Source: Gracilimonas sp. (GTDB lineage Bacteria > Bacteroidota > Rhodothermia > Balneolales > Balneolaceae). From it: a stretch of 64,000 nucleotides of DNA. Positions within the stretch are counted from its first letter, which is position 1. Each line of letters opens with the position of its first letter. The translations under genes were made by a program, and so were the position numbers. The stretch spans positions 372,001 to 436,000 of the forward strand of contig NZ_JAVJQO010000004.1 in NCBI RefSeq assembly GCF_040218225.1, in the 5' to 3' direction. Below are positions 1-64,000 of the stretch, one piece after another. The notes under the pieces were generated by a model. The model saw nothing but the letters and a program-made list of their open reading frames with translations. It did no database searches and was not told where the DNA came from.

Positions 1-1
1 C

Positions 2-1426
2 AATCAAGGCATATCGTGGCTTAATGATACCGAAACTATTCTCCGTTTCATTCAAAGACTGGTTAGTGAGCTGGATGAACTGAAGGATCATCTTTTGGTA
101 TTGAAAGAAAATGAGGTTCTCTTTTCTCAGGGTGAACCGCTTGAAGACGTATACCTTTTACTTGAAGGGCAGGTGGTATTGACCAGAACACAAGCTGACG
201 ACAGCGAAATAACGCTAACTACCCTTAACCCCGGAAGCTTTGTAGGGCTTATTGCTTTTACGACCGGAGAGCCCACTCTCACAACTGCCAAAATTACCCA
301 GCAGGGGTTAGCTCTTAAAATGAAGCCCCAACAATTTGAGCAGTATCTGAGTGACCATCCACGGCTCAAGCATCCACTTCAGCAACTAATGCTGAATAAC
401 ATGATTCAGCGATATAAAAGTAATATCCGTTTGCAGACAAAAACGCATTTACTAAACAAAGAGCTTGGTAAAGAGCGGGATGATCTTAAAAAAGCCTATA
501 AGCGATTGGAGGAAACGCATCAGCAGCTTATTCATCAGGAAAAAATGGCAACCCTTGGTGAGTTGGTTGCGGGATTTGCACATGAGGTCAATAATCCCGC
601 TTCGGCCCTGATGCGATCAGCTGAAAACCTTATCGAAATTTATTCCACCTTCGAAGAATCAGATTCGACCTATAAGTTGTTCAAACTTGGCTTGCAAAGT
701 GAGCCTCTGGACAGTGCTGAGTTGCGTAAACAAATGCTGAAGATTGAGAAGCAATTTCCCTGGGTTCATGAGCGGGCATCCGTTAGAAAACTGGCACAAA
801 TGCCGGATAATGCCTTAGAGGTTATCAAAGATCAACGTAAGAAATTAGATATCGAGAGCCTGACCAATCATTTTGAAGCGGGGCGCATGATCCACAACAT
901 TCGCATTGCCAGCAATCGTATTGCCAACCTCGTCAAAAGCCTGAAAAGCTACAGCCGGCAGGATCAAAACAAAGAGGAGTTTATTGATATCAGAGAGGGA
1001 ATTAAAGACACCGTGTTGGTGCTAAGCAATCGCCTGAAATATGTAAATCTAAACCTCCACTTGAATGACATCCCAAAAACCTGTGTACAGGTGGGCGACC
1101 TGAATCAGGTTTGGACTAATATATTGGTCAATGCCTGTGATGCTCTCAATGATTCCGGTGAAATTACTATTTCAACAAAGCATTCCGATGACCAAATACT
1201 GATTGAAATCACAGACAATGGCCCGGGGATTCCTGAAGATATTATTCACCGAATTTTTGAAGCCAACTTTACCACAAAAAATCAGGGTGCTAAGTTTGGG
1301 CTGGGGTTGGGTCTGCCGATCTCTAATGAGATTATTCGGCGCTCTGGAGGAACCATTGAAGCCAAAAACCTTGATGAAGGCGGGGCCAGCTTTAGAATAA
1401 GTCTTCCCGTTAAGTCCGACTGCTAA
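2..1426 (+). CDS. Sensor histidine kinase with cNMP-binding-like N-terminal domain (5' end cut by window edge)
   Basis: The frame is open from base 2, so the true start lies outside the window; the first in-frame start-like codon inside is TTG at 95. Counting from that codon, residues 5-90 resemble the cyclic-nucleotide-binding beta-roll (EGQVVLTR, PGSFVGLIAF). A coiled coil follows at about 120-150, then the H box FAHEVNNPAS with His at about 163. About 110 residues separate the H box from a second helix (RIANLVKSLKSYSR). The ATPase domain has an N box (NILVNACDAL), G1 (DNGPGIP), F box (FEANFTTK) and G2 (GLGLGLPIS). No receiver domain or membrane segment is visible, so a cytoplasmic sensor is likely. 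Its ligand and partner regulator are unknown. It overlaps convergent recQ by 4 bp. Confidence 0.88.
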   Translation, partial: NQGISWLNDTETILRFIQRLVSELDELKDHLLVLKENEVLFSQGEPLEDVYLLLEGQVVLTRTQADDSEITLTTLNPGSFVGLIAFTTGEPTLTTAKITQQGLALKMKPQQFEQYLSDHPRLKHPLQQLMLNNMIQRYKSNIRLQTKTHLLNKELGKERDDLKKAYKRLEETHQQLIHQEKMATLGELVAGFAHEVNNPASALMRSAENLIEIYSTFEESDSTYKLFKLGLQSEPLDSAELRKQMLKIEKQFPWVHERASVRKLAQMPDNALEVIKDQRKKLDIESLTNHFEAGRMIHNIRIASNRIANLVKSLKSYSRQDQNKEEFIDIREGIKDTVLVLSNRLKYVNLNLHLNDIPKTCVQVGDLNQVWTNILVNACDALNDSGEITISTKHSDDQILIEITDNGPGIPEDIIHRIFEANFTTKNQGAKFGLGLGLPISNEIIRRSGGTIEAKNLDEGGASFRISLPVKSDC

Positions 1427-3603
1427 TCATTCTCTTCGTTGGCCATGTAGTACAGCTGTATAATCCGGATTTGGTCGTAACCGATTTTCTTATTCATTCG
1501 ATCATAAACTACCTTCAGCATATGAGACCCTTTCTCATCAAAAATCTTGATAATTTCATCCTGCTGGCGTAATGACAGGGAAGTTGCTTCGGTAATTCCA
1601 TCCAGCCTAAGGTCATTACCTTCTTTCAGATAATCCTTAAGATGGTTAAGGATGGTAACTTCTTTCACGCCATGCTCTTCAGCCAGATGACCTATTCGCT
1701 GCCCATCATTAAATGCCTTCCCAATTTGCTGGTGCAACTCTACGCTTTCCAGTTCTTCTGCTTTTTCCTGAAGCGTTTCTTCCTTCGCCTCGATGCCATG
1801 TTCGGCCGTATACTTTTTGATAATGCCAATAAATGCCGAGCCATACTTTTTGAGCTTCACATCACCTACACCATATAAGGGAAGCAGGTGTTCTTTGTCT
1901 TTCGGATAATAGTACGCCATTTCCATCAGCGTCGTGTCCGGAAAGATAGTGTAGGGAGGAATCCCTTTTTCGTCCGCCATTTTCTTCCGCTCTTTGCGGA
2001 GAATCTCGAAGAGATTTTCATCATAGGAAGCTTCAACTTCCGTAGCTACACGCGAGGCTTCTTCATCACTCAGCATGGTGCTGGTTCGGTCGAGTGTACC
2101 GTACACATTTTCATCACCTTTTAGAACAGCATCGGCTTTATCCTCCAGCTGCAATACCGCGTATTCTCCTTTGGAAAGATAGTCCTGGCGAACCAGCATT
2201 CGGGATAACTGTTCCCACTGATCTTTGGACCATTCTTTTCCTGAACCGTATGAATCCAGCTTATCATGTTCCAGCTCCAGCACTTTTTTGGCTTTTGAGC
2301 CTCTCAACACATTAATAACCTGAGTCTTCCCATATCCTTCTTCTAATTCTTTTACACAGGTAAGCAACTTTTTGGCCTGAAGGGTGAAATCTTCCACGTC
2401 CTCATCTTTAGACAGGCAGTTATCACACATTCCGCACTCGTCTTTCGGGTATTCTTCCCCAAAATATTTCATGAGTGGAATTCTGCGGCATTTTTTGGAC
2501 TCAATAAACTTAAGCAGGTCATCAAGGTGTTTTTCTGCTATCTCTTTTTCCTGTCCTTCTTTTTTGTTGATGAAGTACTTGATCTTCTGCGTGTCGGCAT
2601 AGCTGAAGAGCATAACACAATCGGAGCGAAGCCCATCCCGGCCCGCACGACCAATTTGCTGATAATACTGCTCGATGTTTTGCGGCATATCGTAGTGCAT
2701 CACAAAACGAACATTTGGTTTATTGATTCCCATCCCAAACGCAATGGTTGCCACAATTATCTGAATGTCATCCCGTATAAACTTCCGCTGGTTGATAGCC
2801 CGGTCACGGTCGGATAAGCCCGCATGATAAGGTTTCACTGAATAGCCTTCATCTTCCAGCTCCTGATACAGTTCATCTACCTGCCGGCGGGAAGTACAGT
2901 ATATAATGCCGGACTGATTTTTCCGTGTATAAAGGAAGTCTAAAACCTGGTTGGTTGGATCGTCTTTATCGGCAATTTTCAGGAACAGGTTAGGGCGATC
3001 AAAGCTTGCTATAAATTCTTCTGATTCCCCAAACTCCAGCGTTCGCATAATATCTTCCCGGACCCGGGGAGTAGCTGTAGCTGTAAGCGCCATGCAGGTA
3101 GCATCAGGGAATAATTCTTTTCGCACTTCTGCCAGCTGGCGGTAATCTGGCCGGAAATCATGCCCCCACTCTGAGATACAGTGCGCCTCATCTACCGCAA
3201 ACAAATCTACTTTAATATCTTTGAGAAGATCTTTTGTTTTGTCCATTAACAAGGTTTCAGGTGCTATATACAATAGCTTGGCCTTCCCCTGCAGTACCTG
3301 ACGGCGATTGTATCCATAAGCTTCCGGTGAGAGCGAGCTATTCAGATGAACCGCATTGATATCGTACTCCCGAAGTTGTTCTACCTGATCTTTCATCAGT
3401 GAAATAAGAGGAGATACCACAATGGTCAGTCCATCAAATAACAGCGCCGGAATTTGGTAGCAGAGCGATTTACCACCACCGGTGGGCATTATTACGAGTG
3501 CATCTTTTCTCTTGAGGGCCTGACTGATGATGTCTTCCTGTAGCGGTCGGAAGGTATCGTAGCCAAATGTTTCTTTTAAGGTCGTCTTCGCTTCTTTGAT
3601 CAC
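1423..3603 (-). CDS. recQ: ATP-dependent DNA helicase RecQ
   Basis: A 3'-5' superfamily 2 helicase for recombination and replication repair. Walker A (MPTGGGKS) is at residues 39-46 and the DEAH box at 138-141. The motif VI region (QQIGRAGRDG) is intact. The RecQ zinc cluster, with cysteines in KKCRR and DECGMCDNC, is near 370-400. A winged-helix RQC region follows, then an HRDC-like domain near 530-600 (PPYTIFPDTTL) and a C-terminal helix-turn-helix tail. At 726 residues it is longer than E. coli RecQ (about 610), which matches long RecQ proteins with the extra tail. The start is GTG at 3603; no nearby in-frame ATG is better placed. A perfect 18-bp palindrome lies 26 bp upstream. Confidence 0.96.
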   Translation of the reverse strand: MIKEAKTTLKETFGYDTFRPLQEDIISQALKRKDALVIMPTGGGKSLCYQIPALLFDGLTIVVSPLISLMKDQVEQLREYDINAVHLNSSLSPEAYGYNRRQVLQGKAKLLYIAPETLLMDKTKDLLKDIKVDLFAVDEAHCISEWGHDFRPDYRQLAEVRKELFPDATCMALTATATPRVREDIMRTLEFGESEEFIASFDRPNLFLKIADKDDPTNQVLDFLYTRKNQSGIIYCTSRRQVDELYQELEDEGYSVKPYHAGLSDRDRAINQRKFIRDDIQIIVATIAFGMGINKPNVRFVMHYDMPQNIEQYYQQIGRAGRDGLRSDCVMLFSYADTQKIKYFINKKEGQEKEIAEKHLDDLLKFIESKKCRRIPLMKYFGEEYPKDECGMCDNCLSKDEDVEDFTLQAKKLLTCVKELEEGYGKTQVINVLRGSKAKKVLELEHDKLDSYGSGKEWSKDQWEQLSRMLVRQDYLSKGEYAVLQLEDKADAVLKGDENVYGTLDRTSTMLSDEEASRVATEVEASYDENLFEILRKERKKMADEKGIPPYTIFPDTTLMEMAYYYPKDKEHLLPLYGVGDVKLKKYGSAFIGIIKKYTAEHGIEAKEETLQEKAEELESVELHQQIGKAFNDGQRIGHLAEEHGVKEVTILNHLKDYLKEGNDLRLDGITEATSLSLRQQDEIIKIFDEKGSHMLKVVYDRMNKKIGYDQIRIIQLYYMANEEND

Positions 3604-3629
3604 AGAATAGTTGAGTTTTTGGATTTCAC

Positions 3630-3647
3630 AGGTCTGTTAACAGACCT
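3630..3647. promoter_or_regulatory. Perfect 18-bp palindrome upstream of recQ
   Basis: The two 9-base halves, AGGTCTGTT and AACAGACCT, are exact reverse complements. The site sits 26 bp upstream of the recQ GTG, where a promoter would be expected. It has no T-run, so it does not look like a terminator. It may be an operator for a dimeric repressor. That role is inferred from position and symmetry only. Confidence 0.5.
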
Positions 3648-3742
3648 TGAATTCAACGCAGCTTTAAAATTTTTAATTATCAATATTAAGATAAGGCTTT
3701 TTGAACCCCTCCTCTAAATGAAAAGCTTAATAAACTACCAAG

Positions 3743-3821
3743 AGCCCTGAAAGGGCTAATCCAAAAACATAGTGCGAAGCGCTATGTTAATTCCAATGTA
3801 ATATGGAAGCCCCAAAGGGGC
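3743..3821. repeat. Left palindrome cluster of the Y1 transposase unit (three hairpins)
   Basis: Hairpin 1 at 3743-3757 has stem AGCCCT/AGGGCT and loop GAA. Hairpin 2 at 3767-3787 has a 9-bp stem starting ACATAG, including one G-T pair, and loop GAA. Hairpin 3 at 3809-3821 has stem GCCCC/GGGGC and loop AAA and lies 7 bp past the stop of the transposase. None is followed by a T-run long enough to make it an ordinary terminator. Confidence 0.75.
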
Positions 3822-3828
3822 GCTGTCG

Positions 3829-4281
3829 TCAACCCCATAAATACCGCTCATCATAATCAACATTATACCTCTTCAACAATGTTAGATACTCTTTCTTAAA
3901 ATCCCCCTTTCTGTGATGCACTTCCTGATTTTGAATATACCGTGTAACCCTGTCGACATGAGATTGAGATACTGAGAAGACCCCATATCCATCTTGCCAA
4001 TAAAAATTCGCGTATCGGGCTCCTTTTGCCTTAATCCATTTTGATGAACCCTGCTTAATCTCTTGAACCAATTTCATTACAGCTACTTTTCTCGATAAGA
4101 GGCATAAAATATGAACGTGGTTTCTATGCCCACCCACTATGATGGGAGCAGACCCTAATTGTTTACAGATTCCGCCAATGTAATTATACAATTCAACTTC
4201 AATGCTCTTATCTATCATATTCTGCCTGTGTTTCGTACTGAATACAATATGAGCATATATTTTTGATAGAGATTGTGGCAT
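3829..4281 (-). CDS. Y1 (HUH) transposase, IS200/IS605-like REP-associated tyrosine transposase
   Basis: A single-strand DNA transposase of about 150 residues, the usual size for TnpA/RAYT-like proteins. The N-terminus (PQSLSKIYAHIVFSTKHR) is typical of the group in Bacteroidota. The metal-binding HUH motif is His-Val-His in HRNHVHILC, near residue 57 of the chosen protein. The catalytic tyrosine is most likely in TRYIQNQEVHH, near residue 115. I chose the ATG at 4281; a start at 4293 adds only four residues and runs close to the flanking hairpin. No TnpB or cargo gene accompanies it. The gene looks intact. Hairpins 3809-3821 and 4299-4311 sit immediately outside it, which fits a transposase that acts on its own flanking palindromes. 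Confidence 0.88.
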   Translation of the reverse strand: MPQSLSKIYAHIVFSTKHRQNMIDKSIEVELYNYIGGICKQLGSAPIIVGGHRNHVHILCLLSRKVAVMKLVQEIKQGSSKWIKAKGARYANFYWQDGYGVFSVSQSHVDRVTRYIQNQEVHHRKGDFKKEYLTLLKRYNVDYDERYLWG

Positions 4282-4298
4282 AATCTTCCCCATTTTAC

Positions 4299-4379
4299 GC
4301 CCCTTTGGGGCTCTTTCTGATTTTCGTGTTTTACATAGTGCGTTGCACTATTTTTTTTGATTATGTCCCGTTGGGACAT
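4299..4379. repeat. Right palindrome cluster of the Y1 transposase unit (three hairpins)
   Basis: Hairpin 1 at 4299-4311 has stem GCCCC/GGGGC and loop TTT. Hairpin 2 at 4335-4351 has stem ATAGTGC/GCACTAT and loop GTT. Hairpin 3 at 4363-4379 has stem ATGTCCC/GGGACAT and loop GTT. The order mirrors the left cluster. Confidence 0.75.
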
Positions 4380-4389
4380 TCATCTACTA

Positions 4390-4459
4390 CTAATCAGTAA
4401 GAGCCACTTCAATTAGATTCCTTACAATTGAACTTGAAATCTAATCAGTCAAGAGTCAC
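4390..4459. repeat. Imperfect direct repeat pair between the transposase unit and carB
   Basis: CTAATCAGT followed by AAGAGCCAC at 4390-4407 is almost repeated at 4441-4459, with one base inserted and one changed. The 120 bp from 4380 to 4499 has no plausible gene, and no remnant of a CarB C-terminal domain is readable here. Function unknown. Confidence 0.4.
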
Positions 4460-4499
4460 GAATCAGAGTGATCAAGTAAGGTTACATTACCCAGGCAGC

Positions 4500-7328
4500 C
4501 TACTTGGATAGGTATAAGCTTTTGAACTCGTATGGTTTTTTGAAGTGGTCATCGTTGAAGTCTTTGGCGAAGTAGATGCTTTCTCCAGTTGACTTCATCT
4601 CAGGCCCCAGCTCTTTTTTCACTTCAGGGAATTTATCGAAAGGGAATACCGGCTCTTTGATGGCCCAGTTTTCCAGTTTTGAAGTCAGGTCGAATTCCTT
4701 GAGCTTAGCTCCCAGCATCACTTTTACACCGATTGCCGCTTCTGGTCGCTGTGTAGCTTTAGCCAGGAACGGAATGGTTCGGGTTGTTCTTGGATTCGCC
4801 TCCAGCACATACACTTTGTCATCTTTGACGGCATATTGCACATTCAGGAAGCCGAGAATTTCCATGTTCTCCGCTATCTTAAGCTGATGGTCTTCTATCG
4901 TCTTGATGATCTCATCGCTTAGCGAATAAGGTGGTAGCACGGCTGTGGAATCTCCTGAGTGAACACCGGCCGGCTCAATATGCTGCATAATCCCGGCTAT
5001 GTGAAGCTGATCGCCATCATAAACAGAGTCCACATCTACCTCTATGGCATGTTCCAGGTATTTATCAATCAGGAAGGCGTTTTCGGGGTGAGTTTTCAAA
5101 ATATTTGCAACATATTTACGCAGCTCTTCCTCTTTCACGGCGATTCGCATTCCCTGTCCGCCGAGCACATAACTTGGTCGAATCAGAACCGGGTAACCGA
5201 TTCTTCCGGCAATTTTTACTGCCTCTTCAACTTCTCTTGCCGTGCCATATTCCGGAAAGGGGATGTCGAGTTTCTTCAGAAACTTGGAGAATTCTCCACG
5301 GTCTTCGGCAAAATCAATCATTCCAAAATCGGTTCCGAAGATCTTTATGCCTTCTTCCACAAAACGCTTTCCAAGCTTAAGGGCTGTTTGTCCACCTACC
5401 TGAAGAATCACTCCTTCCGGTTTTTCATGGTCAATGATATCCAACACGCGCTCCCAATAAACCGGTTCAAAGTAGAGCTTATCCGCAAAATCGAAGTCCG
5501 TAGAAACCGTCTCGGGATTACAATTCACCATGATGGCTTCATACCCCATTTCTTTGGTTGCCAGCACCGCATGTGTACAGGAGTAGTCGAATTCAATCCC
5601 TTGTCCAATTCGGTTTGGGCCGCTTCCCAGAATCAATACTTTTTTCTTATCCGTGACTTCGCTTTCGTTCTCCCCCTCATATGCAGAATAGTAATAAGGC
5701 GTTTGTGCCGGGAACTCTGCTGCACAGGTATCTACCATCTTAAAGGATGGAGTTATACCGAGCTCTTTTCGTCGATCCCGGACTTTCTTATCGTCTACCT
5801 TTTCGCCGCTTTTGCTAAGCAGGTACGCGATCTGCGAATCAGAGAAGCCTGCTTGTTTCAGCTCAAAGAAATCTTCTTTAGTGATCTCCTTCAGGTTTTG
5901 GCCTTCGGTACGGTTTTCAAGGGAAACCATATATCGGATTTGTTGCAAGAACCAGGGATCTACTTTTGTGATATCTGCAATTTCTTCTACTGATGCACCT
6001 AGCTTAAAAGCGTTTCGAATCTGCATAGAACGATCCCAATACGGCTTCAGCAAACGCTCTCGTACTGTCTTTCGATCAAATTCTTCGTAGCCATCAGCCC
6101 CGAGACCATCCCGGCCTACTTCCAGTGATTGCCAGGCTTTGTTCAGCGCTTCCGGAAAGTTTCGCCCAATTGACATCACTTCACCCACAGCTTTCATCTG
6201 GGTTGATAGCTCTTCATCCACACCAGGGAATTTATCAAAGTTGAATCGGGGTATTTTACATACCACATAATCTATACTTGGTTCAAAGCATGCCGAGGTA
6301 GTTCCCGTAATCTGATTTTTTAGTTCATCCAATGTATAGCCGACTGCCAGCTTGGTGGCTACTTTTGCAATCGGGTATCCAGTCGCTTTTGACGCCAATG
6401 CTGATGAGCGACTCACCCGAGGGTTGATCTCAATCGCCACCAGCCGGTCTGACCCCGGCTCCATCGCGAACTGCACATTACAGCCACCGGCAAACGTCCC
6501 GATCGAACGCATCATCTTGATCGCAGAATCACGCATATGCTGCAGTTGCTTATCCGTCAGGGTTTGGGTTGGAGCCACCGTCACAGAATCTCCGGTATGT
6601 ACGCCCATCGGATCCATATTCTCGATAGAACAAATGATAATCACGTTGTCATTGGCATCACGAAGAAGCTCCAATTCGTATTCCTTCCAGCCAAAAATGG
6701 ATTCTTCAATAAGCACCTGATGAACCGGACTTAACTCTAATCCGCGAAGTACTTTTCGTTCAAATTCATCTTCATTCCAAACAATACCACCTCCGGCGCC
6801 CCCCATGGTAAATGAAGGTCGAATCACAATGGGCAAACCGCCCAGCTCTTCAACAATTTCTTTCGCATCCAGTAGGGATTGAGCGGTACGGCTTCGACAC
6901 TGCTCAATTCCAATTTCTTCCATTTTATCCCGGAAAAGCTGCCGATCTTCCGTCAGCTCTACCGCATCAATATCTACACCAATAATCTGGATATCATTTT
7001 CTTTCCAGAAGTTCTCTTTTTCCAAATCCCGGCAGAGGTTCAACCCCGTCTGACCACCCATAGTTGGCAGTACTGCGTCCGGTTTTTCTTTGGCCACAAT
7101 TTCCCTGATCGAATCCGTAGTCATGGGAAGCATATACACTGCATCCGCCATAATAGGATCGGTCATAATGGTAGCCGGATTTGAATTGATAAGTACAATC
7201 TCGTAGCCTTCTTCCTGCAGCGAGCGGCAAGCTTGAGATCCAGAGTAATCAAATTCACAGGCCTGACCAATTACAATAGGTCCGGAGCCAATAATCAGAA
7301 TTTTGTTGATGTCGTCGCGTCTGGGCAT
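4500..7328 (-). CDS. carB: Carbamoyl-phosphate synthase large subunit, lacking the C-terminal allosteric domain
   Basis: Makes carbamoyl phosphate from bicarbonate, ATP and ammonia passed from CarA, feeding arginine and pyrimidine synthesis. Two ATP-grasp halves are present. The first runs from the N-terminus (KILIIGSGPIVIGQA) with RPSFTMGGAGGG and EINPRVSRSSAL. The second begins near residue 560 (VLILGSGPNRIGQG) with RPSYVLGGQGM and EANPRTTRT. The protein is 942 residues against about 1,070 in E. coli and stops soon after the second half (FDKFPEV, KSTGESIYFAKD). The MGS-like domain that binds UMP and ornithine in E. coli is absent. The end looks like a clean domain loss, not a frameshift. 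It lies 93 bp downstream of carA on the same strand. Confidence 0.96.
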   Translation of the reverse strand: MPRRDDINKILIIGSGPIVIGQACEFDYSGSQACRSLQEEGYEIVLINSNPATIMTDPIMADAVYMLPMTTDSIREIVAKEKPDAVLPTMGGQTGLNLCRDLEKENFWKENDIQIIGVDIDAVELTEDRQLFRDKMEEIGIEQCRSRTAQSLLDAKEIVEELGGLPIVIRPSFTMGGAGGGIVWNEDEFERKVLRGLELSPVHQVLIEESIFGWKEYELELLRDANDNVIIICSIENMDPMGVHTGDSVTVAPTQTLTDKQLQHMRDSAIKMMRSIGTFAGGCNVQFAMEPGSDRLVAIEINPRVSRSSALASKATGYPIAKVATKLAVGYTLDELKNQITGTTSACFEPSIDYVVCKIPRFNFDKFPGVDEELSTQMKAVGEVMSIGRNFPEALNKAWQSLEVGRDGLGADGYEEFDRKTVRERLLKPYWDRSMQIRNAFKLGASVEEIADITKVDPWFLQQIRYMVSLENRTEGQNLKEITKEDFFELKQAGFSDSQIAYLLSKSGEKVDDKKVRDRRKELGITPSFKMVDTCAAEFPAQTPYYYSAYEGENESEVTDKKKVLILGSGPNRIGQGIEFDYSCTHAVLATKEMGYEAIMVNCNPETVSTDFDFADKLYFEPVYWERVLDIIDHEKPEGVILQVGGQTALKLGKRFVEEGIKIFGTDFGMIDFAEDRGEFSKFLKKLDIPFPEYGTAREVEEAVKIAGRIGYPVLIRPSYVLGGQGMRIAVKEEELRKYVANILKTHPENAFLIDKYLEHAIEVDVDSVYDGDQLHIAGIMQHIEPAGVHSGDSTAVLPPYSLSDEIIKTIEDHQLKIAENMEILGFLNVQYAVKDDKVYVLEANPRTTRTIPFLAKATQRPEAAIGVKVMLGAKLKEFDLTSKLENWAIKEPVFPFDKFPEVKKELGPEMKSTGESIYFAKDFNDDHFKKPYEFKSLYLSK

Positions 7329-7421
7329 GAGTTTCGTTCGTAATTATTTGTTAGTGGTAAATAGATTGTTGGTGATGGATGGTTTTTGACGAAGGACGAT
7401 TGACCGCCGGCCGTCATTTGC

Positions 7422-8525
7422 TTACTTATGTTCTTTCATCATGTCGATGAATTGATCGAACAAGTAGGCTGAGTCATGCGGACCGGGAGATGCTTCGGGG
7501 TGATACTGAACCGAAAAGCCCGGGAAGTTCTTAAACTTCAGGCCTTCAATCGTGCCGTCATTCAGATTGATATGCGTTACCTCGGCTATTTTATCGTCCA
7601 GGGAATCTTCATCTACTGCGAAACCATGGTTTTGAGTTGAAATCTCAACTAGTCCGGTGCCAAGGTTTTTTACGGGTTGATTTGCTCCCCGGTGACCGAC
7701 AAACATCTTTTTGGTCTTCAGGCCTTCATTCAGCGCCATCAGCTGATGACCGAGGCAAATCCCAAAGACCGGTTTTCCGCTTTTTTTGGCAAAGTCTACC
7801 GTTTCAAGAGCGTACTCAGCTGTTGCTGTAGGATCTCCCGGGCCATTGGAGAAAAAGTATCCATCTGCCTCCCAGGCTTTTACTTCCTCAACCGGAGTTT
7901 TGGCCGGAAACACTCTCAATGTGCAACCTCGTTTATTCAGGTTGTTGATAATGTTTTGCTTGATGCCATAGTCAAAAGCGGCTACACGGAATTCATCTTC
8001 TCCATTTACCGTTTGCGCTTCAGAGCGGGTTACTTTGGAAGCCAGCTCCAGGCCTTCCATATCGTCCCAGTCTTTGGCCATCTGCACCAGTTTCTTCTCA
8101 TCAAGTTCGGTACTGGAGATCACAGCATTCATTACTCCTTTTTCCCGTATGTGGCGAACCAATTTTCGGGTGTCTACTCCTGATATTCCGGTAATTTCAT
8201 TGTCTTCGAGATATTCCTGGAGGCTTCGGTCAGCCATGGGGTTGCTGTATTCCCATGAAAAGGCTCGGGTGATAACTCCGGCCACCATCACCTTGCGGGC
8301 TTCATCATCCCGGGGCATGGTTCCGTAATTTCCAATATGCGGATAGGTCATCATCATGAGCTGACCGTAGTAACTCGGGTCGGTGAAAATTTCCTGGTAG
8401 CCTGTCATGCTGGTATTAAAGCATAACTCGCCACCGGTAATTCCTTCGTGTCCAACGGCCTGGCCGTGAACAACGGTACCATCGCTGAGTGCAAGTATGG
8501 CTTTTTTCTGTGGGCGTAGTGACAT
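7422..8525 (-). CDS. carA: Carbamoyl-phosphate synthase small subunit (glutaminase)
   Basis: The glutamine amidotransferase subunit that releases ammonia for CarB. The N-terminal CPSase small-chain domain (LALSDGTVVHGQA, FNTSMTGYQEI) is followed by a class I amidotransferase domain. The nucleophile cysteine is in FGICLGHQL, and the His-Glu pair is in QYHPEASPGPHD near the C-terminus. At 367 residues it has normal length. ATG at 8525 is the start. The 5' leader contains a 23-bp palindrome and a terminator-like hairpin, so attenuation or repression upstream of the car pair is plausible. Confidence 0.97.
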   Translation of the reverse strand: MSLRPQKKAILALSDGTVVHGQAVGHEGITGGELCFNTSMTGYQEIFTDPSYYGQLMMMTYPHIGNYGTMPRDDEARKVMVAGVITRAFSWEYSNPMADRSLQEYLEDNEITGISGVDTRKLVRHIREKGVMNAVISSTELDEKKLVQMAKDWDDMEGLELASKVTRSEAQTVNGEDEFRVAAFDYGIKQNIINNLNKRGCTLRVFPAKTPVEEVKAWEADGYFFSNGPGDPTATAEYALETVDFAKKSGKPVFGICLGHQLMALNEGLKTKKMFVGHRGANQPVKNLGTGLVEISTQNHGFAVDEDSLDDKIAEVTHINLNDGTIEGLKFKNFPGFSVQYHPEASPGPHDSAYLFDQFIDMMKEHK

Positions 8526-8568
8526 GGATTAGATGTATTTCGGGTTTAGTGAGTTTGGTTGATAAGAG

Positions 8569-8591
8569 GTTGCAAACACGGTGTTTGCAAC
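8569..8591. promoter_or_regulatory. Perfect 23-bp palindrome in the carA leader
   Basis: GTTGCAAACAC and GTGTTTGCAAC are exact inverted halves around one central base. The site ends 43 bp upstream of the carA ATG and lies downstream of the hairpin at 8622-8657 in the direction of transcription. No T-run follows on either strand. The shape suggests an operator, or an RNA hairpin in the leader. Confidence 0.55.
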
Positions 8592-8621
8592 AGGAAAGGC
8601 ATTCGATAAAGTTTTCAGACC

Positions 8622-8657
8622 AAAAAAAATCCGACTGCGAATACCGCGCCGGATTTT
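8622..8657 (-). terminator. Terminator-like hairpin in the carA leader (possible attenuator)
   Basis: Read on the minus strand, AAAATCCG pairs with CGGATTTT, with an inner GCG/CGC pairing, and the stem runs straight into eight T residues. It lies about 97 bp upstream of carA and points at it. No convergent gene ends here that would need terminating, so a transcription-attenuation role for carAB is the simplest reading. No leader peptide or known riboswitch was recognised. Confidence 0.6.
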
Positions 8658-8959
8658 GAAAATGATATTGGGAAATGGAAATGCCATCAATCGCGCGACC
8701 TCCATTTTTGGGTGCGCGGTGGCAGTGCTTCAAAACTATGGATTGCTAAAAAGGTAATTGGAGTGAATGCTTGTTTGAAGTTTTCCTAAGATACGGAGCG
8801 CGGAGATTGGATTCAATTTTGATTCTGAGTTTTAATCATTATTTCATAGACCAAAGTATTTTTGGCAACTATTTGTACCGTCGCTTTTAAAAAGAGGTGG
8901 GCAAGAATTATGATGTTAAGCGATAATTAACTATGATAAACTAAACTCTCTTATACCTG

Positions 8960-8967
8960 TAGTTTTG
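8960..8967 (+). promoter_or_regulatory. Bacteroidota-type -7 element upstream of the hemopexin-like gene
   Basis: TAGTTTTG matches the TAnnTTTG consensus exactly and lies 42 bp before the ATG at 9010. No clear -33 TTG was seen at the usual spacing. Confidence 0.45.
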
Positions 8968-9009
8968 TGGTTTCTGTTTTGAGGGAAATAACAACAAAAA
9001 AGGGCCACA

Positions 9010-9981
9010 ATGAAAACATTACTATCGGTATTTCTCGTCTTTTCTGTAATATTATTTTTATCCCATTCTGAAAAAGCACATGCACAAGATTTTAGTCAAC
9101 TTGATGCCGTCACTTATAATTCGACCAGTAAAACCTGGTACTTCTTTTCCGGACAGCAGTACCTGAGAAAAAAACGAGGTGAGGATGTGGAAGGTCCATT
9201 CCCTATGAGCCAATGGGATGGCTGGGATCAATTAAGATGGCCAAAAGTTTCTTCTGTGGTTTATAATGCTTCGTCAAAAACATATTACTTTTTTGGCGGG
9301 CCTTACTATGCCCGCAAACCGTATGGCAAACCCATTGAAGCGGCAAAACCTGTGCAAGGCAATTGGGAAAATTATCCAACAGGCAGAGTGACAAGCGTTG
9401 AGCGTGGTGGAAGAACATGGGAAGGACCTATAGGCCCTGATGCGGTTGTTTATAATGAAGAGTCTAAAATCTACTATTTTTTTAAAGGGAATTTTTATGC
9501 CCGCAAGGCTTATGGAAAGGGATTTGATCAGCCAAGACCTACTTTATATACAGGCCGTTCAAAAATCATTGAACCTGAGTGGTATGAAGAGGCCGGCGCT
9601 GGAATTGTAAATGGAGTTATTAATTTATTTGATGCGCATGCTACAGGAGACACAGAGAATGACGAATATATATCCGATGGAGGAACCCAAAGAATTCCGC
9701 CAAACAATTTTGGTACTTTTTGGCCAGAGCAATGGAAGATTGCTAATTACCCCCAACTGCTTAATGCCTGGAAAGAACCAAAGGGTATTTGGGAAATAGC
9801 CGGAGCCGTATTTAACCCTGACCTAAACAAGTACTATTTTTTTGTAAACATTCCGGATTATGCGGATCCATCTAATAGCATCGGTATTGCTTATTGGACT
9901 AAACCCTTTGGTAAGGCTGAAGCTTCTAGTGTGACCAGAATTAAAGAGGGTGGATTTGCTAAAGGCTGGCCCGACTTTTAG
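9010..9981 (+). CDS. Secreted hemopexin-repeat protein (single four-repeat propeller)
   Basis: A signal peptide (hydrophobic stretch ending near HAQ) is followed by four hemopexin-type repeats. The core pattern is a hydrophobic-V-x-Y/F-N start, then SK-x-YYFF, then an aromatic and RK. Repeats begin near residues 31 (LDAVTYN), 81 (VSSVVYN), 144 (PDAVVYN) and 262 (AGAVFNP). Three are close copies with the ending YxRKxYGK; the last is more divergent and lies after a low-similarity insert. Four such repeats make one beta-propeller in hemopexin. Ligand unknown; haem binding cannot be assumed, because propellers of this family also bind proteins and metals. It appears to be a single-gene unit. Confidence 0.75.
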   Translation: MKTLLSVFLVFSVILFLSHSEKAHAQDFSQLDAVTYNSTSKTWYFFSGQQYLRKKRGEDVEGPFPMSQWDGWDQLRWPKVSSVVYNASSKTYYFFGGPYYARKPYGKPIEAAKPVQGNWENYPTGRVTSVERGGRTWEGPIGPDAVVYNEESKIYYFFKGNFYARKAYGKGFDQPRPTLYTGRSKIIEPEWYEEAGAGIVNGVINLFDAHATGDTENDEYISDGGTQRIPPNNFGTFWPEQWKIANYPQLLNAWKEPKGIWEIAGAVFNPDLNKYYFFVNIPDYADPSNSIGIAYWTKPFGKAEASSVTRIKEGGFAKGWPDF

Positions 9982-10015
9982 CGATAGTAGTTTCCTTTGG
10001 AGTGACAGAAAAACC

Positions 10016-10060
10016 AGCAGTATTAATTTCACAAATTTAGAAAATGCATGAAATACTGCT
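10016..10060. repeat. Inverted repeat after the hemopexin-like gene
   Basis: AGCAGTATT at 10016-10024 is exactly inverted at 10052-10060. It lies 35 bp after the stop codon. It has no T-run and may act as an mRNA 3' end structure. Confidence 0.4.
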
Positions 10061-10074
10061 CTCTTATGCGAAAT

Positions 10075-10124
10075 ATTGTTTGGGGATAAGTAGGAAATGA
10101 AATCTATAAACATCTCCAAACAAT
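10075..10124. repeat. Inverted repeat in the 9982-10370 gap
   Basis: ATTGTTTGG at 10075-10083 is exactly inverted as CCAAACAAT at 10116-10124. It precedes the gene remnant and could be a decayed mobile-element end; this is a guess from position. Confidence 0.35.
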
Positions 10125-10301
10125 CAATGCACCGGCCTGTTTAAAAAACAGGTTCTCAAAACCTGGAATCGGGTATACCCAACGAATGCCCATTATAATT
10201 TTATGAAGGATTTTGCAGACTATCTGGGTGAGATGGACAGCCCTACTCATTACCTGTCAGAGGATGATCAGAAAATTCAGGCTACCACTCCGAAACCATA
10301 A
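10110..10301 (+). pseudogene. Possible C-terminal remnant of a lost gene
   Basis: The frame is open from a stop at 10107-10109 to TAA at 10299-10301 and encodes a protein-like tail rich in aromatic and charged residues (LKTWNRVYPTNAHYNF, then KDFADYLGEMDSPTHYL). There is an in-frame ATG at 10203, which would give only 32 residues. I do not recognise the family. The composition is more coding-like than the bases around it, so a decayed gene is likelier than a functional small gene. Confidence 0.35.
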
Positions 10302-10370
10302 CCGCCCCCTTCCCGTAGTTCGCACATGACATAAAGAATCATCTAATCCCTATAAAACCTTGCAAGCGCC

Positions 10371-10799
10371 ATGAAAAAACTTAGCCTGCTATTATTCTTA
10401 TCACTGATCAGTGTTACTTCATTTGCCCAAACCGATTTAGAACTCATTCAGGAAACGCTTACTGATTACATAGAGGGAACCGCCAACGGAGAGCCCGATC
10501 GGTTGCAGAAAGCTTTTCATCCCGACTTTAATTTATATACCGTGATTGGTGACGACAGCCTCAGAGTTTGGGACGGACAGGATTACATTTCCAGGTTTCA
10601 ACAAGGACGAAAAAGCAATCGCATCGGCAGAATAATTTCAATTGATCATGAAAACAACGCAGCAACAGCCAAAGTAGAAATCGTGATGCCAAATCGCGGT
10701 GTCTACATCGACTACTTTTTGCTGTTAAAGCTGAAAGAAGGGTGGAAAATCATCCATAAGACTTATACAGGAAGGGATTTTTACGGATCTAAAGAGTGA
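10371..10799 (+). CDS. Exported NTF2-like protein (putative lumazine-binding family)
   Basis: A signal peptide (LLLFLSLISVTSFAQ) leads to a small cone-shaped NTF2/SnoaL-type fold of about 120 residues. Motifs include ETLTDYIEGTANGEPDRLQKAFHPD near the start and WKIIHKTYTGRDF at the end, which fit the Lumazine_bd_2 group. The family name comes from weak similarity and does not prove lumazine binding; no catalytic residues can be assigned. Probably periplasmic. It stands alone, with the next gene convergent and only 9 bp away. Confidence 0.7.
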   Translation: MKKLSLLLFLSLISVTSFAQTDLELIQETLTDYIEGTANGEPDRLQKAFHPDFNLYTVIGDDSLRVWDGQDYISRFQQGRKSNRIGRIISIDHENNAATAKVEIVMPNRGVYIDYFLLLKLKEGWKIIHKTYTGRDFYGSKE

Positions 10800-10808
10800 G
10801 CCTCTTAA

Positions 10809-11228
10809 TTATCTATCCCGCAGATAGATACCCGCATTAATTGCTTTTTGGCGGCCTTCGGGACTGATGTCTTTTTCATTAGCCATGAACATCAGAACTG
10901 ATTTGGTGTGCTCTTCTTCCTTATTATAATCTTCAGTGGCCTCATTGTAGGTTAAATTCGTTTTCTTATCCGAGTCTTTATCAATAATTAAAAAGTAACT
11001 GTAACCATAAAACACTGTCAGCTCCGCACATCTTTTTAATAGCATGCGTTGCACATCCGTTGGCGAGGTATTTGCATTTCCTTTGAAGGAAACCAAAAAG
11101 CTTTGCTCTGAAAGTTGTTTCTCACTAAAACCATATCCCCTCCAGTTTGCTGGTTGGTAGGAAGTGGCACAACCGGCTATGAATAGAACGATTAAACACA
11201 GAGAAAAAGAAATTGACCGGTATTGCAT
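10809..11228 (-). CDS. Small lipoprotein of the CC0125/CC1285 type
   Basis: A lipoprotein signal peptide with lipobox IAGC near residue 20 is followed by a mature part of about 120 residues. The motifs YQPANWRGYGFSEKQLSE and FLVSFKGNANTS, then LLKRCAELTVFYGYSYFLI, match the CC0125/CC1285 family from memory. Members are small envelope lipoproteins with no known function. It lies in the same direction as the small membrane-protein gene upstream (11296-11643), 67 bp away. Confidence 0.65.
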   Translation of the reverse strand: MQYRSISFSLCLIVLFIAGCATSYQPANWRGYGFSEKQLSEQSFLVSFKGNANTSPTDVQRMLLKRCAELTVFYGYSYFLIIDKDSDKKTNLTYNEATEDYNKEEEHTKSVLMFMANEKDISPEGRQKAINAGIYLRDR

Positions 11229-11295
11229 AATGCTCCTCTATTTTCTTAAGGAGATATGAACTTTCCAGATCCTATGTAATTACATGTTTATGCGA

Positions 11296-11643
11296 TCAGG
11301 AATTGAACTTTCTTGGCGTTTCCTGGATTAGTGATCCCGTAACGGTAGCAAGTCCACTCACTACCCCGCCCAAAACTCCCGTGATTAAGACAACCAGCAA
11401 AGGTGATCCTACCTGTAGCATTTCTGCAATACGCGTGGATAGAATTCCGTCGTTGGCAAAATGAATATATATCGCCTGCCCACCCCAAAGCAGAAATAAT
11501 GCTAAAAACCCGAATGCAAATGAAGTGCCGGCATTCTTGTTGAACCACCATCCAAAAAATAAGCCCGGAAGTACAACGCTCCACCAGGGCAAAAACAGGT
11601 TCAGTAAAAAAGCAGTTACTAAAATTAAAACGGTAAGGAGCAT
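11296..11643 (-). CDS. Small integral membrane protein, unknown function
   Basis: 115 residues with three or four hydrophobic segments: about 1-32 (LLTVLILVTAFLLNLFLPWW), about 42-60 (FAFGFLALFLLWGG) and about 80-105 (LLVVLITGVLGGVVSGLA). No charged or metal-binding motif is evident. I do not recognise the family beyond a general hypothetical membrane protein. A second frame on the same strand (11288-11584) overlaps it but has poorer composition. Confidence 0.6.
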   Translation of the reverse strand: MLLTVLILVTAFLLNLFLPWWSVVLPGLFFGWWFNKNAGTSFAFGFLALFLLWGGQAIYIHFANDGILSTRIAEMLQVGSPLLVVLITGVLGGVVSGLATVTGSLIQETPRKFNS

Positions 11644-11945
11644 GTCGTTCAGATTATTTCATTTCTGTGCCTCGGGAGTGTAGCAATTATTTCTGAAAAC
11701 TTTCACTTTTTTCAGACCTTTGAATTCATCCCTGTTTCTGTTACAGCTTCACGATCTATCATCAAAAGTACTCTTCACCCCGACATTAATAAATTGCATG
11801 ATTTGGGAAAAAGTCATCAATGAGAAAAGTTTAAAAACGGTTCTCCCGCCACTCTTGTGTAACTTTAAAGTTACTTTTATATTCATGTCACTGTAAAGCT
11901 TTATTCTTTTGCCAAAACACCCAAAAAAGACCAAGGAGTACGAAT
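11644..11945. other. 302-bp divergent intergenic region upstream of the ArsR-type gene
   Basis: Apart from the 16-bp palindrome at 11859-11874 I see only AT-rich sequence and no gene. It serves as upstream region for both the membrane-protein gene (minus) and the ArsR-type regulator (plus). Confidence 0.5.
11859..11874. promoter_or_regulatory. Perfect 16-bp palindrome, candidate ArsR-family operator
   Basis: GTAACTTT and AAAGTTAC are exact inverted halves. The centre is about 80 bp upstream of the ArsR-type ATG. ArsR/SdpR-family dimers commonly repress their own promoters through palindromes of this kind. Binding is inferred, not shown. Confidence 0.5.
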
Positions 11946-12239
11946 ATGGACATTCCTGATTTAGATGTTTTCCAGGTAGTAGCAGACCCAACCCGTCGTA
12001 AGATCCTCGAAATTCTTACCGAAGGCCCGCATACCATTAACGCTCTTGCAGAAAATTTTGACATAAGCAGACCGGCTGTATCCAAGCACATCTGGATTTT
12101 GGAAGACACCGGCTTTATTAACATCACAAAAGAAGGAAGAGAGCGTCACTGCTCTTTGCATACCGATGGATTTCTGGAAGTACAGCGCTGGCTTAGTTTC
12201 TTTACGGATTTCTGGAGAACTAAAATAAACAACTCTTAA
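11946..12239 (+). CDS. ArsR-family winged-helix transcriptional regulator (SdpR-like)
   Basis: 97 residues, nearly all one winged-helix domain. The pattern DVFQVVADPTRRKILEIL at the start, then an H-T-H (INALAENFDISRPAVSKHI) and the wing (LEDTGFINITKEGRERHCSL), are typical of SdpR-like ArsR proteins. The metal-binding cysteines of the true arsenic sensors (CVC in the recognition helix) are missing, so metal sensing is unlikely. In many genomes such regulators sit beside an SRPBCC-type gene; none is visible here. The 16-bp palindrome upstream is a candidate autoregulatory site. Confidence 0.88.
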   Translation: MDIPDLDVFQVVADPTRRKILEILTEGPHTINALAENFDISRPAVSKHIWILEDTGFINITKEGRERHCSLHTDGFLEVQRWLSFFTDFWRTKINNS

Positions 12240-12356
12240 ACATCTTCGGGTAAGTAAATTAAAAGGTGCAGGTACAAGGTAAAGGTGTACAGACTTTAAC
12301 TTGGTATTAAACGTCATTTTTGTAGATTCGAGCTTTACCTAAATCAACAAAAGATT

Positions 12357-13565
12357 ATGCGCCGGTTATTAATACTTCTACTGCTAATTGTATCTACATC
12401 TGCACTTCAAGCCCAAACCTACTATCCCGGCTCATGGGGTGATTGGGAGAAACGATCCCCGGAAGAAGTCGGATTAAATGCAGATAAGATCCAGGAAGCT
12501 ATCGAATACGCACAGGCTGAAGAGTCTGATAATCCGCGCAGTATGGAAGAAAATCACTACGGCACCTTTGGGCGCGAACCGTTTGGTGATGGCATTGGAC
12601 CTTTCAAAGATCGCGGGCCTCAGACCGGTATCATTATTAAAAACGGCTACATCATCGCCGAATGGGGCGACCCGTTTCGGGTGGATATGACTCACAGCGT
12701 AACCAAGAGCTTTCTGACTACAACAGTAGGTGTTGCTTACGACCGCGGGCTGATCCGGAATGTTGACGACAAAGTTGACCCATATATGGCCCCCATCTAT
12801 TTCATGGAATGGGACAACAATCAAAACAAAGCCGACCAGTTTAAAGAATCTAAAGTATTTCAGCCCTTCAAAGGGGAGCACAACTCTAAAATCACCTGGA
12901 ATCATCTTCTTCGTCAAACTTCTGATTGGAAAGGAACGCTCTGGGGCAAACCTGACTGGGCTGACCGGCCTTCAGGAGAACGATCGGAATGGATGACTCG
13001 TGACCGTTTTGAACCGGGAACTGAATGGGAATACAATGATGTACGTGTAAACCTTTTAGCTTTGGCCGCAATGAATGTACTTAGAGAGCCTCTTCCCAAA
13101 GTACTTCGGGAAGAAGTGATGGACAAAATTGGAGCCTCCCCAACCTGGCGTTGGATGGGTTACAAAAATTCCTGGGTTATTATTGATGGACAACAAATGC
13201 AGGCCGTAAGTGGCGGTGGCCACTGGGGCGGAGGCATGTTTATTAGCGCTCGCGATCAGGCAAGATTTGGATTGCTGACCTTAAGAAACGGAAAGTGGAA
13301 AGGGGAGCAGGTCATCTCTGAAGAATGGAATAAAATGGCTCAGTCTCCCACCGAAGCTAACACCAATTATGGTTTCATGAATTGGTTTCTGAACGTTAAC
13401 AAAGATAGGATACCGAGTGCGCCTACTACCGCCTTTTTCCACCTTGGCGCCGGAACCAACATGGTATATGTAGATCAGGAAAATGACCTGGTTATTGTAG
13501 CCCGATGGATTAAGGGCAGTGCAATGGATGGAGTGGTTAGTCGGGTATTGGATGCAGTAGAATAA
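12357..13565 (+). CDS. Exported serine hydrolase, beta-lactamase class C fold
   Basis: A signal peptide ends near LQAQ. The SxxK catalytic motif is SVTK in MTHSVTKSFL, near residue 120. The second motif is YND in EWEYNDVRVN, where class C enzymes have YxN, and the third element may be HLGAGTN near the C-terminus instead of a KTG-type motif. Such proteins act as esterases, peptidases or amidases in the periplasm; true beta-lactamase activity should not be assumed. A weak terminator hairpin follows. Another serine hydrolase (18582-19655) is nearby but not closely similar. Confidence 0.8.
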   Translation: MRRLLILLLLIVSTSALQAQTYYPGSWGDWEKRSPEEVGLNADKIQEAIEYAQAEESDNPRSMEENHYGTFGREPFGDGIGPFKDRGPQTGIIIKNGYIIAEWGDPFRVDMTHSVTKSFLTTTVGVAYDRGLIRNVDDKVDPYMAPIYFMEWDNNQNKADQFKESKVFQPFKGEHNSKITWNHLLRQTSDWKGTLWGKPDWADRPSGERSEWMTRDRFEPGTEWEYNDVRVNLLALAAMNVLREPLPKVLREEVMDKIGASPTWRWMGYKNSWVIIDGQQMQAVSGGGHWGGGMFISARDQARFGLLTLRNGKWKGEQVISEEWNKMAQSPTEANTNYGFMNWFLNVNKDRIPSAPTTAFFHLGAGTNMVYVDQENDLVIVARWIKGSAMDGVVSRVLDAVE

Positions 13566-13572
13566 AAAAGTG

Positions 13573-13595
13573 ATCTCGTGATAAGGAGATTTTTT
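13573..13595 (+). terminator. Weak terminator after the 12357-13565 serine hydrolase
   Basis: ATCTC at 13573-13577 pairs with GAGAT at 13586-13590, followed by a run of six T residues. The stem is short, so the call is tentative. Confidence 0.45.
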
Positions 13596-13632
13596 AAACC
13601 TAATCGCTACACTATATCACGGCTTAAATATT

Positions 13633-14280
13633 ATGAATAAAACAGCGATCGTTATTGGTGCTACCGGGCTGGTAGGCTCTCATATTTTGAACCAACTTCT
13701 GGAAAATGATGATTATGCTTCTGTGAAAGTCTTTCACCGGCGAAGTACAGGTATTGATCACCCCAAGCTGAAAGAGCATATTGTAAAGTTTGAAGAAATT
13801 GAAGATTGGAAAAAACAGCTTACCGGCGATGAGCTTTATTCTGCTTTGGGGACTACTATTAAACAGGCTGGAAGTCAGGAAAGGCAATACACCATAGACT
13901 TTACCTATCAATATGAAACCGCCAAAGCCGCTGCCAAAAATGGCGTAGCGAAGTTTTCCCTGGTATCATCAGCCGGGGCTAATGCTGAATCACGTGCATT
14001 CTACACTAAACTAAAGGGAGAATTGGATGAAGCCGTAAAGGAACTCCCCTTTGAAGTGATCACCATCTTACGCCCTTCTTTTTTGGATGGAGCCCGACAG
14101 GAAGACCGGCTTGGAGAATCAATCGGAATTTTACTTGCCAAGATGTTCACTAAAATTCCCGGACTTAAAAAATACCGGCCCATCTTTGCCGGCAAGGTTG
14201 CGGAAGGAATGATCAACTCTTTGAAGAAATGCCCTCCCGGCTATCATATCTTCGAGTTGGACGAGATTTTTTATTTGTAG
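13633..14280 (+). CDS. NAD(P)-binding Rossmann protein, HTATIP2/atypical SDR type
   Basis: 215 residues with an N-terminal nucleotide-binding loop GATGLVGSHIL, one Rossmann domain and no signal peptide. YSALGTTIKQAGS near the middle, VSSAGANAESRAFYTKLKGELDEA and ILRPSFLDGARQE match the oxidoreductase/HTATIP2 group of atypical SDRs. The Y-x3-K pair is YTKLK. The substrate is not known. It stands alone between a weak terminator and the pilin-like trio. Confidence 0.8.
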   Translation: MNKTAIVIGATGLVGSHILNQLLENDDYASVKVFHRRSTGIDHPKLKEHIVKFEEIEDWKKQLTGDELYSALGTTIKQAGSQERQYTIDFTYQYETAKAAAKNGVAKFSLVSSAGANAESRAFYTKLKGELDEAVKELPFEVITILRPSFLDGARQEDRLGESIGILLAKMFTKIPGLKKYRPIFAGKVAEGMINSLKKCPPGYHIFELDEIFYL

Positions 14281-14367
14281 CATACATTAAGAAAAACTAA
14301 CGCTTTCCCAGCAATCCTGCCAAAAATCATCATCGTATGTATAGCCAAACAAACTTTAGCTATACCG

Positions 14368-14796
14368 ATGACCGACTACTCCGATATTATTTACTTGATG
14401 GCAGCGATGCTGCTTTTTTCTCTGATGTCCACCAACATATCCAAAAGCTTCCTGGCTGCTTCAAATAGTATGGTCACTGCCGGAACTGAAAACCGATCCA
14501 TCGCCCTTGCTCAGGACGAAATTGAACAGGTAAAACTGCTGAGCCGGGATAAAGAGAATCATTTAAAAGATGGACACAGCGATTACATATTCGCTGGCTA
14601 TCCCAAAAACAAAACCAATGTATATGGTTCTGAGAACCAGTATGAAGAAACCTTTCGGATTGAAGCTGACTCTGAGCTAATCCAAGAAACCGACCCTCTT
14701 CTAAACCGATACCTGGTTACGGTTAGGGTGACCAATGCCGTCAAGGATTATAACTCTGAAGCTACACTTGTGTTCATTAAATCCTTTGAGAGATGA
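14368..14796 (+). CDS. Pilin-like membrane-anchored protein (first of trio)
   Basis: One N-terminal hydrophobic helix (residues 7-30, IIYLMAAMLLFSLMSTNISK) is followed by a heptad-like run (ALAQDEIEQVKLLSRD) and a small soluble domain ending VTNAVKDYNSEATLVF. This layout resembles minor pseudopilins of the PilV/GspI kind. There is no charged leader with Gly followed by Glu+5, so a normal prepilin-peptidase site is missing. The stop overlaps the next ATG by 4 bp, so the genes are translationally coupled. Function is inferred from shape and neighbours only. Confidence 0.55.
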   Translation: MTDYSDIIYLMAAMLLFSLMSTNISKSFLAASNSMVTAGTENRSIALAQDEIEQVKLLSRDKENHLKDGHSDYIFAGYPKNKTNVYGSENQYEETFRIEADSELIQETDPLLNRYLVTVRVTNAVKDYNSEATLVFIKSFER

Positions 14797-15392
14797 ACCT
14801 GAATATCTTTACTAGTTTCGTGATAGGCGGGCTCTTTCTGCTCACACTGCTGGCTTTCAATAGCTTTGTTTTTAACTCGGCTGTTGAAACAACGACCGGG
14901 GTTATGACTGAGAATTCTTTTGACACTATTGTTGAAATCCTTCAGAATGATATAAACAGGCTAGGATATAACACCGGCACAGCCGACAATATTATGACTA
15001 TGACGGAAGTGACTTTCGAATTTAAGGGCGATATATACGATGAAGACGGAATTGGTACCGTAGCCGACTACAACACCGTAGAATGGCATCTCACCTCCAA
15101 CAAAGCAACTTCAACTGAAAACCCTGATGATTATACCCTCATCCGCACTTTTGATCCTGATCCTTTTTTTAGCGGAGACAGTGAAGAACTCACCTTCAAC
15201 GTCACTCACCTGGAATTTAAATATCTGGATGCCAACGGTAGCGAAACAAACGATCCCGAGCTTGTAAAACAAATTTCTATTGAACTGGTACATGAGTCAA
15301 AAAACTCTTACTACGTCAGCACCAAGGGGGCTGAAAAATATTACCGCTCGGTGTGGAACCGAACCATTGTACCTAACAACCTAACTTTTTAA
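14793..15392 (+). CDS. Pilin-like protein resembling PilW (second of trio)
   Basis: A hydrophobic N-terminal helix (residues 5-30, IFTSFVIGGLFLLTLLAFNS) is followed by TIVEILQNDINRLGYNTG. This is close to the PilW pattern in which a -DIxRxGY- motif follows the first helix. The rest is a beta-rich extracytoplasmic domain of about 140 residues. There is no recognisable prepilin cleavage site. The 4-bp overlap upstream and the 12-bp gap downstream put it in a tight operon. Confidence 0.55.
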   Translation: MNLNIFTSFVIGGLFLLTLLAFNSFVFNSAVETTTGVMTENSFDTIVEILQNDINRLGYNTGTADNIMTMTEVTFEFKGDIYDEDGIGTVADYNTVEWHLTSNKATSTENPDDYTLIRTFDPDPFFSGDSEELTFNVTHLEFKYLDANGSETNDPELVKQISIELVHESKNSYYVSTKGAEKYYRSVWNRTIVPNNLTF

Positions 15393-15404
15393 GAACCTGC
15401 TTTT

Positions 15405-16700
15405 ATGGGACGATCCATGTTAATTTTAGTGGCCGGGTTTATGATTATCGCCGGAGTTATCACAAACTCAAATAATCGCCGAGCTATGATGCTGCCGCAG
15501 AAATCTGCGCAGAACATCAGCGAAGCACAGGCTAAAAATTCGGCCGTAAGTATGATCAAAATGGGCATCGAGAAAATCACCATTGATAATGAATGGGATG
15601 GAGAGATTTCGGACGTGAGTTCTCTGCCGGGTTCAGCTTACCTCGAACTGTACGACTCGGAAAGCTCCTCTTATCCCGAAGGAATCTCTATAGGGCAAGG
15701 TGGCTGGGACGGGTATAAAGTACTTCTTTACAGCGAGGCTACCTACGGAAACTACACCGCCATTGTTGAGGTAATGATGCGTCGGGATTCCTATTCCAAG
15801 TATTCCTATTTCTCGGATGAAGAGCGAAGCAGTTTGTTAGGCAACTCAGAAATCTACTTCTACTCATCGGATGTCATTTCCGGCCCTATTCACACCAACG
15901 GTACATTTAGAATATCCGGAACACCCACCTTTTTTGGACACGTTTCGAGCCCAAATATGTGGCAGAGCCGAAGTTTATTTGGCGACAACCCCGATTTCCG
16001 AAGCACCACGGATTTTAACTCCCCGGAACGCCCACTCCCAACTCAAGCCCAGATTAATGACCTAAAGAGTGCAGCCACCGCAACCGGCTTAACTTTTACC
16101 AATCAAATTGACGTGACTTTTCAAGATGACGGCTCCGTTTCTATTTCAGAGTACGATGAAGCTGCGGAAGTTTGGTTACCGGCTCAGGAATATGAAGCAT
16201 CCGAACACAATGGGATTATTTCCACCACCAAAAAGGCTTTGGTTAAAGGAATGGTTGCCGGTCCATTAACCCTGCACTCTGAAGATGACATCGAGATTAT
16301 GGGTGACCTCGAATATTACGACGATCCACGGAATAATGAGGTGTCTGCTGACCTGCTTGGTTTGGTGAGTGAAAAAGACGTAATTCTTGACAGAGAAGCT
16401 CATCGGTATAAAGGTTCCGCGGATGTAAGCCTTCACGCCTCCATTATGGCCATGGGGGCATCTTTTCGTGTTGAGAACTACAGCTCGGGCGGCTACAGAG
16501 GTAAAATAAATTTACTGGGCGGCATCATTCAAAAGAACCGGGGGCCGGTTGGCACCTTTGGCGGATTATTCGGAGACACCGGATTCTCAAAAAATTATGA
16601 GTATGACACCCGTCTCCGATATTCAATCCCTCCATACTTCCCACGCGAAAGTGTGTTCTCCATATTATCCTGGAAAGACCGTGTAATCGTTAAAAACTAA
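15405..16700 (+). CDS. PilX/DUF4900-like exported protein (third of trio)
   Basis: An N-terminal hydrophobic helix (SMLILVAGFMIIAGVITNS) and a helical stalk (SEAQAKNSAVSMIKMGIEKI) look like PilX. They are followed by a large domain of about 370 residues. The phrase GPIHTNGTFRISGTPTFFG near residue 165 is typical of DUF4900-type proteins in Bacteroidota/Balneolota and of PilX-like pilus-tip proteins. The last part carries glycine- and tyrosine-rich sequence (SSGGYRGKINLLGG). Its likely place is the cell envelope or a pilus tip. No pilus assembly ATPase or secretin lies in the window. Confidence 0.55.
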   Translation: MGRSMLILVAGFMIIAGVITNSNNRRAMMLPQKSAQNISEAQAKNSAVSMIKMGIEKITIDNEWDGEISDVSSLPGSAYLELYDSESSSYPEGISIGQGGWDGYKVLLYSEATYGNYTAIVEVMMRRDSYSKYSYFSDEERSSLLGNSEIYFYSSDVISGPIHTNGTFRISGTPTFFGHVSSPNMWQSRSLFGDNPDFRSTTDFNSPERPLPTQAQINDLKSAATATGLTFTNQIDVTFQDDGSVSISEYDEAAEVWLPAQEYEASEHNGIISTTKKALVKGMVAGPLTLHSEDDIEIMGDLEYYDDPRNNEVSADLLGLVSEKDVILDREAHRYKGSADVSLHASIMAMGASFRVENYSSGGYRGKINLLGGIIQKNRGPVGTFGGLFGDTGFSKNYEYDTRLRYSIPPYFPRESVFSILSWKDRVIVKN

Positions 16701-16728
16701 CCTTTCTTATCAAATAAACCTCGCTTTC

Positions 16729-17127
16729 ATGTATAAAAAAAGCATCAAATTTATTCTTGTACTGCTTCTATCCATCTCTGGTTTTGTCGCGGCAACAGCT
16801 CAAACCACCGTTACTTTTAACCTTGATATGAGAAGAGCCCTGCAGGACAGTCTCTTCATCCCTTCAACCGACAAAGTAGTTCTGGTGGGAGATGTTCGGC
16901 CTTTGAATGAAATCAATAAAATTTACCTCCGGGATGAAGAACCCATCGACAGCATTTTTACAGCCGAGGTAACATTCAGGCGTTACCTGGATGGAGATCT
17001 GGTTACTTACAATTTTGTGCTGGATACCCAATCTAAAAAGTTTGAAGAACCCCGATCGCGTTCACTCAGGTTATCCGGTAATGAGATAATTTTACCACCC
17101 CTGCAATTTGGAGCAACTGCCTGGTAA
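16729..17127 (+). CDS. Small exported protein with E-set/starch-binding-like fold
   Basis: A signal peptide ends near TAQ, and about 105 residues follow. The pattern TVTFNLDMRRAL, then KVVLVGDVRPLNE, then DSIFTAEVTFRRYLDGDLVTYNFVL, resembles the immunoglobulin-like modules of CBM48/E-set proteins in which VTFxVDM and YxF mark the strands. It is 28 bp behind the PilX-like gene and ends the operon with a strong terminator. Whether it works with the trio is unknown. Confidence 0.5.
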   Translation: MYKKSIKFILVLLLSISGFVAATAQTTVTFNLDMRRALQDSLFIPSTDKVVLVGDVRPLNEINKIYLRDEEPIDSIFTAEVTFRRYLDGDLVTYNFVLDTQSKKFEEPRSRSLRLSGNEIILPPLQFGATAW

Positions 17128-17150
17128 AACCCTTTTTCTTGTCATTCATT

Positions 17151-17177
17151 AAAACCCTCTTGCGGAGGGTTTTTTTA
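17151..17177 (+). terminator. Strong intrinsic terminator after the pilin-like operon
   Basis: AAAACCCTC at 17151-17159 pairs with GAGGGTTTT at 17165-17173, with loop TTGCG and a T-run continuing to 17176. It ends transcription of 14368-17127. Confidence 0.85.
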
Positions 17178-17238
17178 TTTTTGAAAGTGTTGGGTATTGG
17201 TTACAATCGGATACATTATTAACTAGTCTATTATCCGT

Positions 17239-18534
17239 ATGAAAAAAGCATGCTCACTGATTGTCCTATTCCTTTTTACCCTTACCGCTTTTGCACAATC
17301 AAATCAGCTGAAAAAAATAATCGATAAGCGTGCAGATGAAATTGAACAGCAGGTCATCGAGTGGCGCCGGCATTTTCATGAAAACCCGGAATTATCTAAT
17401 CGTGAGTTCGAAACATCAGCGTATATCGCTGAATTCCTGAGAGAACTCGGGCTTGAAGTTGAAACGGGGGTGGCACATACCGGCGTGGTTGCTCTTTTGG
17501 AAGGCAGTCAGCCGGGACCGGTCATAGCTTTACGGGCCGACATGGACGCCCTGCCCGTCACCGAACGCACTGATGTTCCCTTTAAATCGGTTGCAACCGG
17601 AATGTATCAGGGAAAGGAAGTGGGAGTAATGCATGCCTGTGGACACGATACCCACATGGCTATTTTGATGGGTGTGGCGAAAATACTCACCGAAATGAAA
17701 GACGACCTTAAAGGTACCGTTAAGTTTATCTTCCAACCCGCTGAGGAAGGGGCTCCACAGGGTGAAGAAGGCGGCGGGGAGTTGATGGTGAAAGAGGGGG
17801 TGCTCAAAAACCCAGATGTAGATGTAATCTTTGGGTTACATATCAATGATGCCACTCCGGTTGGCACTATTCGCTATCGCCCGGAAGGAATTATGGCCAG
17901 TGTTAACAGCTTCAGCCTCGACATAAAAGGAAAACAAGCCCATGGCTCGGCTCCCTGGAATGGTGTTGACCCGATTGTTACCGCAGCTCAAATCATCAAT
18001 AATGCACAAACCATCGTCAGCCGAAATATGGAGCTCACCAAACAAGCTGCCGTAGTAACTTTTGGCGTGATTGAAGGGGGCGTTCGTCACAACATCATCC
18101 CGGAAAGTATTCATCTTGAAGGGACCATCCGCGCTTTAGATAAAGATATGCGTCAGCTTATTTTTAAACGGCTGGAAACTATCGTTCAGAATACAGCTGA
18201 AAGCAACGGCGCTGAAGCTACCCTGACCATTCACAAAGGCTATCCTATCACCTACAACGATCCGGAATTAACAGCAATGATGGCGCCCACCCTGGAAGAA
18301 GTTGCCGGAAAAGAAAATGCTGTGATCATGGATGCGATCACAGGAGCTGAAGATTTCTCCTTCTTCCAGAAAGAAGTGCCCGGCTTATATTTCTTTGTAG
18401 GTGGAAAAGCTCCCAATCGTGAAGCAGCCGGACATCACACCCCGGATTTCTACATCGATGAAAGCGGAATGAAACTGGGTGTACGGGCCATGAGTAATCT
18501 GGTGATAGACTATATGAATTCCGCCGGCCGGTAA
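17239..18534 (+). CDS. Exported M20-family amidohydrolase/carboxypeptidase
   Basis: A signal peptide (LIVLFLFTLTAFAQ) places this enzyme in the periplasm, unlike most cytosolic hippurate-hydrolase-like relatives. The M20D pattern is complete: RRHFHENPELSNREFET at the start, metal ligands in MHACGHDTHMAI and QPAEEGAPQGEEGG, and HxxxGAEDFSFF-like residues near the end (DAITGAEDFSFFQK). The dimerisation domain lies in the middle. Members remove acyl groups or split amino-acid amides; the substrate here is unknown. It is followed 47 bp later by a serine hydrolase on the same strand. Confidence 0.9.
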   Translation: MKKACSLIVLFLFTLTAFAQSNQLKKIIDKRADEIEQQVIEWRRHFHENPELSNREFETSAYIAEFLRELGLEVETGVAHTGVVALLEGSQPGPVIALRADMDALPVTERTDVPFKSVATGMYQGKEVGVMHACGHDTHMAILMGVAKILTEMKDDLKGTVKFIFQPAEEGAPQGEEGGGELMVKEGVLKNPDVDVIFGLHINDATPVGTIRYRPEGIMASVNSFSLDIKGKQAHGSAPWNGVDPIVTAAQIINNAQTIVSRNMELTKQAAVVTFGVIEGGVRHNIIPESIHLEGTIRALDKDMRQLIFKRLETIVQNTAESNGAEATLTIHKGYPITYNDPELTAMMAPTLEEVAGKENAVIMDAITGAEDFSFFQKEVPGLYFFVGGKAPNREAAGHHTPDFYIDESGMKLGVRAMSNLVIDYMNSAGR

Positions 18535-18581
18535 GCTGTTTAAATAGCCGAATAATACTAATCTCAATTTCATGATTAATT

Positions 18582-19655
18582 ATGCAAAAGCGATTTAGTT
18601 TTCTGATTCTGTTTTCATTCATTACTCTGACTGTTTTTGGCCAGGAAGTAGCTGTTCAGGATGATATTACTGAAGCCAAGGAGTTAGTAGAATCTTATTA
18701 CTACGAAAATAATATCCCTGGCATGAGTGTGAGTGTATATCGGAACGGGGAAATTATTTGGTCTCGGGGATATGGTTATTCGGATCTTTCAACCCAAACC
18801 CCAATTGATCCTGATGAAACGTTATTTCGGGTAGGCAGTGTATCCAAAACCTACACTGCGGCCGCTGTTGGCTTGCTGTACCAGCAGGGTAAAATGGATC
18901 TGGACGAATCAATTCACACCTATGTGCCAGAGTTTCCGGAAAAGAAATACGACTTTACCGTAGAGCAGGTGGCAGGTCATCTCACTGGAGTCAGGCACTA
19001 TCGGGACAATGAGTTTATAAGTACCGTTCGATACAACACCGTGACAGCCGGGCTCGAAATTTTTAAGGAAGATACGCTATTATTTGAGCCGGGCACTTCC
19101 TACTCTTATTCCAGCTATGGATGGAATCTGGTCAGCGCTGCTGTTGAAGGAGCTTCTGATGAAGAGTTTATTCCTTTTATGGAGACCGAAGTTTTTCAGC
19201 CTTTAGGCATGACAAACACTATGCCTGATTACGCCTACCGTGAAATTCCGGCACGAACCAAGTTTTACATTTACGAAAACGGCGAAAACAAGGAGGCCCC
19301 CTATGTGGACAACAGTTATAAGTGGGCCGGCGGCGGATTTCTCTCTACCACCGAAGACATGATCAAGTTTGGAGAAGCACATCTTTCTGACGACTTCCTG
19401 AATCAGGAAACGAAGAATCGGTTAATGAAACCCCTCGAAACTGATGATGGGGAATCCACCAACTACGGCATTGGCTGGTCAACCATGGAAATTGATAGCA
19501 CCGTTTGGAAAGGTCATAGCGGAGGATCGGTTGGCGGAAGCACCATGTTTTTGATGAACCTCGAAAATAAAGTTATCATCGCCTTTGCGATCAATCGTTC
19601 AAGTGCGCCAATGAACGACCTGAGAGATGAGCTGGCAAGGATTTTTATTGAATAA
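18582..19655 (+). CDS. Exported serine hydrolase of beta-lactamase class C type
   Basis: Signal peptide to residue 20 (TVFGQ). The SxxK motif is SVSK in RVGSVSKTYTAAA near residue 90, the YxN-like motif lies in YSYSSYGWNLV, and the third motif is HSGGSVGG near residue 310. This order is typical of penicillin-binding-protein-like serine hydrolases. A role in cell-wall or peptide metabolism is likely; the substrate is not known. It may be co-transcribed with the M20 enzyme upstream, and its own terminator (19692-19725) is strong. Confidence 0.85.
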   Translation: MQKRFSFLILFSFITLTVFGQEVAVQDDITEAKELVESYYYENNIPGMSVSVYRNGEIIWSRGYGYSDLSTQTPIDPDETLFRVGSVSKTYTAAAVGLLYQQGKMDLDESIHTYVPEFPEKKYDFTVEQVAGHLTGVRHYRDNEFISTVRYNTVTAGLEIFKEDTLLFEPGTSYSYSSYGWNLVSAAVEGASDEEFIPFMETEVFQPLGMTNTMPDYAYREIPARTKFYIYENGENKEAPYVDNSYKWAGGGFLSTTEDMIKFGEAHLSDDFLNQETKNRLMKPLETDDGESTNYGIGWSTMEIDSTVWKGHSGGSVGGSTMFLMNLENKVIIAFAINRSSAPMNDLRDELARIFIE

Positions 19656-19691
19656 CCTCTGCGGTTAAACCTTTTATAACAGAGTTCGTGT

Positions 19692-19725
19692 AAGTCCCGA
19701 TACTCTATTAAATCGGGACTTTTTT
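19692..19725 (+). terminator. Intrinsic terminator abutting the DoxX-like start
   Basis: AAGTCCCGAT at 19692-19701 pairs perfectly with ATCGGGACTT at 19712-19721, and T residues run to 19725. The ATG of the next gene starts at 19726, so the T-run and the start codon touch. Confidence 0.85.
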
Positions 19726-20835
19726 ATGACACCAGATAATAATCGGACTTCTCTTCAATCATTTCTTTTTCGCTTTGTGAGCGTATATCTGCTTTTATAC
19801 ATCCTGCCAGTTGTATGGTTAGCTGCTTTGCTGGGTGTAATTGAACCAGATGAACTTCAGCTTTCTCAACAAAAGCTTTTGATCATCAGGCTTGGACTCA
19901 GTTTAGCCGGCGCAACTATTTGGCATTTTTTTAGTCGGCAAGGCTCACCGCATTCTTCTCAGGTTTATTTGCTTAAATTAGGCATCAGATCATTGCTCTT
20001 CATAAACATGATGGTTTATGGACTTGCCAAAGTAGCTATGATTCAGTTTTCCGGGCCAACCCTTGAGCGCCTGATTATGCCGGTAGGTGAACTTAGCCCA
20101 ATGGGGCTTCTTTGGACCTTCATGGGATATTCAGGCGTTTATCAAATTTTTGCCGGGCTGATGGAAGTCGCCGGAGGATTTTTTCTATTATTCCGGAAGA
20201 CAACAACACTTGGTGCGTTGCTCATTGCTGGGGTTATGTCGAATGTAGCACTTATGAATTTTACGTTTGATGTCCCCGTTAAAAACCTCGCGACACATTT
20301 ATTTGTCTTTTCCCTGATTCTTGCTGCTTTTGACTACAAGCGGATTCTGAATGTTTTTGTGTTCAACAAAGAGACCGAAGCCCGGGTTTTCGAGCCTCCA
20401 ATTCAATCTTTATGGTTTTTAAACCTAACTAAATGGGTAAAAAGAACCATGGTTACCGCCGTTATTCTTGGTTTTGTGATAAGCACTGTGCTTCCATTCA
20501 CTCCATTTCTAAATCCACCCAAACCGGAACTTTTTGGGATTTATAAAGTCACTACTCAGGAGCCTTCATTCAGAGAAAATGCCTGGCAATACCTTGTGAT
20601 AGACTATAATAATCTCGCCTACATCCGATACGACCATAACTCTAAACCTTATTCAATTTCCATAAATCAGGAAGACCTGGAAATTACTCTAAAGCCTCGG
20701 GGAACTGGAAGTGAGCGTATTTTCAACTATGAATTGGATGGCGGCAATCTGAATCTTATTGAAATCTATGAAGCAGACACTCTGCATTACGGATTAACCA
20801 GAGTTGATGAGCAGATTTTCCGACTTACACAATAA
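19726..20835 (+). CDS. DoxX-like integral membrane protein with C-terminal lipocalin-like tail
   Basis: Residues 10-260 carry seven or so hydrophobic helices (VYLLLYILPVVWLAALLG, FMGYSGVYQIFAGLMEVAGG, LLIAGVMSNVALMNF and others). The pattern GLAK, then GYSGVYQIFAGLMEVAGGFFLLFRKT resembles DoxX/DoxD-like membrane proteins. The last 100 residues form a soluble domain (GIYKVTT, IRYD, IEIYEADTLHYGL). I cannot assign a reaction. The start codon lies right after the T-run of a terminator, with no room for a ribosome-binding site. A leaderless mRNA or a later GTG start is possible. Confidence 0.65.
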   Translation: MTPDNNRTSLQSFLFRFVSVYLLLYILPVVWLAALLGVIEPDELQLSQQKLLIIRLGLSLAGATIWHFFSRQGSPHSSQVYLLKLGIRSLLFINMMVYGLAKVAMIQFSGPTLERLIMPVGELSPMGLLWTFMGYSGVYQIFAGLMEVAGGFFLLFRKTTTLGALLIAGVMSNVALMNFTFDVPVKNLATHLFVFSLILAAFDYKRILNVFVFNKETEARVFEPPIQSLWFLNLTKWVKRTMVTAVILGFVISTVLPFTPFLNPPKPELFGIYKVTTQEPSFRENAWQYLVIDYNNLAYIRYDHNSKPYSISINQEDLEITLKPRGTGSERIFNYELDGGNLNLIEIYEADTLHYGLTRVDEQIFRLTQ

Positions 20836-20879
20836 TCCGGCTCTCCATGTAAGCATTTATATGAGAAAATGTGTGAACT

Positions 20880-20918
20880 GATCTTTATTATAGTTGGCGT
20901 TGGCACTAAGTAAAGATC
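20880..20918. promoter_or_regulatory. Short inverted repeat upstream of the GH13 gene
   Basis: GATCTTTA at 20880-20887 is exactly inverted as TAAAGATC at 20911-20918, 9 bp before the ATG at 20928. It may form an RNA hairpin or operator at the start of the amylase gene. The 8-bp arms make chance occurrence possible. Confidence 0.3.
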
Positions 20919-20927
20919 CTATTCATC

Positions 20928-22790
20928 ATGAAGAAAGTTTATACCCTTTTTCTGTTCCTGTTCTTTTTATCAATTGTAGCCCGGGCTCAGACTCCAAAAG
21001 AAATCCAGATTGTGGACCCGCCTTTTTGGTGGATTGAAATGCCGGTGAATGAACTTCAGCTTCAGCTGTACGGAGAAGAGCTTGGCCACTATCGCGCTTC
21101 GGTTGAATATCCCGGGGTAAAAATTACCCGTCAGGATGCCGTTGATTCCCCCAACTACTTATTCCTGTATTTTGAAATTTCTGAGCAGGCCCAAGCCGGA
21201 ACTATGTCTATTACCCTAAGCAGAGAAGGGAAAAGTATCACCCTGAATTACGAGTTAAAAACCCGCGAATCTGACGAAGGCAGGCATCAGGGTTTTGATG
21301 CCTCAGATGTAATCTACCTCATGATGCCCGACCGGTTTGCCAATGGAGATCCAACCAATGATACTATTGAAGGCATGCTGGAAGCCGCTGATCGCTCCGA
21401 CCCCGAACGCAGGCAGGGAGGAGACATACAGGGAGTGATAGATCACCTGGACTATATTAAAGATTTGGGCATGACGGCCATCTGGTTCACCCCTATTATC
21501 GAAAATGATATGGCCGCTGAATATGGTGCTTATCACGGATATGCTGCCACCGACCTGTATCGTGTTGACCGTCGTTATGGAAGCAATGAGGAATACAAAA
21601 AGCTGGTGGAAGAAGCCCATAAAAAAGACATGAAAGTGATCATGGATATGATTCACAATCATATTGGCGACCGGCACTGGTGGATGAACGACTTACCCAC
21701 TTCCGACTGGGTGCATGATATCGAAAAGTATGGAACCACGAATTTCCGCGGAGCCGTGGCCTCCGATCCTTATGCCTCGAAATATGACTCTGATAAATTG
21801 ATGAACGGGTGGTTTGTAAAAGAGATGCCCGACCTGAATCAAAAGAATAAATTGCTGGCTGATTACCTCATTCAAAATACCCTCTGGTGGATTGAGTATT
21901 CCGGAATCGATGGCATCCGCATGGATACCTATGTATATCCCGACCAGCAGTATATGGCTCGATGGGCAAAGGAAGTACTGGAAGCTTATCCGGATTTTAA
22001 TATTGTGGGAGAGTCGTGGGTGAATACCGTTCCTGCCGAAGCCTACTGGCAATATGACGAACCCGGCGTGGATGACGGCTATGATTCAAATCTCCCCAGC
22101 GTAACCGATTTTCAAATTGCCAACGCCATTCGGCAGGCTTTTAACGAAGACTTTGGCTGGCTGAACGGACTCAGTAAATTGTATTACGTACTCTCTCAGG
22201 ATTTTATATATGCCGACCCCATGCTGAACGTTAACTTCCTGGATAATCACGATATGGGGCGCATTTATGAAACGGTGGGGAAGGATGAAGACTACTTCAA
22301 AATGGCTTATGCTTTTTTGATGACCACGCGAGGAATTCCACAGGTGTATTACGGAACCGAGCTGATGATGGCTCACGAAAACCGGGGAGGCGATGACGAA
22401 GGCTGGCGACAAACCATGCCCGGTGGCTGGCCCGATGACGACCGTAGCGTATTTACCAAAGAAGGGCGTACCGACAAGGAGAATGAGATTATGGATTATA
22501 TAACCAAGCTAACCCAATGGCGGAAAGCTGCCGTAGCGATTCACGAAGGCAAACTTGTCCATTTTGTTCCTGAAAATAATACCTATGTCTATTTCCGGGT
22601 TCACGAAGAGCAAACCGTAATGATAGTTATGAACGCGAACGACGAGCCTTATACATTTAACCGCACTCGTTTTGCCGAAATCCTAAATGGTTTTGACCGT
22701 GGGGTCAATGTAGTTTCGGGAGAAGAAATAGACGTGACGGGTGATTTTGAAGTGCAGGGCAAAACGACTGCGATTTGGGAGTTAAGGTAA
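20928..22790 (+). CDS. Exported GH13 alpha-amylase, neopullulanase/SusA-like
   Basis: A signal peptide (LFLFLFFLSIVARAQ) is followed by an N-terminal beta-sandwich near residues 22-110 and then the TIM-barrel. The GH13 regions are clear: DMIHNHIG, GIRMDTYVYPD (nucleophile Asp), VGESW (acid/base Glu) and FLDNHDMGR (third Asp). An expected GYHGYAATDLY segment and a C-terminal beta domain follow. At 620 residues it fits neopullulanase/cyclomaltodextrinase. It would degrade alpha-glucans in the periplasm. The glycogen genes glgB/malQ lie 17 kb away; no susC/susD pair is in the window. Confidence 0.92.
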   Translation: MKKVYTLFLFLFFLSIVARAQTPKEIQIVDPPFWWIEMPVNELQLQLYGEELGHYRASVEYPGVKITRQDAVDSPNYLFLYFEISEQAQAGTMSITLSREGKSITLNYELKTRESDEGRHQGFDASDVIYLMMPDRFANGDPTNDTIEGMLEAADRSDPERRQGGDIQGVIDHLDYIKDLGMTAIWFTPIIENDMAAEYGAYHGYAATDLYRVDRRYGSNEEYKKLVEEAHKKDMKVIMDMIHNHIGDRHWWMNDLPTSDWVHDIEKYGTTNFRGAVASDPYASKYDSDKLMNGWFVKEMPDLNQKNKLLADYLIQNTLWWIEYSGIDGIRMDTYVYPDQQYMARWAKEVLEAYPDFNIVGESWVNTVPAEAYWQYDEPGVDDGYDSNLPSVTDFQIANAIRQAFNEDFGWLNGLSKLYYVLSQDFIYADPMLNVNFLDNHDMGRIYETVGKDEDYFKMAYAFLMTTRGIPQVYYGTELMMAHENRGGDDEGWRQTMPGGWPDDDRSVFTKEGRTDKENEIMDYITKLTQWRKAAVAIHEGKLVHFVPENNTYVYFRVHEEQTVMIVMNANDEPYTFNRTRFAEILNGFDRGVNVVSGEEIDVTGDFEVQGKTTAIWELR

Positions 22791-22850
22791 GTAACTCTTT
22801 TCCTTGTAATGACGTAGTAGATTGAGACACCACAAATCAAATCCAAAATC

Positions 22851-23204
22851 ATGACCAAGTTCAAAACAGCCGGGCCGGTTTTAGCCTCTCTCGATATTCC
22901 TGTTTCGGTTCAGTTTTATGAGGAGACGTTGGGTTTTCGAAGGACCTTTTGTGATGAAGGATACGGTATTGTGGTCCGTGACCAGATTCCTATTCACTTC
23001 TGGCACTGTGACGATGAGATCTTCCCAAAAAACACCAGCTGTTATATTTATTTGGAATCTGGAGTAGAGGAGCTATTCGAAGAATATGAGCCACAAGGAG
23101 TGATTCACCCCAACAGCAAACTGGAAGATCATCCCTGGGGCATGCGTGAATTTGCCATCCTTGACAATTTCGGCAACCTGATTCGATTTGGACAACAGAT
23201 TTAA
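22851..23204 (+). CDS. VOC (glyoxalase/bleomycin-resistance) superfamily protein
   Basis: 117 residues with the two beta-alpha-beta-beta-beta units of the VOC fold. Motifs are PVSVQFYEETLGF near the start, then IVVRDQIPIHFWHCDD, and DHPWGMREFAILDNFGNLIRFGQ at the end. The last phrase is typical of bleomycin-resistance-like members. The substrate is unknown; the name does not prove drug binding. It lies 60 bp after the GH13 gene on the same strand and may be transcribed with it. Confidence 0.85.
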   Translation: MTKFKTAGPVLASLDIPVSVQFYEETLGFRRTFCDEGYGIVVRDQIPIHFWHCDDEIFPKNTSCYIYLESGVEELFEEYEPQGVIHPNSKLEDHPWGMREFAILDNFGNLIRFGQQI

Positions 23205-23337
23205 CCTTCCTGCCAACTCAGAGCGTCAGGCACAAAACTAAATAAGTCCCACCCCATCATCCAATTGCTTCAGGCCTCCTGCATTCCCTATTTGCCAATT
23301 TTTAATTACATTGAGGAAGATAACGAGGGGTTTACAC

Positions 23338-24123
23338 ATGCCGAGGGTTTTATACTGCTATTTGCTTCTGATTATATGCTTTCTCCCCGGGTGCTTTGTA
23401 GCCAATGGTTTTGAATGCTCATTTCAGTTTTTTGGACCTGAAAAGGCCGGAACTTTTTCCACTTACCCCGTTCCCGATCAAACCATTTCGGTTGGCGATA
23501 CCGTTTTTTTTGATGTAAATCAATATTGGGAATACAGCTATAATTGTGAAGATTATGGCTCTAAACCTAATTTAGGAACCTTCATAACTAATTCTGAAAA
23601 CCTCGAATTTTACCGCCAGGGAAACTCTGTATTCATGATTGGGAAAAAGCCCGGTCTTTTTACTGGCACCGTTGTTGGGGGAGCCTATTTAACAAGAAAT
23701 GGTATTGGGGACTACTATCCTGTTTTTCTTACTTTTAATACAAATGTGGTAACCGGACCTGTTGAGCAAGAAAGACAAAGAGCCCGATTTCCTTCTACGG
23801 GGCGTATCGATAGTGTTCAGATTCTTTCCGTGGAGCCACATTATCCACGGATTCAATTATTGGCTCATTACTCCCCTGAAGTAACTATTAATAGTTACAA
23901 CGACTTTAGTGCCTGGTGGACTTTGAGTCCAACCCTTGATTTTAAAGAGCTAAGTAAAAAAAGGTTTATTTATGATTTCAAAGATCACGGGGGATCAGAT
24001 AATGAATATTATTTTATACCAGATAGTCTCCAGAAAATCTATCACGGTTATGTAGAAGTACAGGCTAAGGACAGAACTTATGGACGTACATTTACTTTAG
24101 ATTTAAGCTCCCATTTAGATTAG
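23338..24123 (+). CDS. Lipoprotein of unknown function
   Basis: I chose ATG at 23338, preceded by GAGGGG about 8 bp upstream, over an in-frame TTG at 23311. From it the protein has 261 residues, with a hydrophobic signal and a lipobox LPGC (Cys 19). The mature part is rich in aromatic residues and beta-type sequence (YPVPDQTISVGDTVFFDVN near residue 45, which resembles an Ig-like cadherin/BACON opening). No family was recognised. It stands alone between the VOC gene and prfC. Confidence 0.55.
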   Translation: MPRVLYCYLLLIICFLPGCFVANGFECSFQFFGPEKAGTFSTYPVPDQTISVGDTVFFDVNQYWEYSYNCEDYGSKPNLGTFITNSENLEFYRQGNSVFMIGKKPGLFTGTVVGGAYLTRNGIGDYYPVFLTFNTNVVTGPVEQERQRARFPSTGRIDSVQILSVEPHYPRIQLLAHYSPEVTINSYNDFSAWWTLSPTLDFKELSKKRFIYDFKDHGGSDNEYYFIPDSLQKIYHGYVEVQAKDRTYGRTFTLDLSSHLD

Positions 24124-24155
24124 TCGCCACACTACAAACTTCACTTAAAAGGCCG

Positions 24156-24163
24156 TATCTTTA
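24156..24163 (+). promoter_or_regulatory. -7 element upstream of prfC
   Basis: TATCTTTA lies 28 bp before the prfC ATG at 24192. It matches the window-wide TATNTTT pattern found at similar distances before several other genes. Confidence 0.5.
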
Positions 24164-24191
24164 AAGCTTAATCAAGCAGTCAAAAAGTACT

Positions 24192-25799
24192 ATGAGCACG
24201 GCCACAGCCGAATCAAAAATCATCAAAGAGGCGAAAAAGCGACGCACCTTCGCCATTATATCGCACCCCGATGCGGGTAAAACCACTCTTACCGAAAAGC
24301 TCTTGCTGTATGGTGGAGCTTTGCACGAGGCCGGTTCTATCCGCGCCCGAAAGGCTACACGTCATGCTGCTTCCGACTGGATGTCGATTGAGCAGGAACG
24401 CGGAATCTCGGTAACATCATCCGTACTCCGGTTTGAGAAAGACGGCATCAAATACAACCTGCTGGATACCCCGGGTCACAAAGATTTTTCTGAGGACACG
24501 CTCCGAACCCTTGTTGCAGCCGACTCCGGCCTGATGGTGATTGACGTAGCCAAAGGAGTAGAGGAGCAAACCGAGAAATTATTTGAAGTATGTAAGCTCC
24601 GGGAAGTCCCGGTCATCACGTTTGTGAACAAGTGTGACCGCCCCGGTATGGAGCCTCTTGAAGTGCTTAGCAACATTGAAAATAAACTAGGGATTGAAGC
24701 CGTACCAGCCAGCTGGCCCATGGGTTATGGACAAAAATTTCAGGGTATTTATGATGTGATTGAGAAGAAAGTACACATGTATCAAAAGACAGAGCATGGA
24801 GCCAAGAAGGCCGTTACTGAAGTGCTTGATCTTCAAGACGCCATCGAGGCTTCTTCTATGTCGAATGTAGAAAAAGAGGCTTTTGAAGAAGAAGTAATGC
24901 TGATCGATGACATGTACGAAAACATGGATCGCGAAGCATATGCAACCGGTAAGGTAACGCCGGTATTTTTCGGCTCGGCCCTGCACAACTTTGGGCTGGA
25001 TGTATTCCTTAATTACTTTCACCAGCTTGCCCCTCACCCTCAGCAGTACAAAACTCCTGAAGGTTTGGCACGCGATCTTAACGACGGCTTCTCCGGATTT
25101 ATCTTCAAGATGCAGGCCAACATGAATCCTGATCACCGTGATTGTGCTGCGTTTATTAGAGTGGCTTCCGGAAGGTTTGAACGTGGTCAACAGGTAATCA
25201 TAGCCGGAAGTGGCAAGAAGGTGAAAATGTCGACCCCTCATACTTTGATGGGTGACGACCGGCAGTTGCTGGAAGATGCTTATCCCGGAGATATCGTCTC
25301 TATTTTTAACCCCGGCTCATTCCGCATTGGAACCACTATTTTTGAAAAGAATGAGGTTAAGTTTGATGTAATTCCTCTCTTTACTCCCGAACATTTCCAG
25401 AAAGTAGCCACTAAAGACCCCTTTAAGCGAAAACAGTTGAGAGAAGGCTTAAAACAGCTTTCTGAAGAGGGTGTGGTCCACGTATTTGAAGTGCCAAATG
25501 GGGTTGGAAATGAATTGTTACTTGGAACCGTAGGTGTGCTTCAGTTTGAAGTAGTGGAACACCGTATGCTTACGGAATATGGGGTGGAGCTCATCAAAAC
25601 CCCCGTCTCATACTTTTGTGCCCGCTGGTTGCCCAACGACCGGGATGATGTGATTGAAAAACTGGAGGCCAGCTATTCCACCCATGTCACCAAAGACATG
25701 GAAGAAAATCCCATTGTACTGTTCGATTCTCAGTATGCTCTTTCACAAGGTGAGGAAAAAGTAGGCGCTGAAAATCTCTTCAAGTTCAAACAAGGGTAA
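24192..25799 (+). CDS. prfC: Peptide chain release factor 3 (RF3, translational GTPase)
   Basis: Recycles class I release factors RF1/RF2 from the ribosome after termination. The G1 motif is SHPDAGKTTL near residue 25, G3 is DTPGH and G4 is NKCD. RF3-specific segments include LHEAGSIRARKATRHAASDWM and the late EEGVVHVFEVPNGVGNE. At 535 residues it has normal length (E. coli 529). A TATCTTTA promoter match precedes it, and an inverted repeat of the dispersed type follows immediately after the stop. Confidence 0.96.
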   Translation: MSTATAESKIIKEAKKRRTFAIISHPDAGKTTLTEKLLLYGGALHEAGSIRARKATRHAASDWMSIEQERGISVTSSVLRFEKDGIKYNLLDTPGHKDFSEDTLRTLVAADSGLMVIDVAKGVEEQTEKLFEVCKLREVPVITFVNKCDRPGMEPLEVLSNIENKLGIEAVPASWPMGYGQKFQGIYDVIEKKVHMYQKTEHGAKKAVTEVLDLQDAIEASSMSNVEKEAFEEEVMLIDDMYENMDREAYATGKVTPVFFGSALHNFGLDVFLNYFHQLAPHPQQYKTPEGLARDLNDGFSGFIFKMQANMNPDHRDCAAFIRVASGRFERGQQVIIAGSGKKVKMSTPHTLMGDDRQLLEDAYPGDIVSIFNPGSFRIGTTIFEKNEVKFDVIPLFTPEHFQKVATKDPFKRKQLREGLKQLSEEGVVHVFEVPNGVGNELLLGTVGVLQFEVVEHRMLTEYGVELIKTPVSYFCARWLPNDRDDVIEKLEASYSTHVTKDMEENPIVLFDSQYALSQGEEKVGAENLFKFKQG

Positions 25800-25810
25800 G
25801 AACATCGAAC

Positions 25811-25843
25811 GCCGAACACCCAACTTTTTAACGTTCGAAGTTG
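25811..25843. repeat. Dispersed intergenic inverted repeat, copy 1
   Basis: A 33-bp stretch with the core CACCCAACTTTTTAACGTTC and the ending GAAGTTG. CAACTT is inverted as AAGTTG within it. A close relative lies at 26596-26627. Both copies begin just after a stop codon, and such sequences are common in the intergenic regions of Bacteroidota-type genomes. Confidence 0.6.
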
Positions 25844-25923
25844 TATACTGGTGCGATTAGAGTTAGTTGACTATTTCATATGTATTTAGGTTATTCATTT
25901 ATTGGCTAAATAACCTTAAAATT

Positions 25924-26550
25924 ATGAGAGAACTGATTATCTTTGTTGTGTATGGAATTTTATTATCCACAGCCTGCACGCAAAATCCTGGCAAATTTCA
26001 TTCCTTTTCTCTCACTGATGAAGTGACTTTGCTTGCAGAAAACACCTATTCTCCAAAAAATAGTCGCCAGGTCATGTATGTTAGAAGTCAGAGCTTTCCC
26101 TATCGATTGTTTGACCCAAGCTCAAAAGAGCCTTATACGGGAACTCATTCAAAAAAGTATGAAACCGGCGAAGTTGGAAAGTGGACTATTAAAAATGGTT
26201 ATATGGTTCGTATCGAAAAGTTTTATGCTGACGGACAACCTGCATTTCTTGCTCGCTTTGATAAGAATGAAGAAATTGAAAGCCGGGCATGGTTTAAAGA
26301 TGGTTCACTAAAAATGACATTTCAGGAAGGCTCCGGAGATATCTACAATCAGGAAGGTAATGTGATTGCAAGCTATAAGAATTCCGTGGAAACCAACTAT
26401 TTTGATAACGGTAATATCAAAACCATAATACCCTTCAACAACGACAACAATGTATATCATGGAACGGTTTTAGTTTATAACAAAGATGGCTCGAAGAAGG
26501 GAGAAATTGAGTATAAAGAGGGTAAACTATTCTCTCAAAAAGAACTTTAG
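25924..26550 (+). CDS. Lipoprotein with MORN-type (YwqK-like) repeats
   Basis: I chose ATG at 25924 because it gives a clean lipoprotein signal (LLSTAC); an earlier in-frame ATG at 25867 adds 19 unneeded residues. The mature protein of about 190 residues carries short repeats of the form dG-x-x-x-x-x-f/y-x-x-G (FYADGQPAFLARF, WFKDGSLKMTFQEG, IYNQEGNVIASYKN, YNKDGSKKGEIEYKEG), as in YwqK/MORN_2 proteins. These repeats are beta-hairpin modules found in surface proteins; function unknown. It lies between prfC and the metalloprotease, flanked by related repeats. Confidence 0.7.
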   Translation: MRELIIFVVYGILLSTACTQNPGKFHSFSLTDEVTLLAENTYSPKNSRQVMYVRSQSFPYRLFDPSSKEPYTGTHSKKYETGEVGKWTIKNGYMVRIEKFYADGQPAFLARFDKNEEIESRAWFKDGSLKMTFQEGSGDIYNQEGNVIASYKNSVETNYFDNGNIKTIIPFNNDNNVYHGTVLVYNKDGSKKGEIEYKEGKLFSQKEL

Positions 26551-26582
26551 TTATTTGATAATAAAGAGATTAAAACAAGGGC

Positions 26583-26651
26583 AAGAACCGCTAATGCCAA
26601 ACACCCAACTTTTAATGTTCGAAGTTGGATGTTCCTTGTTCGGAGTTCTTC
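26583..26651. repeat. Dispersed intergenic inverted repeat, copy 2
   Basis: An imperfect palindrome of about 69 bp. AAGAACCGC at the left is partly inverted as CGGAGTTCTT at the right, and CACCCAACTTT is inverted as GAAGTTGGATG around the centre. The core CACCCAACTTTT and TTCGAAGTTG are shared with copy 1. It fills the space between the two convergent stop codons (26550 and 26652) and could act as a two-way terminator. Confidence 0.6.
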
Positions 26652-27440
26652 TTATCTGCCACCGTTGCCTTGCAAATCGGCAACACAGTTAGCGTCTAAA
26701 GCTGGTATTTCCTCTCCAAGAAACTGGTCGAATAGTCCCGCATTTTCCATGGCATAGTACATCAGACAGCTGTCATTATCACAATGCCGGCCATTTTCTG
26801 TATCCTGATGATTCGTCTGCATTTCTGTTCCGGAACCGGGAATGTTTACCAATCCAAATAAGTGCCCAAACTCATGCCGGTATGAAATGGATTCCGTTAA
26901 CCTTCTCGAGGGTTCTCCAAAACCAGGACCGCTTACCTGTTCATAGGTGGCGCCAAAAAATGCACTTGATGTATTGTAATAAGCTATTCCAAGCACATTG
27001 CCATCTTCATACTGTCCATCTACAATAATGATGTAAGCTCTTAGTGTACTGTCTTCAACAGATGTATAGTGGTCCCGATTCTCTTCTTCCAGTGCACGTA
27101 TTTGGCTGGCAGTATAAGAAGCTTCACCAACCGCCGGTATTTCTGTGGGCTCATTAATGGAAACTGATTGCTTATTCAGTCGTTGTTTAAAAAAGGCCTC
27201 CAGGCTGTCGAGGGCTTCTTCATTAGGTGCAAAGCCCTGCATATAATCGACCTCCACTTCCAATGATGTAAAGGTCTCACCAGAAAGAAAATCATTGGCT
27301 GAAAGGCCCGGGCTTTCAACATGTGAGTAAAGAACCTCATTGTCGTCGTTGCCGGTTGAGTTGTCCAGGCAGCCTGTGCTGAACACACATATTGCCATCA
27401 ATAACATGCTTAGTACTGTCTTTTTTGTCAATAATTTCAT
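26652..27440 (-). CDS. Lipoprotein zinc metalloprotease, archaemetzincin/metzincin-like
   Basis: Signal peptide with lipobox STGC near residue 24, then a mature protein of about 235 residues. The zinc motif HEFGHLFGLVN lies near residue 190. The place of the usual third ligand of HExxHxxGxxH is taken by Asn; a later His in TNHQD may serve. The phrase HCDNDSCLMYY follows, close to the CxxxxCxM ending of archaemetzincins and giving a Met-turn. I recall similar Bacteroidota proteins annotated as membrane metalloprotease. It is probably anchored in the periplasm or outer membrane. It is divergent from dinB. Confidence 0.75.
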   Translation of the reverse strand: MKLLTKKTVLSMLLMAICVFSTGCLDNSTGNDDNEVLYSHVESPGLSANDFLSGETFTSLEVEVDYMQGFAPNEEALDSLEAFFKQRLNKQSVSINEPTEIPAVGEASYTASQIRALEEENRDHYTSVEDSTLRAYIIIVDGQYEDGNVLGIAYYNTSSAFFGATYEQVSGPGFGEPSRRLTESISYRHEFGHLFGLVNIPGSGTEMQTNHQDTENGRHCDNDSCLMYYAMENAGLFDQFLGEEIPALDANCVADLQGNGGR

Positions 27441-27474
27441 TATGAATAATTCATTGTTTTCTTCTATTCACTTA

Positions 27475-27535
27475 TTTAAATGAGCAGGTTATCGATATTG
27501 TTCCCTATTAATGATTGCACTACTGTTCATTTAAA
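27475..27535. promoter_or_regulatory. Inverted repeat between the metalloprotease gene and dinB
   Basis: TTTAAATGAGCA at 27475-27486 is inverted, with one mismatch, as TGTTCATTTAAA at 27524-27535. The arms are 37 bp apart and lie in the shared upstream region. No known SOS-type box was recognised; an operator for one of the two genes is possible. Confidence 0.4.
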
Positions 27536-27581
27536 GAAATTAAACGCTTTCTAATATGAGCGCATATGTGTAATTTATGTT

Positions 27582-28667
27582 ATGAGTTCAGGTTTTCCCA
27601 TTCGCAAAATTATCCATGTTGACATGGATGCCTTTTATGCTGCTGTAGAACAGCGGGATAATCCTGATTTGCAGGGGAAACCGGTGATTGTGGGAGGCTC
27701 TCCAAGTGGCCGGGGTGTTGTAGCTACTTGCAGTTATGAAGCAAGAAAATTTGGTGTTCATTCGGCAATGCCTGCATCTCAGGCTGTACGCCTTTGTCCC
27801 CATGGTATTTTTGTGAAAGCTCGTTTTGATGCCTATAAAAAAGCATCCCAACAAATTCGGGAGATCTTTTTTGAATACACAGATTTGGTAGAACCTCTTT
27901 CTTTGGATGAAGCCTTTCTCGATGTCACCGAAAACCACAAAGACATTCCCTCGGCTACATTGATCGCCAAACAGATTAAAGAAAGGATCTTTGAAGTCAC
28001 CAGGCTGACAGCTTCTGCAGGCGTAGCTCATAACAAATTCCTGGCTAAAGTCGCTTCCGACATCAACAAGCCGGATGGATTAACCCTCATCACCCCTGAA
28101 AAGGCAGAGGCTTTTTTGGAAGAGCTTGATATCAAGCAGTTTTTTGGAGTTGGGAAGGCCACTCAGAAAAAGATGCATGCCGTTGGGATTAAGACCGGGG
28201 CCGACTTAAAGAAATGGACTGAAATTGACCTCGTTAAAGCCTTCGGCAAATCCGGCCGGTTTTACTATCGCATTGTCCGCGGTATTGATCACCGGGAAGT
28301 AAAACCCCACCGCGTTCGAAAATCCTATGGTAAAGAGCGAACTTTTTCGGAGGATATCGACAGCCTGGAGTGGATTAACAACTTCCTGGACGAGCTTGCC
28401 CAAACCATTTCAGAAGGCATGAAGAAGATCAATGCGGCCGGTAAAACCATCACCCTGAAAGTCCGCTACAAAAACTTTGACACCATCACACGGAGTTATT
28501 CACTTCCTCATTTTACCAACCGGTATTCTGATATCACTGAAGTAGTTCGAAAGCTACTCGAGGAAACCGATGTGGGCAGCCGGTCTGTACGACTGCTGGG
28601 AATTACGCTATCAAATTTAAATCTGAATGAGAAAACCGTATATGAACAATTGGAGCTGTCATTTTGA
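27582..28667 (+). CDS. dinB: DNA polymerase IV (Y-family translesion polymerase)
   Basis: Copies past DNA lesions with low fidelity. The catalytic DMDAFYAAVE motif is near residue 14 and the second acidic motif is SLDEAFLDVT near residue 103. The helix-hairpin-helix thumb (FGVGKATQKKMHAVGIKTG) and the little-finger domain (KSYGKERTFSEDI, then ITLKVRY) follow. It is 361 residues, about normal for DinB. No beta-clamp-binding QLxLF motif is obvious beyond the C-terminal YEQLELSF, which fits that role. Its upstream region is shared with the metalloprotease gene. Confidence 0.96.
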   Translation: MSSGFPIRKIIHVDMDAFYAAVEQRDNPDLQGKPVIVGGSPSGRGVVATCSYEARKFGVHSAMPASQAVRLCPHGIFVKARFDAYKKASQQIREIFFEYTDLVEPLSLDEAFLDVTENHKDIPSATLIAKQIKERIFEVTRLTASAGVAHNKFLAKVASDINKPDGLTLITPEKAEAFLEELDIKQFFGVGKATQKKMHAVGIKTGADLKKWTEIDLVKAFGKSGRFYYRIVRGIDHREVKPHRVRKSYGKERTFSEDIDSLEWINNFLDELAQTISEGMKKINAAGKTITLKVRYKNFDTITRSYSLPHFTNRYSDITEVVRKLLEETDVGSRSVRLLGITLSNLNLNEKTVYEQLELSF

Positions 28668-28668
28668 G

Positions 28669-28787
28669 AGTTGAAAGTTGATAGGGTGATTGTGCCATAT
28701 TTAATTATCCTAAATTTAAGGTCGCTTTATAAGGTTATTGATCTTAGTAAGTGACAACATCAATTTTTAATCTATCAACTTTCAACT
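28669..28787. repeat. Inverted repeat in the dinB-fabI gap
   Basis: AGTTGAAAGTTGATA at 28669-28683 is exactly inverted as TATCAACTTTCAACT at 28773-28787. The left arm starts right after the dinB stop codon. The 15-bp arms are too long to be expected by chance here. It may be another member of the AACTT-rich intergenic repeats seen around 25.8 and 26.6 kb. Confidence 0.6.
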
Positions 28788-28874
28788 ACCACTTTATCAA
28801 CACATAACTATCATTTTACCGATATAATCGTGAATTTCCCCACATCACAATCAACCCAAAGAAATTGACAAAAA

Positions 28875-29708
28875 ATGAGTGACGGTTACGGATTACTAAA
28901 AGGAAAAAAAGGAATCATATTCGGTGCGCTGGACGATCGAAGCATTGCCTGGAGAATTGCATTGGCTTGTAAGCGAGAAGGAGCTGACTTTGTACTTTCA
29001 AATGCTCCCGTTGCCCTGCGTCTGGGAGCCCTGGATGCCCTCGGCGAAGAAACAGGCGCGCCAATCATCCCATGTGATGTGACCAAGGATGATGAAATAG
29101 AAGACCTGATGGCCAAAACCAAAGAACACCTGGGAGGCGTTGATTTTATTCTGCACGCTATTGGTATGTCGCCTAATGTTCGCAAGAAAAAAGAATACAC
29201 GGACCTTAATTATCACTGGCTGCAGCAAACGCTGGACATTTCTGCCATCTCTCTTCATCGCGTTCTTCACCATGCTGAAAAAGCAGAAATTCTGAATGAC
29301 GGAGGAAGTATTGTTGCTCTTTCCTACATCGGGGCACAGCGAATTTTCTCTAAATATTCAGATATGAATGATGCCAAAGCGCTGCTGGAAAGCATTGCCC
29401 GAAATTACGGAAGCCGACTTGCAAAACGAGGCATTCGTGTAAATACAGTTTCACAGGCTCCAACCAAGACCTCTGCCGGCACTGGTATTAAAGGCTTTGA
29501 TGGCATGTACACCTTTGCCGACATGATCGCCCCTATGGGGAATCCTTCAGCGGATGAATGTGCTGACTACTGTTTGACTCTATTCTCTGATCTGACCCGT
29601 AAAGTAACCATGCAGAACCTCTTCCACGACGGAGGATTTGTAAACTCTGGTATTTCGGAAGAAATGATTGATGATCTCGCAAAAATTTATGGCGACAAAG
29701 ACGAATAA
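28875..29708 (+). CDS. fabI: Enoyl-[acyl-carrier-protein] reductase FabI type
   Basis: Reduces enoyl-ACP with NADH at the last step of the fatty acid elongation cycle. The SDR fold has the divergent cofactor loop GALDDRSIAWRIA near the start. The active site is the FabI-type Y-x6-K (YSDMNDAKALLES) near residue 160, and SQAPTKTSAGTGI forms the substrate-binding loop. Length of 277 residues fits (E. coli 262). It is the first gene of a run with ruvC 6 bp later and ruvA overlapping. Confidence 0.93.
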   Translation: MSDGYGLLKGKKGIIFGALDDRSIAWRIALACKREGADFVLSNAPVALRLGALDALGEETGAPIIPCDVTKDDEIEDLMAKTKEHLGGVDFILHAIGMSPNVRKKKEYTDLNYHWLQQTLDISAISLHRVLHHAEKAEILNDGGSIVALSYIGAQRIFSKYSDMNDAKALLESIARNYGSRLAKRGIRVNTVSQAPTKTSAGTGIKGFDGMYTFADMIAPMGNPSADECADYCLTLFSDLTRKVTMQNLFHDGGFVNSGISEEMIDDLAKIYGDKDE

Positions 29709-29714
29709 TAATCT

Positions 29715-30290
29715 ATGCCTGATATAATCCTCGGTATTGATCCCGGCTCCCGAAACACTGGTTATGCCCTGTTGACGGAAGAAAACGGAAAGCTGATCGC
29801 CCTGCGGTGTGATGTAATCCGAATGGCCGATATTGATGATCATGCCGAGCGATTACAGGTTATTTTTGATAAGATTTCAGGCATCATCCAATCCAATCAG
29901 CCTACCTCTTGTGCCGTAGAAACCCCTATTTATGGGGTTGACCCCATGGCGATGCTTAAGCTGGGCCGGGCACAGGCAGCCGCTATGCTAGCCATTAAGA
30001 ATTCCGGAAGAGAGGTCACCGAGTATTTTCCCAAAGTAGTGAAGAAGTCTATTACAGGAAACGGAAACGCCAGCAAGGAGCAGGTGGCTTTTATGCTGAA
30101 CAAGATGGTGAAGCTGCCTGATGAGAAATTATCCAATGATGCTACCGATGCCTTAGCTGTTGCCTGGTGTCATTTAATGAAAGGGCAGGGAATCTCCGGT
30201 TCAGCTAAAAAGAAAACACATCAAAATAATAAAAAAGGGGATTGGGCCAGTTTTGTAGAGGATAATCCAGATAGAGTGAAAGGTTTATGA
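29715..30290 (+). CDS. ruvC: Crossover junction endodeoxyribonuclease RuvC
   Basis: Cuts Holliday junctions symmetrically during recombination. The first catalytic Asp is in ILGIDPGSRNTGY at the N-terminus, Glu is in CAVETPIYG, and the C-terminal Asp pair is in DATDALAVAWCH. At 191 residues it is slightly longer than E. coli RuvC (173) through a short basic tail (KKKTHQNNKKGDW). It lies 6 bp after fabI, and its stop overlaps the ruvA start by 4 bp. Confidence 0.95.
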   Translation: MPDIILGIDPGSRNTGYALLTEENGKLIALRCDVIRMADIDDHAERLQVIFDKISGIIQSNQPTSCAVETPIYGVDPMAMLKLGRAQAAAMLAIKNSGREVTEYFPKVVKKSITGNGNASKEQVAFMLNKMVKLPDEKLSNDATDALAVAWCHLMKGQGISGSAKKKTHQNNKKGDWASFVEDNPDRVKGL

Positions 30291-30883
30291 TTGCATTTTT
30301 AAAAGGATACATCGAAGAAAAGAAGGAAGGGATTGTGACCCTCGACGTTCAGGGCGTGGGCTACCGGGTTGAAATCTCCTCTATCACACAGGAACAACTG
30401 GAAAGCGCCGGATCAGAAGTAAAACTGCTGACCTATCATCATATTACCGACAGCGATGAACGCCTGTTTGGCTTCTTTTCAACCGATGAAAAAGCCTTGT
30501 TTGAAAAACTGATTACCGTGAAAGGCGTGGGTCCAAAATTAGGGCTTACTATTCTCTCCGGCTTACCGGCAGATCAGCTAATTGGAGCGATCACCGGATC
30601 GGATGCTGCCACTCTTTCCAAAGTTCCGGGGATCGGCAAGAAAACAGCGGAGCGCATTATTGTTGAGCTGAAAGACAAGCTGGCTGAATATGCCGTTTCT
30701 GCCGGAGTTACTCCAACGGGCTCAAAAGAAGCTGGTGTTACGGGAGAGGCTATTTCTGCTCTCGAGTCGCTTGGCTTTAAGAAGAAGGAGTCAGAACAGG
30801 CTGTTCTCAAAGCTATTAAAGATACCGGCAGCGACGATGCCTCTGTAGTCATTAAGAAAGCTCTCGCCAGTTTGAATAAATAG
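30287..30883 (+). CDS. ruvA: Holliday junction branch migration protein RuvA
   Basis: Binds the junction as a tetramer and recruits RuvB. The N-terminal OB domain has MIAFLKGYIEEK and GVGYRVEI, the helix-hairpin-helix motifs are VKGVGPKLGL and VPGIGKKTAER, and the C-terminal RuvB-binding helix is GEAISALESLGFKKKE. It is 198 residues, normal length. The 4-bp overlap with ruvC signals coupled translation. ruvB is not in the window. Confidence 0.96.
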   Translation: MIAFLKGYIEEKKEGIVTLDVQGVGYRVEISSITQEQLESAGSEVKLLTYHHITDSDERLFGFFSTDEKALFEKLITVKGVGPKLGLTILSGLPADQLIGAITGSDAATLSKVPGIGKKTAERIIVELKDKLAEYAVSAGVTPTGSKEAGVTGEAISALESLGFKKKESEQAVLKAIKDTGSDDASVVIKKALASLNK

Positions 30884-30975
30884 CTTGTTTGTAATTTGCT
30901 TCATTATGAGGAGCTTGAAACTCAAAATATGGATTACGAAATAATCTCCCAGACCCAGCAATAAGGTTAATTATC

Positions 30976-31036
30976 GGAGATCGCCACGCCGTTAACCTTT
31001 AGCCCCTCTATAAGGTAAAAGTCTCTTCGCAATGAC
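30976..31036. repeat. Candidate dispersed repeat between ruvA and the RND genes
   Basis: GGAGATCGCCACGCC at 30976-30990 and TCTCTTCGCAATGAC at 31022-31036 resemble the ends of a palindromic repeat often met in bacterial intergenic DNA (the form GAGATCGCCACG and CGCAATGAC). The middle part is altered. This is a recall-based match, and only one copy is visible here. Confidence 0.35.
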
Positions 31037-31056
31037 TCTTTGACAAATAGCGATCT

Positions 31057-34000
31057 CTATTCTCCGGCAACTTGCGGCTCTCCAACAGTGACTGCATCTC
31101 CCATAAATGCATTAATCACATCTTCCAAAATCATATACAAGCAAGGAACCAAAACAAGAATAATTGAGGTCGCAAACACGATTCCAAAACCTAGTGAAAT
31201 GGCCATTGGTATCAATTGAGTAGCTTGAATAGAAGTTTCTAAAATAATGGGAGTCAGGCCGCCAAAAGTGGTCAAAGTTGTTAACATAATTGGCCGGAAG
31301 CGCCGCAAGCCGGCTTCATGTATAGCATCAAAGGCAGAATGATCTGTCCTTTTTTTGTTGGCAAAATCGATCATAATCAGCGAATCATTCAACACAACTC
31401 CGGATAAAGCTATCACACCCATCAAACTTACAAGAGACAAATCATACCCAAGTAAAATGTGGCCAATCACAGCCCCAACGATACCAAAGGGTATCGCTCC
31501 CATCACAATTAGTGGCTGAGCATAGCTATTAAAGGCTACGGCCAGCAGTGCATAAATAATCATTAAAGCCAAGGCAAACCCACCCCATAATGCCTTTGTA
31601 GATTCTCGCATCTCGGCCTGACTTCCTTCAAAGCTCCAGGTAATCCCGGGAAAATCCTGCCTGAGTTGCGGCAGCACTTCTGTTTGAATGGATTCCAAAA
31701 CCCGGCCAACGGCGTTAGAAGGAACGGCATCCATGCCAACAGTAACCACACGACGGCCATCTCTTCGGTTGATGCTCGTAAATGCCTCACCCTGTTCAAT
31801 TTTCACCACATCAAGAAGCGGCACTTCGGTTCCATCATCGGTTTGAATAACAAAATCTTCCAGGTTGTAAATATCTCTGCGTTCTTCCAGCGGAAGCTTT
31901 ACCCGAACTTCTACTTCATTGGTTCCCCGAAGCTGACGTGTAGCCAGAGCCCCATAAAAAGCATTACGAACCTGCTCGCCCACTTCCGAGGAAGTTAACC
32001 CAAGCTTTCTGCCTTCCGGAAGCAGCTTAAAATCAAACTGGGTTTTTCCCCGGTTATAGTTATCGTTTACGTCTCTGGTAGCATCAAAAGATTCTACTCT
32101 TTCCAAAAAAGCCTGGCTGGCCTCTTCCAAGACTTCAATATCAGAATGACTGAGGTCTACACTAATATCCTGCTGATATCCGCCCGGACCTGCTTCCGCT
32201 TCAAAAGTAATTTGATCCACACCCGGGATGTCACCAATATTATCCCGCCAAAGCTCTATGACTTCCTGAGTACTCATGGTGCGTTCAGCCGGAGGCTTCA
32301 TCACGATTTCGACATCGATAAAGCTTTGTCCGCGAACATTCGTTTTGATTCCTTCTGCCTGTTCAAATAAATTATACTCCTGGAACATAGCGTAAGTGGC
32401 ATTAGTCACATCCTCAGCAACAAGGGCCGCTTGCGCATTTGTAGTTCCAACCGGCAGGCTGATTCCTCCCTCGATTTCATCTGCAGGCTGCTCCGGCATA
32501 AGTACCATACCCATATGGTCGCTGTACCCATATCCGCCTACAATCACCAATAATGCGATGGCTGTACTTAAGGTTACATATCGGTTACGGAGACACAGCT
32601 CCAAAAAACGACGATAATATGTGTCAATAAAATGGTTGAATTTTGCAGCGAAAGCCTGTTGCCAGCCTTCGATTTTCTCTCCAATTCTAAAAGGGTTTTT
32701 CTTTGCACTATGGCCAAGATGAGCCGGAAGTATGAATAATGCCTCAAACAACGAAACGGCCAGAACCACAATTACCACAGCGGGAAGAGGCCACCAGTAC
32801 TTACCGGTCACGCCTGGGATAAACAGAAGAGGAACAAAGGCGATTATATTGGTCAGTATACTGAAAGTCACCGGCTTGCTGATATCTTTTGCTCCGGCTA
32901 TAGCCGCCTCAATGTTGCTCATACCTTGTTGGCGATATTCATAGACGTTTTCTCCTACTACAATGGCATCATCCACAACAATTCCCAACACAACCAGAAA
33001 CCCAAACATGGAGATCATGTTGATGCTCAAACCAATGAGTGGAAGAAAGAGAATTGCCCCAACAAATGAGATAGTCATCCCCATCATCACCCAAAAGGCG
33101 AGGCGGTATTCCAGAAATAACGCCAGGATCACCAATACAATTATGATAGCGAGTAAACCATTTTCTGTAAGCAGGGCGAGTCTTTCCCTGTAATCCTGAG
33201 CTGTGTTACCATCAATACGGTACTGAACGCCCGGAGGAAAGCCGGCTTTAGCTTCTTCAAAAACCCGGAGAACTTTTTCCTCAATTTCCAGTGGTGATTG
33301 GTTTCCGATTCGGTAAACCTGTACTTCTACCGATGTCTGCCTGTTGAACTGAGAGGGCAGCCCAACCTCCTCAAAACCATCTCTTATTTCTGCAATATCT
33401 CCAAGAAGGACTGTTCCGCCATTTTGGGATGAGATTATTTCAATTTGGCTGAATTCATCCGCCCACTGCTTGCGCTCCTGCATGCGGAGTAATATTTCAC
33501 CACCGGTTGTTTCAATGGCTCCGGCTGGAACATCCCGGCTTGATTGGGCTACAATATCCGCAACCTGAACAAGCGTGAGATCATACTCAAGCAGTTTTTG
33601 CCGGGGAATTTCAATGTGAGTTACGTAATCAGGCACTCCCCCGATTTCAACTTGTGTAATTCCTTCGGTACTCAACAATTGGTCGCGCAACTGTTCTGCG
33701 AGCTTTCTCAGCACCCAGATATCCGTTTCCCCGAATAAACCTATTTCAATTACTTCCCGCTGATTTGACTGAAGTCGCACCTCGGGTTCCTCGATATCAT
33801 CCGGGAATGTATTGATCCGGTTCACTGCCTGATCAATATCCTGAAAAACCTGCATCCGGTCAGCCCCGCTAACTAACTCAATTGAGACGCTTCCGGAGCC
33901 TTCTTCAGCTGTTGAAGTAATTTCTTTAATTCCCTGTACTCCACGGATTGCCTCTTCTACAGGCCGCAATATTCCCTGCTCAACTTCAGCAGGTGCAGCT

Positions 34001-34194
34001 CCGGGATAAACCACACTTACATCAACAAAGTCGAGCGCATATTGTGGGAAAACCTCTTTCTGGATGTTGAACATCGTCCAGATTCCACCGCCCAGCAAAA
34101 TGATCATCAATAAGTTTGCTGCAATAGGTTTCCTCGCCATATAGGCTATGATACCTGAAAATAAACCTTCTTTATTTGACTCTGAGCGGCTCAT
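31057..34194 (-). CDS. RND efflux pump inner-membrane permease (AcrB/MdtB type)
   Basis: A proton-driven exporter of about 1,045 residues, normal for AcrB-type pumps. Twelve membrane segments are expected: one near 22-40 ([17 protein letters not shown]), then two groups near 335-480 and 870-1010. The proton relay is intact: [16 protein letters not shown] in TM4 holds the Asp pair. The periplasmic docking and porter domains show [11 protein letters not shown] and similar. The adaptor gene is immediately upstream with no gap, so the two form one operon. No TolC-type outer-membrane gene is adjacent. The substrate is not predictable. Confidence 0.93.
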
Positions 34195-35376
34195 TTATTC
34201 GGGATTACGAGTTGATGAATCCTCAAGCCGCAGCAGAGCCCCGGCTGTTACGCTGGCCAGATTTGTAGTAACAACTTGCTCTCCGCCCGCTAACCCTTCC
34301 GTGATATAAGCATAGTTTGCATCCTGAAGAAGAATGCTCACATTCCTGATGCTTAATGAATCTCCTTCTTTTACCCATACCGTCTCATTCGCCCTCAAAT
34401 AATCCCGGTTTAATCGAACGACATCTTCTAGAGGTTTTGCTTTTATCCGTGTTTCGACAAATGAGCCTATAATCAATCCGGGCTTCCCATCATTTTCTCT
34501 CTCAAGAGCCATCGGGTCGGGAACTTCGACGAGTATCCGGGCCAAACGTGTTTGATTTTCCAGCGATCCCAGCATTCTAAACAGATAGCCTGTACGTGTT
34601 TCTCCTTCATCCCATGCTGTCCGGTTTCTTATTACCACCTCTGAACCCGGAGAATTCTCTTCTCCAGAAAAATCCAGCCATCTCAGTTTCGACAGGGGAA
34701 TGGTTGTCTCTACCCAATAATAATCAACTCCAACAAGCCGCCCCAAATCCTGTCCGGGAGCAACCAGCGATCCTAAGTTCGCATTCCTGTTCAGGATATA
34801 TGCATCAAAAGGTGCTTTAATTGTCGTTCTTTGGAGATTCAGCTTTGCCTGCTCTACAGAAGCCTCAGCTGAAGCCACCTGAGATTTAGCTGACTCGAGT
34901 TGAGGTTCTCTCAGTACCAATGCCTTATTGGTTGGAGCCAGAGAGTCTTCCAGCAGTTTATATTCTTTCTTTGCTGCCTCTTGAAGTCCCATTTCCAATT
35001 GAAGCTCAGACTTCGCCTGCCTCAATTCACTTTCGGCCTGACGGACGGCATTCCTATAATCTGAGGGGTCTATCTGCAACAAGACCTCTCCCTTTTTTAC
35101 ATAACTTCCCGGAGTGAATTTGTCAGAACGGTTTACTACTTCGCCGCTTACTCTGGAACTCAGTACTATATCTTGTGAGGGTTGAACCGTTCCTGTTGCT
35201 TGTATGATTGGGGTGAAATTTCCTTGTTCAGCTTTATTGACCTCCACCAGCATCGCGGTTTCTTTAGTTGCCCCGGAACGGGATGCCTCAGGTTCGGTTG
35301 AAAAAATAAGCACAATAATGGCCGCAGCACCAACCAAAATTGATAGTGAAATAATAAGTGTCTTTTTCCATCCCAT
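34195..35376 (-). CDS. RND efflux periplasmic adaptor (membrane fusion protein)
   Basis: Links the permease to an outer-membrane channel. I chose the ATG at 35376, which begins MGWKKTLIISLSILVG and gives a clean N-terminal anchor; the TTG at 35433 would add 19 residues. The lipoyl halves are split by a coiled hairpin, with QATGTVQPSQDIVLSSRVSG and then RTTIKAPFDAYILNRNANLGS. The hairpin has helical AESELRQAKSELQLE. A beta-barrel and a membrane-proximal domain follow. It stops one base before the permease ATG. Confidence 0.9.
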   Translation of the reverse strand: MGWKKTLIISLSILVGAAAIIVLIFSTEPEASRSGATKETAMLVEVNKAEQGNFTPIIQATGTVQPSQDIVLSSRVSGEVVNRSDKFTPGSYVKKGEVLLQIDPSDYRNAVRQAESELRQAKSELQLEMGLQEAAKKEYKLLEDSLAPTNKALVLREPQLESAKSQVASAEASVEQAKLNLQRTTIKAPFDAYILNRNANLGSLVAPGQDLGRLVGVDYYWVETTIPLSKLRWLDFSGEENSPGSEVVIRNRTAWDEGETRTGYLFRMLGSLENQTRLARILVEVPDPMALERENDGKPGLIIGSFVETRIKAKPLEDVVRLNRDYLRANETVWVKEGDSLSIRNVSILLQDANYAYITEGLAGGEQVVTTNLASVTAGALLRLEDSSTRNPE

Positions 35377-35500
35377 AAAGAAACTGCTTAAATGTAATTG
35401 TGAAGTTAACTTTCGGTTACCTGATAACTTCAACTTGTATGGGATGGCCAGCGTTCAAAAGTGGCTATAAAAGCTCTGCTGATTCGTTTTTCCAGAAAAT

Positions 35501-35524
35501 AAAAAAGCCCCGGAAACCCGGGGC
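35501..35524 (-). terminator. Intrinsic terminator after the nucleotidyltransferase gene
   Basis: On the minus strand GCCCCGG and CCGGGGC form a 7-bp stem with a four-base loop, and a run of six T residues follows. It ends the nucleotidyltransferase transcript 29 bp after its stop (35554), ahead of the RND pair. Confidence 0.8.
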
Positions 35525-35553
35525 CTATACCCTAACTCTATGTGGCTTAGCAA

Positions 35554-36558
35554 CTAATCAACGTCCAAAGCGCTGTGGTCTCCAATATCCACCTTTCCCT
35601 TTACATTCTTGAGAGAAGTATACGCGCCAATGGTTGAGCCTTTTGTCTCCACACCTTCCAGCGTGGCGTGGTCCCTGATTATGGTGTTTTCAACTTTTGA
35701 GTTTTTAATAACCGTATTCGCTTCCACGCTTACTTTAGGCCCAATCGTACTGTTTTCTATTTTCACTCCTTCACCCAGAAATACGGGAGGAATAATTTTG
35801 GAACCCGGATATTTACTTTCATCAACCCCATTAAATTCTTTTTCAGTGATGATGCCTGTGGTTTCCAGCCAGGCGGGCAGCGTTCCGCAATCCAGCCATT
35901 CATCAACCGTGGCTGTTTTGAATACTTTGCCTTCCTTAATCATCATGTCCAGGGCAGCTGTGAGGAAATATTCTCCACCCGGGCCGCGCATGTCATCGCC
36001 GATTACTTTATCGATTTTCTCTTTCAGTGCTTTTCCGCTCTTGAAATAATACACTCCAATAATGGCGAGGTCTGAGATAAACTCTTTGGGCTTCTCCACG
36101 AAACCAGTAATGGTATCCCCTTCATAAACGGCCACCCCAAAACGGGAAGGATCTTCTACTTTTTTTAGCCAGATCACACTATCTGCATCGCCCAGTTCAA
36201 AAGGTTCTTCACTGTCAAAAATAGTATCTGCAAAAGCAATGATAACCTCGCCATCCAAATGGTCGCTGGCGCAAGAAACGGCATGGGCAGTCCCAAGCGC
36301 TTCAGCCTGAACTTCAAATATCGGCTTTGCCTTATGGCGGGCACTCATTTCGCGCAGCGGCTGTTTGATGTCTTCCCCAAAATCCGGACCCAGGATGTAC
36401 ACAATCTCCGTAATATCACGATCCAATGTTCGGTTAAAGGTCTCGACAATGCGTTCTATGATCATCGTTCCTGCTACAGGAAGAAGCGGCTTTGGAACGG
36501 TGTGAGAATGAGGGCGAACACGGGTCCCGCGACCGGCCATTGGGATAATTAATTTCAT
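35554..36558 (-). CDS. Sugar-phosphate nucleotidyltransferase
   Basis: Makes a nucleotide-sugar from a sugar phosphate and NTP. The N-terminal catalytic motif is PMAGRGTRVRPHSHTVPKPL with a following PVAG, giving the phosphate loop and conserved lysine. Later come ADTIFDSE and GFVEKPKEF. The C-terminal 80 residues have a left-handed beta-helix pattern (VKIENSTIGPKVSVEANTVI). It resembles glucose-1-phosphate thymidylyl/uridylyl and mannose-1-phosphate guanylyl enzymes; I cannot tell the sugar or base. At 334 residues it is in the normal range. The MurF-like gene lies divergent upstream. Confidence 0.85.
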   Translation of the reverse strand: MKLIIPMAGRGTRVRPHSHTVPKPLLPVAGTMIIERIVETFNRTLDRDITEIVYILGPDFGEDIKQPLREMSARHKAKPIFEVQAEALGTAHAVSCASDHLDGEVIIAFADTIFDSEEPFELGDADSVIWLKKVEDPSRFGVAVYEGDTITGFVEKPKEFISDLAIIGVYYFKSGKALKEKIDKVIGDDMRGPGGEYFLTAALDMMIKEGKVFKTATVDEWLDCGTLPAWLETTGIITEKEFNGVDESKYPGSKIIPPVFLGEGVKIENSTIGPKVSVEANTVIKNSKVENTIIRDHATLEGVETKGSTIGAYTSLKNVKGKVDIGDHSALDVD

Positions 36559-36669
36559 ATATTTGGCTGCGTTACTTGAAACAATTTAATTTAGTGGCGG
36601 TGAATATAGGGGGGTTATCAACCAATTTCGACTTTCTGTTACGTTGTTAACCTCTTATTAACTTCTGAA

Positions 36670-36677
36670 TATCTTAT
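36670..36677 (+). promoter_or_regulatory. -7 element upstream of the MurF-like gene
   Basis: TATCTTAT lies 30 bp before the TTG at 36708, at the same distance as the matches before prfC, glgB and miaA. This supports the TTG as the true start. Confidence 0.4.
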
Positions 36678-36707
36678 CATCTGCACAATTAACTAAAATC
36701 AAACATA

Positions 36708-38399
36708 TTGAACTGGTACTATACACTTCTTGATGCCGGCGCCATTCTGTTCTGCCTCATTTTCCTGCGATATACCTGGTATCGCATGCGCTTTTTCTTA
36801 CATACTTATCAGCAGATGGGATATAAAAACAATGAGTATTGGCAGTGGCTGAAAGGTCACTGGGATGAGAAAGTAATTCCTGTCAACATCGCTCTGCTGA
36901 ACGTCTTCATCTTCATTTTTATCTGGTTTGACGGATGGTTGTTAGACACCTTTACCTATTCTTCGCTCTCTGTATTCTTTTTTGTGATAAGCTATTTTTG
37001 GTTTGGCACTGTTTCAAAATACAAGCCAGAGAAAGTTAAAAAGCCGTTAGTATTTACACCCCGTGTAATCCGGCTGATGATTCCTTATACCCTTTTCTGT
37101 AGTTTTTTTCCTGTTCTCTTTACCTGGCTGGGATTTACCGGAATGATTCCTTTTCTGGAAGCTCAGCTTCCTAATTACTTTTCGGGGCTCCAGCGGTTTG
37201 ATTTGACTATCCTTGTTTTCGGCTGGGCTTTTGGTGCCATGATAGTTCCATTTTTCATTTTTATTGCCGGGTTAATTACAAGGCCTGTAGAGTTATACAT
37301 CCAACACGGGTTTAAGAAACAAGCACGCCGGAAGCTGGCTTCCATGCCAGACCTTAAAGTAATTGCCATCACTGGAAGCTATGGTAAAACCAGCACCAAG
37401 TTCATGATCCGGGATTTGCTGAAAGAACGATTCAATGTGTGCTCCACTCCCGGGAGTTATAATACCCCAATGGGTATCTGTAAGGTCATCAACAACGATC
37501 TTCAGTCTCATCACCAAATATTAATTCTTGAAATGGGTGCCCGTTATGAAGGCAACATTCAGGAGCTGTGCAATATAGCCAAACCCGATATATCCGTAGT
37601 TACCAATGTTGGGGTTGCTCACCTTGAAACTTTTGGATCTCAGGAGGTAATTGCCCGGGAAAAAGCAAGATTGGTCGATAACCTTGTGGCCGGTGATGTT
37701 GCCATTCTAAATGCGGACGATCCCCGCGTTTCCCAAATGGGGGCTGACCGCACCGAAATAAACCGGATATTGACTGGGCTGGATAATGGCGCAATTCGAG
37801 GCTCCAATATTTCTTATGACACTTCTGGAATGGAGTTCGATGTTAAAATAGATAGTGAATACGAACGCTTTCAAACCCAACTGCTTGGGGCTCACAATGT
37901 CCAGAACCTATTGCTGGCAGTAGGAGTGGGGCATCACTTCGGGTTGCGCTTAAAAACAATGGCTTTGGCTGCTGCCAAGATCGAACCTGTTGAACACCGC
38001 CTTGAGCTTAAGAAACAAGGAGAGCTTTTTGTAATTGATGACGCTTTTAACTCAAACCCGGTTGGTGCCAAAAATGCCGTGGAGATTTTGAGCCAGTTTA
38101 ATTCAGGACAACGAATTATCATAACTCCGGGAATGGTAGAACTGGGTGAAATTGAACGAGACGAAAACAAAAAGTTCGGCGAATCCATCGGCAAAGCAAA
38201 TCTTGACCTGGTTGTTTTGGTGGGAGAAGAAAGAGCTAAGCCAATTTTGGAGGGAATAAAAAAACATGACAGTGCCGCCATAAATGTTCGGGTTGTTAGT
38301 AGCTTATTCGACGCTAATGAACTCGTTCAAAAGCATGCCCGGGCCGGCGATATCATCCTCTACGAAAATGACCTGCCGGATGTGTATAATGAGGGGTGA
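36708..38399 (+). CDS. Membrane-anchored Mur ligase, MurF-like
   Basis: The first about 200 residues hold five or six hydrophobic segments (near 6-22, 60-78, 84-100, 124-142, 165-190). A Mur-ligase domain of about 360 residues follows. Its ATP loop is ITGSYGKTSTKF at 222-232. Further motifs are EMGARYEGNIQELC, GVGHHFGL, EHRLELK and DDAFNSNPVGAKNAVEIL, the last typical of MurF. The start is TTG at 36708; an in-frame stop lies just upstream at 36690-36692. MurF itself is soluble, so this is either a fused paralog or a ligase for another cell-wall or polymer precursor. Confidence 0.75.
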   Translation: MNWYYTLLDAGAILFCLIFLRYTWYRMRFFLHTYQQMGYKNNEYWQWLKGHWDEKVIPVNIALLNVFIFIFIWFDGWLLDTFTYSSLSVFFFVISYFWFGTVSKYKPEKVKKPLVFTPRVIRLMIPYTLFCSFFPVLFTWLGFTGMIPFLEAQLPNYFSGLQRFDLTILVFGWAFGAMIVPFFIFIAGLITRPVELYIQHGFKKQARRKLASMPDLKVIAITGSYGKTSTKFMIRDLLKERFNVCSTPGSYNTPMGICKVINNDLQSHHQILILEMGARYEGNIQELCNIAKPDISVVTNVGVAHLETFGSQEVIAREKARLVDNLVAGDVAILNADDPRVSQMGADRTEINRILTGLDNGAIRGSNISYDTSGMEFDVKIDSEYERFQTQLLGAHNVQNLLLAVGVGHHFGLRLKTMALAAAKIEPVEHRLELKKQGELFVIDDAFNSNPVGAKNAVEILSQFNSGQRIIITPGMVELGEIERDENKKFGESIGKANLDLVVLVGEERAKPILEGIKKHDSAAINVRVVSSLFDANELVQKHARAGDIILYENDLPDVYNEG

Positions 38400-38410
38400 T
38401 CAGTGATTAA

Positions 38411-38517
38411 GTGATGGGTGACCTTTTTACCGTTTTTCAGCAACTTTTACCTATACATACTTTTATTTAAGAGAAAACATAGCCTTCTCCAGCCTGATAA
38501 TTTAAACACCCAATCAC
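38411..38517. repeat. Imperfect inverted repeat between convergent genes
   Basis: GTGATGGGTG at 38411-38420 and CACCCAATCAC at 38507-38517 are inverted copies differing by one inserted base. The right arm covers the stop end of the permease gene. It sits between two convergent stops and may work as a two-way terminator, although no T-run is present. Confidence 0.35.
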
Positions 38518-39740
38518 TCATACCGAACCGCATCAGCGGGCTGAACCTGAGACGCCCGGTGCGCCGGATACCAACTTGCCAGCACACAAAGCAATAAGCT
38601 CGCCGCAAGAATTATAACCACATCAAAAGGACTAATCTGTACCGGGTAAGCATCAATGATAAAAGCCGAAGACAGCTTTACCAATCCAAATTTCATTTGA
38701 AGCCAGCTTAGTAATAATCCCAGCGAGCCGCCTATTCCACAACCAATCAACCCAATATATAATCCCTGCTTTCTGAATATCGATTTAATACCGGCCTTGC
38801 TGTAACCCATCGACATTAGGATACCTATGTCTCGCTGCTTCTGAATCACAATCATAGTAAGTGAGCCGATGATATTGAGCACGGCTACAATCACAATAAG
38901 AATCAAAATCACAAAAGAGCCCCATTTTTCAAGATACATTACATCGTACAGCGGCTTCTGGAGGTCATACCAGGTAGAAATCTCGAAGTCAGTGCCCAGC
39001 ATAGCCTGAAGCTCCTTTTTAACTTTTTCAGCATCTTCATTTTTTTGAAGCTTAATATCCATTCCGGATATTTCATTTCGTGCCCTGAAAAGTCTTTTCG
39101 CTGCTTCAATGTCCACAAACACCTTTGGCCCGCCCGCTACTTGTTGCAAAAAATAGGCTCCGCGAAGATCAAACCGGTATGTTTGTGGCACGGTTATTTG
39201 GGTTAGGGCATTCTTCATTCCAGCCGCACTTAACAGAGCAATATCATCTCCATTATTTAGCCTCAGCCTGTTCTTCAGCTCTTCGTGAACTATAATTCCC
39301 GGGGTACGGTCCCGCACTGAAATATCAAAAACACCCGTTGTAATACTTTCTTCAATATCTACCAGCTGAAAAAAAAGATCCCGCTCTACACCTTTTACAT
39401 CCACCACTTCATTTTGAACTCCTTCAAGAGCCAGAAGCGCCTTACCCTCAACATAGGGGGAAATCACTCTCACCTCGGGCAGGCTCCTGATTTGCTCCAT
39501 CATTTCTTCGTTTTGTGCGAAGGTAGCCGCCCCCGATGCCTCAATTCTCACATCCGGATCGTAGGAGAGCAGGAAGTTTTTTATTACATCAAAAAAACCA
39601 TTGAAAACAGACAAAACCACAATTAACAGAGCTGTACCAATGGTTATGCCGGTAATGCTTATAAAGGTAAGTGTGGAAATCAGCGAGATGTGTTTTCGGG
39701 AAAACAGGTACCGCCGAGCAATAAAACCAGAGTTCTTCAT
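38514..39740 (-). CDS. FtsX-type ABC permease, LolC/LolE-like
   Basis: 408 residues with four membrane segments: one near the start (ISLISTLTFISITGITIGTALLIVVLSVF), then three in the last 170 residues (FVILILIVIVAVLNIIGSLTMIV and others). The large periplasmic domain between them is typical of MacB/FtsX-fold permeases. The pattern FIARRYLFSRKHISLIS and QKQRDIGILMSMGYSKAGI match the lipoprotein-release LolC/E family. I chose ATG at 39740; the TTG at 39761 would add seven residues. The ATPase partner is not adjacent. The likely role is sorting of lipoproteins to the outer membrane. Confidence 0.8.
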   Translation of the reverse strand: MKNSGFIARRYLFSRKHISLISTLTFISITGITIGTALLIVVLSVFNGFFDVIKNFLLSYDPDVRIEASGAATFAQNEEMMEQIRSLPEVRVISPYVEGKALLALEGVQNEVVDVKGVERDLFFQLVDIEESITTGVFDISVRDRTPGIIVHEELKNRLRLNNGDDIALLSAAGMKNALTQITVPQTYRFDLRGAYFLQQVAGGPKVFVDIEAAKRLFRARNEISGMDIKLQKNEDAEKVKKELQAMLGTDFEISTWYDLQKPLYDVMYLEKWGSFVILILIVIVAVLNIIGSLTMIVIQKQRDIGILMSMGYSKAGIKSIFRKQGLYIGLIGCGIGGSLGLLLSWLQMKFGLVKLSSAFIIDAYPVQISPFDVVIILAASLLLCVLASWYPAHRASQVQPADAVRYE

Positions 39741-39809
39741 ACACACAAAATATAGAATCAAGCAATTGAAAGCACTTTAAATGAAGACAGACATTTGTTA
39801 AAGTTTTAG

Positions 39810-39817
39810 TATCTTTA
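39810..39817 (+). promoter_or_regulatory. -7 element upstream of glgB
   Basis: TATCTTTA lies 27 bp before the glgB ATG. This is the same hexamer core and distance as in front of prfC. Confidence 0.5.
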
Positions 39818-39844
39818 GCGCCCTTTTCGAATTCAAATACAGCA

Positions 39845-42046
39845 ATGAGTTCAACGCTTTCAAAAGAAATTATTGGATCAATATCTGATGGATCTCATGG
39901 CGATCCTTTCTCGGTTCTTGGACTTCATGATGCTGAAGTTGATGGAAAGACTAAGTTAGTACTCCGCGCCTTTCGCCCGGAAGCAAAATCTGTAATCATC
40001 CTTATTGGCAAAAAGAAATATGAAATGGATCGTATTTCTGATAAAGGATTATTCGAGCGTATCTTTGCCCGCAGAAAAAACAGGTTTAGCTACGAGTTAG
40101 AAATCACTCCTCATAAAGGCAATTCATTCACTATAACAGATGCCTATCAGTTTAATTCTCTAATCAGTGATTTTGACCTGCAGCTCTGGGGTGAAGGAAA
40201 CCACCATCAGGCATATGAATTTATGGGCGCCCATCAGCGAACAATTGATGGTATTGATGGAACTCATTTTGTGGTTACAGCTCCAAGCGCCTCGCGTGTA
40301 AGCGTAATCGGTGAATTTAACAACTGGGATGGGCGGGTTCACCGGATGAGGAAGTTTCATGACCAGGGAATCTGGGAACTTTTTATCCCACACGTCAAAG
40401 AAGGTGATTATTACAAATACGAAATTAAATCGCCCGTTCAAGACCCGCCTCTTAAAAAATCGGACCCTTTTGCTTTCTATTCTGAGCTGCGGCCCGGCAC
40501 TGCCTCCATTGTTGCGGATATTGAGAACTATAGCTGGGGAGACCAAAAATGGTTAAAAAACCGTCAGCAAAAACAAGCGCAAGATCAACCTATTTCCATT
40601 TATGAGATGCATCTTGGGTCATGGCGCCGAAAGGTAGGCGAAGACCCTGGATTCTTGAATTACCGGGAAACGGCCGATCAGCTTGTCCCTTATCTGAAAG
40701 ACTTAGGATACACTCATGTTGAGTTGCTTCCCGTTGCTGAACACCCTTACGATCCCTCCTGGGGCTATCAGATTACGGGTTATTACGCTCCAACCAGTCG
40801 CTTCGGCACCCCCGAAGATTTTATGTACTTCGTGGATCAATGTCACCAGAATGATATTGGTGTACTTGTTGATTGGGTTCCAGCCCACTTTGCTAAAGAT
40901 GATCATGGCCTTCGCCGCTTTGACGGCACCGGGCTATTCGAGCATGACGATCCCCGAAAAGGCGAACATAAAGACTGGGGTACCTGCATCTTTAATTACG
41001 GCCGCACAGAGGTTCAGAATTTCCTCATCTCTAATGCCATTTATTGGTGCGACAAATTTCACATTGATGGCTTAAGGGTTGATGCCGTTGCTTCAATGCT
41101 GTATCTGGATTATTCGCGGGATGAAGGGGAGTGGGTACCCAATCAATATGGCGGAAGAGAAAACATTGAAGCCATCGATTTTTTGAGAAAGTTTAATGAT
41201 TCCGTTCACCACCATTTCCCCGGAGTGATTACTTTTGCCGAGGAATCTACTTCCTGGGGTGGCGTATCGCGCCCAACCGAAACCGGCGGTCTGGGCTTCG
41301 ACTTTAAGTGGAATATGGGATGGATGAACGACACCCTCGCCTATATTGAGAAGGATCCTATTTTCCGAAAATACCATCAGGACCAACTTACTTTTTCTTT
41401 GATTTATGCTTTTTCAGAGCATTTTACGCTTCCTTTTTCTCACGATGAAGTAGTGCACATGAAACAGGCAATGCTGTCAAAAATGCCCGGTGACGACTGG
41501 CAGAAGTTTGCAAATCTCCGACTCATTTATTTGTATATGTATACCCACCCTGGAAAAAACCTGCTATTTATGGGGTGTGAATTTGGACAATGGTCGGAAT
41601 GGAGTGAGTCGAGATCCCTTGACTGGCATTTGCTGGAATGGGAAAAACACCAGGGCGTACAGCTTCTGATTAAAGATTTAAATGGTATCAACAAAAAAGA
41701 AAAAGCACTGCACGAAGTCGATTCTGACTGGCGGGGTTTTGAGTGGATCGATATCAGTGATGCCGATAACAGTATTATTTCTTTTGTACGCAGGGCAAAA
41801 GATCCTGAAGATTTTGTCATTGTGATCCTTAACTTTACCCCTACCGTTCATTATGGTTATAAGGTGGGAGTTCCACACGCGGGAGAATATGAAGTGTTAA
41901 TCAATAGTGACTCAGAATTTTATGGTGGCAGTAATGCCGGAGATAACAAGATACACGCCGAATGGGGAGACTGGCATAACCAAAAAGCAAACATTTCAAT
42001 CACAATACCACCTTTGGCTGGTGTAATTTTAAAACCTAAGAGTTAG
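39845..42046 (+). CDS. glgB: 1,4-alpha-glucan branching enzyme
   Basis: Moves glucan segments to make alpha-1,6 branches in glycogen. The N-terminal domain (SISDGSHGDPFSVLGLHD) and a CBM48 module (APSASRVSVIGEFNNWDG) precede the GH13 barrel. Catalytic residues lie in IDGLRVDAVASMLYLDYSR (Asp), ITFAEESTSW (Glu) and LPFSHDEVVHMKQ (third Asp). At 733 residues it matches full-length bacterial GlgB. malQ follows 7 bp later, so the two are one unit. A promoter match precedes it at the expected distance. Confidence 0.96.
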   Translation: MSSTLSKEIIGSISDGSHGDPFSVLGLHDAEVDGKTKLVLRAFRPEAKSVIILIGKKKYEMDRISDKGLFERIFARRKNRFSYELEITPHKGNSFTITDAYQFNSLISDFDLQLWGEGNHHQAYEFMGAHQRTIDGIDGTHFVVTAPSASRVSVIGEFNNWDGRVHRMRKFHDQGIWELFIPHVKEGDYYKYEIKSPVQDPPLKKSDPFAFYSELRPGTASIVADIENYSWGDQKWLKNRQQKQAQDQPISIYEMHLGSWRRKVGEDPGFLNYRETADQLVPYLKDLGYTHVELLPVAEHPYDPSWGYQITGYYAPTSRFGTPEDFMYFVDQCHQNDIGVLVDWVPAHFAKDDHGLRRFDGTGLFEHDDPRKGEHKDWGTCIFNYGRTEVQNFLISNAIYWCDKFHIDGLRVDAVASMLYLDYSRDEGEWVPNQYGGRENIEAIDFLRKFNDSVHHHFPGVITFAEESTSWGGVSRPTETGGLGFDFKWNMGWMNDTLAYIEKDPIFRKYHQDQLTFSLIYAFSEHFTLPFSHDEVVHMKQAMLSKMPGDDWQKFANLRLIYLYMYTHPGKNLLFMGCEFGQWSEWSESRSLDWHLLEWEKHQGVQLLIKDLNGINKKEKALHEVDSDWRGFEWIDISDADNSIISFVRRAKDPEDFVIVILNFTPTVHYGYKVGVPHAGEYEVLINSDSEFYGGSNAGDNKIHAEWGDWHNQKANISITIPPLAGVILKPKS

Positions 42047-42053
42047 CATATAG

Positions 42054-43559
42054 ATGAGGTTTCCACGCTCTTGCGGTTGTTTAGTTCATCCAACATCCTT
42101 TCCTGGTAAATATGGGATGGGAGATTTTGGTTTTGAAGCCCGCACATTCATTGATTTTTTAGAACGCACACATCAGACCATCTGGCAGGTACTACCGCTC
42201 ACTCCTACGGGGTACGGAAACTCGCCTTATGCAAGCTATTCTGCTTTTGCCGGAAATGTATATCTGATTAGTCCTGATATTCTGCACAAAAAAGGGTTAT
42301 TAACTCAAAAAGAGATTGAAGATATTCAGTTGCCCTCCGGCTTAAGTGCAGATTATGAAGCTTCCTTTGAGAATAAAGATAAGGTATACAAACTCGCTTC
42401 CGATCGATTTTATAAAAACCTGAAGAAAGAAGAAGAACAGGCCTTCAATGCTTTTAAAAAGCAAAATAAACATTGGCTTGATGACTATGTTCTGTTTATG
42501 GCTTGTTCGCTTCATTATGATAAACAGCCCTGGAATACCTGGGATAAAGATATTGCTCAGCGTAAACCAAAAGCACTAAAAGCATACCGGGAGAAATTTT
42601 CCGAAGAAATAAAGCTCCAGTATTGGTTGCAGTTTGAATTCAATAATCAGTGGAACGATCTAAAGAAATATGCCAACGATCGCAGAATCCGGGTAGTTGG
42701 TGATATTCCTATTTTTGTAGATCACAATAGTGCTGATGTTTGGGCTAACCCGAAATATTTTGAAGTTGATAAACAAGGAAACCGACAACTTGTTGCAGGG
42801 GTGCCCCCTGACTATTTCAGCAAAACCGGGCAACTCTGGGGAAATCCCCTATATAAATGGGATGAGCTTGAAAAAGACGGGTTTTCCTGGTGGGTAGATC
42901 GCTTTAAGCACATGTTTAATGCCTGTGATGCCATTCGGGTTGATCACTTCCGTGGCTTTGACGCATATTGGGAAGTAGAAGCTTCGGCAAAAACAGCTGA
43001 AAAAGGAAAGTGGGTTCCCGGTCCCGGAGAAAAACTGTTTGATACTATTTTAGAAAAATGTGGCGAGCTACCCATTATCGCTGAAGACCTTGGCTTTGTG
43101 ACCGAGGGGGTCGAAAAGCTTCGCGACAAGTATAACTTCCCGGGGATGAAAATTATTCAATTCGCCTTCGATTCAGACTCAACAAACAGCTTCTTGCCTC
43201 ACAATTATTCTCAAAACAGCGTAGCTTATTCAGGAACTCACGATAATGACACTGCTCTGGGCTGGTACAATACAACCAACCAGGAAGAGCAGCACCGGGC
43301 CCGGACATACACACGCTCGTCAGGAGAAAACATGCATTGGGAATTTATCCGTTTAGGAATGCTTTCGGTTTCAGATCAGGCTATATTCCCGCTGCAAGAT
43401 TATATGGGATTAGATAGTACTCACCGAATGAATATACCGGGAACTTCTTCTGGCAATTGGCTATGGAGATATACTCAAGAGATGTTAGATAAAGTTGATG
43501 AAGGACAGATACAACATCTCACAGAGTTAAGTAACAGACGAATTAACAGCAATACTTAA
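42054..43559 (+). CDS. malQ: 4-alpha-glucanotransferase (amylomaltase)
   Basis: Transfers alpha-1,4-glucan segments between chains. GH77 motifs are clear: RSCGCLVHPTSFPGKYGMGDFG at the start, then ASYSAFAGNVYLISP, the catalytic Asp in DAIRVDHFRGFDAYWEV, the acid/base Glu in PIIAEDLGFVTEGV, and YSGTHDNDT near the C-terminus. At 501 residues it has normal size for the group. It is coupled to glgB, so the pair would shape glycogen or other alpha-glucans. Confidence 0.96.
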   Translation: MRFPRSCGCLVHPTSFPGKYGMGDFGFEARTFIDFLERTHQTIWQVLPLTPTGYGNSPYASYSAFAGNVYLISPDILHKKGLLTQKEIEDIQLPSGLSADYEASFENKDKVYKLASDRFYKNLKKEEEQAFNAFKKQNKHWLDDYVLFMACSLHYDKQPWNTWDKDIAQRKPKALKAYREKFSEEIKLQYWLQFEFNNQWNDLKKYANDRRIRVVGDIPIFVDHNSADVWANPKYFEVDKQGNRQLVAGVPPDYFSKTGQLWGNPLYKWDELEKDGFSWWVDRFKHMFNACDAIRVDHFRGFDAYWEVEASAKTAEKGKWVPGPGEKLFDTILEKCGELPIIAEDLGFVTEGVEKLRDKYNFPGMKIIQFAFDSDSTNSFLPHNYSQNSVAYSGTHDNDTALGWYNTTNQEEQHRARTYTRSSGENMHWEFIRLGMLSVSDQAIFPLQDYMGLDSTHRMNIPGTSSGNWLWRYTQEMLDKVDEGQIQHLTELSNRRINSNT

Positions 43560-43597
43560 TCTAAAATGCTTGATTTCATATACAGAAGGTGTTTTTG

Positions 43598-43605
43598 TAT
43601 ATTTC
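43598..43605 (+). promoter_or_regulatory. -7 element upstream of the phosphosulfolactate synthase-like gene
   Basis: TATATTTC lies 26 bp before the ATG at 43632, consistent with the TATNTTT pattern at other genes. Confidence 0.45.
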
Positions 43606-43631
43606 AGGCTTAGATATTTTAAAATACATAT

Positions 43632-44453
43632 ATGGCGTTTTCACTAAATCACTTACCCAAGCGAACTGAAAAACCACGAACCAAAGGCCTTACTATGGGG
43701 CTGGATAAAGGATACAGTGTTCGTCAGGCCGAAGACTTTGTAGAAGCTTGCTCCAACTATATTGATGTTGTAAAGCTCGGGTGGGGTACTTCGTATGTCA
43801 CCCAAAACCTGGAAGAAAAAATCGCTGTTTACCATAATGCCGGTATTCCTGTTTATTTTGGAGGAACACTTTTTGAGGCTTATGTGCTTCGCGACCAGCT
43901 GGATGGATATGTAGAGCTAATGAAGAACTATGGCATAAAGTATGTAGAGGTCTCTAATGGTACGATCTGGCTTTCTGATGAAAGAAAACAAGCCATCATT
44001 AAAGAACTAAGTAAAGAGTTTACCGTTTATTCTGAGGTAGGCAGTAAAAACCCAAACGACATAATTCCTCCATACAAATGGGTTCGCATTATTGAAAAAG
44101 AGTTAAGTGCCGGCGCCGAAAAAGTTATTTGTGAAGCCCGTGAAAGCGGAACCGTTGGTGTGTTTCGCCCCAATGGCGAAGTCCGCTCTGGCTTAATAGA
44201 AGAAATTACCGATCAAATACCGGAAGAAAAATTGATTTTCGAAGCCCCGCAAAAAGAACAGCAGGTTTGGTTCATTCGAAAGTTTGGAAGTAATGTAAAC
44301 TTAGGAAATATCCAGCCCTCCGACGTCATCTCTGTGGAAACACTGAGACTTGGCCTGCGGGGCGATACCCTATTAGACTTTTACTCATTAGATGATGATG
44401 AGGATCTCAATAAAGTCATGAAAGACAATAACGCAATCTCTAACGAAGAGTAA
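43632..44453 (+). CDS. Phosphosulfolactate synthase-like protein (ComA family)
   Basis: A TIM-barrel of 273 residues. ComA in archaea joins phosphoenolpyruvate and sulfite to make phosphosulfolactate for coenzyme M. Here the conserved segments are TMGLDKGYSVRQAEDFVEACSNYIDVVKLGWGTS, PVYFGGTLFEA, KYVEVSNGTIWLSDE and NLGNIQPSDVISVETLRLGLRGDT. Bacterial members may make sulfolactate or precursors of sulfonolipids, a known class in Bacteroidota, but this is inference. It follows the glgB-malQ pair and is 19 bp from the short GlgA-like gene. Confidence 0.82.
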   Translation: MAFSLNHLPKRTEKPRTKGLTMGLDKGYSVRQAEDFVEACSNYIDVVKLGWGTSYVTQNLEEKIAVYHNAGIPVYFGGTLFEAYVLRDQLDGYVELMKNYGIKYVEVSNGTIWLSDERKQAIIKELSKEFTVYSEVGSKNPNDIIPPYKWVRIIEKELSAGAEKVICEARESGTVGVFRPNGEVRSGLIEEITDQIPEEKLIFEAPQKEQQVWFIRKFGSNVNLGNIQPSDVISVETLRLGLRGDTLLDFYSLDDDEDLNKVMKDNNAISNEE

Positions 44454-44472
44454 TCACTGAGAGCATATATTT

Positions 44473-45276
44473 ATGAAAATTCTTTACGTTGCAGCAGAAA
44501 TCTCCCCATTTGCACGCATGACTTATACCGCCGATTTACTTCGGTTCTTGCCTGCATCACTTCAAGACAAAGGATTCGAAATTCGAATTCTGCTACCTAA
44601 ATACGGGTCTATCAATGACCGCCGCAACAGGCTCCATGAGGTTATTCGCCTTTCTGGTATTGAAGTAGAAGTGGGTGAAAACACTGAAAGCATGAAAATA
44701 AAAGTGGCCAGCATTCCCAATGCTAAGCTGCAGGTTTATTTCTTAGATAACGACACTTATTTCAAGAGAAAAGGCCTCTTCAAAAAGCCCGATACTGATG
44801 AGTTTTATGAAGATAATGATGAGCGCCTGGCCTTCTACAATAAAGGTGTACTGGAAACAGTTATTAAGCTCGGCTGGGAACCGGACATCATTCACTGCCA
44901 CGACTGGCCTGCTGGTCTGATTCCGCTTTTAGTGCGAACTAAATATAAGGACGAGAAAATCTTTAAAAACACTCAAATTGTATACAATCTGCATCATCCT
45001 ATAAATGAAGGTGACTCAGATTCTGCAAGAGTGCTAGAGCTTCTTGGGCTTCCAGCCGACACCGATATTGACAATCTGACTGAAGAAGGCAGAGTTGATC
45101 TTCTTAAACTCGGGCTAAAATACAGCGACCATGTTGTTACGGGTAATTACCTGAAAGATGAGTTTGATGACATGTTCAAGGAGCTGGGAATTAAACCCAC
45201 AAAAATTCAGGGTTCCCCGGAAGATGTGTCTGACAAGTTTGCCGAATACTATCGGTCTATTTCTGATGCCGAATAA
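44473..45276 (+). CDS. Short glycogen/starch-synthase-like protein (N-terminal GT5 half only)
   Basis: 267 residues that align with only the N-terminal half of GlgA. Shared phrases are KILYVAAEISPF, RILLPKYGSINDRR, WEPDIIHCHDWPAGLIPLL and QIVYNLHHP. The GT-B C-terminal half that completes the active site is missing. The ADP-glucose-binding KxGGL motif, expected just after ISPF, is replaced by RMTYT. Therefore it is very unlikely to make glycogen alone. I recall that short proteins of this kind occur next to DUF4270 lipoproteins in many Bacteroidota, as here, 30 bp downstream. A regulatory or envelope role is possible. Confidence 0.75.
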   Translation: MKILYVAAEISPFARMTYTADLLRFLPASLQDKGFEIRILLPKYGSINDRRNRLHEVIRLSGIEVEVGENTESMKIKVASIPNAKLQVYFLDNDTYFKRKGLFKKPDTDEFYEDNDERLAFYNKGVLETVIKLGWEPDIIHCHDWPAGLIPLLVRTKYKDEKIFKNTQIVYNLHHPINEGDSDSARVLELLGLPADTDIDNLTEEGRVDLLKLGLKYSDHVVTGNYLKDEFDDMFKELGIKPTKIQGSPEDVSDKFAEYYRSISDAE

Positions 45277-45306
45277 TAGATAGAGAACAATTTAAATACT
45301 TATTTA

Positions 45307-46521
45307 ATGAGCAGAACAAATAAGGGCTTTTTTTCCTTATGTATTTCACTGTTAACCCTAGCTATAATTTTTAATGGATGTGAGGATCCCGGAAGCGTTG
45401 GTGGCGAATTTGTAGAACGGCCTACCCTAACTTTCGATACTCTCACAGTATCAAATACAGAGGCGCTTAGCTATAACGGATATTCCGGGAGACCTGATCA
45501 AATCCCATTTGGCAGCTATTCGGATCCTGTTTTTGGTGACGTTAATGTTTTAACACTTTTACAGCCCGCCAGAAGCCATAACCTTCCCGACTCCATTAGT
45601 ATTGGCGAGGACTTCCTACTTAAACTACAGCTGCAGCTCGACAGCCTCGAAACATATGGTGATACCCTTTCACAATCCGACTTCACTATGTATGAAATCA
45701 ACACACAGTGGAGGGGGCGTTCTTTACGGGTTGACGATGAAATCCAATACGGAACCCAGGTTGGATCTTTCACCGTAGATCAGGAAAAAAATATTATTGT
45801 TGACTTAAGTCAGCAGTGGGTTGATAAATATAAAAGCTATTACTTCAACGATAATGCCAATGCTGATTCGCTTTATGTTTCTGAGTTAAAGGGTATAGCT
45901 TTGGTTTCTAATCAAAACAACGCTAAAATTTCTTTTACACGGCCAGGCAGTGCCCGGTTTATGTTAATAAATGGCGTGAGTTCTGATACTACTGATACCG
46001 TTGGGATTCCATTGCGCGACTTTGGTTTTACGGTAGAACGATCCGGAGCCATTAACTCTCCAAATACTTTTCCTTTACATTCTACCCTCGAAAGCCTGAT
46101 GAAAATCAGCATGCCAGACTCTTTGCTTAAAGCAGAAAGTAACACAAAGAACATAATTCGTGCAGACCTTATTCTTTATGAAGCCGAACAGCTGTTAGAT
46201 GAAAGTCTGCCGGCAAATCATCACAGACCATCCATAAGCCGACTAAATCTGTTCTACGAACGACCTGTTGAACCTGTGTATGAGTATCAGTTTGGTTCAG
46301 CCAATTTTTCCGGAACACCCTCTGAGGAAGACCGCGCAGTCAAAGTCAATGTGACCAATTACGTAAATAATGTGCTTTTTGGGAATGAAAGCCGAAATGA
46401 ATTAATCCTTGGAATAGGCTCTCCCGCCGGGCACCTGCGCTCTACATTATTCTACGACCACACTGCCTCCGATGACCTGAAACCTAAACTAATTATCACC
46501 TCATTATCAGATCAACAGTAA
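45307..46521 (+). CDS. DUF4270-family lipoprotein
   Basis: Lipoprotein signal with lipobox FNGC near residue 25, then about 380 residues rich in beta-type sequence. Opening motifs CEDPGSVGGEFVERPTL and ALSYNGYSGRPDQIPFGSYSDPVFGDV, and the late HLRSTLFYDH plus KPKLIITS, match DUF4270. Function is unknown. It is probably on the outer membrane. Its stop overlaps the next start by one base, so it is likely translated together with the barrel protein, and the GlgA-like gene lies 30 bp upstream. Confidence 0.85.
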   Translation: MSRTNKGFFSLCISLLTLAIIFNGCEDPGSVGGEFVERPTLTFDTLTVSNTEALSYNGYSGRPDQIPFGSYSDPVFGDVNVLTLLQPARSHNLPDSISIGEDFLLKLQLQLDSLETYGDTLSQSDFTMYEINTQWRGRSLRVDDEIQYGTQVGSFTVDQEKNIIVDLSQQWVDKYKSYYFNDNANADSLYVSELKGIALVSNQNNAKISFTRPGSARFMLINGVSSDTTDTVGIPLRDFGFTVERSGAINSPNTFPLHSTLESLMKISMPDSLLKAESNTKNIIRADLILYEAEQLLDESLPANHHRPSISRLNLFYERPVEPVYEYQFGSANFSGTPSEEDRAVKVNVTNYVNNVLFGNESRNELILGIGSPAGHLRSTLFYDHTASDDLKPKLIITSLSDQQ

Positions 46522-47828
46522 TGATGAAGATGAATCGACTTATAATATTAGTCCTGTTATTGCTTCCTGCAAAAGAATTATTGGCTCAAATTGAAGGGGC
46601 CAGCCAAAGCAGAAGTGGTTCCTTTTATTCCCTTTTTGGAGTGGGTTTCCCAACGGATAACAATAACACCAGAGAACTGGGGCTGGGGATTTTAGGAGTC
46701 TCTCTGGATAATATGGATTCCAATTCTCTACAGAACCCTGCTTTATGGGGTAAGAATTTTTTAACGACGGCCTCAACTGGTTTTAACTTGTCACAATTTC
46801 GTGCAACCGGAAGTTCATCCAAAAGTGTAAATCAATTGCTGGAAGCCGGTTATCTTCAGGTTACATTTCCTGTAATTAGGGAAAAGCTGGGTATTTCCGG
46901 ATCGGTGTACTCCGTAACCCGCTCAAATTATCGTTTTGTAAATATAGATTCTACCGTCTCCTCTCCCGACAATGTAATTAATTATGCTTCAGATGTACGA
47001 GGAGCCGGGGGAATCAATAAGATTGAAGCCGGCATTGGCTGGACTATAAATAAGAATATTTCTGTGGGGTATGCGCCTTCACTAACTTTTATTTCACAAA
47101 ATAATTCAGAGGATGTGTTTTTTAGTCAATCAGGCTATACAACCAGCAACTCTGACAGTAAAGTAACAGGCACAACCATAGGACATCGCTTTGGCGCGCT
47201 GTTCTCTTTCAATAATTTATTTCGTTCTAATGATCGCATAAGCCTTGGGGCTTCTGCTACTCTGCCAATTACTATTGATGCCCAGGAAAAGACTACTGTT
47301 ACAAAATTTGTGAATGGGCAGGAGCAAGAAGTTCCTTTAAGAGGGGCTCAGGAAGGAGAAATCACATTGCCTCTAGAAATAAATGCCGGATTGACTTATT
47401 ATCCAACCAGCTTAGTTAATTTTTCACTTGAAGGTCTTTATGAACAGTGGAGTGATTATGAATCCGCCTTTGACCCAAATAGTGAATTATCATACATGAG
47501 CGACAGGATTAAAGCTGGTTTAGGAGCTGAATATCACCCTTACAGAACGAATTCATCCAGTTTTTGGTCAAACTTTAGGTACGGCGGTGGGATTTCTTAT
47601 GACTCAGGCCACCTTAATATTGAGGGGCAAGACATAAGCACTCTTTGGTTTTCTGCTGGTTTAGGAATAATTTCTCCTGATCCAAGGTCACGCTCTTCTG
47701 TGGATATAAGTATCCGCTACGGGTTGAGAGGAACCACTAATAATAACTTAATAAGAGAAAAAATTTGGGCGCTGAACTTGTCCATTAATTTATCAGAGCT
47801 TATGTTTTTCCGACAAAAACTTAATTAA
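46521..47828 (+). CDS. Outer-membrane beta-barrel protein, FadL/OmpA-barrel-like
   Basis: A signal peptide (IILVLLLLPAKELLA) and a barrel-type composition with many alternating hydrophobic strands. Phrases such as SLQNPALWGKNF, GYLQVTFPVIREKLGISGSVYS, GYAPSLTFISQ and WALNLSINLSELMFFRQKLN (last strand with terminal aromatic) fit an outer-membrane beta-barrel of about 14 strands. The opening resembles FadL/PorV-type porins. No substrate is known. It is coupled to the DUF4270 lipoprotein by a one-base overlap, which suggests a shared complex at the outer membrane. Confidence 0.75.
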   Translation: MMKMNRLIILVLLLLPAKELLAQIEGASQSRSGSFYSLFGVGFPTDNNNTRELGLGILGVSLDNMDSNSLQNPALWGKNFLTTASTGFNLSQFRATGSSSKSVNQLLEAGYLQVTFPVIREKLGISGSVYSVTRSNYRFVNIDSTVSSPDNVINYASDVRGAGGINKIEAGIGWTINKNISVGYAPSLTFISQNNSEDVFFSQSGYTTSNSDSKVTGTTIGHRFGALFSFNNLFRSNDRISLGASATLPITIDAQEKTTVTKFVNGQEQEVPLRGAQEGEITLPLEINAGLTYYPTSLVNFSLEGLYEQWSDYESAFDPNSELSYMSDRIKAGLGAEYHPYRTNSSSFWSNFRYGGGISYDSGHLNIEGQDISTLWFSAGLGIISPDPRSRSSVDISIRYGLRGTTNNNLIREKIWALNLSINLSELMFFRQKLN

Positions 47829-47904
47829 GCTGAAACTCACTTATATAATAATTAAACTATCTGATTAGTTTATTAGTTAAAATGGTATAAACAACACAAG
47901 ATCG

Positions 47905-49236
47905 ATGAAGCAATTAATAACACTTATAGGGATTCTTTTTGTTAGCTCTTCCCTCACACATGCGCAAGCAAATTGTAAACAAACCCCTCCTGATGGGCTT
48001 TCTCCATTAGCAGCTTATTCTCTTTTTTACTCTAATTATAAGAATGGAGATTATGAGTTTGCCCTCAAATATGGAAAATGGATGGCATGTGCACAGCCAG
48101 AAAAACTCGAAGGCAACCCTCAGTTTAAACTGGAGACACAGTATAACCGTCTGGTTACTATTTATGAAGAAATTGCAAGAGGCAAACAAGACCCGGGCGC
48201 AAGATCCGCACACCTTGACACTGCTTTAACACTGTTAAATGAAAGCCTCGAACTTTTTGGCAATAATCAGGAAAGCCGTTTTGATATTATCTTTAAACGT
48301 GGCCGTTTCTACCAGCAGAACTATGATTATATCGATAATGGCCTTCAAAAAGCTTATGCTGATTACGCCCAGCTGTTCGATATTAATGCCCAGAGAGCTA
48401 TTGAAATGGGTGATGGGTATTACCTGCGACAGGCCCTCGGCAACCTCGTAGATAAAGGCAACAAGGAAAAAGCACAGGCTTTAATAGATACTGTAAAACC
48501 TCTTGTAGAGGGAGAGAAGCTTGAGTATATAGAGGAGCAGCAGCAGAAACTTCTTGGTTCTCCGGAAGAGCAGGTTGCTTATTTTACACCAATAGTAAAA
48601 GAAAATCCTAAAGACCTGGCTGCATGGAAAGCCTTAGAAAGTGCTTATGAAGAGCTGGAAAATCGTCAAAAGCGTAAAGAAGCGCTTATAAAGATCAATG
48701 AGCTTGAACCTACGTATGATTCAGCACTACAGCTTGCCGAGCTTGCAAAAGGTAATGCAAACTATGCTGAAGCCGCAAAGTACTTTAAAGAAGCCTTAGA
48801 TCGCGCTTCTGCAGAAAAAGACAAAGTTCAGCTTTATCTTGACCTGGCAGATGTTAATATTAGTCTTGAAAAACTTAGCGCTGCTAAAAGCAATGTACAA
48901 AGTGCCTTAAAAATTGAGCCAAAAAATGGTAATGCATACATCAAGATGGCAACCATTTACGGGGCTGCTGTTACTCAATGTACCAGCGACCGTAAGCTTG
49001 AAGCACAAGATCGTGTTGTTTATTGGTTAGTTGTTGATTACCTCAACCGGGCTAAAAAAGAAGACCCTTCAGTGGCAAGTACGGTTAACAGGCAACTTCC
49101 AAACTTTGAAGCTGTTACACCTTCAACAGAGGATAAGTTCTTCACTCTTAATCTTGAGAATGGACAACAAATTAAAGTAGATGGTTCTCTGATGCCTTGC
49201 TACAGCTGGATAAATGAATCCACTACCGTTAGGTAA
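47905..49236 (+). CDS. Secreted TPR-repeat protein
   Basis: A signal peptide ending near AQA, then about 420 residues of tetratricopeptide-like helical repeats. Examples are AYSLFYSNYKNGDYEFALKYGKW near the start, AAWKALESAYEELENRQKRKEALIKINELEPTY and AKYFKEALDRASAEKDKVQLYLDLADVNI in the middle. The end (FTLNLENGQQIKVDGSLMPC) is not TPR. A periplasmic scaffold role is likely. It begins 76 bp after the barrel gene and is followed by a strong terminator. Confidence 0.8.
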   Translation: MKQLITLIGILFVSSSLTHAQANCKQTPPDGLSPLAAYSLFYSNYKNGDYEFALKYGKWMACAQPEKLEGNPQFKLETQYNRLVTIYEEIARGKQDPGARSAHLDTALTLLNESLELFGNNQESRFDIIFKRGRFYQQNYDYIDNGLQKAYADYAQLFDINAQRAIEMGDGYYLRQALGNLVDKGNKEKAQALIDTVKPLVEGEKLEYIEEQQQKLLGSPEEQVAYFTPIVKENPKDLAAWKALESAYEELENRQKRKEALIKINELEPTYDSALQLAELAKGNANYAEAAKYFKEALDRASAEKDKVQLYLDLADVNISLEKLSAAKSNVQSALKIEPKNGNAYIKMATIYGAAVTQCTSDRKLEAQDRVVYWLVVDYLNRAKKEDPSVASTVNRQLPNFEAVTPSTEDKFFTLNLENGQQIKVDGSLMPCYSWINESTTVR

Positions 49237-49292
49237 TTGGATTGGGTATCAACAAAAACATTTGTATCTTTTTCTTATCTACTTAAACAAAT

Positions 49293-49325
49293 GGTGCGGA
49301 TTTATAAACTCCGCACCTCTTTTTT
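49293..49325 (+). terminator. Strong intrinsic terminator between the TPR gene and rho
   Basis: GGTGCGGA at 49293-49300 pairs with TCCGCACC at 49310-49317, with a T-rich tail from 49318. It separates the TPR transcript from the rho transcript. Confidence 0.85.
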
Positions 49326-49408
49326 CCCTTCCCTCCTTTTCAATTCATAAACATATTTGAATCTCACTTTTCGATTTCGGGAGAAGGATTAATAACATAC
49401 AGAAGCTA

Positions 49409-50626
49409 ATGGCACGTAGAAAAAATCGTAATAAGAACAAACGAAACCGCAATAACAATAATAGTAAGGGCGGTAACGTATTCATCCCTAAATTTTACTG
49501 GAAAAACAACCAGGGGATTGCAGGCAGATATGCTGGCGTTCTGGAAATCAACTCCAAGGGTTGGGGCTTTATCAGAAAACTGGATTACGAATTTTCATAT
49601 CAACCACAAGACCCATTTTTAAAACCTGATGAAGTAAAAGAGCTTGATTTGCGTCCAGGGCTGGTTTTAGAGGGAGAGTTTGAAGAAGACAATAAAGGCC
49701 ATAAACATGTAGCCTCAGTTGAAATAGTGAATGGCCGCCCTGTTGAGGCCTGGACTAAGTCGAGCCGGTTTGAGCGACAGACACCTATTATGCCTGTTGA
49801 CTGGATTAAAATGGGTCATAACGCCGATGATGTTGAAATGCGGGTATTAGACTTGGTAGCCCCCATAGGAAAGGGCCAGCGCTCTTTGATTGTAGCTCCT
49901 CCACGTACCGGTAAAACCGTTCTTCTTAAAAAAATTGCCAAATCTCTTAACGATAACTATCCCGATGATCTTCATGTAAGTGTACTCTTGGTTGATGAAC
50001 GCCCCGAGGAGGTCACCGACTTCATCCGCTCTACCCAGGCCGAGGTATTCGCTTCATCCAATGATAAAAACACTCAAAGCCATATCCGTATTACCGAAAT
50101 GGCTCTCGGATATGCAAAACGAAAGGCAGAGATGGGAGAAGACTCCGTTCTTTTGATTGATTCATTGACCCGTCTTGGACGAGCTTATAATGCTGTTCAA
50201 TCAAACAGCGGAAGAACACTCTCTGGCGGTTTAGACATTCGCGCTCTGGAAATTCCCAAGAAGATTTTTGGGTCGGCCCGTAAAATTGAAGGGGGCGGCT
50301 CGCTTACTATTATCGCGACCTGCCTGATTGAAACCAACTCGCGAATGGATGACCTTATTTTTGAGGAATTCAAAGGAACCGGCAATATGGAGTTAGTTCT
50401 GGATCGTGAGCTAGCCAACGACCGTATTTACCCCGCTATCAACATTGCGGCTTCCGGTACAAGAAATGAGCACAAGTTCATCACCGATTCTCTGGAAGAG
50501 CGCAATATGGTGAGAAGATACCTGCTCAAGAAATCCCCAAAAGAATCAATGTTAGGCCTTCTGAAAGTGCTTAAAAACACCGACAGCAATCAAGAGTTGC
50601 TCAACCAGATTGCCGCTTTAGCTTAA
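49409..50626 (+). CDS. rho: Transcription termination factor Rho, short divergent form
   Basis: An RNA-dependent ATPase of 405 residues. The N-terminus is Asn/Arg/Lys-rich (MARRKNRNKNKRNRNNNN) instead of the usual helical domain. The OB domain (RYAGVLEINSKGWGFIR) is present. The P-loop is APPRTGKTVLL, Walker B is LLIDSLTRLGRAYNAVQ, the catalytic Glu segment is VLLVDERPEEVTDF and the R-loop region is GGGSLTIIATCLIETN. All catalytic parts look intact. Many Bacteroidota encode a longer Rho, so this may be a second form; I cannot tell from the window. Confidence 0.93.
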   Translation: MARRKNRNKNKRNRNNNNSKGGNVFIPKFYWKNNQGIAGRYAGVLEINSKGWGFIRKLDYEFSYQPQDPFLKPDEVKELDLRPGLVLEGEFEEDNKGHKHVASVEIVNGRPVEAWTKSSRFERQTPIMPVDWIKMGHNADDVEMRVLDLVAPIGKGQRSLIVAPPRTGKTVLLKKIAKSLNDNYPDDLHVSVLLVDERPEEVTDFIRSTQAEVFASSNDKNTQSHIRITEMALGYAKRKAEMGEDSVLLIDSLTRLGRAYNAVQSNSGRTLSGGLDIRALEIPKKIFGSARKIEGGGSLTIIATCLIETNSRMDDLIFEEFKGTGNMELVLDRELANDRIYPAINIAASGTRNEHKFITDSLEERNMVRRYLLKKSPKESMLGLLKVLKNTDSNQELLNQIAALA

Positions 50627-50689
50627 GATTCCTGCTTTCCAAGGAATAACTTCTAACTCGTTCCTGACGCTCTGCGCCGGAACAATGAA

Positions 50690-51010
50690 TCACGCTACGG
50701 GCACAGATGGGTCTATTTCTGAAGCCCAGGCTTTCATTCCGCCCTTGAGGTTAGCCACATTTTCGAAACCCTGACTTTCAAGATATGAAGCTGCCCTTGA
50801 ACTCCGGTTTCCACTGCGGCACATCACGATCACTTCTGCATCTTTTTTATCTTCGAGTTCTTTCTTCCTGTTTTCGAGCTGACCCAATGGTATATGCTCA
50901 CCATCAAGGTTTGAAACAAGGTATTCAACATCTTCACGGACATCCAGCAGGAAGAAATCTTTGTCCGCTTCTCTTTTCTCTTTAAGCTCTTGTACTGTTA
51001 CTTCTTTCAT
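50690..51010 (-). CDS. Single-domain rhodanese-like sulfurtransferase
   Basis: 106 residues with one rhodanese domain. The active-site Cys is in VMCRSGNRSSRAAS near residue 61, a typical C-R-S-G-N-R loop of active single-domain rhodaneses. DKDFFLLDVREDVEYLVS at the N-terminus is the usual CDC25-like signature. It moves sulfane sulfur between thiols; the acceptor is unknown. It is the last gene of a minus-strand run behind lptB with a 4-bp gap. Confidence 0.9.
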   Translation of the reverse strand: MKEVTVQELKEKREADKDFFLLDVREDVEYLVSNLDGEHIPLGQLENRKKELEDKKDAEVIVMCRSGNRSSRAASYLESQGFENVANLKGGMKAWASEIDPSVPVA

Positions 51011-51014
51011 GTTT

Positions 51015-51782
51015 TTATTCTGATTCTGAGGTGTAACGGTCTAGTTTAAATTGTTTTCCAAGATACAGCTGTTTTGCTTTCTCATCTTCTGCCAACTTAT
51101 CTGCTGACCCCTCCATTAAGATCTTTCCTTCAAACATCAGGTAGGCTCTGTCAGTTATAGCAAGGGTCTCGTGTACATTATGATCGGTAATCAAAATCCC
51201 GATATTCTGATGGCGCAACCCTGACACAATTTGCTGAATATCTTCTACAGCAATTGGGTCTACCCCGGCAAACGGTTCATCCAATAAAATAAACTTAGGA
51301 TCGGTTACAAGTGCCCGGGCTATTTCCGTTCGCCTTCTCTCACCACCAGATAAGCTGTATCCTTTACTGTTTACTACTTTATGAAGGCCAAACTCTTCAA
51401 TGAGTTTGTCTACCTTAATATCAATTTCCTTTTTGGGTATGGAAAGAAACTGAAGAACCGACTCAAGATTTTCACGAACGGTCAGGTTTCGAAAAACACT
51501 GGCTTCCTGAGCTAAATACCCAATTCCCATGCGAGCTCTTTTATACATCGGCTCACCGGTCAAATTCTTTTCATTCAGAAATATTTTTCCTGCATTTGGA
51601 CGAACCAACCCGACCATCATATAAAAAGTAGTGGTTTTACCCGCACCATTAGGGCCTAGAAGCCCTACAACTTCCCCTTGTTTCACATTAATCGACACAT
51701 TATCCACAACCGTGCGTTTGCGATAGCGTTTGACAAGGCCTTCGCTGTGAAGCGTCAATTCCGGTTGTGTTTCTGTGCTCAT
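51015..51782 (-). CDS. lptB: LPS export ABC transporter ATPase LptB
   Basis: Powers removal of lipopolysaccharide from the inner membrane with LptFGC. Walker A is GPNGAGKTT near residue 40, the signature is [15 protein letters not shown] and Walker B is [13 protein letters not shown]. The sequence [18 protein letters not shown] is typical of LptB. At 255 residues it fits. Genes for lptFG or lptA are not in the window. It is in the purS-clpS-purQ-lptB-rhodanese run, 10 bp after purQ. Confidence 0.92.
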
Positions 51783-51792
51783 ATCAGTGTGA

Positions 51793-52491
51793 TTAAGCTA
51801 CCGAAAGGGAGTTTAGAATAGACTCAAAAATGGGTTTCCCGTCTTCGGATCCCAGGATTTTTTCCATCGCCCTTTCGGGGTGGGGCATCATCCCAAGAAC
51901 GTTTCTTCCTTTGTTGCAGATACCTGCAATATGGTCAATAGAGCCGTTGAAGTTAGCCTCTTCTGTCAGGTCACCATTGACATCACAGTATCTAAATAAA
52001 ACCTGATCATTATCCTGAAGAGATTTCAACCCCGCCTGATCGATAAAGTAATTTCCCTCACCATGTGAAACCGGAATATCAAATACGCTTCCTTCTTCGA
52101 GTGAGTTTGTGAAAAGAGAATCTGTGCTTTCGCAGCGGATGAACACATTCTTACAAACGAATTTAAGTTTATGGTTGTGCATCATTGCGCCGGGGATAAG
52201 TCCTGCTTCCAGTAAAATCTGAAATCCATTGCAAATACCCATTACTGGTCCGCCTTTATCTGCAAATTTAACTACTTCCTGCATAATGGGAGAGAAGCGG
52301 GCAATTGCTCCGGACCGAAGATAATCTCCATATGAGAATCCTCCCGGAATAATCAAAAAGTCGATACCTGAAAGGTCGGTGTCTTTGTGCCAGAGGAACT
52401 TAACATCGCAATTCATTACATGCTTCATGGCATGATATGCGTCATGATCGCAATTAGAGCCGGGAAATACTACTACGCCAAATGTGGCCAT
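51793..52491 (-). CDS. purQ: Phosphoribosylformylglycinamidine synthase, glutaminase subunit PurQ
   Basis: Supplies ammonia to PurL in purine synthesis. I chose ATG at 52491 ([19 protein letters not shown]) because a longer frame would run back into clpS. The nucleophile Cys is in [15 protein letters not shown] near residue 88, and the His-Glu pair is in [10 protein letters not shown] near the end. At 232 residues it fits. It works with PurS (52830-53075); PurL is not in the window. Confidence 0.94.
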
Positions 52492-52496
52492 TTTCT

Positions 52497-52826
52497 TTAT
52501 CCTTTTATTTCGGTAACAAGTTGAATTTCTTTTAAAACACCATCGATACGAAGGCACTCTTCAAACTCGCCTTCATGCACCAGGGCTTTTCCTTCGTTGT
52601 GAACTTTCCAGGTTTTTTCTTCGGCTTCAGATAAACTGCAACCAGTGGCTTTCATCAGCTGGGAAATCACCTCTTCAAAGGTATGAATGTCATCATCATA
52701 AAGAATCAGTCGCCATGGTGTATTAACCGCATCTTTGACCTCTTCTTTCTCTTTGGTTTCTGTGGTTTCTTCTACTTCCGTCCCAGACAACACGAGTTCA
52801 TCGATATGTTGAGCAACCGGAAACAT
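52497..52826 (-). CDS. clpS: ClpS-type protease adaptor
   Basis: Delivers N-degron substrates to ClpA/ClpC. The 109 residues have an acidic N-terminal tail (TEVEETTETKEKEEVKD), then the core: WRLILYDDDIHTFEEVISQLMKATGCS, EAEEKTWKVHNEGKALVHEG and the end LKEIQLVTEIKG. WRLILYDDDIHTFE is the usual binding-pocket start with the conserved Asp and His. It sits between purS (3 bp upstream) and purQ (5 bp downstream), a position not seen in most genomes I know. Confidence 0.9.
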   Translation of the reverse strand: MFPVAQHIDELVLSGTEVEETTETKEKEEVKDAVNTPWRLILYDDDIHTFEEVISQLMKATGCSLSEAEEKTWKVHNEGKALVHEGEFEECLRIDGVLKEIQLVTEIKG

Positions 52827-52829
52827 GAA

Positions 52830-53075
52830 TCAGGATTCGATGGTAATTTCGAAATCTTCCATCACTTCATTGGCCAGCAATTGTGCACAGGCTGACTCTA
52901 CAATTTCTTTTGCTGCTGCTTCATCTTTTGCATCTACATCCAGTTCAATGAATTTACCAATTCGAACCTGCTGAACTTCATTTAAACCAAGATTCTGAAG
53001 AGCATGATGAGCAGCTTTACCTTTGGGGTCCAAAATAGATGGACGGAGCGTTACATTTACTTTCGCTTTGTACAT
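52830..53075 (-). CDS. purS: Phosphoribosylformylglycinamidine synthase subunit PurS
   Basis: The small bridging subunit that joins PurL and PurQ. The 81 residues have the usual pattern: YKAKVNVTLRPSILDPKGKAAHHAL at the start, then VQQVRIGKFIELDVDAK and a C-terminal NEVMEDFEI. It is the first gene of the minus-strand run. A TAACTTTG promoter match lies 25 bp upstream. Confidence 0.93.
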   Translation of the reverse strand: MYKAKVNVTLRPSILDPKGKAAHHALQNLGLNEVQQVRIGKFIELDVDAKDEAAAKEIVESACAQLLANEVMEDFEITIES

Positions 53076-53100
53076 AGTCGGGCTTCGTTTAAGTGAGTGC

Positions 53101-53108
53101 CAAAGTTA
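53101..53108 (-). promoter_or_regulatory. -7 element upstream of purS
   Basis: On the minus strand TAACTTTG, an exact TAnnTTTG match, lies 25 bp before the purS ATG. Confidence 0.5.
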
Positions 53109-53242
53109 ACCTTTCTGCAACTTAGCTGCTAACTTGGATTAAGGATTGACTCCCATTTGTTCACAGCCATGGATGGCTTGCTTGTGTACTTGAAGAGATG
53201 CCTTGCCTTGGTTGAATATCTTTCAGTTTACAAGCATGGGCT

Positions 53243-54157
53243 TTAGCCTTGTGCAACCTTCAACACAATTCTTTCTTTCATCTCTTTGACAGACAGCTCT
53301 TCCGCTTCCAGCCAGTGAATAAACTCCCATCGTCTGAACCAGGTAATTTGTCGTTTCGCATATCGCCGGGTACTTGTTTTGATTTTTTCGATGGCTTTTT
53401 CCAGCGACCAATCTCCGTCCAGGTATTTGATAATCTCTTTATACCCCACGGTGTTTAGCGATTGTAGTTCTTTGGAATGACCCGCCTCCAGTATGGACTT
53501 AACCTCCTCTGCCAAACCTTGCTCCATCATATTATCCACCCGTCGGTTGATGCGGCTGTAAAGCTTTTCCCGTGGCCACCTCAACCCAAATACGATGGTA
53601 TTTTCATCGGGCTGAATTTTATCATTACTGTGAAAACTGCTGAAAGGCTTTCCGGTTTGCATCCACACATCCAGTGCCCGGATAATCCGCTGACGATTCA
53701 TTCCGTCCATTTTGTCTGCGTATTCAGGATCCACTTCTTTTAGCATGCCAAAAATTGATTTAAGTCCTTCGCTTTCGATTCGACTTTCCAGCTTTTCGAT
53801 GTTTTCCTCATCCGATTCCGGCATCTCGTTAAAGGGTTGAATCAGGCTTTGGAGATGAAGAGTACTTCCCCCTACAAAAAACACATGCTCTGAGCTCTCT
53901 AGAATTTCTTTTTCCCATTGCTCAGCTCGCTTTTGAAAATCCATAGCTGAGTCATCTTCATCCAGCTCGAGCAGGGAAATATTATAATGTTGAACCCGAT
54001 CTAATTCTTCAGATGAAGGTTTAGCAGTTCCAATATCAATATGCTTATAGCATTGCCGGGAATCAGCTGAAATGATCGATGTACCTAGTTCCTCTGCAAG
54101 CTGAAGGGAAAGCTCGGTTTTGCCAGCTGCGGTAGGACCTAAAAGTATAATTCGCAA
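53243..54157 (-). CDS. miaA: tRNA dimethylallyltransferase MiaA
   Basis: Adds the dimethylallyl group to A37 of tRNAs that read UNN codons. The ATP loop is LGPTAAGKTELS at the N-terminus, then SADSRQCYKHIDIGTAKPS, and WFRRWEFIHWLEAEE near the end. At 304 residues it fits. The frame opens at TTG 54157 with no nearby ATG; the -7 element TATCTTTT lies 30 bp upstream and supports this start. It is downstream of the PorV/PorQ-family gene. Confidence 0.95.
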   Translation of the reverse strand: MRIILLGPTAAGKTELSLQLAEELGTSIISADSRQCYKHIDIGTAKPSSEELDRVQHYNISLLELDEDDSAMDFQKRAEQWEKEILESSEHVFFVGGSTLHLQSLIQPFNEMPESDEENIEKLESRIESEGLKSIFGMLKEVDPEYADKMDGMNRQRIIRALDVWMQTGKPFSSFHSNDKIQPDENTIVFGLRWPREKLYSRINRRVDNMMEQGLAEEVKSILEAGHSKELQSLNTVGYKEIIKYLDGDWSLEKAIEKIKTSTRRYAKRQITWFRRWEFIHWLEAEELSVKEMKERIVLKVAQG

Positions 54158-54187
54158 AATGTGAAGTTTTGGAATGATCGGATTTCT

Positions 54188-54195
54188 AAAAGATA
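54188..54195 (-). promoter_or_regulatory. -7 element upstream of miaA
   Basis: TATCTTTT on the minus strand lies 30 bp before the TTG start of miaA and helps to decide that start. Confidence 0.45.
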
Positions 54196-54211
54196 AACAA
54201 TATGAAGCTGA

Positions 54212-55294
54212 TCACCGATTTAAATCAAACCTAAGTGAGATTCGGTGGGTAAAACCTAAATCGCTGGAAGCGCCGGCAAAGCTGGTAAATCCATAATCCA
54301 GCACAAATGAAGAAAGCTTGAGACCAAGTCCAAGGGTAGGTGAAACCGAAAAACCAGACACCGGGTCGGTGATGAAATTGGTGACTCCGGCCCTAAATGC
54401 TATAATATCCTTATAAGAAATTTCACTCCCCACATGAGGCTCAATGCTCATGCTTCCCACATTGAGGTAATAAGCTTGTCGGTTTTCAAAAAGCAGATCA
54501 ACATCTGCTGCGGCTGAAACCAGAAAGTCCGTTCCGATTGGGAATAACTTAGCCGCTCCCAATTTTACAGACGGGAGCACGAACTCATTTTGCCCTGTTG
54601 GGAGAGTGGCGCCAAGGCTATCAAACTGTGCTTCATAATCACCAAAGGCTCCTTCATTTACATCCCACATTTTTTGCATTGTGGTGATGTCGTGAACGGT
54701 AATTCCAAAAATGGCAAAATCGGTCTTATACTTCGCTCCGATATCCAGGCTGTACCCCCAGGCTTCTGCAAAAGGACCTAATTTTTGACGGATGATTTTT
54801 GCCGAAGCCCCATAAGACAACTGCTCTGTTTTTTGAAGAGCATAGGAAAAGAAAAGCGCCATGTCGGCCGCACTGAATCGGGTAATGTAATCTTCCACAT
54901 TACCTTTGGGTTGATCCCGTTCACGATCCCAGGCATTCAGTGTGTTCGCAATATTATCCACTCCCTGACGGAAGAAACTGATGGAAACCACTCCCTTGCT
55001 TGACTTCAGAGGAAGGGCCGCCGCACCATAATCATACCCAACTATCCCACTGAATCGTTCGGAGTGCATGTACATGATTTGCGGGGTTTCTACCTCTGCC
55101 AAACCCGCCACATTCCAATAAGCCGATGTAACATCGCTGGTTAGCGCGGTATGAGCACTCCCCATTCCAAGGGCACGTGCACCGCTCCCCGTAGTCAGAA
55201 AGTCATTTCCATACTTTGCCTGTGTAGTTTGGGCGATTGTGAGAATAGGTATCATCACAAAAAATAAAAGCGCGGGCAAGAATCGGTTCATCAA
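54212..55294 (-). CDS. PorV/PorQ-family outer-membrane beta-barrel protein
   Basis: A signal peptide (ALLFFVMIPILTIAQ) leads to a barrel of about 340 residues. The opening KYGNDFLTTGSGARALGMGSAHTALTSDVTSAYWNVAGLAEVE is a hallmark of the PorV/PorQ family, including the type IX secretion system proteins. The final strand ends RISLRFDLNR. PorV is part of the type IX system in Bacteroidota, but family members also occur outside it, and no other por genes are in the window. A promoter match is at 55313-55320. Confidence 0.88.
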   Translation of the reverse strand: MMNRFLPALLFFVMIPILTIAQTTQAKYGNDFLTTGSGARALGMGSAHTALTSDVTSAYWNVAGLAEVETPQIMYMHSERFSGIVGYDYGAAALPLKSSKGVVSISFFRQGVDNIANTLNAWDRERDQPKGNVEDYITRFSAADMALFFSYALQKTEQLSYGASAKIIRQKLGPFAEAWGYSLDIGAKYKTDFAIFGITVHDITTMQKMWDVNEGAFGDYEAQFDSLGATLPTGQNEFVLPSVKLGAAKLFPIGTDFLVSAAADVDLLFENRQAYYLNVGSMSIEPHVGSEISYKDIIAFRAGVTNFITDPVSGFSVSPTLGLGLKLSSFVLDYGFTSFAGASSDLGFTHRISLRFDLNR

Positions 55295-55312
55295 AAAACA
55301 GCGATAAAAATT

Positions 55313-55320
55313 AAAAGTTA
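55313..55320 (-). promoter_or_regulatory. -7 element upstream of the PorV/PorQ-family gene
   Basis: On the minus strand TAACTTTT lies 18 bp before the ATG at 55294. The spacing is shorter than for most other matches, so confidence is low. Confidence 0.3.
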
Positions 55321-55480
55321 CTGTAGCGCTTTAAACGATATATTCTGTGACTTATTTGAGATGAAAATTGCACTTTCTACGGTTGCAGAGAGAGCCAGTA
55401 TTTCTTAGTATAAGCACACTCCACTGAAAGGGCAACTGTTGGTTGAAAATTGCCTTTTAACCCATTTAAATAATGCATTT

Positions 55481-56596
55481 ATGAAATTTTCTGTATCGAG
55501 CAACGAACTCAATAAAGGGCTTTCGGCCGTGATTGGAGCCGTGCCCTCAAAAGCCACGCTTCCTATTTTGGAAACTATCCTTTTTGAAAGCGAAGATGGA
55601 AAACTGAAACTCACGGCTACCGACCTTGAGATTTCGATCATAGAGTATATTGATGCAGATATTGAAGAAGATGGCGCTGTTGCCATTCCTGCACGTCGGT
55701 TATTGGAGACCTTGCGTCAGCTCCCGAATATCCCTGTTTTCTTTGATGTTGATGATCGTAAAAACATCAACTTTCGTACCGATAAAGGTACTTATAAGCT
55801 GGTTGGTGACGATGCCGATGAGTTTCCGGAAGTTCCTAATCTGGATGATGGAACCAGCATCAACACAACTACTGAATTGATGAACAATGCCATCCATAAA
55901 ACATTGTTTGCTGTTTCGAGTGATGACCTGCGTCCGGCTATGATGGGGGTGTATTTCCAGATTGGAACCGATGAGAGTAAATTTGTGGCAACCGACGGTC
56001 ACCGCCTGGTGAAATATACCAACAAAGAAATTACGGCTGATAACGACGTAAATTTCATTGTTCCTGATAAAGCCTTGAACCTCATACAGAAAACTATTGA
56101 TGGAGAAGAGTGTGAGCTGACGGTAACAGAAGATCATGCCCGCTTCAAGAGTGGGGGCACCATTGTTATTACGCGCCTAATCAACGAGCAATATCCAAAT
56201 TACGACTCCGTAATTCCCCGCGATAATGACAAGTTCCTGACCATCAGCAAGGAGCAGATGCTTTCTACGGTAAAGCGTGTGGCTATTTTCTCGAGTACAA
56301 CCACCCGCCAAATCAGATTACAACTGGGCTCTGACAAGCTTACCATTCGGGCTGAGGATCTCGACATGAGCAGTGAAGCTAAAGAAACCATCAGTTGTGA
56401 GTATTCCGACGAAGAAATGGAAATTGGCTTTAATGCTAAATATCTGGGTGACGTACTCAGCAATATCGATGACGAAGAAGTCACTTTTGAGTTTTCATCT
56501 CCAAATCGCGCTGGTATTGTGAAACCATCTGAAGAGAACGAAAACGAAGATATTTTAATGCTGGTAATGCCAGTGATGCTCAACAGCTATGCCTGA
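55481..56596 (+). CDS. dnaN: DNA polymerase III sliding clamp (beta subunit)
   Basis: The ring-shaped processivity clamp. I chose ATG at 55481, which gives the usual N-terminus MKFSVSSNELNKGLSAVIGAVPSK; an upstream GTG at 55439 would add 14 residues. The three clamp domains are seen through ATDLEISI, the central ATDGHRLVKYT and the C-terminal VMPVMLNSYA. At 371 residues it is normal. The stop codon overlaps the ATG of the SAM hydrolase by one base. The gene is not next to dnaA or recF here. Confidence 0.96.
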   Translation: MKFSVSSNELNKGLSAVIGAVPSKATLPILETILFESEDGKLKLTATDLEISIIEYIDADIEEDGAVAIPARRLLETLRQLPNIPVFFDVDDRKNINFRTDKGTYKLVGDDADEFPEVPNLDDGTSINTTTELMNNAIHKTLFAVSSDDLRPAMMGVYFQIGTDESKFVATDGHRLVKYTNKEITADNDVNFIVPDKALNLIQKTIDGEECELTVTEDHARFKSGGTIVITRLINEQYPNYDSVIPRDNDKFLTISKEQMLSTVKRVAIFSSTTTRQIRLQLGSDKLTIRAEDLDMSSEAKETISCEYSDEEMEIGFNAKYLGDVLSNIDDEEVTFEFSSPNRAGIVKPSEENENEDILMLVMPVMLNSYA

Positions 56597-57387
56597 TGAG
56601 TCAAATAATAACCCTCACATCTGATTTTGGTCTGCAAGACCATTATGTGAGCGCTATGAAGGCGGTCATCCTTGGAATTGCTCCCGATGCCCGCCTCATC
56701 GATATCTCTCATGATATACCTCCGCAGGACATTATGGCCGGAGCATGGGTGGTTCGTAATGCTGCTTTTCTCTTTCCTCCCGGAACCGTACATCTTGTAG
56801 TTGTGGATCCTGGTGTGGGAACGCCTCGTCATCCTATCGCCCTGAAAATCAAAGACCAGTATTTTGTTGGCCCTGATAATGGCATTTTCTCCCTTTTCTT
56901 TGATGAGTTTGAACACGAGGCCATTAAGCTCAACAATAAAGATTTCTGGAGACAAGAAGGGTTGTCCAAGACGTTCCACGGTCGCGATATTTTTGCTCCC
57001 GTTACAGCCCATCTAAGCAATGGTGTTTCTTTTGAAGAAATAGGTGAGCCGATTGAAGAGTTGATTACTTATCACTGGGCGGTTCCCATCGCTGATAAAG
57101 ACGGTCTCCAGGGCTGGGTAGTTCATATTGACCGGTTTGGCAACCTGATTACCAATATCTCTCAGCAGCTAATAGAGGAACACATCAAAAAGAAGGATGT
57201 GAAAATTTATGTGGGCAATACGATGCTTAAAAAAATTGTCTCCACGTTTGGAGATGTGGAGGAGGGCGAGCCCGCCGCTTTTATAGGAAGTTCAGGTATG
57301 TTGGAAATCGGCATCAACAAAGGAAATGCAGGCCGGATGTTAAGTGTTGATAAAGGTGCCCAAATCTCGATCGTGCTGCAAAAATAG
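56596..57387 (+). CDS. S-adenosyl-L-methionine hydrolase (adenosine-forming), DUF62 family
   Basis: Splits SAM to adenosine and methionine. The 263 residues have the DUF62 signature: ITLTSDFGLQDHYVSAMKAV, SHDIPPQDI, VVDPGVGTPRHP and FHGRDIFAPVTAHLSNG. This family includes fluorinase and chlorinase, but the sequence lacks features that would justify that label. The role in SAM or methyl balance is inferred. It starts in the dnaN stop codon, which suggests coupled translation with dnaN. Confidence 0.9.
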   Translation: MSQIITLTSDFGLQDHYVSAMKAVILGIAPDARLIDISHDIPPQDIMAGAWVVRNAAFLFPPGTVHLVVVDPGVGTPRHPIALKIKDQYFVGPDNGIFSLFFDEFEHEAIKLNNKDFWRQEGLSKTFHGRDIFAPVTAHLSNGVSFEEIGEPIEELITYHWAVPIADKDGLQGWVVHIDRFGNLITNISQQLIEEHIKKKDVKIYVGNTMLKKIVSTFGDVEEGEPAAFIGSSGMLEIGINKGNAGRMLSVDKGAQISIVLQK

Positions 57388-57443
57388 CTGTAACACCTCG
57401 GGCTATTTGGCGTATTCATCACAAAACAAAATGATTAGTTTTT

Positions 57444-58250
57444 ATGACTCTTGAATTACGCTCCCCCATAGATGAACGAGCCGGAATTTCCATTCCTGAT
57501 GAAGTTGCCAAACTTTCCACCCCATTCAACGGAACCGTGGGCTCTAAAGAAGGGGACGAGTACCAGGTAAAAAACAACATCATTGATCTTTTGGGGAAAG
57601 AGCCGGAATTCACGTCTATTGCCCAAAGCACCAATCACTGGAAAATCACGGCTGCTATTTACGAAGACATCTGGCGAAAACGGTCGCTCTCCTTGCTTTC
57701 CGGAGAGGAATTTCCGATCGAAAAAGAACATGAACTGCTTATTGACTGGACTGCTCCTGAAGAAGGTGGATTATATCTGGATTTAGGATGCTCTACAGCT
57801 CTGTATGGGCGGGCACTAAAAGCCGCACAGAAAAAAGCCAACATTGTTGCCCTCGATTTTTCGTATCAGATGCTGGAAGAAGCACGCCTCAAAGCCGAAG
57901 CGGACGAAACCGATATGTATTTCCTGAGGGCGGACGGGCGCGAACTGCCTTTCTTCTCTAAAACATTTGACGGCATCGTGATGGGTGGAACACTTAATGA
58001 ACTTACCGAAGTGCTGAAAGTTCTTTACGAAGCCAAGCGCGTTATTAAAGATGATGGGGTTTTCTTTATGATGCACCTTATTAAATCTGATGCCTGGTAT
58101 GGTCGTCTTTTGCAGGAATCTGCTGCAATTGGGGGGATTCATTTCTGGACAGTGGAGGAGAGCAACAAGCTTTTCAGTCAAGCTGGATTTAATGTGGAAG
58201 AGCAGTTGGTGAAGGGGATTGTTTGTTTTACAAAGCTAACCCCAGCCTAA
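57444..58250 (+). CDS. Class I SAM-dependent methyltransferase with Trm112-like N-terminal part
   Basis: 268 residues. The SAM-binding loop is YLDLGCSTALYGRAL near residue 112, followed by VALDFSYQMLEEAR and FDGIVMGGTLNEL. The first about 60 residues (LRSPIDERAG, GDEYQVKNNIIDLLG) resemble the small Trm112/UPF0434 zinc-ribbon protein without its cysteines. The substrate is unknown. It overlaps the convergent TonB-domain gene by 4 bp. Confidence 0.8.
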   Translation: MTLELRSPIDERAGISIPDEVAKLSTPFNGTVGSKEGDEYQVKNNIIDLLGKEPEFTSIAQSTNHWKITAAIYEDIWRKRSLSLLSGEEFPIEKEHELLIDWTAPEEGGLYLDLGCSTALYGRALKAAQKKANIVALDFSYQMLEEARLKAEADETDMYFLRADGRELPFFSKTFDGIVMGGTLNELTEVLKVLYEAKRVIKDDGVFFMMHLIKSDAWYGRLLQESAAIGGIHFWTVEESNKLFSQAGFNVEEQLVKGIVCFTKLTPA

Positions 58251-58654
58251 TTCTCTAATCTAAAGTTGATAGATAGCTGATACTGAACACAAACCGGCTT
58301 GCCGTTTTGTTTGCCCGGTTCAAACTTTGCCTGCTTAACTACCCGAACAGCTTCTTGATCTGCTCCGCCTCCAATTCCTCTTACCATTTGTACTTCGGTG
58401 GGGTCTCCTAATTTATTCACTATAAACTGAACCGTGACCCGTCCTTCTATACCCCGTTCTCTGGCAAGCTCAGGGTACACTACTTTTTGTTGCAGCTCGG
58501 CCATGCCTCCAATTAGTACAGGCATTTCTTCTACTACTACATAAAAGTCATCGCAGAACCGAAGATCTGGTGAGAAATCGAAATAGGAGCAGCTTGGTAA
58601 TATGATGACTAGCAGAGCTAAAATCCCAATATGCTGTTTAGTCATTTTTCTCAT
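58247..58654 (-). CDS. TonB C-terminal domain lipoprotein
   Basis: 135 residues: a lipoprotein-type signal with lipobox LPSC near residue 22, then a TonB C-terminal fold. The motifs VVYPELARERGIEGRVTVQFIVNKLGDPTEVQMVRGIGGGAD and CVQYQLSINF are typical of TonB-family energy transducers. The usual proline-rich linker and inner-membrane helix are missing, so energy coupling is doubtful; a binding domain is more likely. It lies 4 bp behind argS on the same strand. Confidence 0.82.
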   Translation of the reverse strand: MRKMTKQHIGILALLVIILPSCSYFDFSPDLRFCDDFYVVVEEMPVLIGGMAELQQKVVYPELARERGIEGRVTVQFIVNKLGDPTEVQMVRGIGGGADQEAVRVVKQAKFEPGKQNGKPVCVQYQLSINFRLEN

Positions 58655-58658
58655 ACGC

Positions 58659-60287
58659 TTACATTTGGTCTGGTGCAGAAATTCCTAGTATACCCAATCC
58701 ATTCCTGAGCACTTGTGCTACAGCTTTGGCCAACTCCATTCTTGCCTGTGCAAGCTCTTCATCTTCTCCCAAAATCCGGCAATCATGATAGAAACTGGTG
58801 AAGTCGGAAGCCAGTTCATTCAGAAAGGTAATTACATGATGGGGTTCTCGAAGTCGCGCTGCATTGGCAATCGTTTCAGGAAATTTCAACATGGTCTTTA
58901 TCAGCGTGATTTCAGTAGGGTGATTTAACAAACTTAAATCAACCTCTTCTGAAAAATCGTACTCATCTTCTACTTTGCGAAGAATACTCGCGATTCGGGC
59001 GTGTGCATATTGCAGGTAGAATACCGGGTTTTTCTCGCCGGCCTCTTTTGCCTGGGCAATATCAAACTCGAGGTGCGTATTGGGAGAGCGCATCAGGAAG
59101 AAGAAGCGGGTTACATCAGCTCCCACTTCATCCATGAGTTCGTCAAGTGTCACAAAGTTTGCCTTTCGGGTACTCATTTTGAATGGTTTGCCATCTTTCA
59201 CAATCGTCACAAACTGGTAAACCACCACGTCCACTTTTTCAGGATCATAACCCAGAGATTTAATTCCTGAAAGCACATCCGGATAGGTCGCAATATGATC
59301 GGCTCCAAACACATCCACACACAAATCAAAGCCTCGATCCAATTTGTTAGCGTGATAAGCGATATCGGGCAAACGATAGGTGGGCTCGCCGGTACTTTTC
59401 ACTAACACAGTATCTTTGTCTTTGCCGAACTCGGTGGTTTTAAACCAAACGGCCCCGTCTTTATCATATGCTAAATTCAGGTCTCGCAACTTTTCTATGG
59501 TTTCTTCAATCTTACCGTCCTCATAAAGACTGTGCTCATTGAAATAGGAATCCATCTTTATTCCCATCCGGTCCAGCGTTCTGCTGATATCCGCAAATAT
59601 TTCCTCTTCGGCTTTTTCTTTGAACGGCTTCTCGTCTTTGGCTTCAACCAGGTCTTCTCCCTTTTCATCTACCAATGCCTGCGCAATATCCCGAATATAT
59701 TCTCCTTCATACCCTCCTTCTGGAAACTCATCGCTCTTGCCTAGCAACTCTAAATAGCGCGCCTGAACACTTTCACCCAAAACACGCATTTGCCGGCCGG
59801 CATCATTAAAGTAGTACTCACGCTCTACCTCAGCGCCGGTCCATTCCAGTAGGCGGGAAACGGTGTCACCTAAGACTGCATTTCTGCCGTGACCAACCGT
59901 AAGCGGACCAGTTGGATTAGCACTCACAAACTCAACCAAAACTCGTTTGCCTGCATAAGCATCGGTCTTTCCATAGTCGGCACCTGAATTAAGAATTTCG
60001 CCCAGCTCATCAAATAAAAAATCCTGTGCAAACCGAAAGTTTATAAACCCCGGCCCAGCTATTTCTACAGCTGATATCTTCTTTTCGTCGTACTCCAGTC
60101 CACCTACTATTTGCTGGGCAATGGCGCGTGGATTGTTCTTTAAAGGCTTTGCCAGCATCATCGCTACATTAGTAGCGGCATCACCATGTTCAGGCTGATT
60201 AGGCTCCTCTATACGGATTTCTGGTTGTTCTTCCAGCTCAAACTGATCCAGCGATTTGCTGATGATCTCAACTAAATATTCTTTCAT
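58659..60287 (-). CDS. argS: Arginyl-tRNA synthetase
   Basis: Charges tRNA-Arg. I chose ATG at 60287 over the GTG at 60311 because the promoter element TATCTTTG (60314-60321) would almost touch the GTG. The HIGH-like motif reads NPTGPLTVGHGRNAVLGD, so the first His of the usual HVGH is Thr. KMSTRKANFV is the KMSK loop. The N-terminal Arg-tRNA domain (RIEEPNQPEHGDAATNVA) and the C-terminal DALR domain (FTSFYHDCRI) are intact. At 542 residues it is normal for the enzyme. Confidence 0.94.
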   Translation of the reverse strand: MKEYLVEIISKSLDQFELEEQPEIRIEEPNQPEHGDAATNVAMMLAKPLKNNPRAIAQQIVGGLEYDEKKISAVEIAGPGFINFRFAQDFLFDELGEILNSGADYGKTDAYAGKRVLVEFVSANPTGPLTVGHGRNAVLGDTVSRLLEWTGAEVEREYYFNDAGRQMRVLGESVQARYLELLGKSDEFPEGGYEGEYIRDIAQALVDEKGEDLVEAKDEKPFKEKAEEEIFADISRTLDRMGIKMDSYFNEHSLYEDGKIEETIEKLRDLNLAYDKDGAVWFKTTEFGKDKDTVLVKSTGEPTYRLPDIAYHANKLDRGFDLCVDVFGADHIATYPDVLSGIKSLGYDPEKVDVVVYQFVTIVKDGKPFKMSTRKANFVTLDELMDEVGADVTRFFFLMRSPNTHLEFDIAQAKEAGEKNPVFYLQYAHARIASILRKVEDEYDFSEEVDLSLLNHPTEITLIKTMLKFPETIANAARLREPHHVITFLNELASDFTSFYHDCRILGEDEELAQARMELAKAVAQVLRNGLGILGISAPDQM

Positions 60288-60313
60288 GAAAAAATGGGTT
60301 TCAAAATTCACTT

Positions 60314-60321
60314 CAAAGATA
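60314..60321 (-). promoter_or_regulatory. -7 element upstream of argS
   Basis: TATCTTTG on the minus strand, an exact TAnnTTTG match, lies 26 bp before ATG 60287. It decides between two possible argS starts. Confidence 0.55.
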
Positions 60322-60350
60322 AGGGAAATGCGCCTTAGGATACATCTCTT

Positions 60351-61109
60351 TTAGTCTGCAATTGTAACGGCGAATATGAGAAGTGCAATTATCAGAATAA
60401 GAACATAACCGAACAACATCAGTATCACTTTTGCTATTACCCTGATAGTGCTTTGGCCAAAAAACTCCTTCAGGTAACTGTACATGTAATAGAATAAAAG
60501 GATGGATGCCAGACCACCTATACCAATGTTCAGGATTCTTGGAAACCCCATCTCGGTGTATACTTTCAAATAATGATCCGTTATGGCCCGAACGATAAAC
60601 AGAAAGAACAATACGGAATGAAGATGCAATGCAAGTACTAATGACTCAAGATAGTATTTGGCTTGTTTTTGATGAATAAGGTGAATAACACCCGCAAAGG
60701 CCGGCGCAAATAAAATGATAAATGATTTCATGAAGTTGGTGAACTGATCTTCATTACCATCCAGATCAAAAGAGTTCATGAAAAGAATACTATTTACATC
60801 CGTGATGGAAAGCACAAAAAAGTAGAGCGCACTAAACGTGAAGTAGATCCTGAAAGGAGAAATAAAGCGTTGCCTTTTTCCGGATAAATATTCTTTTGTG
60901 ATATGCCCCGGTTTTAGGAAAAGTTCCTTTAGCGTTTTCAAAACCCGGTTATCAATATTGAACATCGTATCGATGGAATCCTGGGTAACAACCGAAAGCG
61001 AAAGATTTCCTTCATAAAACTTTTGCCCGCAGTTGGCGCAAAAGTTTCCGGTTCTTTTGGTTCCGCAATTCAGGCAATGTGTTTTTGATGGTTCTTTCCG
61101 GGCTTCCAT
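60351..61109 (-). CDS. DUF3667 membrane protein with N-terminal zinc ribbon
   Basis: I chose ATG at 61109 because it brings the zinc ribbon close to the N-terminus, as is usual for DUF3667; a GTG at 61142 lies close behind a terminator. The ribbon is CLNCGTKRTGNFCANCGQ. FSALYFFVLSI starts a membrane region with about four helices (also IILFAPAFAGVI, SVLFFLFIVRAI, ILMLFGYVLILIIALLIFAV). The function of the family is not known. It stands alone behind a strong terminator. Confidence 0.8.
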   Translation of the reverse strand: MEARKEPSKTHCLNCGTKRTGNFCANCGQKFYEGNLSLSVVTQDSIDTMFNIDNRVLKTLKELFLKPGHITKEYLSGKRQRFISPFRIYFTFSALYFFVLSITDVNSILFMNSFDLDGNEDQFTNFMKSFIILFAPAFAGVIHLIHQKQAKYYLESLVLALHLHSVLFFLFIVRAITDHYLKVYTEMGFPRILNIGIGGLASILLFYYMYSYLKEFFGQSTIRVIAKVILMLFGYVLILIIALLIFAVTIAD

Positions 61110-61150
61110 TTCCGAAAATAGCAAAGATTTGATCTTTTTCACCTACAAAT

Positions 61151-61179
61151 AAAAAAAGGAGCCCTTGCAAGGCTCCTTT
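61151..61179 (-). terminator. Intrinsic terminator after the DsbA-like gene
   Basis: AAAGGAGCC and GGCTCCTTT form a perfect 9-bp stem with a 7-base loop; on the minus strand the T-run continues for several bases. It ends the nifS-like/dsbA-like transcript and separates it from the DUF3667 gene. Confidence 0.85.
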
Positions 61180-61208
61180 AATGAAACTGATTCAGCGTGA
61201 CATTCTAT

Positions 61209-61772
61209 CTATTTAGTCATTGCTTCAATAAGCTGTTTGAACTGCTCAAACGTCCGTGGATTGTTCTCCACTTTGGTTCCGTTAATGAAAAAGGTAGGGG
61301 TTGAATTTACATTCAGATTCAGGCCTTCTCGTTTATCGGCCATCACTTTTCGTTGCATATCGGCCGAATTCATATCATTTCTGAACTGCTCCATATCCAG
61401 ACTCAGGCTTTTTGCATATCCTATAAAAATGGCTTCTGCATTACCTCGGGCCCACTGCTCTTGCCCTGTAAAAATCATGTCATGCATTTCCTGATATTTG
61501 CCCTGCTCCCTGGCCGCCTCAGCAACTCTTGATGCCAATTGAGCATGCTCGTGCATATTGAGCGGAAAATGCTTGGTGGTAATAGAAATCTCATCTCCAT
61601 ACTCCTGCTTCAACTGCTCTTCGATGGATACAAAATACTTACAGGCCGGACACTGGTAGTCGCTGAATTTCACGATATTTATTTGTGCATCTGATTCTCC
61701 CGAATCCTGAGCAAGTGCCGTGCCGCTGAATAAAATCGCAAACAGAGTGAGTAAAAATAATCCTCTTTTCAT
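61209..61772 (-). CDS. Exported DsbA-like thiol:disulfide oxidoreductase
   Basis: A signal peptide (LFLLTLFAILFSGTALA) leads to a thioredoxin fold of about 160 residues. The redox motif is FSDYQCPACKYF near residue 42, so the site is CPAC, typical of DsbA-like proteins. A cis-Pro follows in VNSTPTFFINGT near residue 163. It oxidises or isomerises exported proteins. Its ATG overlaps the end of the nifS-like gene by 4 bp. Confidence 0.9.
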   Translation of the reverse strand: MKRGLFLLTLFAILFSGTALAQDSGESDAQINIVKFSDYQCPACKYFVSIEEQLKQEYGDEISITTKHFPLNMHEHAQLASRVAEAAREQGKYQEMHDMIFTGQEQWARGNAEAIFIGYAKSLSLDMEQFRNDMNSADMQRKVMADKREGLNLNVNSTPTFFINGTKVENNPRTFEQFKQLIEAMTK

Positions 61773-62941
61773 GTCGTCATCCCTTCTTTATTCTTTTGAT
61801 GATTTACTTTGTCAAAATGTCGTTTTAAGATACCACTCATTTTTTCAATTATCTGTGGAATCTGTTCGGTTTGATTCTCTTTTCCGAATGATAAACGCAC
61901 AAACTCCCGTGCTTCTTGTTCATCTTTTCCAATGGCTGTCATTGTTTTGTTGGGCTTCTCAGAACCAACCTGACATGCACTTCCTGTAGAGATCGCTAAG
62001 CCAGACTGACTGCATTCCAGCATAAAAAACTGTCCTTCCATTCCCGGAAATCTCAACCCTAAAATATTTGGAACTTTTTGCGATGGATGTTCTTCCACAA
62101 CAACCTCAAACTCAAGTTTTTTTAATTCTGAAAGTATTTCTTCCCTAAACTGCTGAATGCGCTGCTGCTCTTTATCCATCTGCTGGGTGATCAGTTTTGC
62201 TGCTGTAGCAAACGATGCAATAGCAGGCACATCACTGGTTCCGGGCTTAAATTTCTTTTGATTATCGGAATCGGGAAAGACCGGTTTCCAGTCCACTTTG
62301 GGATTCATCCAAACCGCTCCACACCCTTTGGGCCCATATATTTTATGGCTTGAAAGGGAAATCGCATCCACATTCAATTTTTGTATATCGATAGGTATGC
62401 GGCCATAGCTTTGAACGCAATCGCTATGAAGCATTATACTTTTTTTGTGAAGAAAAGCACCGATTTTTTCCAGGTTCTGAATAGTTCCTATTTCTGAATT
62501 CACGTGCTGAATAGAAGCAAGAACGGTACCTTCACGGACCAGGTCCTTCAATTCCTCAAAATCCACTTCACCAAATGTATTTACCGGAACTTCCGATACC
62601 TCATAGCCTTCTTCTTTCAGTTTTATAAAGAGGTTTCTTATCGAAGAATGCTCAATAGGGGTGGTAATGATATGTCCTGACCTATCCCCTAAAGAATTTA
62701 ATAGCGAATAAATGGCTAAAAAACTTGCTTCGGTAGCTCCGGAAGTAAAAAACACGTCTTTTGGGCGGGCATTAATGGTGCTTGCCAGCGTTTTGGCGGA
62801 GGCCTCCAAAATCTGCTTTGCCGAGGAGCCCCCATCATGCATGCTGCTGGCATTCCCAAAATAATGCTTAGAGACATTCACATACACTTCCAGTGCTTTG
62901 TCACTAATGGGAGTTGTAGCGGCATGGTCCAGGTAAATCAT
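61769..62941 (-). CDS. Cysteine desulfurase, NifS/IscS type
   Basis: Takes sulfur from cysteine for Fe-S clusters or thio-groups. The PLP lysine is in SSHKIYGPKG near residue 197, the catalytic Cys is in AISTGSACQVGSEKP near residue 320, and MIYLDHAATTPIS is the usual N-terminus. At 390 residues it is normal. It is divergent from nadC, and in B. subtilis a nifS-like gene lies beside nadBCA and serves the Fe-S cluster of NadA. A similar role is possible but unproven. Confidence 0.93.
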   Translation of the reverse strand: MIYLDHAATTPISDKALEVYVNVSKHYFGNASSMHDGGSSAKQILEASAKTLASTINARPKDVFFTSGATEASFLAIYSLLNSLGDRSGHIITTPIEHSSIRNLFIKLKEEGYEVSEVPVNTFGEVDFEELKDLVREGTVLASIQHVNSEIGTIQNLEKIGAFLHKKSIMLHSDCVQSYGRIPIDIQKLNVDAISLSSHKIYGPKGCGAVWMNPKVDWKPVFPDSDNQKKFKPGTSDVPAIASFATAAKLITQQMDKEQQRIQQFREEILSELKKLEFEVVVEEHPSQKVPNILGLRFPGMEGQFFMLECSQSGLAISTGSACQVGSEKPNKTMTAIGKDEQEAREFVRLSFGKENQTEQIPQIIEKMSGILKRHFDKVNHQKNKEGMTT

Positions 62942-62964
62942 CGATGATCGCTCTTATGATTAAA

Positions 62965-62978
62965 AAAAGGTATCTTTG
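62965..62978. promoter_or_regulatory. Overlapping divergent -7 elements of nifS-like and nadC genes
   Basis: On the plus strand TATCTTTG is at 62971-62978, 42 bp before the nadC ATG. On the minus strand TACCTTTT is at 62972-62965, 23 bp before the nifS-like ATG. The two share bases, so only one polymerase could bind at a time. Confidence 0.5.
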
Positions 62979-63020
62979 TTGCCCTTGAAAATAGACAAAT
63001 AAAACGGCTGATTCACTTTT

Positions 63021-63851
63021 ATGAACCAACTTGAGCTAAAAGAAATTCTTGAGAACGCTTTTCGTGAAGACATTGGAATGGGAGACCTCACTTCAGATTC
63101 CATTTTCCCTCACAACCAGTTTGGCAAAGGCGTCTACACCGCCAAGGCTGATGGCGTATTGGCCGGACTGCAAATCATTGAAACAGGTTATCAACTCCTC
63201 AACGAATCGGCCAAGGTTTCTCTTCATAAGAATGACGGTATGCCCATAAGAAAAGGAGAAGTAATCGCCGAAGTTGAAGCGCCGGTGCAGGCTTTACTTA
63301 GTGGAGAGCGTGTGATTCTAAACCTTATTCAGCACCTGAGCGGAATTGCGTCATCTACACGGCAGGTTATTGAATTGCTCGGCGACCCAAATATCACCAT
63401 TAGCGATACACGAAAAACGTTACCGGGACTCCGTTCCCTTCAAAAATATGCGGTTCGTTGTGGCGGCGGCAAAAACCATCGTTTCAGATTGGATGATGGG
63501 GTGATGATTAAAGACAATCACATTAAAGCAGCGGGTAACATTAAAAGCGCGGTAGAGCTTATTCGCGCGCGCGTTGGTCATATGGTCAAAATTGAAGTAG
63601 AAACGGAAAACAAAAAGCAGGTGTTGGAAGCTGTCAGGGCTAAGGCAGATGTCATTATGCTCGACAATCGCTCTCCGGAAGAGGTGAAAGAACTGGTGCA
63701 ATTAATCCCTGATGAAGTTGTTGTTGAAGTATCTGGGGGCATCACTCCGGATAACATTTCTGGTTACAAAAATTGTGGGGCTGACGTGATTTCGCTGGGA
63801 TGGCTTACCCATTCGGTTAAGGCATTAGACATTAGTTTTAATCTGGAATAA
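63021..63851 (+). CDS. nadC: Nicotinate-nucleotide pyrophosphorylase (quinolinate phosphoribosyltransferase)
   Basis: Turns quinolinate and PRPP into nicotinate mononucleotide in NAD synthesis. The N-terminal domain is LENAFREDIGMGDLTSDSI. The active-site segment is DTRKTLPGLRSLQKYAVRCGGGKNHRFRL near residue 137, and DGVMIKDNHI follows. The C-terminal part is VSGGITPDNISGY. At 276 residues it is normal. nadA and nadB are not in the window. Confidence 0.95.
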   Translation: MNQLELKEILENAFREDIGMGDLTSDSIFPHNQFGKGVYTAKADGVLAGLQIIETGYQLLNESAKVSLHKNDGMPIRKGEVIAEVEAPVQALLSGERVILNLIQHLSGIASSTRQVIELLGDPNITISDTRKTLPGLRSLQKYAVRCGGGKNHRFRLDDGVMIKDNHIKAAGNIKSAVELIRARVGHMVKIEVETENKKQVLEAVRAKADVIMLDNRSPEEVKELVQLIPDEVVVEVSGGITPDNISGYKNCGADVISLGWLTHSVKALDISFNLE

Positions 63852-63979
63852 GGTGTTTCGAAAACACACGAATTCATTGATTTTTTTCTTAACTTTATTG
63901 TTGCCCGATAACTTGAATTAATCAGCTTCGAAATGAGCAAGCCTGCGGGCTTTGTGAAATCGCAGCTAATGTGAGTTTT

Positions 63980-64000
63980 ATGGAAGTTTTAGACGTTTTA
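63980..64000 (+). CDS. Possible start of a gene cut by the right edge
   Basis: An ATG at 63980 opens a frame that continues past the end of the window with seven codons visible. The gap from nadC is about 130 bp. The protein cannot be identified from seven residues, and it may be a chance ATG. Confidence 0.2.

Follow-up and report, generated by a model that had tools for sequence, protein, structure and literature searches.

What could three adjoining genes with the layouts of the minor pilins PilV, PilW and PilX build, when none of them encodes the usual charged leader and no pilus machinery lies around them? The window (the whole stretch of DNA analysed, 64,000 nt, G000:C4:372001-436000) comes from a 3.54-Mb genome (G000) that is 98.6% complete, and it contains the three genes (A, B and C) followed by a fourth (D). 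Rechecking showed the coordinates and spacing of the original prediction to be exact:

14368-14796, + strand: gene A, 142 aa, starts MTDYSDIIYLMAAMLLF; putative leaderless minor pilin, GspI/XcpV-like by predicted fold, in PilV-like position
14793-15392, + strand: gene B, 199 aa, starts MNLNIFTSFVIGGLFLL; putative leaderless minor pilin, GspJ/XcpW-like by predicted fold, in PilW-like position
15405-16700, + strand: gene C, 431 aa, starts MGRSMLILVAGFMIIAG; DUF4900 protein in GspK/PilX position
16729-17127, + strand: gene D, 132 aa; small and exported, with a signal peptide of Sec type recognised by eye

A and B overlap by 4 bp (ATGA), B and C are separated by 12 bp, and the genes flanking A-D in the window are unrelated. 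No pilus motor, secretin or peptidase was found inside the 64,000-nt window, as the original prediction had it. Purifying selection on A, B and C is strong (dN/dS 0.050, 0.043 and 0.039, respectively, against the close relative G007), which marks them as real genes. Protein C matches DUF4900 (PF16241) at 30.7 bits (cut-off 29.4, E 4e-7), and the same family is matched at E 0.01 or better by 18 of 18 C homologues. A, B and D have no Pfam or NCBIfam family match, and a pilin match is absent from both collections for A, B and C. Profile searches against PDB sequences with C, B, D and the major pilin (see below) gave nothing significant; the major pilin reached PilA5 and a geopilin at E 0.3-0.6, which carries no evidential value. 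A first contig search with protein C as query returned no relatives. The sole match in family searches with D was to CBM_20 (E 0.038, in one of 18 D proteins), and the earlier label of an E-set protein receives no support from these searches. By eye, the signal peptide of D is an ordinary one of Sec type.

The start of each protein was surveyed in 309 distinct sequences (151 pilins and 44 A, 50 B and 64 C homologues). The start codon lies at the conserved position, right at the hydrophobic helix, in all 309. A possible leader was scored where an upstream start at least 5 codons away was accompanied by a basic residue and by Gly or Ala at -1, and none of the 309 pilins and tip proteins had one. 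Five or fewer open codons precede the start in 211 of the 309 proteins and in 112 of the 151 pilins, some with a stop directly before the Met. For the window genes, the in-frame upstream sequence holds no start codon for A, one open codon for B and four open codons for C. At a distance of 4-16 bases ahead of the conserved start, a Shine-Dalgarno core is present in 57% of the pilin genes, 56% of the C genes and 44% of the B genes, versus 1-5% of control stretches, with a weaker excess in A (25% versus 7%), and the conserved region of the pilins begins exactly at the start Met. From upstream frames and ribosome-binding site positions, the idea that correcting the start would uncover a leader was rejected for all families; for A-C, where the discovery of a canonical leader in this way had been named as grounds for abandoning the original prediction, none was found. 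Since neither a cleavable leader nor a signal peptide is present in A-C, the earlier suggestion that they are processed by Sec only has to be dropped.

The residues that follow the start Met were then compared between families. Position 5 of the major pilin (Met = 1) is Gln in 146 of 151 sequences and Glu in 4, with one Glu in the genome under study (MGKRELLL). A homologues carry Asp or Glu at Met+5 in 42 of 44 cases, which is position 6 counting Met and position 5 if Met is removed, and C homologues start with M-G-[RK] in 60 of 64. Of the window proteins, B and C are without an acidic residue near position 5, and A has Asp at Met+5. With Gly as residue 2, pilins and C could lose Met, as could about 30 of 44 A homologues with a permissive residue there; in B homologues, residue 2 is Asn in 41 of 50. 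A rule by which Met removal always yields Glu5 was rejected as inconsistent across families, and the prevalence of Asn in B means that no uniform N-terminus produced by Met removal is supported. A-C look like already-mature type IV pilins, oriented with the N-terminus inside and uncut save for a possible loss of Met1.

The enzyme that would cut a leader is likewise not detected. The A24 peptidase domain (PF01478) was found in neither the genome under study nor 54 of 58 relatives, using a profile that was positive in 12 of 14 control genomes, and nothing above cut-off was found for the two-domain peptidase (A24_N_bact, PF06750). No canonical prepilin N-terminus (N_methyl, PF07963) was matched in the genome under study, and canonical prepilins hidden in the genome were rejected on that ground. 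Across 296 genomes of the phylum, 101 carry a leaderless pilin, with A24 present in 12 of these and none detected in 89. As a positive control, four genomes with a second, different platform (G004, G013, G021 and G031) carry leadered prepilins with GFTLVE-type sites and an adjoining A24 gene. Canonical prepilin matches with no A24 match in the same assembly were also seen on G057:C255 (L193, L200) and G011:C14 (L194), contigs that are possibly contamination in these MAGs.

An absent motor was rejected: whether type IV pilus genes occur elsewhere had been posed as a check, and a full motor, with platform and secretin, sits on another contig of the same genome (C8). The one platform protein of the genome (C8:407652-408623) has two T2SSF domains (96.8 bits), and around it (locus L070), on one strand, lie genes for a secretin, PilO, a PilM/N-like fusion, PilT, a CRP-like cyclic-nucleotide protein, PilB and PilC. 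PilB (L070 7826-9601) matches T2SSE at E 3e-99 and TIGR02538 at 440.6 bits, under the equivalog cut-off of 675.65, and PilT matches TIGR01420 at 313.4 bits (E 2e-93), slightly under the cut-off of 319.1; scores below curated cut-offs are as expected for a divergent clade. The secretin (98 bits) and PilO (29.2 bits) both score above cut-off, and the PilM/N fusion, which has no family match, was named by position and size. The small cyclic-nucleotide-binding protein, in which no DNA-binding domain was matched, lies between PilB and PilT in Balneolota (L070 7240-7746, L048 7053-7562, L050 10352-10894) and may regulate the motor.

Major pilins were identified with a profile (A2) built from the first genes of relatives' operons (MGQQQLLLVILVTIIVGIATVVAIN), which found three in the genome under study, starting MGQQQLLLVILVT... 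or MGKRELLL...:

C8:421955-422338: major pilin (profile A2), about 13 kb from the motor
C8:421450-421797: major pilin (profile A2), about 13 kb from the motor
C2:132129-132473: major pilin (profile A2)

At one locus of this genome (L173), a Gln5 pilin (MGQQQLLL) and a Lys-Arg-Glu5 pilin (MGKRELLL) are paired, at 4427-4798 beside 4887-5339, and MANKELLL or MANKEIII versions occur in other Balneolota; two co-assembling pilins of differing charge at position 5 are possible.

The motor operon of this genome is without A-B-C genes of its own. A second A-B-C-D cassette is located at C8:678 kb, and the genome has two B genes only, one per cassette. The window cassette and that at C8:678 kb are thus the only candidates found to serve the motor. 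Directly upstream of the second cassette, a giant exported protein of 2,524 aa (L003 1416-8990) displays lectin-like and repeat regions and, by eye, a sorting end of T9SS type at its C-terminus. A cluster of small exported proteins, together with a protein with weak matches to WxL-interacting proteins (E 0.002), follows many trios, including the second cassette (L003 12317-16195; G000:C8, about 680-684 kb) and those of L034, L037-L046, L052, L057, L061, L062 and L065; these recurrent proteins may be secreted partners of the tip.

Gene neighbourhoods in relatives connect the trio to the motor. In Balneolota, Kryptonia, Ignavibacteria and KSB1, homologues lie inside or beside one operon with the plan major pilins, PilC, PilB, (A-B-C), PilT, PilM/N, PilO and secretin. 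A-B-C is found within the pil operon in L048, L050, L054, L064, L104, L150, L154, L171, L182, L183 and L192, and A, B and in some cases C lie between PilB and PilT in 20 loci, some of which share a genome. L048 reads pilin(s), PilC, PilB, A, CRP-like protein, B, C, PilT, PilM/N, PilO and secretin; L050 has the same order except that A and the CRP-like gene are swapped, and there D follows C. The plan is repeated in Kryptonia (L150, L154), in Ignavibacteria (L163, with the trio upstream) and in other families of the phylum (L182, L183, L192). In three KSB1 loci (L143, L145, L156), A follows the secretin, with B or C as far as the locus reaches. The A-B-C block, which the original prediction had asked to see conserved, is linked across the order. 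In Balneolota, each cassette has one D where C is 412-500 aa long and none where C is 339-398 aa. Pilin and platform go together in the 58 relatives, most of whose genomes are drafts: 39 have the two, 17 have neither, one has the pilin only and one the platform only (Fisher p 1.6e-12, a value that ignores relatedness, the genome counts not being independent). A platform without a detected B occurs in five relatives, four of which have the pilin. A second, distant set of three genes (436-504 aa, 137-139 aa and 163-175 aa), at L048 15996-18313 and L047 15361-17828, likewise opens straight on hydrophobic helices (MGKYAMILV, MSTSQTLLS, MAFQPDLVV); it resembles a further trio without leaders.

Structures of A and B were predicted with AlphaFold2 using 31 and 34 homologues (mean pLDDT 86.6 and 88.3, respectively), and in both models a single long helix from residue 3 is followed by an antiparallel sheet. 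The B model matches XcpW (6utu_E) by Foldseek at E 1.8e-4 with probability 1.00, and re-alignment with VIA-align placed ten structures of pilins or pseudopilins (XcpW, GspJ, EpsJ, TTHA1219) at Z 10.7-11.9, with the next unrelated row at 3.2; its alignment with 5bw0_G (Z 11.6, rmsd 3.6, 140 residues) indicates a GspJ/XcpW fold. No significant match to the A model was returned by Foldseek alone, and its placing comes from VIA-align structural re-alignment, in which XcpV (5bw0_B; Z 9.0, rmsd 2.6, 83 residues) and GspI (3ci0_I; Z 8.3) point to a GspI/XcpV fold. Profiles of the pilins and tip proteins reach known pilins below threshold only (GspH at E 0.004 and ComGD at E 0.0045, one member each). 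By predicted fold, A and B would thus belong to the pilin family as proteins of the GspI and GspJ type. Their description as PilV- and PilW-like was right in that they appear pilin-like, and has to be modified in that the folds are nearer to GspI and GspJ than strictly to PilV and PilW, sets that are related to each other. A-B-C corresponds to GspI-J-K in gene order, and the predicted fold agrees for two of the three (A and B). C has no Glu5, and from its GspK/PilX position in the fixed A-B-C order it is likely the tip cap. A tip complex capped by a subunit without Glu5 is described in a review (PMC10191384).

From these results, A, B and C are very probably the minor pilins that initiate the tip in a type IV pilus-like machine, all of whose pilins are made without a leader, and the original reading of the trio as a pilus tip is most likely right, given the predicted folds of A and B and the operon location in relatives. 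It is also probable, with somewhat less assurance, that prepilin processing was lost clade-wide (in Balneolota, other Rhodothermia, Kryptonia, Ignavibacteria and KSB1), that the start codon sets the N-terminus, with or without Met removal, and that interchangeable tip cassettes feed a common motor. In such a machine, the Met-initiated helix would serve as an uncleaved membrane anchor, inserted via Sec/YidC with the N-terminus in the cytoplasm, and the pilins would never be cut, or would be trimmed of no more than the initiator Met when a small residue follows it, the subunit having from the outset the form that PilD normally yields. A-B-C would assemble as a tip complex, start the filament and stay at its tip, capped by C; D, which goes with long C within the order, may bind the head of C. 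PilB and PilC would add major pilin below the tip and PilT would retract the filament, with the A-B-C-D cassette of the window as one of two alternative tip cassettes serving one motor.

The main competitor, which we consider possible and on balance unlikely, is a T2SS-like pseudopilus that exports proteins, with A-B-C as strict pseudopilins I-J-K and the major "pilin" as a short piston. It draws on the nearest folds of A and B, which are T2SS pseudopilins, on a platform that scores GspF models above PilC models, and on the frequent adjacency of the cassettes to clusters of secreted proteins. Against this, the operon contains a PilT-family ATPase (TIGR01420, 313 bits), PilB scores its own model above that of GspE, and the secretin scores PilQ above GspD. 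The retraction ATPase PilT is a hallmark of type IVa pili, and T2SS are not known to have a PilT-type ATPase. A decaying duplicate with no role is conceivable for the window cassette in that it lies away from the motor and that another exists at C8:678 kb; intact frames throughout, dN/dS of 0.04-0.05, a motor operon without the trio and a single B gene per cassette make this extremely improbable.

Leaderless tip pilins also have to be set against two readings that question the proteins themselves. A leader translated from a non-standard upstream start and cut by an unrecognised peptidase would be compatible with the absence of A24 and A24_N, if the peptidase were divergent or of another, unfamiliar family; five or fewer open codons upstream of Met in 112 of the 151 pilins, ribosome-binding sites placed at the start Met and a conserved region that begins exactly there argue against it, and we hold it to be very improbable. 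Just as extremely improbable as decay is that A-D are unrelated membrane-anchored surface proteins that resemble pilins in length only: this agrees with A, B and C matching no pilin family of Pfam or NCBIfam, and is opposed by the pilin folds predicted for A and B and by the recurrence, in distant groups, of a place between PilB and PilT.

If A, B and C are leaderless tip pilins, the purpose of leader cleavage and N-methylation could be tested in nature, as filaments here would have to assemble with both missing. These proteins are missed by annotation pipelines and pilin finders keyed to the leader, and Pfam and NCBIfam leave the pilin, A and B unnamed. In the open-licence literature, no paper was found that deals with pilins made without a leader, with DUF4900 or with the MGQQQL motif, and prior reports may exist.

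Type IVa pili comprise PilB, PilT, PilC, PilM, PilN, PilO, PilQ and the minor pilins PilH-K/PilV-W-X. The machine described here resembles them in that a single operon of relatives unites the two ATPases, platform, M/N, O and secretin with major pilins and a set of minor ones, and a pilin fold is predicted for two of its minor subunits. It differs in that there is no prepilin leader or detectable prepilin peptidase, so that prepilins are not processed and N-methylation linked to the peptidase is probably absent, in that the major pilin has Gln and rarely Glu as its fifth residue (Met included), and in that PilM and PilN appear fused and motor proteins score under known-subfamily cut-offs. With GspI-J-K of the T2SS (XcpV, XcpW, XcpX), the trio shares the predicted folds of I and J, the I-J-K gene order and a third, largest subunit without Glu5, whereas the leader is missing, C has a DUF4900 head and a PilT-type ATPase is present. 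The MSHA locus similarly has no peptidase gene of its own and is believed to rely on one from another part of the genome (PMC6668835); the present genome, in contrast, yielded no A24 match anywhere, and its pilins lack a leader that could be cut. The putative T2SS of Cytophaga hutchinsonii is a T4P/T2SS-like cluster from Bacteroidota that groups with T4aP in published trees (PMC6668835), and it differs in encoding an A24 peptidase, CHU_3197 (PMC5553014), where none was detected here. In Melioribacter roseus, pilT, pilQ, pilB and pilC were reported, pilA and pilD were "not found", and the set was taken as probably incomplete (PMC3534657); Melioribacteraceae loci carry a leaderless pilin beside pilC, and such a pilin would explain both the missing pilA and the absent pilD of M. 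roseus. According to reviews, a class III signal peptide is "invariably" present on type IV pilins (PMC10191384), and a prepilin peptidase is "invariably found" in type IV filament machines (PMC4471445). A large clade with mature-residue starts and a missing peptidase would break both statements for what is a very widespread kind of bacterial machine, and we read the machine described here as a type IV filament machine in a leaderless version.
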